DNA from: Planctomycetota bacterium
Lineage (GTDB): Bacteria > Planctomycetota > Phycisphaerae > WQYP01
Assembly: GCA_021831565.1 (NCBI GenBank)
Contig: JAKBMM010000025.1
Span: 1-40,953, forward strand
Direction of reading: 5' to 3'
Length of the DNA stretch: 40,953 bases
Below, piece after piece: positions 1 through 40,953 of this stretch. The position numbers and the translations under genes are program-made. The notes under the pieces were generated by a model. The model saw nothing but the letters and a program-made list of their open reading frames with translations. It was not told the origin of the DNA and searched no databases. How positions within the stretch are numbered: the first letter of the stretch is position 1; each line of letters starts with the position of its first letter.

Positions 1-448
1 GTTCGTTCCACATTTCCCACATCACGCCGCGACCACGGAAATGCCGCACCGCCGCGGCGACCCACCGGCAGAACGCCCAGCGGGCCTGCGGGGTGCTCGG
101 CGCCAGGCCGTGGTCATACAGCGGATTACCGAAACATAGGATCCACAGCGGCCGGATATGGTAGCGGCGCAGCGCCGCGAGCAGGTAGTCGTAAGAACGA
201 AAATCGTAGCGACCTTTGCGCAATTCGGTTGTGTTCCATTCAAAACCCTTGCGGATCCAATGAAAGCCCGCCGCGGCGAGCATCCGCATTTCGCCGGGGG
301 GGGGATACGCAAAATGAATGTTGACGCCCATGGATTGCGGTACGCGCGGGGCGGGCCAAGTTGAGGAATGCGTCGGCGCCGCCGGCGCTGGGAGCGCCGT
401 TGCGGTAATCAATATGCCGGTCGCCAGAAGCAGCGGAAATTTACGCAT
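1..448 (-). CDS. Secreted clan GH-A glycoside hydrolase, N-terminal part (runs off the window edge)
   Basis: The reading frame from the ATG at 448 stays open to the left edge, giving about 149 residues. It begins with a Sec signal peptide (Lys/Arg start, hydrophobic core, AxA-type cleavage near residue 25). The mature part has the beta/alpha-barrel opening typical of GH39/GH5-like enzymes: a GVNIHF strand, then an AAAGFHWIRKGFEW segment. The fragment ends exactly at WEMWNE, the Asn-Glu pair that carries the catalytic acid/base in clan GH-A. The nucleophile half lies outside the window. It starts 29 bp after the fcl stop on the same strand, so it is probably the last gene of a gmd-fcl-glycosidase operon. 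No Shine-Dalgarno sequence is visible. A run of nine C residues on the coding strand (plus 296-304) lies inside the gene. Family and substrate cannot be decided from the fragment. Confidence 0.82.
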   Translation of the reverse strand, partial: MRKFPLLLATGILITATALPAPAAPTHSSTWPAPRVPQSMGVNIHFAYPPPGEMRMLAAAGFHWIRKGFEWNTTELRKGRYDFRSYDYLLAALRRYHIRPLWILCFGNPLYDHGLAPSTPQARWAFCRWVAAAVRHFRGRGVMWEMWNE

Positions 449-477
449 GGAGGTTTCTCTACGAACAATCGTTATGC

Positions 478-1440
<963 letters not shown>

Positions 1441-1481
1441 TCATTGCCGTAGAACCGCGTGTCGTTCAAGTCCGCGGCGAA

Positions 1482-1497
1482 CCCGATAGCTATCGGG
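1482..1497. repeat. 16-bp perfect palindrome at the end of gmd
   Basis: CCCGATAGCTATCGGG is a perfect palindrome that contains the TAG stop codon of gmd. The core plus right flank (GATAGCTATCGGGnCTCnCGC, 1485-1505) recurs at 34338-34358 upstream of nirA. This looks like a short dispersed palindromic repeat rather than a terminator, since no T-run follows on either strand. Confidence 0.6.
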
Positions 1498-2527
1498 ACT
1501 CGCGCGGCCGGGCGCTATGGGTTTGGATCAACTTTTCCTGCCTGGCCAGTTCCAGGTCGTGTTCGATCATCATGCGGGCCAGATCCTGGATTTTTACGCG
1601 CGGCGTCCATCCCAGCACACGGCGCGCTTTGGCGGCGTCTCCGAGCAATACATCCACCTCCGCGGGGCGCAGATAGCGCGGGTCTGTGCGGACATACTTT
1701 TTCCAATCCAGATCGAGAATTCCAAAACATAGCTCCACCCATTCTTGTACGCTGTGCGTTTGGCCGGTGGCGATGACAAAATCATCGGGCTGATCCTGTT
1801 GGAGCATCATCCACATGGCTTGCACGTAATCACCGGCAAAGCCCCAATCGCGTTTGGCTTGGAGGTTTCCCAGGAACAAGGCATCCTGAAGCCCAACCTT
1901 GATCCGCGTGGCCGCCCGCGTCACTTTGCGCGTGACGAAAGTTTCGCCCCGCCGCGGCGATTCATGGTTGAACAGGATGCCGTTGCAGGCGAACATGGAA
2001 TAAGCCTCGCGGTAATTAATGACTTGCCAGTAGGAATAAACCTTGGCGCAGGCATAAGGACTTCGCGGGTGAAAGGGAGTGGTCTCCTTTTGCGGCGACT
2101 CCAGCGTCTTCCCGAACATCTCGCTGGAGGACGCCTGGTAAAACCGGATCGGCAAAGCTGTGTCTCGTATCGCTTCGAGCAGCATCAGCGTGCCCAGGGC
2201 GTCGGTATGGACCGTGTAAACCGGTTGGTCGAAACTGACCCGCACGTGGGATTGCGCCCCCAGGTTGTACACCTCGTCGGGTTTCGTACGGGTGAGGATT
2301 TCGCGCAGGCAGGAGCCATCGGTCAGGTCGCCATAATGCAGATGGAGCCTCCGCTTGCGTTCGTGGGGGTCCTGGTAGATATGATCGAGCCGCGCGGTGT
2401 TAAAACCGCTGGATCGCCGGATGATGCCGTGCACTTCGTAATTTTTGGCCAGAAGAAACTCGGCCAGATAAGAACCATCCTGGCCGGTAATGCCGGTGAT
2501 CAGTGCCCGTGGGGATGCTTTACTCAT
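1490..2527 (-). CDS. gmd: GDP-mannose 4,6-dehydratase
   Basis: A 345-residue short-chain dehydrogenase/reductase that dehydrates GDP-D-mannose to GDP-4-keto-6-deoxy-D-mannose using NADP. Diagnostic features are the N-terminal [12 protein letters not shown] (residues 12-23), the [15 protein letters not shown] nucleotide-binding stretch, the ASSSEMFG active-site strand (about 132-139) and Tyr158/Lys162 in [28 protein letters not shown] and the [11 protein letters not shown] segment are also hallmark Gmd sequences. Length is normal for the family. It is followed 61 bp later by fcl, so together they supply GDP-L-fucose for glycan synthesis. The last residues run into a palindromic repeat that supplies the stop codon. 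Assignment is firm. Confidence 0.97.
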
Positions 2528-2572
2528 GATGCCGCTCGCTCGATGTCCAAGATACTGTTTGCGTAAGCCCCG

Positions 2573-2584
2573 CCTGCCGGCAGG
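2573..2584. repeat. CCTGCCGGCAGG palindrome upstream of gmd
   Basis: A 12-bp perfect palindrome, followed by a further CAGG, lies 46 bp upstream of the gmd start in the 274-bp divergent gap between gmd and murI. An 11-bp match (CCTGCCGGCAG) recurs at 22751-22761, after the second AraC gene. It could be a regulator site or a short dispersed repeat. I saw no clear -35/-10 pair in this gap. Confidence 0.4.
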
Positions 2585-2801
2585 CAGGTTTCAAACCGCC
2601 CCCAATCGCAGCAGGACGCGCCGGAATTGGGCCTCAAATCGCAATGGTATCATATCGCAGGAAGACTTTTCGGTCATTCATGAGCAACTGCGGGTGTGAC
2701 AGAGCGCTAGTGATTTTGTCCACCGGGAATATTGCGGCCCCCGGCTTTATGCCTAATGGCGGCCAGTGTAACATGCCCGGAAAGTCGAACCCGGAGACGC
2801 A

Positions 2802-3695
2802 ATGACCATGGCTATGGCCGCCGCCACACAAACCACCGACTATTCAGCGGTTGCGCCAATCGCCGTATTTGATTCCGGTCTGGGCGGATTGACGGTCGTG
2901 CGGGCATTGCAGCAGCGCCTGCCGGCGGAAAAGCTGGTTTATTTCGGCGATACCGCGCGGCTGCCCTACGGAACCAAGTCACCGCGGACGGTGCTTCAAT
3001 TTGCGCGGCAATGTCTGCGATTTTTGATGCAAATCAATCCGAAGTTGCTGGTGGTGGCGTGCAACACGGTCAGCGCCACGGCGCTGGAATCTCTACGCGC
3101 GGAATTTTCCATTCCCATCATCGGCGTGCTGGCGCCCGGCGCCACGGCCGCGGTGCGGGTGACACGGGCGGTGCAGGCCAATGGCCGCTGTATGATTGGA
3201 TTGATCGCCACGGAGGCGACCATCGCCAGCAACGCCTACTCATTGGCGGTGGCGCGGCTGGACGGGGATATTCATCTGGTGGGCCGGGCGTGCCCGCTGC
3301 TGGTGCCGCTGATTGAAGAGGGTCGATCGCCGGACAGCGCGATTGTACAGGCCGTGCTGGCGGATTACCTCGAGCCAATCAGGTCGCTCCAACCGCCGGC
3401 GCTTATTCTCGGTTGCACGCATTATCCGATTTTCGCGCGCGCCATCCAGCGGATTATGGGCGAAGCGACAACCTTAATTGATTCAGCGGATCAAACCGCC
3501 TTGGTGGTCAGCCGGCGGCTGGCTACAATGCATCTTTTGCATCCCGGGGGGGACGACGGTGGCCTGACTTGTTACGTGACGGACCAGGGCCTGCGGTTTG
3601 AAAGTCTGGCGGGCCGTTTCCTGGGGAGGCCGATCGCGCCGCCGGTAGGGGTGGCTCCGGAGATGCTCGAAAGTGCGCCGGTGGAGCGGCCATGA
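2802..3695 (+). CDS. murI: Glutamate racemase
   Basis: A 297-residue cofactor-independent racemase that interconverts L- and D-glutamate to supply D-Glu for peptidoglycan. Both catalytic cysteines are present: Cys87 in VACNTVSA and Cys205 in LGCTHYP. The signature FDSGLGGLTV (23-32, with Asp24 and Ser25) and GDTARLPYG (49-57) are intact. Length is slightly above the usual 265-285 because of an N-terminal extension of about 18 residues. The ATG at 2802 follows GGAG with 6 nt spacing; another in-frame ATG lies 9 nt further on (2811). The next gene overlaps its stop by 4 bp (ATGA), indicating translational coupling. Confidence 0.95.
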   Translation: MTMAMAAATQTTDYSAVAPIAVFDSGLGGLTVVRALQQRLPAEKLVYFGDTARLPYGTKSPRTVLQFARQCLRFLMQINPKLLVVACNTVSATALESLRAEFSIPIIGVLAPGATAAVRVTRAVQANGRCMIGLIATEATIASNAYSLAVARLDGDIHLVGRACPLLVPLIEEGRSPDSAIVQAVLADYLEPIRSLQPPALILGCTHYPIFARAIQRIMGEATTLIDSADQTALVVSRRLATMHLLHPGGDDGGLTCYVTDQGLRFESLAGRFLGRPIAPPVGVAPEMLESAPVERP

Positions 3696-4429
3696 AAATA
3701 TTCATCAGGCATGCAATCAGGTACACAATGAAACCATCACCCCGGCGGCGACGCCGCTTTCTGCTGACTTTCGGCTGCGTTTGGTTGCTTATGGCGGCCG
3801 GATGTCATTCCGGGCAACCGCGAAACTTCAGTGGGTTGGTCAACAACCTGCTGAACAAATTCCATCCGCACAAGAAGCCGATTACGCTGGAAGCCGCCCG
3901 AATGTTCGACGTGTCCCACCCCGATGTCCAGCGCGCGGCGATTGCCTGGATGGCGCGTCAGAAATTCGGTCATGAGCCGGTTTATATGAAGGCGTACGTC
4001 CTGGCGGCAACAGCGCCCAGCCCGCTGGTTCGCGGCCAGGCGCTGCTGGCGCTGGGAACTTCCGGCCAGGCGGCGGTGGCGCCCACACTGGTGCGGGGAC
4101 TGGCCGATACGTCGAGTTTTGTCCGACTCTGCGCGGCGATGGCCCTGACACACGTCAACAATCCCGTGGCTATCCCGGCCCTGCTGGCGCATCTGCGAAA
4201 GGATTCGAATTCCCAGGTGCGCGTGTATTGCGCCGAGGCGCTGGCGCCGTACAAAAACCGGCGCGTGCTTCAGGGGCTGATCGCCGCGCTTGACGATCGG
4301 AACGTAGCCGTCGTACAGGCGGCGTGGAATGATCTGCGAAGCCAGACGGGCCGGAAATTTCCCCAGCACGCCCGGCCGTGGCGCCGGTGGTTGCGGTCGC
4401 AAAAGCTGCGGCTCTCAGCAGCCCAATAA
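3692..4429 (+). CDS. HEAT-repeat lipoprotein
   Basis: A 245-residue protein with a basic N-terminus, a hydrophobic segment and a lipobox LMAAGC with the acylated Cys at residue 38, so it is predicted to be membrane anchored. Residues about 75-230 form alpha-helical HEAT-like repeats: evenly spaced segments of the type V..AA...L....P.A...L...L.D....VR. Such repeats normally mediate protein-protein contacts, and no catalytic motif is seen. The ATG at 3692 overlaps the murI stop (ATGA) and has GGAG upstream. An in-frame ATG at 3728 (residue 13) would give a more typical lipoprotein signal peptide but has a poorer ribosome site. Function unknown; the coupling to murI hints at a cell-envelope role (inference). 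Confidence 0.75.
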   Translation: MKIFIRHAIRYTMKPSPRRRRRFLLTFGCVWLLMAAGCHSGQPRNFSGLVNNLLNKFHPHKKPITLEAARMFDVSHPDVQRAAIAWMARQKFGHEPVYMKAYVLAATAPSPLVRGQALLALGTSGQAAVAPTLVRGLADTSSFVRLCAAMALTHVNNPVAIPALLAHLRKDSNSQVRVYCAEALAPYKNRRVLQGLIAALDDRNVAVVQAAWNDLRSQTGRKFPQHARPWRRWLRSQKLRLSAAQ

Positions 4430-4513
4430 TTTAATTTTTCCCTGAAAAAGGCGATATTCCCACCCTGGGAACGGTTGCGGAAGCGACGAACCGGATCGTC
4501 CCAGCCACGGACC

Positions 4514-4927
4514 TTATTCCGGCGAAGCGGGGGGAGCCGGTCGTTCCAGACCGGCATCGAGTTCCGCAAAAGCTTCGCCGGCGTCGGCTACGGCGCCGAT
4601 GGCGGCGGGAAAGCCGGCATATAAAGCCATTTGCATGATAACTTCCATCACTTCCTGCCGCGAACAGCCCGCCTGCAGCGCGGCGCGGATGTGCGATTTA
4701 AGCTCATCGCCCCCATGTCGCAGCGCCACCAGCGCCGCGACCGTGGCGACCTGCCGGAGTTTTATGTCCAGGCCCGGTCGGCAATACACCTCGCCGAAGG
4801 CGAACTCAATGATCCACCTTTTCAGATCCGGGGCGACCAAATCGAGTCGGTCCAGCACGGAGGAACCATAGGTTCCGTGCAGTTCCTCCAACTTTTTCAA
4901 ACCGCGATCGAATCGATTTTCCGCCAT
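4514..4927 (-). CDS. Carboxymuconolactone decarboxylase family protein
   Basis: A 137-residue single-domain protein of the PcaC/AhpD-like all-helical fold. The core reads LKSHIRAALQAGCSRQEV followed by MQMALYAGFPAAIGA, which closely follows the 4-carboxymuconolactone decarboxylase pattern. It has only one cysteine in the core and no CxxC, so an AhpD-type peroxidase role is unlikely. The catabolic role is not supported by neighbours, since no protocatechuate genes are present. It is followed upstream on the same strand by an OsmC-type gene 92 bp away, suggesting a small stress or redox pair (inference). Confidence 0.8.
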   Translation of the reverse strand: MAENRFDRGLKKLEELHGTYGSSVLDRLDLVAPDLKRWIIEFAFGEVYCRPGLDIKLRQVATVAALVALRHGGDELKSHIRAALQAGCSRQEVMEVIMQMALYAGFPAAIGAVADAGEAFAELDAGLERPAPPASPE

Positions 4928-5019
4928 GGACTGCTCCTGGAAATACGGATGCTACAAATGAGCACCGCGGATTCGGAGGATTCGGAACTACCGGAGCCGC
5001 CAGAGAGTTCCATCCGGCG

Positions 5020-5415
5020 TCATTCTATCTGCGAATGCACCGCCGGCGGCTGTTCGAGCGTTTTAACCACCGGACAGGTGGCGACGGCGGCTTTGATTTT
5101 CTCGTGCAGTTGCGGGTCAAGCTGGCTTAACACGTTGCGAAGCGTTACGTCCATGTCGCCCAGGCGGGAGGGATTGGTACGATAGGTTTTGGTGACGGTG
5201 GCCTCCACGTCCGCAAGAGGATGCCCCAGTTTTTTCGCCGTGAGCAGAGCCAGCATCATTTCGCAAGCGGCAACGGCGATGGGAACCAGATCGGTCGGGC
5301 CGGGACCGGAACCGCCGCCGCCCTGGTCGGGGGCCAGATCCATACGCAACTTCCATGATCCGCCGTCCACGTCAATGGCGAACGGCCCGACTTGCTTGAG
5401 AGCGAAAGTGGTCAT
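5020..5415 (-). CDS. OsmC family protein
   Basis: A 131-residue protein with the two conserved cysteines of the OsmC/Ohr superfamily: Cys51 in VAACEMMLAL and Cys114 in ATCPVVKTL. The PTDLVPIAVAAC helix start and the central YRTNPSRLGDMD region fit the organic-hydroperoxide-reductase-like fold. These proteins reduce organic peroxides via the two thiols; the substrate cannot be specified here. The ATG at 5415 is preceded by AAGGAA at a suitable distance. It sits upstream of the carboxymuconolactone-decarboxylase-like gene and may be co-transcribed with it. Confidence 0.85.
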   Translation of the reverse strand: MTTFALKQVGPFAIDVDGGSWKLRMDLAPDQGGGGSGPGPTDLVPIAVAACEMMLALLTAKKLGHPLADVEATVTKTYRTNPSRLGDMDVTLRNVLSQLDPQLHEKIKAAVATCPVVKTLEQPPAVHSQIE

Positions 5416-5643
5416 CTGAAAGTTCCTTTCGGGCTAAAAAGGCCCACAATAAGCGAAATTTTCAATACCGGATTTCACAGTAACATGATTTTTTTGATGG
5501 AGCAATCCCGGCGCACACGCCCGTTGGGCCGAAGGAGGTGCTCCCATTCAACTGGGCGCAAAACAGTCCAAGCTAAGGTGGATCCGCTCCTTGTCGCCCG
5601 CCGCAGCAGCAGGGCGTCAGCGCCGCGTGTTTCGCCCGCCTTC

Positions 5644-7560
5644 TCACCGGCGCGGGCCGGAAAGGCATAGCAACAGAATCGTCAGGTCCGCCGGTGTAAT
5701 GCCCGCCAGCCGCGAAGCCTGACCGATGGTCCGCGGGCGAAACTTTTCCAATGCTTCGCGCGCTTCCTTTGGCAACTGGAATATGGCTGTGAAATCGAAC
5801 CGTTCCGGAATGACTTTATCTTCCAGCTGGCGCATCCGCGCGGCGACTTGCTTTTCCCGCTCTATGTAGGCGGCGTAACGGGCCTCGGTCTGCACTTGGC
5901 GCAAGAGTGGCCGCAGTTCTGGATCGGCGAGCATGGCCTTGAATTCGCCGCCGGCGACAAACTCCGCCTCCCCCAACTGATTGATTTGCACATCCGGACG
6001 CCGGAGCAGATCGTACGCGCTTGATCCACCGGAGAGGCGGGCGGCCCGGCTGGCGGCGAACAGCCGCCGCAGCGCCGCGAGTTTTTCTTCCAGCCGCCGG
6101 AGCCGCGCCGGCTCCGCCATGCCGATCCGCCGGGCCAGGGGAGTAAGCCGCTGGTCGGCGTTGTCGCTGCGTAACGAAAGTCTATATTCCGCCCGGCTTG
6201 TAAACATGCGGTATGGTTCCGTCGGGGTTTTGGTGATTAAATCGTCGATCATCACGCCGATGTACGCCTCGTCGCGACCCAGCACAAACGGCGGCTCCCC
6301 GCGCACCAGCCGCGCCGCGTTGATGCCGGCGATTTGTCCCTGTCCGGCGGCTTCCTCGTAACCACTGGTTCCATTGATCTGCCCGGCCAGAAACAGGCCG
6401 CGGACGCGATGCGTCTGGAGGGAAGCATCTATCTGGTGCGTGGGCGCGAAGTCATATTCCACCGCATAACCCCAGCGCAGAATTTTCGCTTTTTCCAGCC
6501 CCTTGACGCCGCGCACGATTTGTTCCTGCACGTCCACCGGCAGCGAAGTGGATATGCCATTGCAGTAGATTTCATTGGTATCAAGCCCCTCCGGCTCCAG
6601 AAAAATCTGGTGTTGCGTCTTGTCCGCGAATCGCACCACCTTATCTTCAATACTGGGGCAATAACGCGGCCCGCGGCCTTGAATTTGTCCGCTATAGAGC
6701 GGGGCGCGATGCAAATTGGCCCGGATCAATTCATGTATGCGCTGGTTGGTCCAGGTAATGTGGCAGGGTACCTGGGGCAAGGCGGGAAACGGCGCGGCCT
6801 GCGGCGAATCCGGCGTGCCGCTTAAGTAACTGAACGGTTCCGGCGGTTCATCGCCATGCTGGACCGGAAGAGCGGTGAAATCAATCGACTCCGCGGCCAC
6901 GCGCGGCGGGGTGCCGGTTTTGAGCCGGCCGAGTTCAATGCCCAACCGCCGCAGCGATGCGGAAAGTCCCATCGCCGCCTTTTCGTCCACCCGACCGCCC
7001 CGGGTCTTTTTTTCGCCCGTGTGCATCAAGCCGCGCAGAAACGTTCCGGTGGTCAGCACCACACAGCGGCAGCCGAAAATCGGGCCGGCTTGCAGTTTCA
7101 CGCCGGTGATGCTCCAGGAACGGGAGCTTTCGGGATGGTCCGCCGCCGTTGGCGCCACCCGCAGTTCATCCACGATCCCGCTGACAATACTGAGATTTCC
7201 GCAGCAGTCGCGCAGCAGCGTCCGCACGGCGGCGGAGTAGCGATACTTGTCCGCCTGGGCGCGGGGCGACTGCACGGCCGGTCCCTTCGAGCGGTTGAGA
7301 ATGCGAAATTGAATGCCGGCGGCGTCGATGGCATGCCCCATCAGACCGCCGAGGGCGTCAATTTCGCGCACGATTTGGCCTTTGGCCAGGCCGCCGATGG
7401 CCGGATTGCAGCTCATGCGTCCGATGGCCGCGGGATCCATCGTCACCAGCGCCACCGTCCCGCGCCCGGACAGCAATCGCGAAATCGCCCATGCCGCCTC
7501 GGCGCCGGCGTGCCCGCCACCGACAATAACAACATCAAAATATGTCTGCGGTTCGATCAA
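5644..7560 (-). CDS. mnmG: tRNA U34 carboxymethylaminomethyl synthase subunit MnmG (GidA)
   Basis: A 638-residue FAD-dependent enzyme that, with MnmE, installs the 5-carboxymethylaminomethyl group on U34 of certain tRNAs. The FAD site VVIVGGGHAGAEAAW lies at residues 10-24. Other family signatures are RMSCNPAIGGLAKGQIVREIDALGG, LTTGTFLRGLMHTGEKKTRGGR, LKTGTPPR and GQINGTSGYEEAAGQG. The C-terminal MnmE-interaction region ends in a helix-rich GITPADLTILLL segment. Length is normal. The start is TTG at 7560: an in-frame TAA stands immediately before it, so no upstream start is possible. mnmE is not in the window. Confidence 0.96.
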   Translation of the reverse strand: MIEPQTYFDVVIVGGGHAGAEAAWAISRLLSGRGTVALVTMDPAAIGRMSCNPAIGGLAKGQIVREIDALGGLMGHAIDAAGIQFRILNRSKGPAVQSPRAQADKYRYSAAVRTLLRDCCGNLSIVSGIVDELRVAPTAADHPESSRSWSITGVKLQAGPIFGCRCVVLTTGTFLRGLMHTGEKKTRGGRVDEKAAMGLSASLRRLGIELGRLKTGTPPRVAAESIDFTALPVQHGDEPPEPFSYLSGTPDSPQAAPFPALPQVPCHITWTNQRIHELIRANLHRAPLYSGQIQGRGPRYCPSIEDKVVRFADKTQHQIFLEPEGLDTNEIYCNGISTSLPVDVQEQIVRGVKGLEKAKILRWGYAVEYDFAPTHQIDASLQTHRVRGLFLAGQINGTSGYEEAAGQGQIAGINAARLVRGEPPFVLGRDEAYIGVMIDDLITKTPTEPYRMFTSRAEYRLSLRSDNADQRLTPLARRIGMAEPARLRRLEEKLAALRRLFAASRAARLSGGSSAYDLLRRPDVQINQLGEAEFVAGGEFKAMLADPELRPLLRQVQTEARYAAYIEREKQVAARMRQLEDKVIPERFDFTAIFQLPKEAREALEKFRPRTIGQASRLAGITPADLTILLLCLSGPRR

Positions 7561-7849
7561 TTATTCTCATGCCCCGGCTTTCCAGCGCTGCTTCCCCGCT
7601 CGGATGACTTCCGGTCCGTCTGGTTCGCGCGTAGCCTTCCTGCACCAGCCTTGTTTGCGCACCCAATCTCCTGCTCTAAGTTCACCGGCTCTATTTTGGC
7701 CCGCGGCCAAAACCTGATCCGCGCCATCCGGTGTGTCAGTTATACCATTTGGTTCTTGTAGACTGAAACTGTAGAGCCGCGGTTTGATCTTATTGCCCAC
7801 GCGCGGCGGCGCTTGAAATTTTCCACCAGACGGGGCTAAACTTTCACCC

Positions 7850-10126
7850 GTGGAAACCGCCGCCCCGGAACTTCTGCCGCTGCTCAAAAAACACTTTGGT
7901 TTCACGTCCTTCCGTCCCTTGCAGGAAGACATCATCCGCGATTCGCTGGCGGGGCGCGACGTGTTGGCGCTGCTGCCGACCGGCGGGGGCAAATCGCTGT
8001 GTTTCCAACTGCCCGCGCTCCTCGGCGCCGGCCTGACGGTGGTGGTCTCACCGCTGATCGCGCTGATGAAGGATCAGGTTGATGCCCTCCAGGCCAGTGG
8101 CATCGCGGCCACGTTTCTGAATTCGTCGCTGGCGCCCGGGGAAGCACGGCAACGGTTGCACGGCTTGCACAACGGCCAGTATCGCCTGCTATATGCGGCG
8201 CCGGAGCGGTTGATGCTGGCGGGTTTACTTTCTGATTTGCAGCGATGGAACGTACGCCTGCTGGCCATTGATGAGGCCCATTGCATCAGTGAATGGGGAC
8301 ACGATTTCCGTCCCGAATACCGCCAGCTTGGCGATTTACGCGGACCGTTTCCCCAAGTTCCGATCATGGCGCTCACCGCCACCGCCACTGCCCACGTCCG
8401 GGCGGACATTATCAAACTTCTGCAGTTGCGCGAGCCGCGTTGTTACGTCGCCAGTTTCAACCGGTCGAATCTGACGTACCGTGTGCTGGCCAAGTGTAAA
8501 CCCTATGCCCAAGTGCTGGAGTTTGTGCTCGCCCGCCCCGGGGACAGCGGCATCATTTATTGCCAATCCCGGAAAACCGCGGAAAATCTGGCGGCCCGGC
8601 TTAATGCCGGCGGCGTGAAGACCCGGCCCTATCACGCCGGGTTGACGCCGAAGGAGCGCTCCGCGCATCAGGAACTTTTTCGGCGCGATGAGGTGCGCGT
8701 GATCTGCGCCACCATCGCCTTCGGCATGGGCATCAACAAACCCAACGTCCGTTTCGTCATCCACTACGATTTGCCGAAAAACATTGAAGGTTATTACCAG
8801 CAAACCGGGCGGGCGGGCCGGGATGGGTTGCCCGGCGAATGCGTTTTGCTCTTCAGCGCCGGCGACGTAATAAAATACAGCCGCTTCATCGATGAAAAAT
8901 CCGACCCGCAGGAACGGCGGATCGCCCGCGAACAGTTGCAGCAAATGGCGCATTACGCCGAAGGCGCCGGCTGCCGGCGGGTCGAATTGCTGCGCTATTT
9001 CGGCGAGGAATATTCTCCCCGTCCATTCCCCGGCGGCGGCCCTGGGGCCGCGCCTGCGGCGCCCGCCGCCAAGGCCGATCCAAGCCGATGCTCCCTGGTG
9101 GCCGCCGAACCGGTGAACTGCAAGGCGTGTGACAACTGCCTTACGCCGCAGGCCACGTTCGACGGCACCATCGCGGCGCAAAAGTTTCTGGCCTGCGTCT
9201 ATCGTATCCGCGAAAGGTCCCGGTTCGGTGTCGGTTTGAACCACGTCGTCGAGGTCTTGACCGGCGGCGACACGGAGAAAATCCGCCGCTGGGGACATGA
9301 CCGGCTTTCCACTTACGGCATCGGCCGGGAACACCGCCGGCCGGATTGGGCGGCGCTGGGCCGGGAGTTGATCCGGCTGGGCTACCTGCGGCAAACGGCG
9401 GAGAAATTCAGCGTGCTGGAATTGACGGACGCCGGACTAGCCGTTCTGAAAGAGCGCCGGCCGGTAACCCTTACCAAGCCCGCCACCGCGCCGGAGTCCA
9501 ACGTTCAGCGTGTGGGCGAAATTATCTGCGACAAGGTTTTATTCGAGCATCTGCGTGAACTTCGCAAGCGTTTGGCCGACGAGCGCGATGTGCCGGCCTA
9601 TATTGTTTTTGCCGATGTGGCGCTGCGCCAGATGGCGCGCAATTATCCGGCGAACGAACGTGAATTCGCCCGCATCAGCGGCGTCGGCGAGAAAAAGCTG
9701 CGCGAATTCGCCCCGGTCTTCCTTGGCGAAATCGCCGCACATCTGCAAACCCACCCGCGCCAGGTATTTGCCGATGATTCCCTGGCTTCGCCCGGGCCGC
9801 CCACCGCCCGGGATACGCTTGGTGATTCGGCCGGCGAGACCCTGCGCCGCTTCCGTGCCGGTCAATCGGTCGTGCAAATCGCCCGCGAACGAAGTTTGGC
9901 GGCCGGCACGATCTATGGGCATCTGGCGGAAGCCATGGAATACGGCGAATCCATTGACCTGGACCAATTTTTCACCCCGGAGGAACAAAAGCGGGTGAGC
10001 GCCGCCTTTGCCCGACATGGTTTGGCCAGTTTGAGCAAGGTGTTCGAATCGCTCCAAGGCGCCTGCGATTACGGCCGGCTCCGTATCTTTCGCGCGGCGC
10101 TTAGCCCGACGGTTGCCGATTTTTAG
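7850..10126 (+). CDS. recQ: ATP-dependent DNA helicase RecQ
   Basis: A 758-residue superfamily 2 helicase acting in recombination and fork repair. The helicase core shows TGGGKS (44-49), DEAHCISEWGHDFRPEY (DEAH at 141-144), the SAT-type TATAT motif, and QTGRAGRDGLPGEC. A zinc-binding RecQ-C-terminal region, an RQC winged helix and an HRDC domain (VPAYIVFADVALRQMARNYP...ISGVGEKKLREF) follow. The end carries a helix-turn-helix domain (AGETLRRFRAGQSVVQIARERSLAAGTIYGHLAEAM). The zinc region is odd: the first Cys is 48 residues from the next ligand, against about 16 in E. coli RecQ, because of a Gly/Pro/Ala-rich insertion of about 32 residues. The start is GTG at 7850. It is divergent from mnmG across a 289-bp gap in which I saw no convincing feature. 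Confidence 0.95.
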   Translation: METAAPELLPLLKKHFGFTSFRPLQEDIIRDSLAGRDVLALLPTGGGKSLCFQLPALLGAGLTVVVSPLIALMKDQVDALQASGIAATFLNSSLAPGEARQRLHGLHNGQYRLLYAAPERLMLAGLLSDLQRWNVRLLAIDEAHCISEWGHDFRPEYRQLGDLRGPFPQVPIMALTATATAHVRADIIKLLQLREPRCYVASFNRSNLTYRVLAKCKPYAQVLEFVLARPGDSGIIYCQSRKTAENLAARLNAGGVKTRPYHAGLTPKERSAHQELFRRDEVRVICATIAFGMGINKPNVRFVIHYDLPKNIEGYYQQTGRAGRDGLPGECVLLFSAGDVIKYSRFIDEKSDPQERRIAREQLQQMAHYAEGAGCRRVELLRYFGEEYSPRPFPGGGPGAAPAAPAAKADPSRCSLVAAEPVNCKACDNCLTPQATFDGTIAAQKFLACVYRIRERSRFGVGLNHVVEVLTGGDTEKIRRWGHDRLSTYGIGREHRRPDWAALGRELIRLGYLRQTAEKFSVLELTDAGLAVLKERRPVTLTKPATAPESNVQRVGEIICDKVLFEHLRELRKRLADERDVPAYIVFADVALRQMARNYPANEREFARISGVGEKKLREFAPVFLGEIAAHLQTHPRQVFADDSLASPGPPTARDTLGDSAGETLRRFRAGQSVVQIARERSLAAGTIYGHLAEAMEYGESIDLDQFFTPEEQKRVSAAFARHGLASLSKVFESLQGACDYGRLRIFRAALSPTVADF

Positions 10127-10222
10127 GGATCGGTTTATGAGCCCGTTGCCACGGGTGTTGAAAAACTACCGGGACTTTTTCGTTTTACGCTGCTGGACTA
10201 CTTGAGCCATGCTGCGTGCAGT

Positions 10223-10228
10223 TATAAA
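10223..10228 (+). promoter_or_regulatory. Possible -10 element of the primase-helicase-nuclease gene
   Basis: TATAAA lies 30 bp before the ATG at 10259. A TTGAGC at 10202-10207 is a possible -35, but the 15-bp spacer is short. If this promoter is real the transcript would start near 10235, which favours the ATG at 10259 over the TTG at 10241. Confidence 0.3.
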
Positions 10229-10258
10229 CATCGGTAAAAGTTGAGCTTAGCTGTGGCC

Positions 10259-13099
10259 ATGGACACACCCGTCACACTCCCTGTCCTGCCGAATGTGGTG
10301 GTTGACCGCCACTCGTCGTCCGCGGTCAAAATCACCCTCTTCCGCTCTTTATTCCGCGGACGGGACGATGTCTACCCGCGCCGATTTGAGAGCCGCAGGA
10401 CCGGCAAAGCCGGCTATTCGCCGGTCTGCGCCAAGGAGTGGGTGCGGGGCATCTGTGAAAAACCAAAAATCAAATGTGCCGACTGCCCGCATCGACGGTT
10501 TCTCCCTATCACCGACGACGTGATTCGCCGGCATCTGACCGGCCAGGATGACCGACAACGTGATTTCGTCATGGGCGTTTATCCGATGCTCCTGGATGAA
10601 ACCTGTTTCTTTCTGGCCGCCGATTTTGACAAGACCGCCTGGCGGGATGATGCCGGAGCATTCCTGGAAACGTGCCGCCAACTGGATCTGCCGGCGGCGT
10701 TGGAGCGATCGCGCTCCGGAAAGGGCGGTCACATTTGGCTTTTTTTCGAGGAGCCTGTTCCGGCCGCCCTGGCGCGCAAACTTGGCGCGCACGTTCTGAC
10801 GCAAACCATGGCCCGCCGCCCGGACATCGGCCTGGATTCATACGACCGCTTCTTTCCCAGTCAAGACACGCTGCCGCAAGGCGGGTTCGGAAATTTGATC
10901 GCCCTGCCGCTGCAGAAACGGCCGCGCGCCGCGGGGAATAGCGTTTTCCTGGACGAGAATCTTAATCCATTTCTGGATCAATGGAGGTTTTTGTCTTCCC
11001 TCCACAAAATTAGCCGCGGTGCGATTGAAGAAATTGTCCGGACCGCCGAAGCGAAGGACCAAGTCGTCGGGGTTCGTTTGGCCGTTGCCCAAGACGAAGA
11101 TGAGCATGCGCCGTGGACCGCTCCGCCGTCTCGGCGCCGGAAGGATGCCGCCATCACCGGCCCGTTACCGAAGACCCTGGAACTCGTCCTGGGCAATGAG
11201 ATATACATTGCCAGGGAGGGGCTGCCGCCCGCCCTGCGCAATAAATTGATCCGCCTGGCGGCGTTCCAGAACCCGGATTTTTACAAGGCCCAGGCGATGC
11301 GCCTTGCGACGTATGGAAAGCCCCGTGTCATCGCCTGCGCGGAGGATCATCCCAAACATATCGGCCTGCCGCGCGGCTGCCGGGAGGAGCTCCTTGAAAT
11401 TCTGTCGGATCTTAAAATCGCGCCGGTGATCCGTGATGAGCGTACTACAGGCCGACCTTTGAGCGCTACCTTCCAGGGCGAACTGCGCCCCGAACAGCGC
11501 CGCGCCGCCCAAGCCATGCTGTCCCACGAAATGGGTGTGCTCGCGGCCACCACCGCTTTCGGCAAAACCGTCATTGCCGCATGGCTGATCGCCCAGCGCG
11601 GCGTCAATACGCTGGTGTTGGTGCATCGACGGCAGTTGCAGGAGCAATGGATCGCGCGCCTTTGCATGTTCCTGGGCCTGCCGCCGGGTGATATCGGCCG
11701 GATCGGCGGCGGACGATGCAAGCCCACGGGGCTTCTTGATGTGGCGATCATTCAGAGTCTGGTGCGCCAAGGGGTCGTGGATGATCTAGTAGGCAATTAT
11801 GGACACGTCATTGTGGATGAATGCCACCACTTATCGTCCCGTAGTTTTGAATTGGTCGCGCGTCAATTCAAGGCAAAGTTCGTCGCCGGTCTGTCCGCGA
11901 CGGTGACGCGCCAGGACGGTCATCATCCAATCATCTTTATGCAGTGCGGCCCCGTGCGCCATCGGGTGAACCATAAACAGCAGGCGGCCGCTCGTCCATT
12001 TCGGCACACGGTGATCGTTCGTCCGACGGACTTTCGGCCGCTGCGGCCGGCCAACCCCGATGTGCGGATGCAATTCCATGATTTATACGACGAATTAATC
12101 GCTGATGAAGACCGCAACCGCTCGCTATGCGCGGATGTGATCCAATCGCTTCGCGAGGGACGATCCCCGCTGGTATTGACCGAGCGGAACGACCATCTTG
12201 CGGCGCTCGCGCTCCGATTGACGCCGGAGGCGCGACACCTGATCGTGCTCCGCGGCGGAATGAGTAAAAAACAATTGGCGGCCATCCATGCCCGCCTGGC
12301 CGCCATTGACGCGGGGGAAACGCGCGTGCTTCTGGCCACCGGCCGCTATGTGGGTGAAGGCTTTGACGATGCGCGTCTGGATACGCTCTTTCTCACTTTG
12401 CCGGTTTCCTGGCGCGGAACCATTGCCCAGTACGTCGGCCGATTGCATCGTTTATACGACGGCAAGCGCGAGGTGCGCGTATTCGACTATGCCGATCTGA
12501 ACGTTCCGATGCTTGCACGCATGTTTGACCGCCGGTGTACAAGTTATGAGACCATCGGTTACACGATTCAGCTTCCGGGCAGCGCCGTACCGGGTTGGCC
12601 CGCCGACGTGCCATTGCCGGTCGATCCCCAGTGGAAGAACCGCTACGCCGCCGGCGTGCGCCGGCTGGTGCGCGACGGCGTCGATTCGCCGCTGGCGAAT
12701 TTGTTCGTCCACGTCGCCACAACGCCCCCACCGGATGCCCAGGGCGCCGCCCGCGCCCGCAGCGCCAGCGAAACCTTTCTCTACCGCCGGCTGGAAACCC
12801 TGGCCGCAACCGCCGGCAGGTTTCGTTTGAATGTGGAATTGCCGATTCCATTCGACGGCCGGGGCCGGATGGAAGTGGACCTGCTTTGCACCGGCGCACG
12901 TCTTGCGATCGAGCTGGATGGCGGCCAGCACTTGGGCGATGCCGACGCCTACCGCCGCGATCGCCGCAAGGATGCCCTGCTTCAAGAAAACGGCTACCTG
13001 GTTCTGCGCTTCCTCGCCGATGACGTTGGCATGCACTTGGACCAAGTTCTGGACACGATCCTGCGAACTTTGGCGCATCAGGAGCATAGACAGCCGTGA
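10259..13099 (+). CDS. TOTE conflict-system-type primase-helicase-nuclease fusion
   Basis: A 946-residue three-module protein. Residues about 25-300 form an archaeo-eukaryotic-type primase domain. It has a Cys cluster (Cys57, 66, 73, 76), a DxD metal pair (Asp122, Asp124 in AADFDK), the basic/His strand SGKGGHIWLFF (His158) and a third acidic motif LDSYDRFFP, followed by GGFGNLIALPLQ. Residues about 405-740 are a superfamily 2 helicase: Walker A TTAFGKTV (near 431-438), DECH (520-523), SAT (546-548) and QYVGRLHR. The C-terminal 110 residues are a DUF559/Vsr-like nuclease (ELDGGQH at 885-891, then VLRF). The combination matches the TOTE conflict-system primase family, proposed to act against invading elements. 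The role is inferred from the family. TTG at 10241 and GTG at 10253 are alternative starts; none has a clear ribosome site. Confidence 0.88.
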   Translation: MDTPVTLPVLPNVVVDRHSSSAVKITLFRSLFRGRDDVYPRRFESRRTGKAGYSPVCAKEWVRGICEKPKIKCADCPHRRFLPITDDVIRRHLTGQDDRQRDFVMGVYPMLLDETCFFLAADFDKTAWRDDAGAFLETCRQLDLPAALERSRSGKGGHIWLFFEEPVPAALARKLGAHVLTQTMARRPDIGLDSYDRFFPSQDTLPQGGFGNLIALPLQKRPRAAGNSVFLDENLNPFLDQWRFLSSLHKISRGAIEEIVRTAEAKDQVVGVRLAVAQDEDEHAPWTAPPSRRRKDAAITGPLPKTLELVLGNEIYIAREGLPPALRNKLIRLAAFQNPDFYKAQAMRLATYGKPRVIACAEDHPKHIGLPRGCREELLEILSDLKIAPVIRDERTTGRPLSATFQGELRPEQRRAAQAMLSHEMGVLAATTAFGKTVIAAWLIAQRGVNTLVLVHRRQLQEQWIARLCMFLGLPPGDIGRIGGGRCKPTGLLDVAIIQSLVRQGVVDDLVGNYGHVIVDECHHLSSRSFELVARQFKAKFVAGLSATVTRQDGHHPIIFMQCGPVRHRVNHKQQAAARPFRHTVIVRPTDFRPLRPANPDVRMQFHDLYDELIADEDRNRSLCADVIQSLREGRSPLVLTERNDHLAALALRLTPEARHLIVLRGGMSKKQLAAIHARLAAIDAGETRVLLATGRYVGEGFDDARLDTLFLTLPVSWRGTIAQYVGRLHRLYDGKREVRVFDYADLNVPMLARMFDRRCTSYETIGYTIQLPGSAVPGWPADVPLPVDPQWKNRYAAGVRRLVRDGVDSPLANLFVHVATTPPPDAQGAARARSASETFLYRRLETLAATAGRFRLNVELPIPFDGRGRMEVDLLCTGARLAIELDGGQHLGDADAYRRDRRKDALLQENGYLVLRFLADDVGMHLDQVLDTILRTLAHQEHRQP

Positions 13100-13116
13100 C
13101 GAATCACTTTTTTTTT
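13096..13116 (+). terminator. Weak intrinsic terminator after the primase-helicase-nuclease gene
   Basis: A 4-bp stem (GTGA/TCAC with a CGAA loop) overlaps the stop codon and is followed directly by nine T residues (13108-13116). The stem is very short, so termination may be inefficient. It lies in the 136-bp convergent gap before the AraC gene. Confidence 0.35.
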
Positions 13117-13235
13117 CGCACCTTAACCCCATTTCCATAGCCCGGTTTGGCTGCCAAAACAGGCAGTTGCGCAAGACGGCCGTCGCCTGGCGGGCCTGGC
13201 GCGGATGCGGCGCGAGAGAGTACACTTTGGTCATT

Positions 13236-14153
13236 TCAGATCCGCCGCCGCAATTGCACGAATTTTTGTGGCGAAACACCATAGATGCGGCGAAACGTTC
13301 GCGAAAACTGGAAGGGATCGTCGAAACCTATGGCGCCGGCAACCTGCTTGACCAGCGCACCGGGCATTTGCAACCGCTGGGCGGCGTCGCACATTTTTAA
13401 TCGGATTAAATATCGGTAGGGACTTTGATGATCGTAGCGACTAAACAGACGGCAAAGGTATGCCGGATCAATGTGGCATCGCGCCGCGACTTCCGATAGT
13501 TTCCGCATTTCGCCGTAGTGGGTTTCCAGGTAATGCCGACAGCGCTGATAGGTCGCAAAGACCGGTGTTGCGGTGGCTCCCTGGGAAACGGCGCTTTCGG
13601 CGATGCGCAGAAGCATCTGCTCTACAATCGCGGCGCAAATGGCCCTGCTGAAACGAGATTGGCGCAGACCCGCACTGATAAGGTCTTCGAAAAGTTGCTG
13701 AATCTGGTTGGGCAAGGAATATGGCACTATCCGGCCGCGTTCGAGCCCCGAAGCTTTCAGTAATTGGCGCCCCCGCCGCCCCAGGAAATCCACAAAATAT
13801 TTCATCAGGGGTCGATCGGGAAAGCTGCGAATATCGTGCGGCATGCCCGGCCCGTAAGCGAATACCGCGCCCGGAGTCAAAGGACGGCGACGGTTCCGCA
13901 GCGTAAGCCATCCTCTGCCCTCCGCCACGAATTCGATGGAATAGTAAGGGAAGTCGGATCGATGAATCCGATAATCCGGCGCGCAGTATTCGCATCCGCC
14001 GCATACAATAATCAGTGGATCACGCCCGCCCGCGGGGCCGAGATAAAACCGCCGCGCTTTGGAAATTTGAGTGGAAAAGAATTTTGGCTCACGCAAGGCG
14101 CCGGGGGCGCTATCTTTGGCCGCTTCTGGAAATTGGGAAACGCGCCGCGGCAT
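13236..14153 (-). CDS. AraC family transcriptional regulator (left border of the sugar locus)
   Basis: A 305-residue regulator with an N-terminal cupin-like sensing domain (residues about 60-140, including YYSIEFVAEGRGWLTL and PGAVFAYGPGMPHDI) and a C-terminal double helix-turn-helix (about 205-302). The DNA-binding part has the classic IDPAYLCRLFSRYDHQSPYRYLI and IGFDDPFQFSRTFRRIYGVSPQKF signatures. The ATG at 14153 has AAGGTG upstream. It is divergent from the GDP-mannose 3,5-epimerase gene with a 111-bp shared control region. That region contains a 12-bp direct repeat with 21-bp spacing, typical of AraC-family half-sites, so it probably controls the plus-strand operon in response to a sugar (inference). 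Confidence 0.92.
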   Translation of the reverse strand: MPRRVSQFPEAAKDSAPGALREPKFFSTQISKARRFYLGPAGGRDPLIIVCGGCEYCAPDYRIHRSDFPYYSIEFVAEGRGWLTLRNRRRPLTPGAVFAYGPGMPHDIRSFPDRPLMKYFVDFLGRRGRQLLKASGLERGRIVPYSLPNQIQQLFEDLISAGLRQSRFSRAICAAIVEQMLLRIAESAVSQGATATPVFATYQRCRHYLETHYGEMRKLSEVAARCHIDPAYLCRLFSRYDHQSPYRYLIRLKMCDAAQRLQMPGALVKQVAGAIGFDDPFQFSRTFRRIYGVSPQKFVQLRRRI

Positions 14154-14176
14154 GGGGGAACACCTTGCAAAAACAA

Positions 14177-14209
14177 GTCAATATTTGCCATGCATTGGTC
14201 AAAGTTAGC
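14177..14209. promoter_or_regulatory. Candidate AraC operator: direct repeat GTCAAwrTTwGC with 21-bp offset
   Basis: GTCAATATTTGC (14177-14188) and GTCAAAGTTAGC (14198-14209) match at 9 of 12 positions and are offset by 21 bp, two turns of the helix. This is the geometry used by AraC-type dimers. The pair sits in the divergent gap between the AraC gene (13236-14153) and the epimerase gene. A separate inverted repeat TTCGC-AA-GCGAA lies at 14224-14235. Confidence 0.5.
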
Positions 14210-14264
14210 TATGGTGTTTACGATTCGCAAGCGAAATACTCTAAGGAGAGGATATCGGTAAGCG

Positions 14265-15389
14265 ATGGCGGGCGGGCGCATGGGGCGCGCCGGGCCGGCA
14301 GGTTCTTATGGAGTTTCGATGATGGGCGGACAACGGCCGGCGGCGGCAAGCAGCGGTTGGGCCACAGCAAAAACCTCGGGAGTGAAGCCGGAGGATTTGA
14401 TTGTCATAACGGGCGCGGGCGGATTTATCGGCGGGGCGCTGGTGCGCTACTTTCGGGAACAGGGCTTTGGGCGTATCCGGGCGGTGGACAAAAAACCTTT
14501 GCCCGAGTGGTATCAGCGAACGGCTGGGGTGGAAAATCTGTGCCTGGACGTAAGCCGCGCGGCCAATTGCCGGCAAGCCTGCCAGGACGCGGTGGAGGTC
14601 TACAATCTCGCGGCGGACATGGGCGGCATGGGTTTTATCGAACGATTCCGCGTGGAATGCCTCCGCAGCATTCTGATCAATACCCACATGATTGAAGCGG
14701 CCTACCAGGCTGGCGCCCAGCGCTACTTTTTCTCCTCGTCGGCGTGCGCTTACAACATTACCCTGCAGAAGGACCCGCGGGGGCGGGCGCTGAAGGAATC
14801 CGACGCTTATCCCGCCCTGGCGGAACGCGGGTACGGCTGGGAAAAGCTCATGTCCGAGATATTCTGCCAGGAATATTGGGCGGAACGCGGGCTTCGGACC
14901 GCCATCGCCCGTTTTCACAACGTATACGGCCCCTTGGGCACCTGGGATGGCGGGCGGGAAAAAGCGCCGGCCGCCCTGTGTCGCAAGGTCATCGAAGCCA
15001 AAGACAAGGGATATGACTCCATAGAGATCTGGGGCGACGGCAGCCAAACTCGTAGCTTCATGTACATAGATGACTGTCTAAAAGGAATCGACGGCATCAT
15101 GCACGGCGCGGAACTGATCGCCACGCCGGTCAATCTTGGTTCGAGCCAGCTGGTAACCATCAACGAATTGGCTCGCCTGGTGGAAGAAATCGCCGGTGTT
15201 TCCCTGCGGCACAAGTATGACCGGAGTGCTCCGCAGGGCGTTGGAGGGCGCAATTCCGATAACACGTTCATCAAAAAAGTACTTGGTTGGGAGCCGGATA
15301 CGCCGCTGCGCGAGGGGCTGGCCAAAACCTACACCTGGATCGAGCAGCAGTACCAGCAGCGCCGGGCCGGTCGGCGAACCGTGGAATGA
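14265..15389 (+). CDS. GDP-mannose 3,5-epimerase
   Basis: A 374-residue extended SDR enzyme that epimerises GDP-D-mannose at C3 and C5, giving GDP-L-galactose (and GDP-L-gulose). The NAD site is GAGGFIGG (50-57). Key residues line up with plant GME: Cys161 in SSSACAY (plant Cys145), Tyr190 and Lys194 in YGWEK (Tyr174, Lys178) and Lys233 in GGREKAPAALCRK (Lys217). The GME-specific segments LAADMGGMGFI, FHNVYGPLGTW and WGDGSQTRSF are also present. The first about 40 residues are low in conservation and may be mis-started. A purine-rich AAGGAGAGG lies about 14 nt before the ATG at 14265, further than usual, and later starts (ATG 14280, 14319) are possible. It is the first gene of the plus-strand operon running to 21591. 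Confidence 0.9.
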   Translation: MAGGRMGRAGPAGSYGVSMMGGQRPAAASSGWATAKTSGVKPEDLIVITGAGGFIGGALVRYFREQGFGRIRAVDKKPLPEWYQRTAGVENLCLDVSRAANCRQACQDAVEVYNLAADMGGMGFIERFRVECLRSILINTHMIEAAYQAGAQRYFFSSSACAYNITLQKDPRGRALKESDAYPALAERGYGWEKLMSEIFCQEYWAERGLRTAIARFHNVYGPLGTWDGGREKAPAALCRKVIEAKDKGYDSIEIWGDGSQTRSFMYIDDCLKGIDGIMHGAELIATPVNLGSSQLVTINELARLVEEIAGVSLRHKYDRSAPQGVGGRNSDNTFIKKVLGWEPDTPLREGLAKTYTWIEQQYQQRRAGRRTVE

Positions 15390-15423
15390 ACTTGGCGCGG
15401 AAATGGCGTTGGGTTGGTCAAAT

Positions 15424-16212
15424 ATGGATCGTGAGTCATCCAGCGGCGAAATCCCCTACCGCATGGCGCTGGCGGGCGGCTGGATCGATCAGCCTTTTGT
15501 TTCGCGTCTGAACCCCGCGCCACCGGGCGCCATGGTGGTAGTGTCGCTGCAACCGACGGATGCGTTCATGGAACGGGCCGGCATGGCGACCGGAACGCGG
15601 AAAGTCGCCCGGAGGTTGTGGAACGGAAAATTGCCGATGCGCAACCGGTGGGAATTGGTGCGGGAACTTTATGCCGCGGAAAACCAGGGCGGCGCCGAAC
15701 CTTCCGGTTCGCAGGACATGATCGGTTTGATCTATCCGGGTGTGAACCGCCTGGATTATGACGCCGCCCACGAAGGCGGTGTTTTCCCCCGGCACATCGA
15801 GTCCAATCAAGATCCGGAAATAGCGTCATGGATTGAAAAAGTGGTGCATCTATTGCCCGTTGGACCGCGCCCCGCAGGGTACCATCCGCTCGGCATAAAA
15901 AATCTTCAGCCGCAGTGGATCCGGCGGTTGGGGCAAACGGGCCGGGACTGTTACGAAGCGATCATCCACCGGAACCCGCAGGCCTTGGGCGCGTCTATGA
16001 ACGAGTGTATGAAATGTTGGGAAAAACTTCTGCCCGGCACGGTGCGCCACCCCACCATCCATCAGGACCTGGTGGGATTGCTGCGGAAGTATCAAAGCTC
16101 TTATCCGGGCGCCATGTATTCTGGCTGCGGCGGCGGCTATCTGTATATCGTTTCCGAAACGCCGATCTCCGGTACATGGAATATCCGGGTGCGCACCGCG
16201 GAGGAATGGTGA
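15424..16212 (+). CDS. GHMP-kinase-like protein with degenerate ATP motif
   Basis: A 262-residue protein of unknown function. Residues 10-24 (EIPYRMALAGGWIDQ) resemble GHMP sugar-kinase motif 1 (P.RI.LAGGWTD.P), as in L-fucokinase and HddA. SGSQDMIGLIYPG (94-106, with Asp98 in the QD pair) resembles the catalytic GG.QDQ region, and GAMYSGCGGGYLY (229-241) resembles motif 3 (GAKLTGAGGGG). Motif 2, normally GLGSSS, is replaced by GMATGTR (53-59), so ATP binding may be altered or lost. It lies 34 nt after the epimerase and ends 2 nt before a nucleotidylyltransferase, an arrangement like sugar kinase/guanylyltransferase pairs. Start choice is uncertain: ATG 15403 is also in frame. The GHMP relation is my pattern match, not a proven family assignment. 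Confidence 0.72.
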   Translation: MDRESSSGEIPYRMALAGGWIDQPFVSRLNPAPPGAMVVVSLQPTDAFMERAGMATGTRKVARRLWNGKLPMRNRWELVRELYAAENQGGAEPSGSQDMIGLIYPGVNRLDYDAAHEGGVFPRHIESNQDPEIASWIEKVVHLLPVGPRPAGYHPLGIKNLQPQWIRRLGQTGRDCYEAIIHRNPQALGASMNECMKCWEKLLPGTVRHPTIHQDLVGLLRKYQSSYPGAMYSGCGGGYLYIVSETPISGTWNIRVRTAEEW

Positions 16213-16214
16213 TC

Positions 16215-17027
16215 ATGCGATATGTGGCCGTTTGCGGCGATTTTGATGATTTGCGTTCCCGGCACATGCGCTTCCTCCAGGAAGCCGCAAAACTCGGCGC
16301 TGTTTACGTGCGGCTTTGGTCCGATCAACTCTGCCGCATCCGGAAAAACCGTACGCCGAAATTTGCGCAGCAAGAACGGTTGTACTTTGTGCGGGCTCTA
16401 CGCTACGTACGCAAAGCGACCGTGGCGGACGGTCCTGTGGATCACGACTCCCTGTCCGATATGAAACCGCGGCCGGACATCTGGGTGGTGGATCAAGCCG
16501 GCGATAACGCCGCCCGGCGAAAGTTCTGTCGAACCCATGGCTTGGATTATCAAGTCATCGCCGATGAACAACTCCAGGGATTTCCCTGGCCGGCGCCGGA
16601 GGACTGCTCTTGGGTTCGATCGAAAGTAATCGTGACCGGTTGCTACGACTGGCTGCATACCGGCCATATCCGGTTTTTCGAGGAAGCCGCCAAGTATGGC
16701 GAATTATACGTGGTCGTCGGTCATGACCGGAATATTCAGCGGCTCAAAGGTCCGGGCCATCCCCTGCTGCCGCAGGAGGAACGCGGATACCTCGTGCAGT
16801 CCATCCGCCATGTGCGGCGGACGTTGATATCATCCGGCGCCGGCTGGCTGGACGCGGAACCGGAAATCAAACAGATACAACCTGATATATATATTGTTAA
16901 TGAAGACGGCGATCAACCGTCTAAACGCGATTACTGCCGGCAAAACGGCATCCGCTATCTGGTGCTGCGGCGGCGGCCCAGGCCGGGGCTTCCCCGGCGC
17001 CAGAGCACCGCTTTGCGCGGCTTTTAA
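16215..17027 (+). CDS. Tandem nucleotidylyltransferase (one degenerate, one intact domain)
   Basis: A 270-residue protein made of two cytidylyltransferase-like domains. The second (about 136-255) has the intact signature GCYDWLHTGHIRFFEEAAKYGELYVVVGHD with the HxGH motif at 148-151, and a QEERGYLVQSIRHVRR segment in place of the ISSTxIR region. The first (1-110) repeats the same plan (GDFDDLRSRHMRFLQEAAKLGAVYV and QQERLYFVRALRYVRK) but has lost HxGH, so it is probably structural. Such enzymes couple NTP to a sugar phosphate or alcohol phosphate; the substrate is not evident. The ATG at 16215 is chosen because GAGG stands 10 nt upstream. An ATG at 16206 would overlap the previous stop but has no properly spaced site. 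Confidence 0.85.
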   Translation: MRYVAVCGDFDDLRSRHMRFLQEAAKLGAVYVRLWSDQLCRIRKNRTPKFAQQERLYFVRALRYVRKATVADGPVDHDSLSDMKPRPDIWVVDQAGDNAARRKFCRTHGLDYQVIADEQLQGFPWPAPEDCSWVRSKVIVTGCYDWLHTGHIRFFEEAAKYGELYVVVGHDRNIQRLKGPGHPLLPQEERGYLVQSIRHVRRTLISSGAGWLDAEPEIKQIQPDIYIVNEDGDQPSKRDYCRQNGIRYLVLRRRPRPGLPRRQSTALRGF

Positions 17028-17111
17028 TCGTGACTTTTACTGAAAGATTACGGACTTGGATCCGTTCGACCGGGGCGAGCTCCCCGCGAAGCCCGTGCAA
17101 CAGGAGCGCTG

Positions 17112-17450
17112 ATGAAAAGATACGGCATGGTGATCGGAGCCAACGATGAAAAAATTATGGAATACAAGCGTCTGCACGCGGCGGTCTGGCCCGGTGTTTT
17201 GAAGACCATCCACGACTGCCACATCCGCAACTACTCGATCTTTCTGCGGCGGTTGCCGGACGGAAAGCGTTACCTGTTCAGTTACTTTGAGTATCATGGG
17301 CGGGACTTCGCCGCGGACATGGTCCGAATGGCCGCCGATCCTCTCACGCAGAAGTGGTGGAACCTCTGCAAGCCCTGTCAAACCCCTTTATCCGATCGGG
17401 CTGAAAATGAATGGTGGGCCAATATGGAAGAGGTTTTCCATCAGGACTGA
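17112..17450 (+). CDS. L-rhamnose/L-fucose mutarotase family protein
   Basis: A 112-residue protein of the RhaM family (PF05336), which interconverts alpha and beta anomers of L-rhamnose or related 6-deoxy sugars. YKRLHAAVWPGV places the catalytic-type His at residue 22, as in E. coli RhaM. RNYSIFLRR, LFSYFEYHG and the C-terminal DPLTQKWW segment complete the ferredoxin-like dimer fold. Length is typical (about 104-115). AGGAG lies 7 nt before the ATG. The position between a nucleotidylyltransferase and two fucosidase-family genes suggests L-fucose or L-galactose as substrate instead of rhamnose (inference). Confidence 0.9.
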   Translation: MKRYGMVIGANDEKIMEYKRLHAAVWPGVLKTIHDCHIRNYSIFLRRLPDGKRYLFSYFEYHGRDFAADMVRMAADPLTQKWWNLCKPCQTPLSDRAENEWWANMEEVFHQD

Positions 17451-17469
17451 ATCAAGGAAGTCGTGCCCC

Positions 17470-20214
17470 ATGGCTGCAATGAATCGAAGAACCTGGAACT
17501 TGACTATGGGTATGGCCGCGGCCGGTGTGCTCCCCGGCGGCCGGCGGCGGCGGGCGGAGAAACCACTTTCTTCGTTTGTCACAAACCTAACGATATATGT
17601 CAGTCCGCTTGGAAACGATGGTTGGAGCGGCGCCTTGCCCGCCGCCAATCCCGATCACTCCGACGGGCCGGTGGCCAGTATTCATCGGGCATTGGAGATT
17701 GCCCGCCAGCGACGGAGCGCCCGGATCAACCGTGCCCTGGGCGTGCATATCCTCCTCCGTGGAGGGATATACGAGCTTAAAAAATCCATCGTTTTCGAGC
17801 CGGAAGATTCCGGAACGGCCCAAACGCCTTTGGTTATCGCGGCCTACCCCGGTGAAAAGCCCATGATCTCCGGCGGAGTGACGGTGGGGAAATGGAAGGC
17901 GCGCCGCGATGGCTTATGGGAGGCTCCCGCCCCCGAAGCCATGAAGGCGCTGACCATCAATCAACTCTTTGTGCGAGGGCAACGCAAAGACCGCCCCCGG
18001 CTTCCCGAGAAAAACTGGTATTTCATGGCGGGCCTTGTGGAGCGGCAGGAATTGCGCAATCGCGCTTTCCTTTTTGAAAAAGGGCAGTTAAACCCGAACT
18101 GGTACGCTCTAAGAGACGTGGAGGTTGTTTCCTTTGAAAGCTGGACAACGGAGCGGCAGTGGCTGCAAACCGTTGACCCTGAAACTGATACGGCTTATCT
18201 CCAGAACCAAGGGCACGATTTTGGAACTTTTGAAATCCGGCAACGCTTTTATCTTGACAACGTACGCGAAGCCCTCCAACACCCGGGTCAATGGTATTTT
18301 GATCGGTCCCTGCAAAAAATCCTCTACCTGCCGGAATCCAATCAACAGATTGATAGATTCAATGCCGTGGTTCCCATCCTCAGACATCTGGTTGAGTTTC
18401 GGGGTAGTCCCGAGTCCCATGCCCATGTCGGGCATATCACTATCCAGGGAATCTGGTTTGAGTATACCGCTTGTGCGGTGTCCAGAGCCGCCCTGGCCAA
18501 CGATATTCAATCGGCAACGCGCGGCTGGGAAGCGGCAATTTTCGGGCATGGCGTCCAGGATGTGAAAATACTCGGATGCGCGATCGCGCATGGCGGTGAG
18601 CACGCGATCCGGTTTATGGGGGCCAGCCGCCGTGTGGTCGTTGCGCAATGTCACATGGAGGACATGGGCGGTGGCGGCGTGTATCTGGGTTTGGACTGCC
18701 CCATTGCGGAGTACTACCAGATGCCGCCAACTACCCGATTCACCGGAGAATGTGTAGTTGACAATAATTTTATCCACGATGGCGGTAAACTTTTTCCACA
18801 AGCATGCGGGGTCTGGGTTGGACATGCCGGCGACAATCAGATCCGTCACAATGTGATTACAAATTTATACTATACGGGCATTAACGTGGGCTGGAATTGG
18901 GCTACGACTCCCAGTCCGGCGGTGCGAAACATCGTGGAGTTCAATCGCGTCTATCACTTGGGCAACGGCGTACTTAGCGATGCCGGCGGCATTTATACTT
19001 TAGGTGTCTCACCGGGGACGGTGTTAAGAAACAACTGGTTGTCCAATCTGGTTCCGTATAACGCCCAGCGCATGTTCAATGGCGTGTATCTGGACGAAGG
19101 CAGCTCTCACATCCTGGTGGAGAATAACATTGTTCAAAAAGCCGACGGCATGGGTTTGCTGCTTAACTACGGAATAAAAAACACGGTGTTAAATAATGTT
19201 TTCGAGCAGACCGAAGGGATACTCATCGAACGGGATACGGATACCTACGGGAAACGTATACCGCTTAGTCTGCTCTTCGATCGCAACATTGTGGTGGTGA
19301 ATGGCCGCAACGTGCTGCCACCTTATAGCCAGGCGGGGTGGCGGTTCAACCACAACGTGTACTGGAGTTCCCGGGGAATCGCGCCGACGATCCATGGGGT
19401 TAGTTTCAAACAATGGCAGGCCACCGGTCAGGATATCCGCTCGATGGCGGCCTTTCCCGGTTTACACACAGTTCATGGCGCTATACGGGCGGAACCGGGA
19501 TCAGCCGCCAATCAGGTGGGATTCCGACCCATTGAAACCGGAAATATCGGTTTATACGGCCCCGCCGCGTGGCGGGCATTGCCCGGTACCCTCAGACCGT
19601 TACCCATGGCCGACCGAACACCCTGTCCCATGCCGACCGCCAAGCCGGTGCAGGCAACTTTTCAACGCGAGAAAGCAGGGGATTATCCTTACGGTGCGAT
19701 CACGTGGGGTAACGGCAATCGTGTCGCGGGGGCTACGGAGATCACGGGGCGGCAATCGCTTCGCTTAGGCCCTCATGCGGTAACGTACACGTACTACCAG
19801 CCGTGGTTGCGGGAGTCCAATCTTATCCTGAAGTTTTCAATTTTGCTTCCGCAACATATCGGGACAACTCTTCTCGTCGAGCTGCGCGATTGGCGTAGCA
19901 ATCCGTATATCACCGGACCGAGCATCAGATTTGGATCGGACGGAAGTGTTCGGGCCAATGGTGTTCCGGTCGTGCGAATGCCATTGGGTAAATGGGTGGA
20001 TGTTCGTGTTCATTATGACTACCGGAGGGAGACTTCGCGTCGGCACTACCGGATAAGTCTGAGCCTGGCGGGCCAAGAGTTGGCAGCCAGGCAAGTTCCA
20101 ATTCCCGGGTCCGCCGGGTTCGGTATCCTGACCTGGCTGGGGTTTATCAATCAGGGGAAGGTTGGGCAAGAGTGCTACGTGGGGTACATCGATTGCGGCC
20201 CGGAGAGTCGCTAG
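17470..20214 (+). CDS. Secreted right-handed beta-helix glycosidase, GH141-like
   Basis: A 914-residue protein. It begins with a twin-arginine-like signal (NRRTWNLTMGMAAAG). Residues about 35-120 contain the opening ISV-type strand IYVSPLGNDGWSG and GGIYELKKSIVFEPEDSGTAQTPLVIAAYPGEKPMISGG, typical of the GH141/polysaccharide-lyase-like beta-helix family. The middle (about 330-640) has regular NN.I...G coils with Asn ladders (VVDNNFIHDGG, IRHNVITNLYYTGINVG, LVENNIVQKADGMG). The C-terminal about 200 residues look like a lectin or beta-sandwich module. The founding GH141 enzyme is an alpha-L-fucosidase, which fits the GH29 gene next door. ATG 17470 is chosen because AAGGAAG lies about 10 nt upstream. 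Family assignment is by pattern only. Confidence 0.8.
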   Translation: MAAMNRRTWNLTMGMAAAGVLPGGRRRRAEKPLSSFVTNLTIYVSPLGNDGWSGALPAANPDHSDGPVASIHRALEIARQRRSARINRALGVHILLRGGIYELKKSIVFEPEDSGTAQTPLVIAAYPGEKPMISGGVTVGKWKARRDGLWEAPAPEAMKALTINQLFVRGQRKDRPRLPEKNWYFMAGLVERQELRNRAFLFEKGQLNPNWYALRDVEVVSFESWTTERQWLQTVDPETDTAYLQNQGHDFGTFEIRQRFYLDNVREALQHPGQWYFDRSLQKILYLPESNQQIDRFNAVVPILRHLVEFRGSPESHAHVGHITIQGIWFEYTACAVSRAALANDIQSATRGWEAAIFGHGVQDVKILGCAIAHGGEHAIRFMGASRRVVVAQCHMEDMGGGGVYLGLDCPIAEYYQMPPTTRFTGECVVDNNFIHDGGKLFPQACGVWVGHAGDNQIRHNVITNLYYTGINVGWNWATTPSPAVRNIVEFNRVYHLGNGVLSDAGGIYTLGVSPGTVLRNNWLSNLVPYNAQRMFNGVYLDEGSSHILVENNIVQKADGMGLLLNYGIKNTVLNNVFEQTEGILIERDTDTYGKRIPLSLLFDRNIVVVNGRNVLPPYSQAGWRFNHNVYWSSRGIAPTIHGVSFKQWQATGQDIRSMAAFPGLHTVHGAIRAEPGSAANQVGFRPIETGNIGLYGPAAWRALPGTLRPLPMADRTPCPMPTAKPVQATFQREKAGDYPYGAITWGNGNRVAGATEITGRQSLRLGPHAVTYTYYQPWLRESNLILKFSILLPQHIGTTLLVELRDWRSNPYITGPSIRFGSDGSVRANGVPVVRMPLGKWVDVRVHYDYRRETSRRHYRISLSLAGQELAARQVPIPGSAGFGILTWLGFINQGKVGQECYVGYIDCGPESR

Positions 20215-20262
20215 TTTTTTGTTATGGTAAATTCCGTTTCCAAGAGCATTGAGGAGTGACAC

Positions 20263-21591
20263 ATGGTACGATCGCGAAAAGGCCCGTTGCCGATACCCTG
20301 GTGGGAAGTCAAAAGAGAAATGCCGTCCGCCGCGGATAAATTGCATACCGCCGACATGGCCTGGTGGACCAAAGCGCGCTTTGGCATGTTCATTCACTGG
20401 GGGCTGTACGCGATTCCCGGGGGTGTTTGGAAGGGCAAACGTGTGCCCGGCGGGGGTGAATGGATTATGAATACGGCGCGAATCAGCGACAAGCGGTATG
20501 CCCAACTGGCGAAGCGTTTTAATCCGGTGGATTTTAACGCCGATCAGTGGGTGAAAATCGCAAAAGACGCCGGCATGAAATACCTCGTGATCACGACCAA
20601 GCATCATGACGGCTTTTGTATGTTCGATACCAAGGCCACCAACTACAACGTTGTGGCCGGCACCCCGTGGCATACCGATCCGATGGCGCTTTTATCCAAG
20701 GCTTGTCGGAAGCAGGGTATCCGGTTCGGCACCTATTATTCCATTATGGATTGGCACAGCCCGGACCAAGTTGGCGCCGAACCCGCCGTGCATAATTACA
20801 ACCCCGCGCACATGAAAAAGGGGCGAAACAGGAATTATTTGCGCTTTCTGAAACGGCAAATCAGCGAGTTGATCCGGCAATATCATACCAATCTAATATT
20901 TTTCGATGGAGAATGGATGCACGGATGGAATCGTGCGGAGGCGCGGGCGTTGTATTTCTATATCCGCCGGATGGCCCCCGCCGTGATTCTCAATGCGCGC
21001 ATCGGTTTTGGCTATGGCGATTATCTGACGCCGGAGCAGAATATTCCCCGCGGCGGTCTGCCGGGGTCATGGGAAACCAATATGACCCTCAACAATACCT
21101 GGGGATATGTATCGTGGGATCATGATTGGAAATCCTCGAACACGCTGATCCGTCACCTGATTCAGTGCGCCAGCGGGGGCGGCAATTTTCTTTTGAATGT
21201 CAGTCCCACCGAGCAAGGGATAATTCCCAAGCCGCAAGCAGATCGATTAATAGCGGTGGGTAAATGGCTCAAAGTCAACGGCCAGGCCATTTACGGATCT
21301 CATCGCTCCCCGTTCAAGGCCGCTTTGCCCTTTGGCTACGCCACGCAAAAGCCGGGCAAGGTCTTTTTGGAGATTATTCGCTGGCCCAAAAGTCGCACGC
21401 TGCTCGTGCCCATGACCAACCGGATCGCGCAAGCTTATCTGCTGGCCAATCCACGTATCAAACTGAAAACCACGTCCGAAAGCTCCGGCCAACGGGTCCA
21501 CCTGCCCGCCCAGGCGCCGGACCCGGCAGCCAGCGTGGTGGTGCTGAAAATCAACGGAGCGGTGAAATCAACGGAGGCGCAGGCTCCATAA
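20263..21591 (+). CDS. Alpha-L-fucosidase family protein (GH29)
   Basis: A 442-residue retaining glycosidase that removes terminal alpha-L-fucose or the related alpha-L-galactose. GH29 markers are ARFGMFIHWGLYAIPGGVW (His45), ITTKHHDGFCMF (His114, His115) and the nucleophile Asp215 in LIFFDGEW. SGGGNFLLNVSPTEQGIIP is a further family signature. The catalytic domain spans about 28-360 with a short C-terminal beta domain. Unusually, no signal peptide is visible, so it may act in the cytoplasm on imported oligosaccharides, unlike its Tat-like neighbour. GAGGAG lies 6 nt before the ATG. It is the last gene of the operon before the second AraC regulator. Confidence 0.94.
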   Translation: MVRSRKGPLPIPWWEVKREMPSAADKLHTADMAWWTKARFGMFIHWGLYAIPGGVWKGKRVPGGGEWIMNTARISDKRYAQLAKRFNPVDFNADQWVKIAKDAGMKYLVITTKHHDGFCMFDTKATNYNVVAGTPWHTDPMALLSKACRKQGIRFGTYYSIMDWHSPDQVGAEPAVHNYNPAHMKKGRNRNYLRFLKRQISELIRQYHTNLIFFDGEWMHGWNRAEARALYFYIRRMAPAVILNARIGFGYGDYLTPEQNIPRGGLPGSWETNMTLNNTWGYVSWDHDWKSSNTLIRHLIQCASGGGNFLLNVSPTEQGIIPKPQADRLIAVGKWLKVNGQAIYGSHRSPFKAALPFGYATQKPGKVFLEIIRWPKSRTLLVPMTNRIAQAYLLANPRIKLKTTSESSGQRVHLPAQAPDPAASVVVLKINGAVKSTEAQAP

Positions 21592-21606
21592 GCCGGTCGT
21601 TTTTTC
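21583..21606 (+). terminator. Weak terminator-like hairpin at the end of the GH29 gene
   Basis: GGCT-CCATA-AGCC forms a 4-bp stem around the stop codon, followed after a few bases by a run of T residues (to 21605). Short stem; low confidence. Confidence 0.28.
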
Positions 21607-21608
21607 AC

Positions 21609-21645
21609 GAGACACAATAGACAATAGACATGAGACTCAATAGAC
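21609..21645. promoter_or_regulatory. Candidate AraC operator: 14-bp direct repeat with 23-bp offset
   Basis: GAGACACAATAGAC (21609-21622) and GAGACTCAATAGAC (21632-21645) differ at one base and are offset by 23 bp, close to two helical turns. They lie in the 174-bp gap before the second AraC gene, 121 bp from its start, so they could be its autoregulatory site. A third partial copy (CAATAGAC) lies between them. A TTGAC-GAAA-GTCAA inverted repeat follows at 21724-21737. Confidence 0.5.
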
Positions 21646-21765
21646 CCTTGCCAGGTAGAACCGGAGAGTGTATGGGCATGCGTGGGATAAGCTACGGCCG
21701 GTTTGTGTCTTGGGAGTATACACTTGACGAAAGTCAACAGCCACGCGATTGTGGTGTGGGAATAG

Positions 21766-22725
21766 ATGAAAACCGCTGGTAGGCCATTCCTCCGGATGAT
21801 GGCAATTGAACGCCGCTCGCTGTTTGGCCCGCCGCGTCCGCGGCGGCGAATTCCATTGCCTTTGGAACGCATAGATCCCGTCATTCGCATCGCCCATCGA
21901 CTACACGGCCCCGTGCATATTCCCACGCGGATCATTTTCGATTACGAGCTGGTTCTCTTTTTGCAAGGCCAGGGAATTTTTCAAGTAGCGGGGCGGACGG
22001 AAAAAATTGAACCCGGCCGGTTATTTCTGATCGCGCCTTTCGTGCCGCATCGTTTGAACACCCGCGATGAAATTCCTTGCGAGCACATTGCGGTTCATTT
22101 CGATTTCGCTGCGCGGGTCGTGCCGGGAGGCGCGCGCATCGACCGGCGAAAGCCATATCAAATCGTGTTGGAGGGCGGACGGGTGATTCCCGATGTCAGC
22201 CGGCTTGCGGCGATGGACCCCCGGACGGAGAAGTTGGAGCGGCTGGTTCAAGCCTGGCGGCGGGAACCCGGCACGTCGGGTTTGGGGATGCTCGAATCGC
22301 GCTGCTTGCTGTTGCAGATTCTGATCCAAATGCTTTGCGACCCAAACGCACGGCGATCACCGGGCGCAGACCCGGTAATACGGGCCAAAATGCAACGGGC
22401 GCTGACGTACATGGATTTGCATCTGGCGGAAAAGCTCACGGTCGTCACGCTGGCCGAGTCGGCGGGTTTTTCCCGCTCCCATTTCAACCGCTTGTTTCGG
22501 CTGTGGACAGGCTATTCACCCATGGACTACCTGCTTCGCCGGCGGGTGGCCATGGCGAAGCAACTGTTGCTGAACATAGACCGCCCCATCAAACAAATCG
22601 CCCGCCAGTTGGGATTCACGGACGCATTCCACTTCTCACGCACATTTCGCAGTATCGATGGCCTGCCGCCGACGGAATATCGCAAAGCGGCGCTGGCCGG
22701 CCGGGACGAAGCCAAAATCAAGTGA
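21766..22725 (+). CDS. AraC family transcriptional regulator (right border of the sugar locus)
   Basis: A 319-residue regulator. The N-terminal half is a cupin-type sensor (about 45-120, with FDYELVLFLQGQGIFQVAG and PGRLFLIAPFVPHRL). The C-terminal 100 residues are the double helix-turn-helix: LTVVTLAESAGFSRSHFNRLF and IKQIARQLGFTDAFHFSRTFRSIDGLPPTEYRK. It follows the GH29 gene on the same strand after a gap with a candidate operator, so it may be co-regulated with, or control, the glycosidase genes. It is not a close copy of the other AraC gene at 13236. The ATG at 21766 has a GGGA stretch upstream; ATGs at 21796 and 21799 are alternatives. Confidence 0.92.
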   Translation: MKTAGRPFLRMMAIERRSLFGPPRPRRRIPLPLERIDPVIRIAHRLHGPVHIPTRIIFDYELVLFLQGQGIFQVAGRTEKIEPGRLFLIAPFVPHRLNTRDEIPCEHIAVHFDFAARVVPGGARIDRRKPYQIVLEGGRVIPDVSRLAAMDPRTEKLERLVQAWRREPGTSGLGMLESRCLLLQILIQMLCDPNARRSPGADPVIRAKMQRALTYMDLHLAEKLTVVTLAESAGFSRSHFNRLFRLWTGYSPMDYLLRRRVAMAKQLLLNIDRPIKQIARQLGFTDAFHFSRTFRSIDGLPPTEYRKAALAGRDEAKIK

Positions 22726-22834
22726 TAGGCGCTTTCTTGACCTTATCGGACCTGCCGGCAGATTTTCCTCTTATAATCGTCTTTACGAATATTTTAACGA
22801 TTTGTAAAAAATTTCACTCATTGTGAGCGTATTA

Positions 22835-22843
22835 TGGTATAAT
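22835..22843 (+). promoter_or_regulatory. Extended -10 promoter TGGTATAAT
   Basis: A perfect TATAAT (22838-22843) is preceded by TGn, giving an extended -10 element. No -35 at standard spacing is obvious. The small inverted repeat TCAC-TCATT-GTGA lies just upstream (22814-22826) and could be a regulator site. It would transcribe the long leader of the DUF2617-like gene. The same TGGTATAAT string occurs upstream of csrA. Confidence 0.55.
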
Positions 22844-22905
22844 GCTTTACGGCAGCTTGAAGATTTCGGTTGCCTTATGGCATGGTGTCAGGCTATGCCG
22901 CCAAT

Positions 22906-22939
22906 GCTCAGCATCGGGGAAATTTACCCATGCCTGAGC
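22906..22939 (+). other. Leader hairpin
   Basis: GCTCAG (22906-22911) pairs with CTGAGC (22934-22939), then CAT with ATG and GGG with CCC, with single-base bulges and an AU-rich loop. The stem has about 12 pairs and no T-run after it, so it is not a simple terminator. It may be a regulatory leader element. Confidence 0.4.
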
Positions 22940-23200
22940 CGCGGTTATTTGGTACGGAGAACGTTTTGGCGAGTGGTGTTTGATTACTCCAAGTGTGGGA
23001 ATGGAGCCGGTCTTGTGAAAAAAAGGTACAATGTTCCGCGCGACGCCACAACTGTAGAAAATCAAAGGAGATGCGCAAGTGGCCGCAGGATAGAAATCAG
23101 GCCGAATCCGGAAAAATTCAGTAAGCCGGCGGCGATTTTGAATCGTAAGAAGAGTATGAGACGTCAGGGATTGACCATTAATATGCCAGAAGGAGCCGTT

Positions 23201-23776
23201 GTGAAACAAAGTAAAGAATCAACGATGGGTGTTCATCACAAAAAACCACGAAGCGCCGGTCTTTCGGTGCTTATTTATGATCGCATTCTGCATCCTGAAC
23301 TTTTCGCCGCGGATGTGCGCCGCGCTCGCGTAATGGGCGATTTTGATGTAAACCTGTGGCTGCTGACCGGTGGCGGGCACATGGCGGCCATTTCCGGCGC
23401 CCATACGTTTCTGGAACTGACCTGTTTTCCCAACAAGGCCCTGCCCGAGCGCGGGCTGATAGAGAAACTGCCGTGCAAAGGCGATAAGCAGTTCGATCTG
23501 GCGCTGGGCGACGATTATTATTATTACCTGGCTCTGAACGAGGAGCACGTCACCGAGGCGTTGTTTGAAAACTCAGTGACGGAAATGCTTCGCCTGGCTC
23601 AAGAGCAGGACGGGCTGGTTGCACACCGCAAGAATGATCTTGGTCGGACGGAGTATCTTAGCGTGCTCGTGACGCAGTTGCATCGGCGCGCGATCCATAT
23701 TGAAGGATTTCACCTGCTCGGCGAGGTGCGGGCGTTGATTCGCACGCAATCGATCTTGGAACCGATACGACGCTGA
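23201..23776 (+). CDS. DUF2617-like protein of unknown function
   Basis: A 191-residue protein. LSVLIYDRILHPELF near the N-terminus, LPERGLIEKLPCKGD in the middle and a C-terminal IHIEGFHLLGEVRALIRTQSILE resemble the DUF2617 family seen in planctomycetes (HPELF..., and FHTFPDE...KTQSLFE at the end). No catalytic motif or signal peptide is visible, and the function is unknown. The GTG at 23201 is chosen because AAGGAG stands 5 nt upstream (23190-23195). Longer in-frame starts exist but give a poorly protein-like N-terminus. The gene stands alone on the plus strand between the AraC gene and the convergent GT87 gene. Confidence 0.75.
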   Translation: MKQSKESTMGVHHKKPRSAGLSVLIYDRILHPELFAADVRRARVMGDFDVNLWLLTGGGHMAAISGAHTFLELTCFPNKALPERGLIEKLPCKGDKQFDLALGDDYYYYLALNEEHVTEALFENSVTEMLRLAQEQDGLVAHRKNDLGRTEYLSVLVTQLHRRAIHIEGFHLLGEVRALIRTQSILEPIRR

Positions 23777-23859
23777 TCTTCACGATCCGTATTCAATTCT
23801 CGGGAATTTGCGCCTGCCGCCAAAAGAAAAGGGCGTAAAGTTCAGAGGTAAACTTTCCT

Positions 23860-25248
23860 TCACGAACGCGCCGGGCTTTGGACTTTCTGTCCAGGAGGCG
23901 CAACCTGCGGCAACGGCTGGGGTACGGATTGACCGGGGGCAATAGCTGCGGCCTGGGAATAGCCGGTGGTCATGATCGCCAGCACCAGCAAAATGCCCGC
24001 AAATAATGCGGGATCAATGGTCCGCCCCCAGTTGCCGGCATGCGAACCAAAAATCTTGATCACGTCAGAGGTCATCGCCATCAGAAACGCGGCCGCCGCC
24101 AGCGCCGCCAGCGCCCGCCGTGCGGCCGCCCTGGGCGAGAATTGGTCGGTGGCGATCATGGCCGCCGCCATGAGCGCGAAAATCAGCGTCACGTAGTGCG
24201 GAACCCAGCACCATTCCTCAGCCCAGAGCATAAATGCGGCGATCGCACCGATTTCCAGCACGTAACGCCGACAACGCAACGTCGGCAGTCGGCGGCGCAT
24301 CCAGAAGAGTCCGGCCAGTCCGATCCCCACCAGCACCAACCGAATAATCAGACGAGATGTGGGCACGGACAAATTCAACACATTTACGTAATAGGATCTG
24401 GTCACGCCGTGGTGGTGAGTATGAAACGCCGGTACGTGGGAAAGCAGTCGCAGCAGGAAACTGGGAATGGATTCTCCTGTCGGAACTTGCACCGCGCCGT
24501 GCATCACATAGGGCAGGATCATGATGTGAAAATACTGCTGGTTCCACAGAAACGATTGCCGCCAACCAACGAACAGGCTTAATGGCAAATAAAGCCAGAA
24601 AACAACTCCGATGGCCAGAGCCGCCGCTGCGCGCCAACGTCTTCGCCAGAGCAAATAGATCAGAAAGATAATCGGGGTAACCTTGATACACGTCGCCAGG
24701 GCGATCAGACCGCCCGCCAGAAGGTCTCCCCAGGCTGTTTCCGACTGCGCCAAATACAACCCGGCCGCCAGCGGCGCCAGCATCAGCAGATTTACCTGCC
24801 CCTCCTGCATGTCGCCGATTACCGGCCACAACCATGCCAGAAGGACAAGCAACAGCGGCAACGCTCCCACACGCCCTCCCGCCCGCCGCACGATTCCCAG
24901 GCTGCAATAGAAAATAACCGCCAGCAGCAGCGGTTTGAAAAGCACCCACACAAACTGGGCGTTGGGAAAAGAAAGGAGCGAAAAGGGAGAAAACAAAAGA
25001 ATCGTCAGCGGCGGCATCGGCCACAGGTCGTTGCGCATCGCCAGATGCGAATGGAGAAATCCCGGCAGCATTCGCAGCCAGCGGTTGAAGTCGTTGATGT
25101 CCAAGGGGCGCGCGGTGGCGAGATCGTGAATCTGACGATTGCGCGCCTGGATCGCCAGGATCAGTGTGAGCACCGTCACAACGGCCCATATTCCCACCGT
25201 CCACCAACGCCGGACTTTGGGGGAATCCTCGGAATTGCCAGACAACAA
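23860..25248 (-). CDS. GT87-type polyprenol-phosphate-dependent membrane glycosyltransferase
   Basis: A 462-residue integral membrane protein with about ten hydrophobic helices. It matches the DUF2029/GT87 pattern: a lumenal/periplasmic loop with DINDFNRWL, then GQVNLLMLAPLAAGLYLAQ and LIALATCIKVTPIIFLIYLLWRRRWRA. GT-C fold enzymes of this family transfer mannose or another sugar from a polyprenyl phosphate carrier to envelope glycans. The C-terminal 30 residues are Pro/Gln/Ala-rich and probably cytoplasmic or disordered. It lies 119 bp after the HYExAFE gene on the same strand. The acceptor cannot be specified. Confidence 0.82.
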   Translation of the reverse strand: MLSGNSEDSPKVRRWWTVGIWAVVTVLTLILAIQARNRQIHDLATARPLDINDFNRWLRMLPGFLHSHLAMRNDLWPMPPLTILLFSPFSLLSFPNAQFVWVLFKPLLLAVIFYCSLGIVRRAGGRVGALPLLLVLLAWLWPVIGDMQEGQVNLLMLAPLAAGLYLAQSETAWGDLLAGGLIALATCIKVTPIIFLIYLLWRRRWRAAAALAIGVVFWLYLPLSLFVGWRQSFLWNQQYFHIMILPYVMHGAVQVPTGESIPSFLLRLLSHVPAFHTHHHGVTRSYYVNVLNLSVPTSRLIIRLVLVGIGLAGLFWMRRRLPTLRCRRYVLEIGAIAAFMLWAEEWCWVPHYVTLIFALMAAAMIATDQFSPRAAARRALAALAAAAFLMAMTSDVIKIFGSHAGNWGRTIDPALFAGILLVLAIMTTGYSQAAAIAPGQSVPQPLPQVAPPGQKVQSPARS

Positions 25249-25367
25249 CGTTCTGAACCTTACGTTAAAGGAAAAACCGGTCCCGCGCTCGGCGCGCCGG
25301 GCGTAACCGGCGAGGCGTGGATACGGGTTATTTTATTCGCCCCGGGACTCCCATGCCAAGCCGGAGT

Positions 25368-25883
25368 CTACAAGCACTCATCAAACGGTCTGGCTAAACG
25401 GCGAAAATCAACGGTGGGCAGATGGACCGTGCCCCAGGATTCCGAGCGTGCTCGCATGTGCGCGCGGTAATCGCCGACGCCGATGGCCAACATACCGTAC
25501 CAGCGTTCCTGAAACTGAAAGAGTTCCTTGAAGGGCGATTGATCCGGCGAACCTGGCCAGTGGTATATGAACAGAAACATGGCGGTAAAGCCTCCGCCGA
25601 AAATTTCCTGCCATTGCCGCAGATCGTCGATGTCTTCCCGAGTGGCCCAGTTGGGCAGCGTGGCGTTGGAGCCTGCGGCCTTGCCGCAACTCCGGCCCTT
25701 CACATCCACCAGCAGGTTGGCGCCTTGCGGCCGGTAGACGACAAAATCAAAACTTTTGAGTTTAGCCCCGGCGAAAAGCGCCTTTTTCGCCTCGTCCACG
25801 GCGATGTAGGGCAGGCCCTTGCGGCGCAGATAATCCTCGAACGCGGCCTCGTAATGGCTGGTTCGCTTGGAGCGTGGTCCCAT
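25368..25883 (-). CDS. HYExAFE family protein, nuclease-fold-like
   Basis: A 171-residue protein. It carries the family-naming motif HYEAAFEDYLR (10-20), a pattern I associate with planctomycetes. The next 60 residues look like a PD-(D/E)xK nuclease core: Glu16, then Asp46 in KSFDFVVYR and Asp60-x-Lys62 in LLVDVKGRS. The second half is rich in aromatic residues (FGGGFTAMFLFIYHWPGS, FQFQERWYGMLAIGVGDYR). Activity has not been shown to my knowledge; a nuclease or DNA-related role is inference from the motif. It lies 50 bp after a TlpA-like gene. Confidence 0.85.
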   Translation of the reverse strand: MGPRSKRTSHYEAAFEDYLRRKGLPYIAVDEAKKALFAGAKLKSFDFVVYRPQGANLLVDVKGRSCGKAAGSNATLPNWATREDIDDLRQWQEIFGGGFTAMFLFIYHWPGSPDQSPFKELFQFQERWYGMLAIGVGDYRAHMRARSESWGTVHLPTVDFRRLARPFDECL

Positions 25884-25933
25884 GTTCCCCCATCTTTTCC
25901 GTTAAGGCCTCTACTCGACGAACACCAGAGTCG

Positions 25934-27187
25934 TTATGGTCCGCCGGAAGGCAGACCAGGCTTGGGGTCGAGCATGGCCAGCACGGCCCGCTCAACTCGC
26001 TTGGGTTTATATCCGACGATCACGGCACGGAGAATTCCCTTCTGATCGATAATGAACTGCGTCGGGATTGCTCTGACATCATATCGGGCCAACAGAGGAT
26101 TCCAGCCATGCCGCTGGGGATCAAAAAGCTCCGGCCAGACCATTTTCGGATGCTGCTGGAGAAAAATGCCCAGAGCCGCGGCGCTGTTGTCATTGGGAAT
26201 CCCGACGATTTCCAAACCCTTCTTGTGGTACTTGCGGTAAAACGTTTCCAAATCCGAAATACTCGCGCGGCAGGGAGGACACCATGTAGCCCAGAAATTA
26301 ACGAGCACCACTTTTCCTTTCCAAGCGGTGCTGCTGAATGGCTTTCCGTCGGTGATGGCCGCCGCGAACCTTTCCCGCGCATCAGCCGGTTTCCAAGCCG
26401 CGCTGCTGAACTGTTTGCCACCGAGGGCGATTCCACGGATTACGAGAGGCTTATTCAGACATGCGCGGAGACGCCGCGGGCCGAAGATGGAAGTCTGGAT
26501 CACTCGGGCCAACGGGCTTTTGAGTTCATCAAGCAGAATATGGCGGGCTTTATGGGCGATCGCCTGGTCGGCGGCGCCGCACCGGCTCATTGAAAGCACG
26601 ACGGCGGTCAGATCGTCGTTGCGAGGGTTTTGCCGGACCAGCTTTTGCACTTGGGCCAACACCGCACCCTGGGCGACGGCGTTCCGCGCATTTCGCCACC
26701 ATCGGATATTCAGGCGGGCCATACGAGCGGCCAGTCTCGTGGCGGCCGATTGGCTCTGGAGCGCCGCCTTCAAACGAGCGGTCGCCCGGGCGTCGCCAAG
26801 CAGCTCAAGCAGGGCCAGGTAACGATACTTAAGATAACGGGTATGCGCGGCGAAGTTCGCAAATCGCCTGCGGAAGGCATCAACACGAGTGACGATATCC
26901 CACATAATCGGGGCGACCTTCGGTTTGAGCCTGGCCCGCAGCTTCGCATCGGTAAAGAAGATGGTGGGCGAAGTCCCCCGGCACAGATGATCGAGCCGGT
27001 GAGCGTCTTGGCCGAGCTTTATTTTCAGCCAGGAAACGGCGGTTTTTTCGCGCCGAAAGACCGCGGATGAGCCGTCGGCGGCGCGCGACACATTCCAGAC
27101 ACCCGCCAGACTCAGGAGCACAGTGACGGATAGGCGGGCGATCATTCCCACCCGATAGGTTTTCTTTCGCAGTATTTGCGAAGGCAC
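25934..27187 (-). CDS. Secreted TlpA-like thioredoxin, paralog 2 (with internal duplication)
   Basis: A 417-residue exported protein. A signal peptide (hydrophobic about 16-35, ending SRA) is followed by an alpha-helical N-terminal domain (about 45-245) found also in the neighbouring paralog, then a TlpA/ResA-like thioredoxin domain with the redox motif WCPPC (302-306) and the cis-Pro loop IPTQFIID. It probably acts as a membrane-side thiol reductant. The segment GKxFSSxAWK occurs twice (257-266 and 281-290), where the paralog has one copy: an in-frame 24-residue tandem duplication just before the thioredoxin domain. The start is GTG at 27187; ATG 27145 is also possible and leaves a good signal peptide. 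Confidence 0.88.
   Translation of the reverse strand: MPSQILRKKTYRVGMIARLSVTVLLSLAGVWNVSRAADGSSAVFRREKTAVSWLKIKLGQDAHRLDHLCRGTSPTIFFTDAKLRARLKPKVAPIMWDIVTRVDAFRRRFANFAAHTRYLKYRYLALLELLGDARATARLKAALQSQSAATRLAARMARLNIRWWRNARNAVAQGAVLAQVQKLVRQNPRNDDLTAVVLSMSRCGAADQAIAHKARHILLDELKSPLARVIQTSIFGPRRLRACLNKPLVIRGIALGGKQFSSAAWKPADARERFAAAITDGKPFSSTAWKGKVVLVNFWATWCPPCRASISDLETFYRKYHKKGLEIVGIPNDNSAAALGIFLQQHPKMVWPELFDPQRHGWNPLLARYDVRAIPTQFIIDQKGILRAVIVGYKPKRVERAVLAMLDPKPGLPSGGP
26318..26410. repeat. Internal direct repeat inside TlpA-like paralog 2
   Basis: TTTCCAAGCGGTGCTGCTGA (from 26318) and TTTCCAAGCCGCGCTGCTGA (from 26390) match at 18 of 20 bases and are offset by exactly 72 bp, i.e. 24 codons, so the frame is kept. 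The paralog at 27226 has a single copy. Confidence 0.75.
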
Positions 27188-27225
27188 AGGAAAGCCCTTG
27201 TCCAGGCCGCCCCAGCGAGGCCTGA

Positions 27226-28380
27226 TTACTTACCCGGAAGAGAAACCGGCTTGGGATTGAGCCATTGGACCACGTCCCGCGTAAGCCCTTTCGGGTTATA
27301 GCCGACGACAATATTCCGCAGCACACCGCCGCGGTCGATGACAAACTGGGTGGGAAAACCTTCAATGCCATACTTGGCGGGCATGGCGGGATCATATATC
27401 TGCGGCCAGACCATTTTGGGATGGGTCTTGAGATAATCGCGAAGCGTCGCGATGCTCTGATCGTTGGACACGCTCAGAAGATCAAACCCCTGCTTGTGAT
27501 ACTTCGCATAGAGCGATTCCAGGTGCGGTATGGCGCGGCGGCACCATGGGCACCACGTTCCCCAGAAGTCCACCACCACCACCTTGCCTTTCCATTGGGC
27601 GCTGCTGAATTTTTTTCCGTTTATGGTGGCCCCCGAAATCACCAGAGGTTTGTTAAGCAGGGCCTGTTGGCGCCGCGGACCCATGATGGAACTCTGGATG
27701 GCGCGGGCGAGCGGGCCTTTGAGTTCATGGAGCAGAATATGGCGGGCGGCCAGCGCGATCGCATGGTCGGCGGCGCCGCCGCGGGACATGGAATAGACCA
27801 CGGCGGTAAAATCATCATCGGTGGGATCCTGCCGGACCAATTTCTGCAAGTGTTGAAGAACCGCTTGTTGCCCGGCGGCATGATGAACATTTTGCCACCA
27901 TTGCACTTCCAAACGGCCTAGTTGGGCCGCCAGCACCGTGGTTTTTGAATGGCTCTGGAGCGCCGCCTTCAAACGGGCGGTCGCCCGGGCGTTGCCGAGC
28001 AGTTCGAGCAAGGCCAGATAATGATACTGGAGATACCGGACCTGGGCGGCGGCGCCGGGAAATTGTTTGCTAAACGAATCGACACGCGTAACTATATCCC
28101 ATAGTATCGGAACAATCTTCGGCTTTATCCGGCCCCGCAGTTTGGCATTGGTAAATAAGGCGGTCGGCGAGGAGCCCCGCAACAGATGATCGAGTTTGCG
28201 GCCGTCCCGGATCAGCTTCGTTTGGAGAGTGCCGACGGCGGCCTTTTCACCCGGAGGCGTTGCAACGGAGCCGCTGGCGGCGCGCGATACGCTTAAAACA
28301 CCGGAAAAGCTCAGGAAAGCGGCGGCCACCGCCAGGCAGGCGAGCGCGCCGACCAGGTAATATTTCATTCGCGAATTCAT
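27226..28380 (-). CDS. Secreted TlpA-like thioredoxin, paralog 1
   Basis: A 384-residue protein with an N-terminal signal or anchor helix (about 6-28, ending SRA), the same helical domain as its downstream neighbour (for example RATARLKAALQS and LLNKPLVI) and a TlpA-like thioredoxin domain. The redox motif is WCPWC (276-280) and the cis-Pro loop is FPTQFVID. The motif differs from WCPPC in the paralog, which suggests a different redox potential or partner (inference). The ATG at 28380 is preferred because AGGAG lies 7 nt upstream; the frame could begin at a TTG 18 nt earlier. The two genes are 38 bp apart and arose by tandem duplication. Confidence 0.9.
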   Translation of the reverse strand: MNSRMKYYLVGALACLAVAAAFLSFSGVLSVSRAASGSVATPPGEKAAVGTLQTKLIRDGRKLDHLLRGSSPTALFTNAKLRGRIKPKIVPILWDIVTRVDSFSKQFPGAAAQVRYLQYHYLALLELLGNARATARLKAALQSHSKTTVLAAQLGRLEVQWWQNVHHAAGQQAVLQHLQKLVRQDPTDDDFTAVVYSMSRGGAADHAIALAARHILLHELKGPLARAIQSSIMGPRRQQALLNKPLVISGATINGKKFSSAQWKGKVVVVDFWGTWCPWCRRAIPHLESLYAKYHKQGFDLLSVSNDQSIATLRDYLKTHPKMVWPQIYDPAMPAKYGIEGFPTQFVIDRGGVLRNIVVGYNPKGLTRDVVQWLNPKPVSLPGK

Positions 28381-28555
28381 AAGAACACTCCTGCGCAAAA
28401 TTATGTAGGGTTGCGGAAATTCACCCGGTGCTGCAATCCATGCGAATATGCTACGTCCCGATGGAGCAAAAGTAAAATAGCGCGGCCGGCACGCTGCGCC
28501 ACGGCGGGTGCGTGTTCAACGGTAATACCTGGAATATTTCTCATTCGGGAATGGC

Positions 28556-30811
28556 TCAGTGAAATATGATTCGTTCTTCTCGTCCTTTCATCCGTAATAC
28601 GGCTGTGAACTTATACCGTCCGGTTATCAGGTTCGGCGGGACCGTGAATTCCAATTCCGTGATGCCACCGGACGGAATACGAATTTTCCGCCACCGGCTC
28701 GACCATAAAGCGCTCTTCGCGCCCACCGGCGGTACTCTCGTCGGAGGGGATGTCCTGGCAAGGGCGGTGGCTTGACTATTCGGCTTGGGGTACTTGAACG
28801 CCATCACCCGCAGTTTACCCGGCAAGCGCCCCACCCGGGCGTTGCGAATAACTATTTCCAGCCGGTATGCGCCACTGCCAGACGGGCACACTTTGCCGTT
28901 TTTATTCCAGAACGGCGCCATTGCCGCCGGCGGCAAGCCGTGTAATTCCGCCGTTCGCAGAGCCGCGACAAGATTCCGCGCCGCTCCCGGCGCTTTGACG
29001 AAAAACAACTGCTTATTGAGTGGAATCTCCACTTCGCCGGGATAACGTGTCTTAAGCGGTTCGCCTTGCGAATTGAAGCCTCTCATTACACCTTCGGGGT
29101 CAAATATCACCATTCGGCCGATGGGATAAGCGTTTGCGAAGCACCGGCTCCAGGGGAATTTCTTCTTTTTGTAAGCTTTCCGAGGTGAATGTTTGGATTT
29201 TATCAACTCCGCCAGGGGTCGCCCGGATAGCTTTCGTATTTCCGGCGGCCAATGTTTCCATGCCGCCCATTGCACGTCGCGCACGCTCCCGGCGCCGAGT
29301 CCGGCCACTACCGCCACCGCATAACCCTGGCGCTGGAAAACCGCCAACAGCGGCGGCAGATAGGGATGAACCGTGCGAAACAGTACCGCCGAGCCCAACA
29401 GATGTGCGATATATCCGATCCCGGCGCGCCGGAACCCAAGCGGCGCGACCGCGGCGCCGGAGGCCAGAGCAATAGCCGGATTCACATGGCGCCGCCGGGC
29501 AAGCCCAACGAATCCCGGCTCGCCGGAGCCGCCCGCATTCATTCTACGTCTGACCGAAATAACGCCCGCGTATGATTGTGGCGGCAGCACCCAGACCCGT
29601 ACCGGCGGATGACCAAGGGCCAATTGATGGACCAGCGGCATATATCCGGTCCTATCAGGCACGGCCACGCCGTCGAGACAGCCGCCGGGCGGCTTGTGTT
29701 TCACCCGCGTCCTCAACGTAAAGCCGAGTTTAAGTACCCGCGGCGTCGCCAGAATCGGCAAATTGGGATTGGCTCTTTTGGCGATGGAAAAAACCGTCTG
29801 GGCAAACACTCGTCGGGCTTGAAGAATCGAGCGTCGGTACGCCGGTTTGAGCCATCTATCCCAATTAAGACTCGCCGATAAGTCATCGTTTTGAGCGATC
29901 ACCAGAGCCTGGCAAAGCGGTCCGAGCCGCTGGAGTGCGCGGGCGAGCTGGCGGCGAAATCTTACCACCGCGGTTTGCAGGAAGTGCTCGCCCCAATTCA
30001 AATGCGTCGCACCGTCCAGGACCACCACAAGGGCTATTTTCCCGCCCGCGTTATCCAGGGCCGGCAATATCCTGAATGTTCTTCGCGGGCCGCTCTGGCC
30101 ACGATAAACCGTCAACGTAAATCGCCGGATGCCAGTCCGGCGCATATAATCGGCGATATAACCGTTCCCGGCTTGTGGGTACTGAAAAAAAGCGCGCGGC
30201 AGATGCGACAACCAGTGACTCTCGGCCACCGGCAAGTTTTCCCCCGCCGGCCGGTCCACACACATAAACCGGATATGCCGCTTGCGAGCATTACCGGAAT
30301 AAACGGATCGACCTTGCCAGCGAAGTTGATAGCCGCCCGCTTTCTCAAACCGCACGGGCAACCGAATCAGCATGGACCGGCCCGGTGGAACAACCGTCTT
30401 ATTAATGGGCGTGGTGGCGAGCAGCCGCCCTCTTTGGCGCTTCACAATTCCGCCCAGGTGTTCAGGGAACGGCTGAAATAACCATTTTAAATTTCCGGCC
30501 AGCGTCTGGGGCGTGGTCGAAATGTTTTTGACCGCCAGCGTCACGATCCCTTTCTGCCCCGGCCAGTAGATACCGGAGGGATGATTGGTTTTCACAACGC
30601 GCATCCGCAGCGCCGTGGCGCGGCCGGTGGCTTCGAAGGGCCGGAATCGCCCGGCCTCTCCCGGTGCGCCGGTACCGGCGGCTTTGTTGGCGGCGGCAAA
30701 CGACGACTTGGCCAACCCGGCGACCGGGGCGGGCACTGCGCTGTCGGCAGTCCGCGCCTGGCCGGCCCCAAACAGCGCCGAAAGAAACACTATGAGAATC
30801 ACTCGTTGCAT
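28556..30811 (-). CDS. Large secreted protein, possibly a degenerate glycoside hydrolase
   Basis: A 751-residue protein with a clear signal peptide (MQRVILIVFLSALFGAGQA) at the chosen ATG. A frame starting up to 34 residues earlier would overlap the L,D-transpeptidase. Residues about 65-180 look like a beta-sandwich (YWPGQKGIVTLAVKNIS). The middle region resembles a (beta/alpha)8 barrel, and VIFDPEGVMRGFNSQGEPL and a C-terminal beta domain recall GH39-like secreted proteins. The position where an Asn-Glu acid/base would be expected reads IAQNDDL, so it may be inactive. No family is assigned with confidence. It sits between the transpeptidase and the TlpA pair on the same strand. Confidence 0.68.
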   Translation of the reverse strand: MQRVILIVFLSALFGAGQARTADSAVPAPVAGLAKSSFAAANKAAGTGAPGEAGRFRPFEATGRATALRMRVVKTNHPSGIYWPGQKGIVTLAVKNISTTPQTLAGNLKWLFQPFPEHLGGIVKRQRGRLLATTPINKTVVPPGRSMLIRLPVRFEKAGGYQLRWQGRSVYSGNARKRHIRFMCVDRPAGENLPVAESHWLSHLPRAFFQYPQAGNGYIADYMRRTGIRRFTLTVYRGQSGPRRTFRILPALDNAGGKIALVVVLDGATHLNWGEHFLQTAVVRFRRQLARALQRLGPLCQALVIAQNDDLSASLNWDRWLKPAYRRSILQARRVFAQTVFSIAKRANPNLPILATPRVLKLGFTLRTRVKHKPPGGCLDGVAVPDRTGYMPLVHQLALGHPPVRVWVLPPQSYAGVISVRRRMNAGGSGEPGFVGLARRRHVNPAIALASGAAVAPLGFRRAGIGYIAHLLGSAVLFRTVHPYLPPLLAVFQRQGYAVAVVAGLGAGSVRDVQWAAWKHWPPEIRKLSGRPLAELIKSKHSPRKAYKKKKFPWSRCFANAYPIGRMVIFDPEGVMRGFNSQGEPLKTRYPGEVEIPLNKQLFFVKAPGAARNLVAALRTAELHGLPPAAMAPFWNKNGKVCPSGSGAYRLEIVIRNARVGRLPGKLRVMAFKYPKPNSQATALARTSPPTRVPPVGAKSALWSSRWRKIRIPSGGITELEFTVPPNLITGRYKFTAVLRMKGREERIIFH

Positions 30812-30833
30812 ACCGTGCAGTCGCAATTTTATT

Positions 30834-32024
30834 TCAGCCGCCCGTTCCCGCATGGCGCGTGAAGCCGGAAGGGGCGCTCCGCGGCTTGTTGATAACCACT
30901 CCCGGCGGATCAATATATGCCGGAAGATGTAACGTCAGGGGAATTGGATGCGCGGGATTGACAATGATCACCGGCATCCCAATGTGGACCAGGGTAAACA
31001 GGCGGGCCGCGTCCCAATTGGTCAGCCGGAAACAGCCGTGGGAACCGGTCAGGCCGATGTACTGCGGCACCGGGTTGCCATGCATGCCCACGCCGGGAAG
31101 GGTCAGCCCCATCCAGACCACGCCGACGGGATTGCGCGGCCCGGGGGGAATAATCAGAACATGTTTGCTATGAGCATGAGGATACATGGATGGTAAAAAA
31201 GTGTAGTTGGGATTCTCGGCGATATCTTTGATCCGGGCGTCCCGGGTGGGAAAGCCCGCTTGATGGGCGGGGATGGAACAATGAAACAAGGCTACTTGCC
31301 GGTTGTGCCGGTTGTAGGCGCGAATCACTTTTTGTTTCAGATTGATCACCAGGTACGCCACCCGGGGATCCGGCATGTCCTCCTTATCCTGCGCCAGCAC
31401 CGTGGAAAGTCCGCCCGGCAAGCCGAAATCGTTGGGACCGGGAAACGGCCGGATATTCGGCACGTTGATGGTCTGACCCACACGCAACTCTCCCAACTCC
31501 AACCGTGGATTGAGCCGCTGGAGAAGCGCCCGGGTGCAGTGGAACTTTTCGCACAGGCAGCCGGCCAGGGACCCATAAGGCATGCGCCTGGCGGCGGCCA
31601 TGCTCCGCCAGTGATAATGCAGATGGCCCACGGCCTGGGCATCCTGGGGACTGATGGTATACGTGGCAAAAACGTGTCGAACATCCACGTCCAGAGCGTC
31701 ATAAATGCGCGGATCATGCGGGTTAAAAGGATTGCAGCCGGGAAAATTGCTCGCCCCATACTCCCGGAGCGCCATGCGGGAATTAGGACCGAAAACGCCG
31801 TCGAGAATACCGGGCGAAAAATTATTGGCGGCCAAGGCGATCTGCCAGGCCAGGTTGATGCGCTGCTGGCGGGTCAACCGTGGCCTGCCGGGATTGGGAA
31901 ACTCGTGTGCCGTCCGCACGGTGGCGGAGGACGCCGGTGGTGCTGCCGCACGGGCCGGTGGCGTTACCAGCACCACCAGGCTCGCAAGCACCACGATTCC
32001 AACACATACCGGGCGCCGGTTCAT
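30834..32024 (-). CDS. L,D-transpeptidase with peptidoglycan-binding N-terminus
   Basis: A 396-residue exported YkuD-type transpeptidase that forms or remodels peptidoglycan cross-links. A signal peptide ends near residue 27. Residues about 52-90 look like a PG-binding_1 helix bundle (ILDGVFGPNSRMALREY) and 150-190 like a LysM module (LGELRVGQTINVPNI). The catalytic domain (about 222-355) carries GMHG with His315 and the active site SHGCFR, with Cys331. The ATG has GGAGG 6 nt upstream, in the end of the csrA gene 15 bp away, so the two genes are likely co-transcribed. Related enzymes attach or crosslink envelope proteins in other bacteria; the exact reaction is not shown here. Confidence 0.93.
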   Translation of the reverse strand: MNRRPVCVGIVVLASLVVLVTPPARAAAPPASSATVRTAHEFPNPGRPRLTRQQRINLAWQIALAANNFSPGILDGVFGPNSRMALREYGASNFPGCNPFNPHDPRIYDALDVDVRHVFATYTISPQDAQAVGHLHYHWRSMAAARRMPYGSLAGCLCEKFHCTRALLQRLNPRLELGELRVGQTINVPNIRPFPGPNDFGLPGGLSTVLAQDKEDMPDPRVAYLVINLKQKVIRAYNRHNRQVALFHCSIPAHQAGFPTRDARIKDIAENPNYTFLPSMYPHAHSKHVLIIPPGPRNPVGVVWMGLTLPGVGMHGNPVPQYIGLTGSHGCFRLTNWDAARLFTLVHIGMPVIIVNPAHPIPLTLHLPAYIDPPGVVINKPRSAPSGFTRHAGTGG

Positions 32025-32039
32025 GAAAGCCTCCAGGCA

Positions 32040-32312
32040 TCAGGCTGCGGAGGTAGGAGGCGGCGGCACGGACAAAGCGCCCGGCGCAGCGGCCGCGTCT
32101 TGGAAGCGCAACTGTCGCTGCGCCTCGGCTTTTTCCAGAGGAGATTTCTCGCCGGGATGCTGGCGGCGCCAGATTTCATCGCGGTCCACGGGAATTTCCC
32201 GCGGCGCCTGGATCGCCAGGCGCACGCTGGTTCGCGACCACTTGACCACTTTTACCTCAATGGTTCCATCGATGATGATGCTTTGCCCTTCGCCGCGGCT
32301 CAATGCCAACAT
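32040..32312 (-). CDS. csrA: Carbon storage regulator CsrA with C-terminal extension
   Basis: A 90-residue RNA-binding regulator that binds GGA-containing leaders and represses or stabilises mRNAs. MLALSRGEGQSIIIDG and VKVVKWSRTSVRLAIQAPREIPVDRDEIW match the CsrA core (residues 1-50). The protein is longer than the usual 60-70 residues: the last about 30 are Ala/Pro/Gln-rich. The ATG at 32312 follows AAGGAAAGGATGC, which carries two GGA motifs, a common sign of autorepression in this family (inference). A promoter with extended -10 is visible at 32405-32413. Confidence 0.92.
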   Translation of the reverse strand: MLALSRGEGQSIIIDGTIEVKVVKWSRTSVRLAIQAPREIPVDRDEIWRRQHPGEKSPLEKAEAQRQLRFQDAAAAPGALSVPPPPTSAA

Positions 32313-32404
32313 AGCGCATCCTTTCCTTGGATACCCGGTCCCCGGCCCAGGGGCCGCAATGACAAATTCATCGCCCCGTCGTCACCGGCGACGGCAATCC
32401 GTTT

Positions 32405-32413
32405 ATTATACCA
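32405..32413 (-). promoter_or_regulatory. csrA promoter with extended -10 element
   Basis: On the minus strand TGGTATAAT (TATAAT at 32410 down to 32405) gives an extended -10 about 93 bp before the csrA start. No good -35 is seen. It lies in the 125-bp gap after nirA, giving csrA its own transcript. Confidence 0.5.
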
Positions 32414-32437
32414 AAGCCGGGCGGGCGCGGCGTCGTC

Positions 32438-34195
32438 TTAAAGCACCTCGGCCATTTCGGGAATGTGTAACCACTGGGCGAGCTGTTCGGCCGTGTGGCG
32501 CTGCACGAACTGGCGGAAAGTTTCCTCATCATCCACGCGGTTGGCCTGGTATGCCTCCACAATCTGACAGATGGACTTATGTACAAATTCCGCAGGAACT
32601 TTTTTCAGCGCCACCTTGCCGAACGCGCCATCCGCACCCAATCCGCCGCCGAGCAGAATCTGGTACGCCTCGGTTCCGCGCCGGCCGCGAAAATTGCACA
32701 CCACGCCCATCAGGCCGATATCGGCGATCTGGTACTGGGCGCAGCTATTGGGGCAGCCGGTGACGCTGATCATGATCGGCGTATCGATGTCCACGTCCTG
32801 TTCCAGGTGCTTGAGAATGCTCGCGGCGCGCTGTTTGGTTTCCACGATGGCCAGGTTGCAGAACTGCGTGCCGGTGCAGGACAGCAGGTTGCCGCGCCAT
32901 AGCGGTGCGTGCGGCGGCAGGCCCGCGGTGTCCAGGCGGCGCGACATCTCCGGCACGGAGCCGGTGGGAATGTTCAGGAATAGCAGATTCTGCTTGTTGG
33001 ACAGCGCGAGGCGGGCCTGCCCGGCGGCGGCGTATTGTTCGGAAAGCTCGGCGGCGGCGTGCAGCTGCGGGGCCGTGATCCGGCCGCGCTCAATGGGCAC
33101 GCCGATATGGGAAAGCCCCGGCTGCTTCTGCGGGCCGGAACCCAGATGATCGGTATGCGGGGCGTATTCGGGCGCGGCAAGATTCTCGTCGTGTTCGAGT
33201 TGAAAGCCGATGCCCGCCTCCAGGTAATCGCGGAATTTTTCCCAGCCCCAATCGGAGACCAGATATTTCATCCGCGCCCGCGTGCGTTTTTCGCGGTAGC
33301 CATAGTCGCGGAAAATATGCGCGATGCCGCGGCAGACCGCCAGCGCCTGCTCGGGCCGGATGAATACCCGCAACCCCTGGCCGATGTACGGCTGGCTGGA
33401 TAAACCGCCGCCGACGGTTACCCCGTAGCCGCGTTCTTCATGGCCGGTGGCGGGATTGCTGCGCTTGACGCCGAAGAGGCCGATGTCGTTGATCTGCGGC
33501 TGGTGGCAGTGCAAATGGCAACCGCCGATGCTGGTCTTGAATTTCCGCGGCAGGTTGCTGAATTCCTTATCACCGTCCAGGAACATCTGGTTTACTTCCA
33601 GGCAAAGGCGGGAAGCGTCGATAATTTCCGCGTTGAGGTAGCCGGCCAACGGGCAGCCGACGACATTACGCGGCGTGTCGCCGCAGGCGAACTTGCTGAC
33701 CAAGCCGACTTTTTCCAGCCGCGGCAGAATTTCCGCCACCGCTTCAATGGTGAGCCAGTGCAACTGGAAATTCTGGCGACTGGTAATGTCGGCGAAACCG
33801 CCGGCGTATTGCTCGACAAGGGCGGCGACCACGCGGAGCTGGCGGGCGTCGATAAAGCCATTGGGAATACGGATCCGCAGCATGAAGTGGCAGAGGTTGG
33901 GAAGTTGCTGGTAAATGCCGAACCAGCGGAGCCGGACGAGATCTTCCTCGGCGATTTTGGCCCGACGGGCGGCGCTGCGGACCACCTCGCCCGCGGTGGC
34001 GTTGGGAATGGTACGCTGGAACGTTTCCAGGTCTTTGGGACTTAAAAGCTTTTCCAGCGGCTCGGTGACGTCCGCCCGGGCATACGCGAAAATATCATTC
34101 CATACTTCCAGGCCGTCTTTGGCCAACTTGATAGCCTCGACCTTGTTAAGTTTGCGGCCATCGGCGGTTACTACTGTTCCAGTTTCGGCGGTCAT
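32438..34195 (-). CDS. nirA: Ferredoxin-nitrite reductase
   Basis: A 585-residue siroheme and [4Fe-4S] enzyme of the nitrite/sulfite reductase family that reduces nitrite to ammonium with ferredoxin. Cluster and siroheme ligands are Cys440 and Cys446 (CTGTQFC) and Cys481 and Cys485 (CPNSC). The CTGTQFC pattern resembles nitrite rather than sulfite reductases. The repeated ferrodoxin-like halves and TSRQNFQLHWLTIE match the family. The ATG at 34195 is preferred: it has TTGGAG upstream and lies downstream of the predicted transcript start, while the longer frame starting at 34219 lies upstream of it. Only the assimilatory reductase itself is in the window; a nitrate reductase was not seen. Confidence 0.92.
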   Translation of the reverse strand: MTAETGTVVTADGRKLNKVEAIKLAKDGLEVWNDIFAYARADVTEPLEKLLSPKDLETFQRTIPNATAGEVVRSAARRAKIAEEDLVRLRWFGIYQQLPNLCHFMLRIRIPNGFIDARQLRVVAALVEQYAGGFADITSRQNFQLHWLTIEAVAEILPRLEKVGLVSKFACGDTPRNVVGCPLAGYLNAEIIDASRLCLEVNQMFLDGDKEFSNLPRKFKTSIGGCHLHCHQPQINDIGLFGVKRSNPATGHEERGYGVTVGGGLSSQPYIGQGLRVFIRPEQALAVCRGIAHIFRDYGYREKRTRARMKYLVSDWGWEKFRDYLEAGIGFQLEHDENLAAPEYAPHTDHLGSGPQKQPGLSHIGVPIERGRITAPQLHAAAELSEQYAAAGQARLALSNKQNLLFLNIPTGSVPEMSRRLDTAGLPPHAPLWRGNLLSCTGTQFCNLAIVETKQRAASILKHLEQDVDIDTPIMISVTGCPNSCAQYQIADIGLMGVVCNFRGRRGTEAYQILLGGGLGADGAFGKVALKKVPAEFVHKSICQIVEAYQANRVDDEETFRQFVQRHTAEQLAQWLHIPEMAEVL

Positions 34196-34221
34196 GGAAA
34201 ACTCCAATAAAAAATCCATTA

Positions 34222-34238
34222 CCTATTATTACAATAGG
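34222..34238. promoter_or_regulatory. Operator-like inverted repeat over the nirA -10
   Basis: CCTATT and AATAGG are perfect arms with a 5-bp spacer. The repeat overlaps the -10 box of the nirA promoter, so a bound regulator would block transcription. The regulator is not identifiable. Confidence 0.55.
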
Positions 34239-34253
34239 AATTATAATAGTCAA
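34225..34253 (-). promoter_or_regulatory. nirA promoter
   Basis: On the minus strand TTGACT (34253-34248) and AATAAT (34230-34225) match the consensus -35 and -10 at 5 of 6 bases each, with the optimal 17-bp spacer. Transcription should begin near 34218, about 22 nt before the ATG at 34195. Confidence 0.6.
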
Positions 34254-34337
34254 CGTTTCAAGGATTATTTTATATAATCGCCAGCTATTGGGTGGGATTA
34301 CATACTAATTACATAGGAAATCCTTGGCATCTACCGG

Positions 34338-34358
34338 GATAGCTATCGGGCCTCACGC
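34338..34358. repeat. Second copy of the GATAGCTATC palindromic repeat
   Basis: GATAGCTATCGGGcCTCaCGC matches 1485-1505 at 19 of 21 positions. Located at the upstream edge of the nirA control region. Confidence 0.5.
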
Positions 34359-34455
34359 AATTTGCAAACGCCACCCGTATCTCGTCGGGCGTGATGATGC
34401 CGGTTAATGTAGGGCCAATACTTTACGAACGCAATGACCCACGGTTGCACAAAGA

Positions 34456-34775
34456 GGTAACCGTTCACGGCGGCGCGGAAAACGGCCGCGGGATTGCGAT
34501 CCTCGCGGCTGCCCCATGGTCGCCCCCCCCGCAGCCGTGGATGGAAATCCACGGCCGTCCGTAACCGCAAACCATCATGCCTCTTAAACCAACCACCGCT
34601 CTATTACCATCCACGACCGTGAAAAGCCCCCCAGAGGTGGACGCAAAACGGCTGCGGGATTCCACCACGCAGCTGCATAACTGGGGTGGCGCGGTGATTG
34701 GCGGTCCCGGCACACCGGAAAAACCCATGCCCGCCGGGACGTGCGCCAAAAACATCCGGTGCGTGAACGGTTACC
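34456..34775. repeat. Inverted 14-bp repeats framing a 320-bp segment
   Basis: GGTAACCGTTCACG at 34456-34469 is repeated as its exact reverse complement at 34762-34775. The pair frames a segment containing a degenerate direct repeat and a hairpin. A 14-bp exact match in 320 bp is unlikely by chance. It could be a MITE-like or IS-derived remnant; no target-site duplication was confirmed. Confidence 0.5.
34534..34555. other. Perfect 9-bp hairpin with GGAA loop
   Basis: GCCGTGGAT and ATCCACGGC pair perfectly around a GGAA loop. No T-run follows on either strand, so it is a stem-loop of unknown role, not a clear terminator. Confidence 0.45.
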
Positions 34776-34809
34776 CCGGTGGAAACAATACCCCGTCAAG
34801 GAAGAACCC

Positions 34810-36156
34810 TCATGCGGATTGCCTTTCTCCCGTGGCCATAGAAGCTGGTTGGATGGGCGCGCCGGTTGGCGAGCCGTTGCTGTCGTCGCGGGCCGGCGGT
34901 TTGAGAATATGCAACACCGCCTCGGCAATCATGATTTGTTCGTCGGTGGGAATCACGCGAACTCGCACGCGGCCGGCCGGACTGGAGATTATCGGTTCGC
35001 CGCGTACATTGCGGATGGGATCAATCGCAATACCCATGAATTCCAATCCACGGCAAATATGTTCGCGGATTTCCGGAGCGTGTTCGCCGATTCCTCCGGC
35101 GAATACCAGCGTGTCGAGTCCGCCCATTGCCGCCGCCAGGGCGCCGATCCATTTACGTCCCTGGCGGCAGAAAAGAGCCACCGCCTCGGCGGCGCGCGGA
35201 TCGTGCCCGCGGCGCCAGAGCAAATCGCGCATGTCGGAACTGGTTTCGGAAACAGCCAGCAGGCCGCATTCGCCGCTGATCCATCGCTCCATGGCTTCCG
35301 GCGCCAGCCCCTCGCATTTCATCAGATAGGTGACCAATCCGGGGTCCATGTCGCCCGGGCGGGTACCCATCATCAATCCCGCCGCGGGAGTGAAACCCAT
35401 CGTGGTGTCCATCGGCTTGCCGCCACAGAGAGCCGCCATGCTGGCGCCGGAACCAAGATGGGCGAGAATGACCCGTCCCTGGGCCTCCGCCCCGGCCAGG
35501 CGCCCCAGTTCCCGCCGCAGGTACGAGAATGAAAGGCCGTGAAAGCCGAACCTCCGTACACCCCGAAAAAAATAGCGGCGGGGAATGGGATACATTTGCG
35601 CCGTCAGCGGCAGATCACGATGAAATGCCGTATCAAAGCACGCCACGGGTAGGGCGGACGAAAACTCTTTTGTGAGCGTTTCAATCAATGTGATTTCGCG
35701 CGGGAGGTGGGCCGCGTCCAAGGGCACGGTTCGTCGCAACTCGGCGAGCAGCTCCGCGGTAACCGGTTGATGTTCCAGAAGCCGCGGGCCGCCGTGCACT
35801 ACGCGGTGACCGACGCCGGCTACCGAGCATCCCTGGAGATGATCCAGGTGTTTTCGCAGCCAGAGGGCCAATTCCCCGGCCGCGCGCTGATGCGTATCGG
35901 CGTTGATCGGTTCATCCACCACGGCGGCGATGTCCGCAGGATCCGCGCCCGTCGAGCTTTGGGCTATCAGCCGCGAATTCGCCTGGCCGATGCGTACAAT
36001 TTCGCCCCAGAGCAATCGTCCCGGCGGATGGGTGGAGCTGTAAAGCGCAAATTTAATGCTGGAGGAGCCGCCGTTAATGGTAAGAATAGTCTCTCCGCCC
36101 GGGACCGCGCCAGCCGCCGGCTTGCTGTTGGGATGGGATGTTTCGTTAACCGGCAT
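34810..36156 (-). CDS. ackA: Acetate kinase family protein
   Basis: A 448-residue ASKHA-fold kinase that interconverts acetate plus ATP with acetyl phosphate. Features include TINGGSSSIKFALY near the N-terminus, the VGHRVVHGG signature, FDTAFH, RRFGFHGLSFSYL, ILAHLGSGASMAAL, MDTTMGFTPAAGLMMGTRPGDMDPGLV and the C-terminal VFAGGIGEHAPEIRE. The protein is slightly longer than the usual about 400 owing to both termini. The ATG at 36156 is preferred over a GTG at 36177 because GGAG stands 5 nt upstream. No phosphotransacetylase gene is nearby. Distinction from propionate kinase is not possible from sequence alone. Confidence 0.92.
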   Translation of the reverse strand: MPVNETSHPNSKPAAGAVPGGETILTINGGSSSIKFALYSSTHPPGRLLWGEIVRIGQANSRLIAQSSTGADPADIAAVVDEPINADTHQRAAGELALWLRKHLDHLQGCSVAGVGHRVVHGGPRLLEHQPVTAELLAELRRTVPLDAAHLPREITLIETLTKEFSSALPVACFDTAFHRDLPLTAQMYPIPRRYFFRGVRRFGFHGLSFSYLRRELGRLAGAEAQGRVILAHLGSGASMAALCGGKPMDTTMGFTPAAGLMMGTRPGDMDPGLVTYLMKCEGLAPEAMERWISGECGLLAVSETSSDMRDLLWRRGHDPRAAEAVALFCRQGRKWIGALAAAMGGLDTLVFAGGIGEHAPEIREHICRGLEFMGIAIDPIRNVRGEPIISSPAGRVRVRVIPTDEQIMIAEAVLHILKPPARDDSNGSPTGAPIQPASMATGERQSA

Positions 36157-36340
36157 GTGGACTCCATGCCAGAACACTCTTCACAAGATCAGGGCCCCCG
36201 GCCGATCCTCCTTAGCTTAGTCCCCTCCATGAGAATAGCGTTTATCTTACCAGTATTACAGCGGCGGTTGTGATCGACGCTCAAATCCCGTAGGCTTTCC
36301 AATAGTCGATCTTTGGGACCACCCGGGAGTTTTCCTCATC

Positions 36341-37315
36341 ATGGCCAGAATTGCTATCGCCCAGTTGCGCGAAGGAGACGCCGTCGATCAACCCTTTATC
36401 ATCGGCGGCAAGCAGTTGGGAACCACCAGCACGAACAAACCTTATTTGAAGGCCGACTGCACCGACGCCACCGGCCGGATTCATTGCCGTATGTGGAATG
36501 TGCCGCGCGAGCAATATGAGCGCATACCGTCGCCCGGTTACGTGCAGGTCCGCGGCCGGGTAGAGACCTACCAGGGACATCTGCAACTGGTGGCCGAGAA
36601 CATCGCCCGCGTGGAGGACATTTCCCAGATTGATCTGGGCCAGTTGCTTCGGCAGACGTCCAAAAGCATTCCCGCAATGCAGGCTCGCCTGCGGGAAATA
36701 CTCCAGCAGATTCAGGACCGGGACTTGGCGCAACTTGTTGATTCGTTTCTAAGCGATGGGGAATTCATGAAAAAGTTCTCCGCTTCCCCCGCCGCGCAGT
36801 CTATGCATCACGCCTGGATCGGGGGGTTGCTTGAACACACCGTAAACCTTCTGGAGCTGGCCCTGTTGATTTGCCCGCGTTATCCCGATATTGACAAGGA
36901 CTTGGCGCTGGCCGGCCTGTTTTTTCACGATATCGGCAAGACCGCGGAACTTTCCTTTGCCTGCGGTTTTGACTATACCGATGAGGGCCGGCTGGTCGGC
37001 CATATCGCGCTGGGCGCGATATGGATTCACCAGCGGGCCGGGGAAATCGCCCTTCGGCAGGGCCGTCCCTTGCGTCCCGATCTGCTGATGGTTCTCGAAC
37101 ACATCGTTCTTTCCCACCATGGCCAGCCGGAGTTCGGCGCCGCTGTCACGCCCAAAACACCCGAAGCCATTTTAGTGAATTTGATCGATAACCTGGACGC
37201 GAAAACGCAGATGGCGATCGACGCCGTCGCCGCGCCGACCGAGGACGCCGCCTGGACCGATTACAAAAAAGCCTTCGGCGGTTCGCTCTATCGTCCGTCG
37301 ATTACCAAGAAGTGA
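36341..37315 (+). CDS. YhaM-type 3'-5' exoribonuclease / HD-domain nucleic-acid protein
   Basis: A 324-residue protein with an N-terminal OB-fold (about 15-95, ending VRGRVETYQGHLQLVAENI) and a C-terminal HD domain (about 150-300). Metal-binding candidates are His157, His166, His196 and Asp197 in HHAWIGGLLEHT and FFHDIGKT, plus LEHIVLSHHG. This OB-HD order is that of YhaM/CbfA 3'-5' exoribonucleases, which trim single-stranded RNA and can act in DNA metabolism. Length matches (about 310-330). The ATG is followed by a typical MARIAIAQLREGD start. Precise substrate is inferred from the family. Confidence 0.88.
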   Translation: MARIAIAQLREGDAVDQPFIIGGKQLGTTSTNKPYLKADCTDATGRIHCRMWNVPREQYERIPSPGYVQVRGRVETYQGHLQLVAENIARVEDISQIDLGQLLRQTSKSIPAMQARLREILQQIQDRDLAQLVDSFLSDGEFMKKFSASPAAQSMHHAWIGGLLEHTVNLLELALLICPRYPDIDKDLALAGLFFHDIGKTAELSFACGFDYTDEGRLVGHIALGAIWIHQRAGEIALRQGRPLRPDLLMVLEHIVLSHHGQPEFGAAVTPKTPEAILVNLIDNLDAKTQMAIDAVAAPTEDAAWTDYKKAFGGSLYRPSITKK

Positions 37316-37318
37316 TAC

Positions 37319-37347
37319 TTGAAAAAGAGAGCATCTTGTAAGATATT
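37319..37347 (+). promoter_or_regulatory. Probable rpsT promoter
   Basis: TTGAAA (37319-37324) and GATATT (37342-37347) are separated by 17 bp. They lie just after the previous stop codon and about 82 bp before the rpsT start, leaving a leader of about 75 nt. Confidence 0.45.
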
Positions 37348-37428
37348 ATTTGATTCGCCGCTGTGAACGAAATCAGACGCCGACACGCGTCCGGCGAATT
37401 TTCATGACGGGCGTACAAGGAGATCTAC

Positions 37429-37707
37429 GTGGCCAACACGCTTTCCGCGAAAAAGAGAATCCGGCAGACCGCCAAGCGTCGCCTGCGCAACCGCAGCCGG
37501 AAAAAGCAGGTCCGGGTCCAGATCAAAAAACTCGCCGCTTTAATGGATGCCAAGAATATACCCGGCGCGGAGTCGGCGCTGCGCACGACGATCCAGACGC
37601 TGGACCGGGTCGCCGCCAAGGGAACCCTGCACCGCAATACCGTCGCCCGCAAAAAGAGCCGGCTGATGCGCAAACTCAACGCCCTAAAGGCGCCGGCGGC
37701 CGCATAA
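37429..37707 (+). CDS. rpsT: 30S ribosomal protein S20
   Basis: A 92-residue, strongly basic helical protein of the small ribosomal subunit. The start MANTLSAKKRIRQTAKRRLRNRSRK and the later HRNTVARKKSRLMRKLNAL are characteristic. It starts with GTG at 37429, preceded by AAGGAG 6 nt upstream. Length is typical (about 85-95). S20 is often placed alone, as here. Confidence 0.97.
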   Translation: MANTLSAKKRIRQTAKRRLRNRSRKKQVRVQIKKLAALMDAKNIPGAESALRTTIQTLDRVAAKGTLHRNTVARKKSRLMRKLNALKAPAAA

Positions 37708-37757
37708 GAGCCTATCTCATATAGACAGAATTCCAGGGAGGTTAGCATCCTCTGGCT

Positions 37758-38354
37758 TTGCCCCGGCTCATTGTTCCCCCGTTGGAGACATCCGTCGGTT
37801 TTGTCTCCCGCGCCGGTGTCAAACTCCACGCGGCGCTGACGGCGCTCCAACTGAATATCCGGGGGCTTATCGCCGCGGATCTTGGCTCCCATGTCGGCGG
37901 GTTTGTGGATTGTCTGCTGGCGCATGGCGCGGCCCGCGTGTATGCCGTGGATACCGCCTATGGCGTTCTGGCCTGGAAACTTCGCCGGGATCCCCGCGTC
38001 ATAGTGATGGAGCGATGCAATGCCCTGCACCTGGCGCTGCCGGAGAAGGTGGATTTGCTCACCATCGACGTCGGTTGGACGCGGCAGGAGAAAATCCTGC
38101 CCGTGGCCCTCGGACTGGTCCGTCCCGGCGGCAGTATCTTGACGCTGGTGAAACCGCATTACGAAAGCGAGGTGGCGGTCAAGCAGCGGGGAGTTCTCAC
38201 CGAAGCGCAAGCTCTCAATGAACTGGCGAAGGTGGCGGAAAATATCCAGAAGATGGACTTGGTGATCAGCCATCTGGTGAAAAGTCCCATCACCGGCCAT
38301 GGCGGCAACAACGAATTCATTCTACTGTTGCACGCGGGCGCGGCGGTTCGCTGA
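37758..38354 (+). CDS. FtsJ/TlyA-like SAM-dependent rRNA methyltransferase lacking the S4 domain
   Basis: A 198-residue methyltransferase. VSRAGVKLHAAL, DLGSHVGGFVDCLLAHGAARVYAVDTAYGVLAWKLRRDPRV and LVKPHYE follow the TlyA/FtsJ pattern. The catalytic K-D-K-E tetrad is complete: Lys22, Asp104, Lys132 and Glu186. The usual TlyA is about 270 residues with an N-terminal S4 RNA-binding domain, absent here. Motif I reads DLGSHVGGF instead of DVGSSTGGF. It may need a partner for RNA binding. The start is uncertain: TTG at 37758, with a strong GGGAGG site 16 nt upstream; a CTG at 37752 would fit that site better. Confidence 0.82.
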   Translation: MPRLIVPPLETSVGFVSRAGVKLHAALTALQLNIRGLIAADLGSHVGGFVDCLLAHGAARVYAVDTAYGVLAWKLRRDPRVIVMERCNALHLALPEKVDLLTIDVGWTRQEKILPVALGLVRPGGSILTLVKPHYESEVAVKQRGVLTEAQALNELAKVAENIQKMDLVISHLVKSPITGHGGNNEFILLLHAGAAVR

Positions 38355-38433
38355 AGGATATTATGATGCAGCGGTGCGGCGGAAATGGCGCTCCGCCCAT
38401 GAAACTGTTTGCTCTTTTCCAGGAGTAAAAATC

Positions 38434-39600
38434 ATGAAACGATGCGCACACCCGATGATGGCGGCGGCGCCCTTGCTGCTGGCGATGCTGGCTCCAGCCG
38501 GGAGAGCCGCGGCGAAAAAACCTCTCTACCAGACTGATCCGGTCCTGGCCGGCGGATTGCGCTACTTGATCCGGCATCAGAACTCCCGCGGCGGATGGAT
38601 GGAGCAGGTGGGGCCGGCGGTCACGGCCCTGGCGGTCCGGGCCTTGCTTCGCGGCGGGTACCCGGCTGACAACGCCGCCATCGTCAAGGCGATGAAATAT
38701 ATCGAAAGCACCCGTCAGCCGGACGGCGGCTTTTACGTGCACGATCTGCTCCAGGCTTACAACACCAGCATTGTATTGAGCGCATTGGCCGCGCTGCCCG
38801 GCGGCACTTATAAAAAACAGATCCGGCAGGCGCAAAAGTACCTCATTTCGCTCCAGCACGTCGCCGGCCGCAAAGACGCCCGGGGGCGGGTGATTACGCC
38901 GAACAGTTCCTGGTACGGCGGCGTGGGTTACAGCAACGGTCGGCCGGACCTTTCCAACACCTCCTTTTTTATCTCCGCACTGCATGACAGCGGCGTGCCG
39001 GCGAGCAATCCGGCCATGCGACGGGCGCTGGTGTTTGTGACGCGCTGCCAGGAGAACAGCGAAACCAATCCCATGCCGTGGGCCAGGGGAACGCATAACG
39101 GCGGTTTTATCTATACCCCGGTCCATGGCGGGGGAAGCGCTTTTGGGAATCATGATATTCTACGCGGCGCCGGTACGGCGCAAGGCTCGCTCCGGAGCGA
39201 GTGGACCGCCTACGGCAGCATGACCTATGCGGGACTAAAAAGCATGGTTTATTGCGGTCTGACGAAAGCCGACCCGCGGGTGAAAGCCGCCGTGAAATGG
39301 ATTCGCCGCCATTGGACGCTTCGTTCCAATCCGGGCACGGGCGGCAGCAGGATGGGCCTTTTTTATTACTACCTGATGTTCGGCCGCGCGCTGCACGCCC
39401 TGGGCGTGAAGACCATTACGGATGTCAATGGCATCAAGCACCATTGGCGCAGCGAACTGCATCGCCGGCTGGCCGCACTGCAGTTGAAGAACGGATCCTG
39501 GAAAAATCTCTGGGCGGTCCGCTGGCTCGAGGCCCACGCGGACCTGGTGACGGCTTATAGCTGCCTGGCATTGGAAAACGCGGATCGCCCAACGAAATGA
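38434..39600 (+). CDS. Secreted prenyltransferase/squalene-oxidase-repeat protein
   Basis: A 388-residue protein with a signal peptide (hydrophobic about 9-25). It consists of alpha/alpha-barrel repeats of the type VLAGGLRYLIRHQNSRGGW, YIESTRQPDGGFYV and ALQLKNGSWKN, the QW-like repeats seen in squalene/hopene cyclases and prenyltransferases. It lacks an obvious cyclase DxDD motif, so it is probably a structural or substrate-binding member; such proteins are common in planctomycetes. AGGAG lies 8 nt before the ATG. Its stop overlaps the ATG of the next gene by 4 bp (ATGA), implying translational coupling with inositol-phosphate synthase. Confidence 0.85.
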   Translation: MKRCAHPMMAAAPLLLAMLAPAGRAAAKKPLYQTDPVLAGGLRYLIRHQNSRGGWMEQVGPAVTALAVRALLRGGYPADNAAIVKAMKYIESTRQPDGGFYVHDLLQAYNTSIVLSALAALPGGTYKKQIRQAQKYLISLQHVAGRKDARGRVITPNSSWYGGVGYSNGRPDLSNTSFFISALHDSGVPASNPAMRRALVFVTRCQENSETNPMPWARGTHNGGFIYTPVHGGGSAFGNHDILRGAGTAQGSLRSEWTAYGSMTYAGLKSMVYCGLTKADPRVKAAVKWIRRHWTLRSNPGTGGSRMGLFYYYLMFGRALHALGVKTITDVNGIKHHWRSELHRRLAALQLKNGSWKNLWAVRWLEAHADLVTAYSCLALENADRPTK

Positions 39601-40733
39601 ACGACGCGCACGCTGACAACGGCGGAAAAGGTATGTCGATCCAACACCCTCGTATCGCCATCGCGGGCCTGGGCAACTGCGCCAGCGCTCTGGTGCAGGG
39701 ACTTACCTTTTACCGCCGCAGCGGCTCCCACAGCGGATTGATGCACCCGATCATCGGCGGATGGAGCGTCGGCGACATCCATATCGCCTGCGCTTTCGAC
39801 GTGGATCGTCGCAAAATCGGACGGCGTGTCGCCCAGGCCATTTTCGCCGAACCCAATAACAGCCGCATTTTCTGCCACGATCCGGACGATGATGGCGCCG
39901 TCGTGTATCCCGGGCCGCCGGGCGATGGCGTGGCGGCGCACTTGCGGCAGGAAGGTTTCCCGCAACACGTGGAGGTCGATCCGCAAGCGGAACGCGCCTC
40001 CGCGGCGGACGTGGCGCGCGTGTTGCGCGACACGGGTGCGAACATATTGCTCAACTATCTGCCCGTGGGCTCGCAGATCGGCGCCGAGTTTTACGCCCGG
40101 GCCGCGCTGGAAGCCGGCCTGGCGATGGTCAATTGTATTCCGGTTTTTATCGCCAGCGATCCGGTCTGGGCCGGGCGTTTTCAACAGGCCGGTCTGCCCC
40201 TGGTCGGCGACGACGTGAAATCCCAGTTCGGCGCCACGATTGTCCATCGCCAGCTCATGGCCCTGGCCGAGAGCCGCGGCGTGACAATTCAGTCGAGCTA
40301 CCAGCTCAACGTCGGCGGCAACACCGATTTTCTTAACATGCTCGAACGCCCCCGCCTGGCCGGAAAAAAAATCAGCAAGACCGAGGCGGTCACCAGCCAG
40401 TTGCGCCACGGCCTGGACGAGCGGCATATCCACATCGGCCCGTCCGATTACATTGCGTTCCTGGCGGATAACAAGGTATGCCATATCCGGATGAACGCGC
40501 ATGGGTTCGGGGAACTGCCGCTGGAGCTGGACCTGAAACTCTCGGTGGAAGATTCACCGAACAGCGCCGGGGTCGTGGTGGACGCGATCCGCTGCGCGGC
40601 GCTGGCCCTGCGGCATCGCCGGGGCGGCCCGCTCGGCGCGGTCTGTGCGGCCCTGATGAAACACCCGCCCGCGCAGAGGAGCGACGCCGCCGCCGCCACT
40701 GAAATGGAAAAATGGATAAGTGAATATAGTTAA
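39597..40733 (+). CDS. Inositol-3-phosphate synthase
   Basis: A 378-residue NAD-dependent enzyme that converts glucose-6-phosphate to myo-inositol-3-phosphate. The Rossmann motif GLGNCASALVQG lies at about 24-35. NYLPVGS, NCIPVFIAS, LVGDDVKSQFGATIVHR and the catalytic-type SSYQLNVGGNTDFLNM and GPSDYIAFLADNKVCHIRM stretches match the bacterial family. Length is typical. The ATG at 39597 overlaps the previous stop; an in-frame ATG at 39633 would give a shorter N-terminus that matches the family start better. Inositol is used for phospholipids or compatible solutes; the use here is unknown. Confidence 0.95.
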   Translation: MNDAHADNGGKGMSIQHPRIAIAGLGNCASALVQGLTFYRRSGSHSGLMHPIIGGWSVGDIHIACAFDVDRRKIGRRVAQAIFAEPNNSRIFCHDPDDDGAVVYPGPPGDGVAAHLRQEGFPQHVEVDPQAERASAADVARVLRDTGANILLNYLPVGSQIGAEFYARAALEAGLAMVNCIPVFIASDPVWAGRFQQAGLPLVGDDVKSQFGATIVHRQLMALAESRGVTIQSSYQLNVGGNTDFLNMLERPRLAGKKISKTEAVTSQLRHGLDERHIHIGPSDYIAFLADNKVCHIRMNAHGFGELPLELDLKLSVEDSPNSAGVVVDAIRCAALALRHRRGGPLGAVCAALMKHPPAQRSDAAAATEMEKWISEYS

Positions 40734-40830
40734 TTATTAACCGGGCGGGATCCCTGGCATCCCCCCCCGCCGCCGCCGTTCTCCGCCGTTCATCAATAAA
40801 GCGCCCATCCCGCCGATTTAACCCGCTAAG

Positions 40831-40953
40831 GAGCCTCCGCAAAATAACTTGAACAACTCGACTAGCCGCCTTTTCCGAGTTTTCTAGGCTTGATGGTGTA
40901 ATTCCATTCGCCATGGAACTTGTGCGGTTCGATGTTCAAGGACTTCATATCCT
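40831..40953 (-). mobile_element. 3' end of an ISAzo13-like insertion sequence (continues beyond the window)
   Basis: A transposase fragment is cut by the right edge (see CDS). The 31 bp between 40831 and the transposase stop (GAGCCTCCGCAAAATAACTT...) probably contains the terminal inverted repeat. The other end and the target duplication lie outside. Confidence 0.5.
40862..40953 (-). CDS. ISAzo13-like transposase, C-terminal fragment
   Basis: The minus-strand frame ending at TAG (40864-40862) reads from the window edge through KFHGEWNYTIKPR. The WNYTI.P motif at the extreme C-terminus is characteristic of ISAzo13-type DDE transposases. Only about 30 residues are visible, so length and integrity are unknown. 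The preceding residues (MKSLNIEP) agree with the family's end. Confidence 0.65.
   Translation of the reverse strand, partial: DMKSLNIEPHKFHGEWNYTIKPRKLGKGG

What the first reader, a model, noticed from the sequence alone, without database searches (positions are those of the whole stretch)
16215..17027. Tandem nucleotidylyltransferase with one dead copy
Two copies of the same domain lie in one chain. Only the second keeps HxGH. The first has the same layout (QEAAKLGAVYV against EEAAKYGELYV) but a changed GDFDDLRSRH. A dead domain may bind the nucleotide-sugar acceptor or regulate its partner.
Basis: seen in the sequence. Interest (0 to 1): 0.5.

Follow-up and report, generated by a model that had tools for sequence, protein, structure and literature searches.

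The report
Sugar-activating enzyme with built-in dead twin
A bacterial enzyme that appears to attach a nucleotide to a sugar phosphate carries an inactive copy of itself in the same chain; the inactive half has been kept across many bacterial phyla, probably as a structural partner, inside an operon that looks like an undescribed route for using rare L-sugars.

Summary
ORF 16215-17027 encodes two copies of the HxGH nucleotidylyltransferase domain; profiles of the two halves align over 119 columns (99.95% probability). The first half keeps HxGH in 0 of 100 rows, the second in 101 of 101. The loss is ancient: sampled first halves form one clade. The first half is under purifying selection (dN/dS 0.30; second half 0.06) and keeps the R-Y-V motif found at the dimer interface of related enzymes. 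The AlphaFold model superposes along its whole length on human ethanolamine-phosphate cytidylyltransferase (Z 25.2). Most likely the dead half is an internal dimer partner for the live half.

The gene sits in a conserved operon with a GDP-mannose 3,5-epimerase homologue and a compact GHMP-fold kinase with an L-fucokinase-like sugar pocket; neighbours include mannose-1-phosphate guanylyltransferase, alpha-L-fucosidases, sugar importers and AraC/LacI regulators. All 11 single-domain relatives checked are fused to that kinase. I infer a Leloir-like route from L-galactose via GDP-L-galactose and GDP-mannose to mannose-1-phosphate. Substrate, nucleotide and direction are untested. I found no description in the searches made. 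New variant of a known kind; the operon is the more interesting part.

The parts
16215..17027 (+). tandem HxGH-family nucleotidylyltransferase, 270 aa, whole ORF with stop
16215..16586 (+). first (degenerate) nucleotidylyltransferase domain, residues 1-124
   Evidence: fold: Z 18.1 to 2b7l over 110 residues, model range 1..117
16236..16271 (+). degenerate signature GDFDDLRSRHMR in place of GxxDxxHxGHxR (residues 8-19)
16401..16409 (+). R-Y-V (residues 63-65), interface motif kept in the dead half
   Evidence: motif role from PMC4470507 passages
16587..16619 (+). linker, residues 125-135
16620..17024 (+). second (catalytic) nucleotidylyltransferase domain, residues 136-270
16638..16667 (+). intact GCYDWLHTGH (HxGH) motif, residues 142-151
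16986..17018 (+). GLPRRQSTALR, in the place of the RTEGISTS-type signature (signature name recalled)
15424..16212 (+). compact GHMP-fold sugar kinase-like protein (start codon uncertain)
14265..15389 (+). GDP-mannose 3,5-epimerase homologue (start codon uncertain; homology begins near 14385)
17112..17450 (+). L-rhamnose mutarotase-like protein (PF05336)
13236..14153 (-). divergent AraC-type regulator
20263..21591 (+). alpha-L-fucosidase family protein (PF01120)

Best explanation
The protein is a sugar-1-phosphate nucleotidylyltransferase made of two homologous domains joined head to tail. The second domain does the chemistry. The first arose by duplication within this family, lost both catalytic histidines and the C-terminal signature before the sampled lineages diverged, and is kept as a built-in dimer partner: related single-domain enzymes work as homodimers, and here one chain supplies both halves, one of them dead, as in eukaryotic ethanolamine-phosphate cytidylyltransferase. 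The operon (epimerase, compact GHMP kinase, tandem nucleotidylyltransferase, often followed by mannose-1-phosphate guanylyltransferase) most likely phosphorylates an L-galacto-configured sugar at C1, activates it as an NDP-sugar (GDP if the epimerase keeps its usual substrate), epimerises it to NDP-mannose and recovers mannose-1-phosphate. Shown by computation: tandem homology, universal degeneracy in the sample, purifying selection, fold and domain arrangement of the model, operon conservation, kinase fusion. Inferred: internal-dimer role, L-galactose as substrate, GTP as nucleotide, catabolic direction.
For: Halves homologous. HxGH 0 of 100 in the first half, 101 of 101 in the second. First halves are one clade, 21 rows, support 100/100. 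dN/dS against the same-genus genome: 0.295 first half, 0.056 second half. R63 is kept in 100 of 101 first halves; [quoted passage not shown] Model pLDDT 90.9; whole chain superposes on 3elb over 254 residues at 2.5 A, Z 25.2. In the 80 loci: kinase directly upstream in 71 of 76 with room, epimerase in 52 of 63, ManC-like gene downstream in 21 of 77, 14 of them within 100 bp. Epimerase: 315 bits to 2c59; the catalytic residues named in PMC6678494 are invariant in 24 of 24. Kinase: fold Z 20.3 to WcbL and 18.6 to the FKP fucokinase domain; counterparts of FKP R592, W599, D601, G759, Q761, D762 are invariant in 53 of 53. 11 of 11 single-domain relatives are fused to the same kinase.
Against: No biochemistry; substrate and nucleotide are unknown. 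The kinase lacks about 80 residues that include the adenine site of FKP and its P-loop is altered, so ATP as donor is uncertain, and no Pfam GHMP model matches any of 53 members. ManC-like genes lie downstream in only 21 of 77 loci and the epimerase upstream in 52 of 63. Conserved first-half residues include pocket-like positions, which a pure scaffold need not keep. Most flanking glycosidases found are named alpha-L-fucosidases, which would point to L-fucose. HxGH enzymes that use GTP are unknown to me (recalled). Only two of the fused-type loci have a closer epimerase homologue next to them (L133, L136).
Confidence: 0.55

Rival explanations
1. The first half is a regulatory or ligand-binding pseudoenzyme: it kept a remodelled pocket (FDD, LWSD, GxxPKF) that binds a sugar phosphate, nucleotide or effector and controls the second half.
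For: F10, D11, W35, D37, G45, P48, F50 are at least 90% identical across 101 rows although both catalytic histidines are gone; dN/dS 0.295.
Against: R-Y-V and E-R-x-Y, which belong to the interface and core rather than a pocket, are at least as conserved. No ligand was tested. The first half as a whole is less conserved than the second (mean top-residue share 0.54 against 0.78).
Confidence: 0.25
2. The first half docks the separate kinase (or the epimerase) so that the sugar phosphate is channelled; the fused single-domain form solves the same problem by covalent linkage.
For: In the loci examined, tandem forms are not fused to the kinase and 11 of 11 single-domain forms are.
Against: This contrast separates two clades only, so it may be one historical accident. 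5 of 76 loci lack the kinase directly upstream. No complex was modelled.
Confidence: 0.15
3. The substrate is L-fucose, not L-galactose, and the operon is an FKP-like salvage that makes an NDP-L-fucose or its 3,5-epimer.
For: Alpha-L-fucosidase family genes in flanks (13 of 80 loci by tblastn), in four loci inside the operon (L026, L029, L084, L100); RbsD/FucU-like genes in 2 of 91 downstream ORFs; FKP prefers L-fucose about 100-fold over L-galactose (PMC11982464 passage).
Against: A 3,5-epimerase acting on NDP-L-fucose would give a 6-deoxy sugar that mannose-6-phosphate metabolism cannot use, and ManC next to the gene would be unexplained (inference). The own genome has a separate fucose isomerase domain.
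Confidence: 0.3
4. The operon is biosynthetic: it supplies GDP-L-galactose for surface glycans.
For: The characterised bacterial epimerase is proposed to serve LPS (PMC6678494 passages); one fused-type locus has a GT2-like gene directly downstream (my reading of the ORF).
Against: Tandem-type loci show AraC (18 of 58 with room) and LacI regulators, sugar importers and glycosidases; no glycosyltransferase family is among the first 25 families listed in either scan.
Confidence: 0.2

Closest known systems
Ethanolamine-phosphate cytidylyltransferase (Pcyt2/ECT; 3elb, 4xsv)
   Same: Two nucleotidylyltransferase domains in one chain; whole-length superposition (Z 25.2, 254 residues, 2.5 A).
   Different: About 18% identity; in ECT both halves still read HxGH (alignment) and the first half is taken as the main catalytic one (recalled), whereas here the first half is dead and has lost HxGH. 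Substrate and neighbours differ.
Glycerol-3-phosphate cytidylyltransferase (TagD/TarD; 1coz, 2b7l)
   Same: Single-domain fold of each half; HxGH; R-Y-V interface motif.
   Different: Homodimer of identical chains; equivalog model missed by far (48.9 against 165.4 bits).
Heptose-1-phosphate adenylyltransferase (HldE C-domain/HldC, TIGR02199)
   Same: HxGH enzyme acting on a sugar-1-phosphate; best NCBIfam match.
   Different: 74 bits against a cut-off of 181.5; HldE-like domains form a separate clade; paired with a different kinase fold (recalled).
L-fucokinase/GDP-fucose pyrophosphorylase (FKP)
   Same: GHMP kinase plus nucleotidylyltransferase for an L-galacto-configured sugar; sugar-pocket residues shared.
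   Different: FKP's transferase is not of the HxGH fold (recalled); FKP kinase is about 80 residues longer in the nucleotide lobe.
GDP-mannose 3,5-epimerase (plant 2c59; Methylacidiphilum enzyme)
   Same: Upstream gene is a clear homologue with catalytic C, K, Y/K and R kept.
   Different: Found here in an operon with kinase and tandem transferase; the known bacterial case is ascribed to LPS synthesis (PMC6678494 passages).

Membership tests
Cytidylyltransferase-like superfamily (PF01467) | family model match over cut-off | tested here: met
   57.9 bits, cut-off 21, two stretches
Cytidylyltransferase-like superfamily (PF01467) | HxGH in the second half | tested here: met
   101 of 101 rows
Cytidylyltransferase-like superfamily (PF01467) | HxGH in the first half | tested here: not met
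   0 of 100 rows
Ethanolamine-phosphate cytidylyltransferase (ECT) | tandem domains packed as an internal dimer | tested here: met
   predicted model only: Z 25.2, 254 residues aligned to 3elb
Ethanolamine-phosphate cytidylyltransferase (ECT) | HxGH in both halves, as in 3elb | tested here: not met
   ECT has H.GH in both halves; first half here has none
Ethanolamine-phosphate cytidylyltransferase (ECT) | activity on phosphoethanolamine | not testable with these tools
   needs assay; operon context argues against
Heptose-1-phosphate adenylyltransferase (TIGR02199) | equivalog cut-off 181.5 bits | tested here: not met
   74 bits
Glycerol-3-phosphate cytidylyltransferase (TIGR01518) | equivalog cut-off 165.4 bits | tested here: not met
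   48.9 bits
GHMP kinases (gene 15424-16212) | GHMP fold | tested here: met
   predicted model: Z 20.3 to WcbL, 18.9 to galactokinase, 18.6 to FKP fucokinase
GHMP kinases (gene 15424-16212) | Pfam GHMP model match | tested here: not met
   none among 53 members scanned
GHMP kinases (gene 15424-16212) | intact ATP/adenine-binding segment and P-loop | tested here: not met
   31 residues between D22 and G53 against about 110 in FKP; GMATGT for GLGTSS, placed by eye
[quoted passage not shown]
   residues named in PMC6678494; positions placed by counting on the alignment
[quoted passage not shown]
   needs assay

The most novel reading that the evidence does not exclude
The operon is a Leloir-type pathway for L-galactose not described in the papers searched: a minimal GHMP kinase (perhaps with an unusual phosphoryl donor such as the pyrophosphate made in the next step) yields L-galactose-1-phosphate, the tandem HxGH enzyme with its dead twin acts as an L-galactose-1-phosphate guanylyltransferase (a nucleotide choice I know of for no HxGH enzyme), and the epimerase and ManC return mannose-1-phosphate, running part of the plant vitamin C route backwards. 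It is spread over Planctomycetota, Verrucomicrobiota, Chloroflexota, Acidobacteriota and others.
Probability: 0.33. Interest if true: 0.78.

Novelty: new variant of a known kind. Interest (0 to 1): 0.52.

Why it matters
It gives a bacterial case of a nucleotidylyltransferase that replaced its homodimer by a live-plus-dead pair, with the dead half on the opposite side from human ECT; sampling both architectures (single-domain fused forms and tandem forms) makes it a good system for how a pseudoenzyme domain arises and what it is kept for. If the pathway reading is right, it also explains how many uncultured polysaccharide degraders could use L-galactose and gives bacterial GDP-mannose 3,5-epimerases a second, catabolic role.

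Tried and rejected
Recent or local loss of HxGH: rejected; 0 of 100 rows keep it and the first halves form one clade. Chance repeat: rejected. Pseudogene or decay: rejected; open frame in relatives and dN/dS 0.295. One row (L032) reads HSRH in the first half, with both histidines but Arg for Gly.

Order of the duplication relative to the split between fused and tandem forms: not resolved; the tree has few columns, open forks and long first-half branches, and its bootstrap had not settled.

Viral contigs: no relative in one scan. Fold comparison of the first half by itself was not run.

Literature: the paper search (open-licence PMC only). One search (epimerase, Verrucomicrobia, kinase) held no paper; its phrase was written without the comma, so that nought is weak. 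The others gave plant, FKP, epimerase and PCYT2 papers; I saw listings and starts of abstracts, and by 'find' some passages of PMC11982464, PMC8787198, PMC6678494, PMC4470507, PMC10154630, PMC10880615 and PMC7592913. None of what I saw describes this operon. Subscription papers were not searched.

Rows dropped before counts: two rows (L003, a 91% copy, and L004, the same protein as L111) from the tree; the G001 and G054 copies counted once; L091 is gapped in the first half; L071, L083 and L091 were left out of alignment A2 for length. In one search, 33 of 397 genomes matched: by my reading 22 tandem (two of them, L123 and L124, by inspection), 9 of the kinase-linked single-domain kind (one, G489, judged from adjacency), one with contig-end fragments (G713) and one of another subfamily (G621).

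Full report
Observation. The ORF at 16215-17027 (+) encodes 270 residues. Pfam finds CTP_transf_like twice; the first half alone falls just under the curated cut-off (20.3 against 21 bits), the second is clear. Profiles built from first and second halves of 78 relatives align over 119 columns with 99.95% probability.

Is the first half always degenerate? A search of one genome per species with a four-sequence profile gave 258 relatives, of which the best 80 were kept; their record titles name Planctomycetota, Verrucomicrobia, Chloroflexi, Acidobacteriota, Spirochaetes, Gemmatimonadota, Latescibacteria and others. Adding the class-level search (33 of 397 genomes at E 1e-20) I aligned 101 tandem proteins. 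HxGH: 0 of 100 in the first half, 101 of 101 in the second. The first half has its own signature, G-x-F-D-[D/N]-[L/I]-x-x-x-x-x-R-F: F10 95, D11 97, R19 100, F20 87 of 101. E54, R55 and Y57 are invariant in 101, and R63 is kept in 100. In a tree of 69 domains the first halves are one clade (21 rows, 100/100), apart from second halves (21), kinase-fused single domains (11) and HldE-like domains (16). So the loss is old and shared. Between the window and its same-genus relative, dN/dS is 0.295 in the first half and 0.056 in the second: constrained, though less so.

Structure. AlphaFold2 on 78 sequences gave pLDDT 90.9 and pTM 0.89. The top match is human ethanolamine-phosphate cytidylyltransferase, aligned over 254 residues at 2.5 A, Z 25.2, across model residues 1..270; single-domain enzymes match one half each (S. 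aureus TarD 2b7l_B over 1..117, Z 18.1; B. subtilis TagD 1coz over 135..270, Z 16.6). Both halves therefore have the fold, and the model packs them as ECT does. [quoted passage not shown] In the present family residues 63-65 of the dead half are RYV in 76, RFV in 12 and RYI in 5 of 101 rows. Retaining the interface motif while losing both catalytic histidines and the C-terminal GLxxRxST signature is what an internal dimer partner would look like. The second half keeps D145, H148, G150, H151, K178, G179, R190, G258, R262, S264 and R268 in 101 of 101.

Genome context. Directly upstream lies a kinase-like gene and before it an SDR. In the 80 loci the kinase is directly upstream in 71 of 76 with room, the SDR upstream in 52 of 63, an AraC regulator diverges in 18 of 58, and a ManC-like gene follows in 21 of 77, 14 of them within 100 bp. 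In L026, L029 and L100 an alpha-L-fucosidase-like gene lies between SDR and kinase, and in L084 between kinase and transferase. Pfam scans of 91 downstream and 53 upstream ORFs (selections, see Tried and rejected) found ManC domains in 18, alpha-L-fucosidase in 4 and 2, LacI, sugar ABC and periplasmic binding proteins, GH95 in 2, phosphomannose isomerase in 2 and RbsD/FucU in 2.

The SDR is a GDP-mannose 3,5-epimerase homologue: 259 bits by single sequence, the next kind 94 bits, 315 bits by profile. The catalytic cysteine, lysine, YxxxK and conserved arginine named in PMC6678494 correspond to C121, K193, Y150/K154 and R289, invariant in 24 of 24 (placed by counting on the alignment, with the plant residue numbers recalled).

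The kinase gene matches no Pfam GHMP model in 53 members, but its model (pLDDT 88.7) has the GHMP fold: WcbL Z 20.3, galactokinase 18.9, FKP fucokinase 18.6 with the highest identity of these, 22%. The six FKP residues described around fucose (R592, W599, D601, G759, Q761, D762; PMC11982464 passages) correspond to R13, W20, D22, G95, Q97 and D98, invariant in 53 of 53. The first three are placed by the HMMER alignment (itself not significant) and the rest by motif against FKP homologues; hhalign aligned only the last 79 columns. The segment from GGWxD to the P-loop is about 80 residues shorter than in FKP, removing the region where FKP binds adenine, and the P-loop reads GMATGT. Whether it uses ATP is open.

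Fusion evidence. In 11 of 11 single-domain relatives examined the nucleotidylyltransferase is fused to this same kinase. Two fused-type loci have an SDR next to them at 42% and 61% identity (L133, L136). This links transferase and kinase in one path without relying on operon order.

Function. A kinase with an L-fucokinase-like pocket, a sugar-1-phosphate type transferase, an enzyme whose relatives interconvert GDP-L-galactose and GDP-mannose, and a mannose-1-phosphate guanylyltransferase together fit: L-galactose to L-galactose-1-P, to GDP-L-galactose, to GDP-mannose, to mannose-1-P with GTP regained. Net, one phosphoryl donor is spent, as in the Leloir pathway. L-fucose would fit the glycosidases and kinase pocket but leads to a 6-deoxy product and leaves ManC unexplained. 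The own genome has a ManC-type domain elsewhere and a fucose isomerase domain, so it need not use this operon for fucose. None of this is tested.

Verdict. The dead half is most likely an internal dimer partner; a ligand-binding or docking role remains possible. It is a new variant of a known kind; the operon-level reading is the more surprising claim and is marked as inference.

Noticed in passing
window 15424-16212; also L102, L103, L105, L125-L131: The GHMP-like kinase is about 80 residues short in the nucleotide lobe and has an altered P-loop (GMATGT here; GLAASS in some fused forms), yet keeps the sugar pocket. Phosphoryl donor is an open question.
   Followed up: partly
L144 6828-7910; L145 6248-7330: Another HxGH subfamily: 361-aa proteins with a single HxGH domain at the N terminus and a C-terminal part that did not match the kinase query.
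   Followed up: no
L102, L104, L105 (genome G272): Three copies of the fused transferase-kinase in one genome; two (L102, L105) lie beside a gene that looks like a glycosyltransferase (my reading of the ORF, not searched).
   Followed up: no
window 17287-20214: Large right-handed beta-helix protein between the mutarotase and the alpha-L-fucosidase; its same-genus counterpart matches PF13229. Possibly a polysaccharide-degrading enzyme.
   Followed up: no
window 22823-23776: ORF with a marginal match to DUF2617 (24.2 bits, cut-off 22.3).
   Followed up: no
L032 1126-1926: First half reads HSRH: both histidines kept, Gly replaced by Arg; the only row with His at the first position.
   Followed up: no
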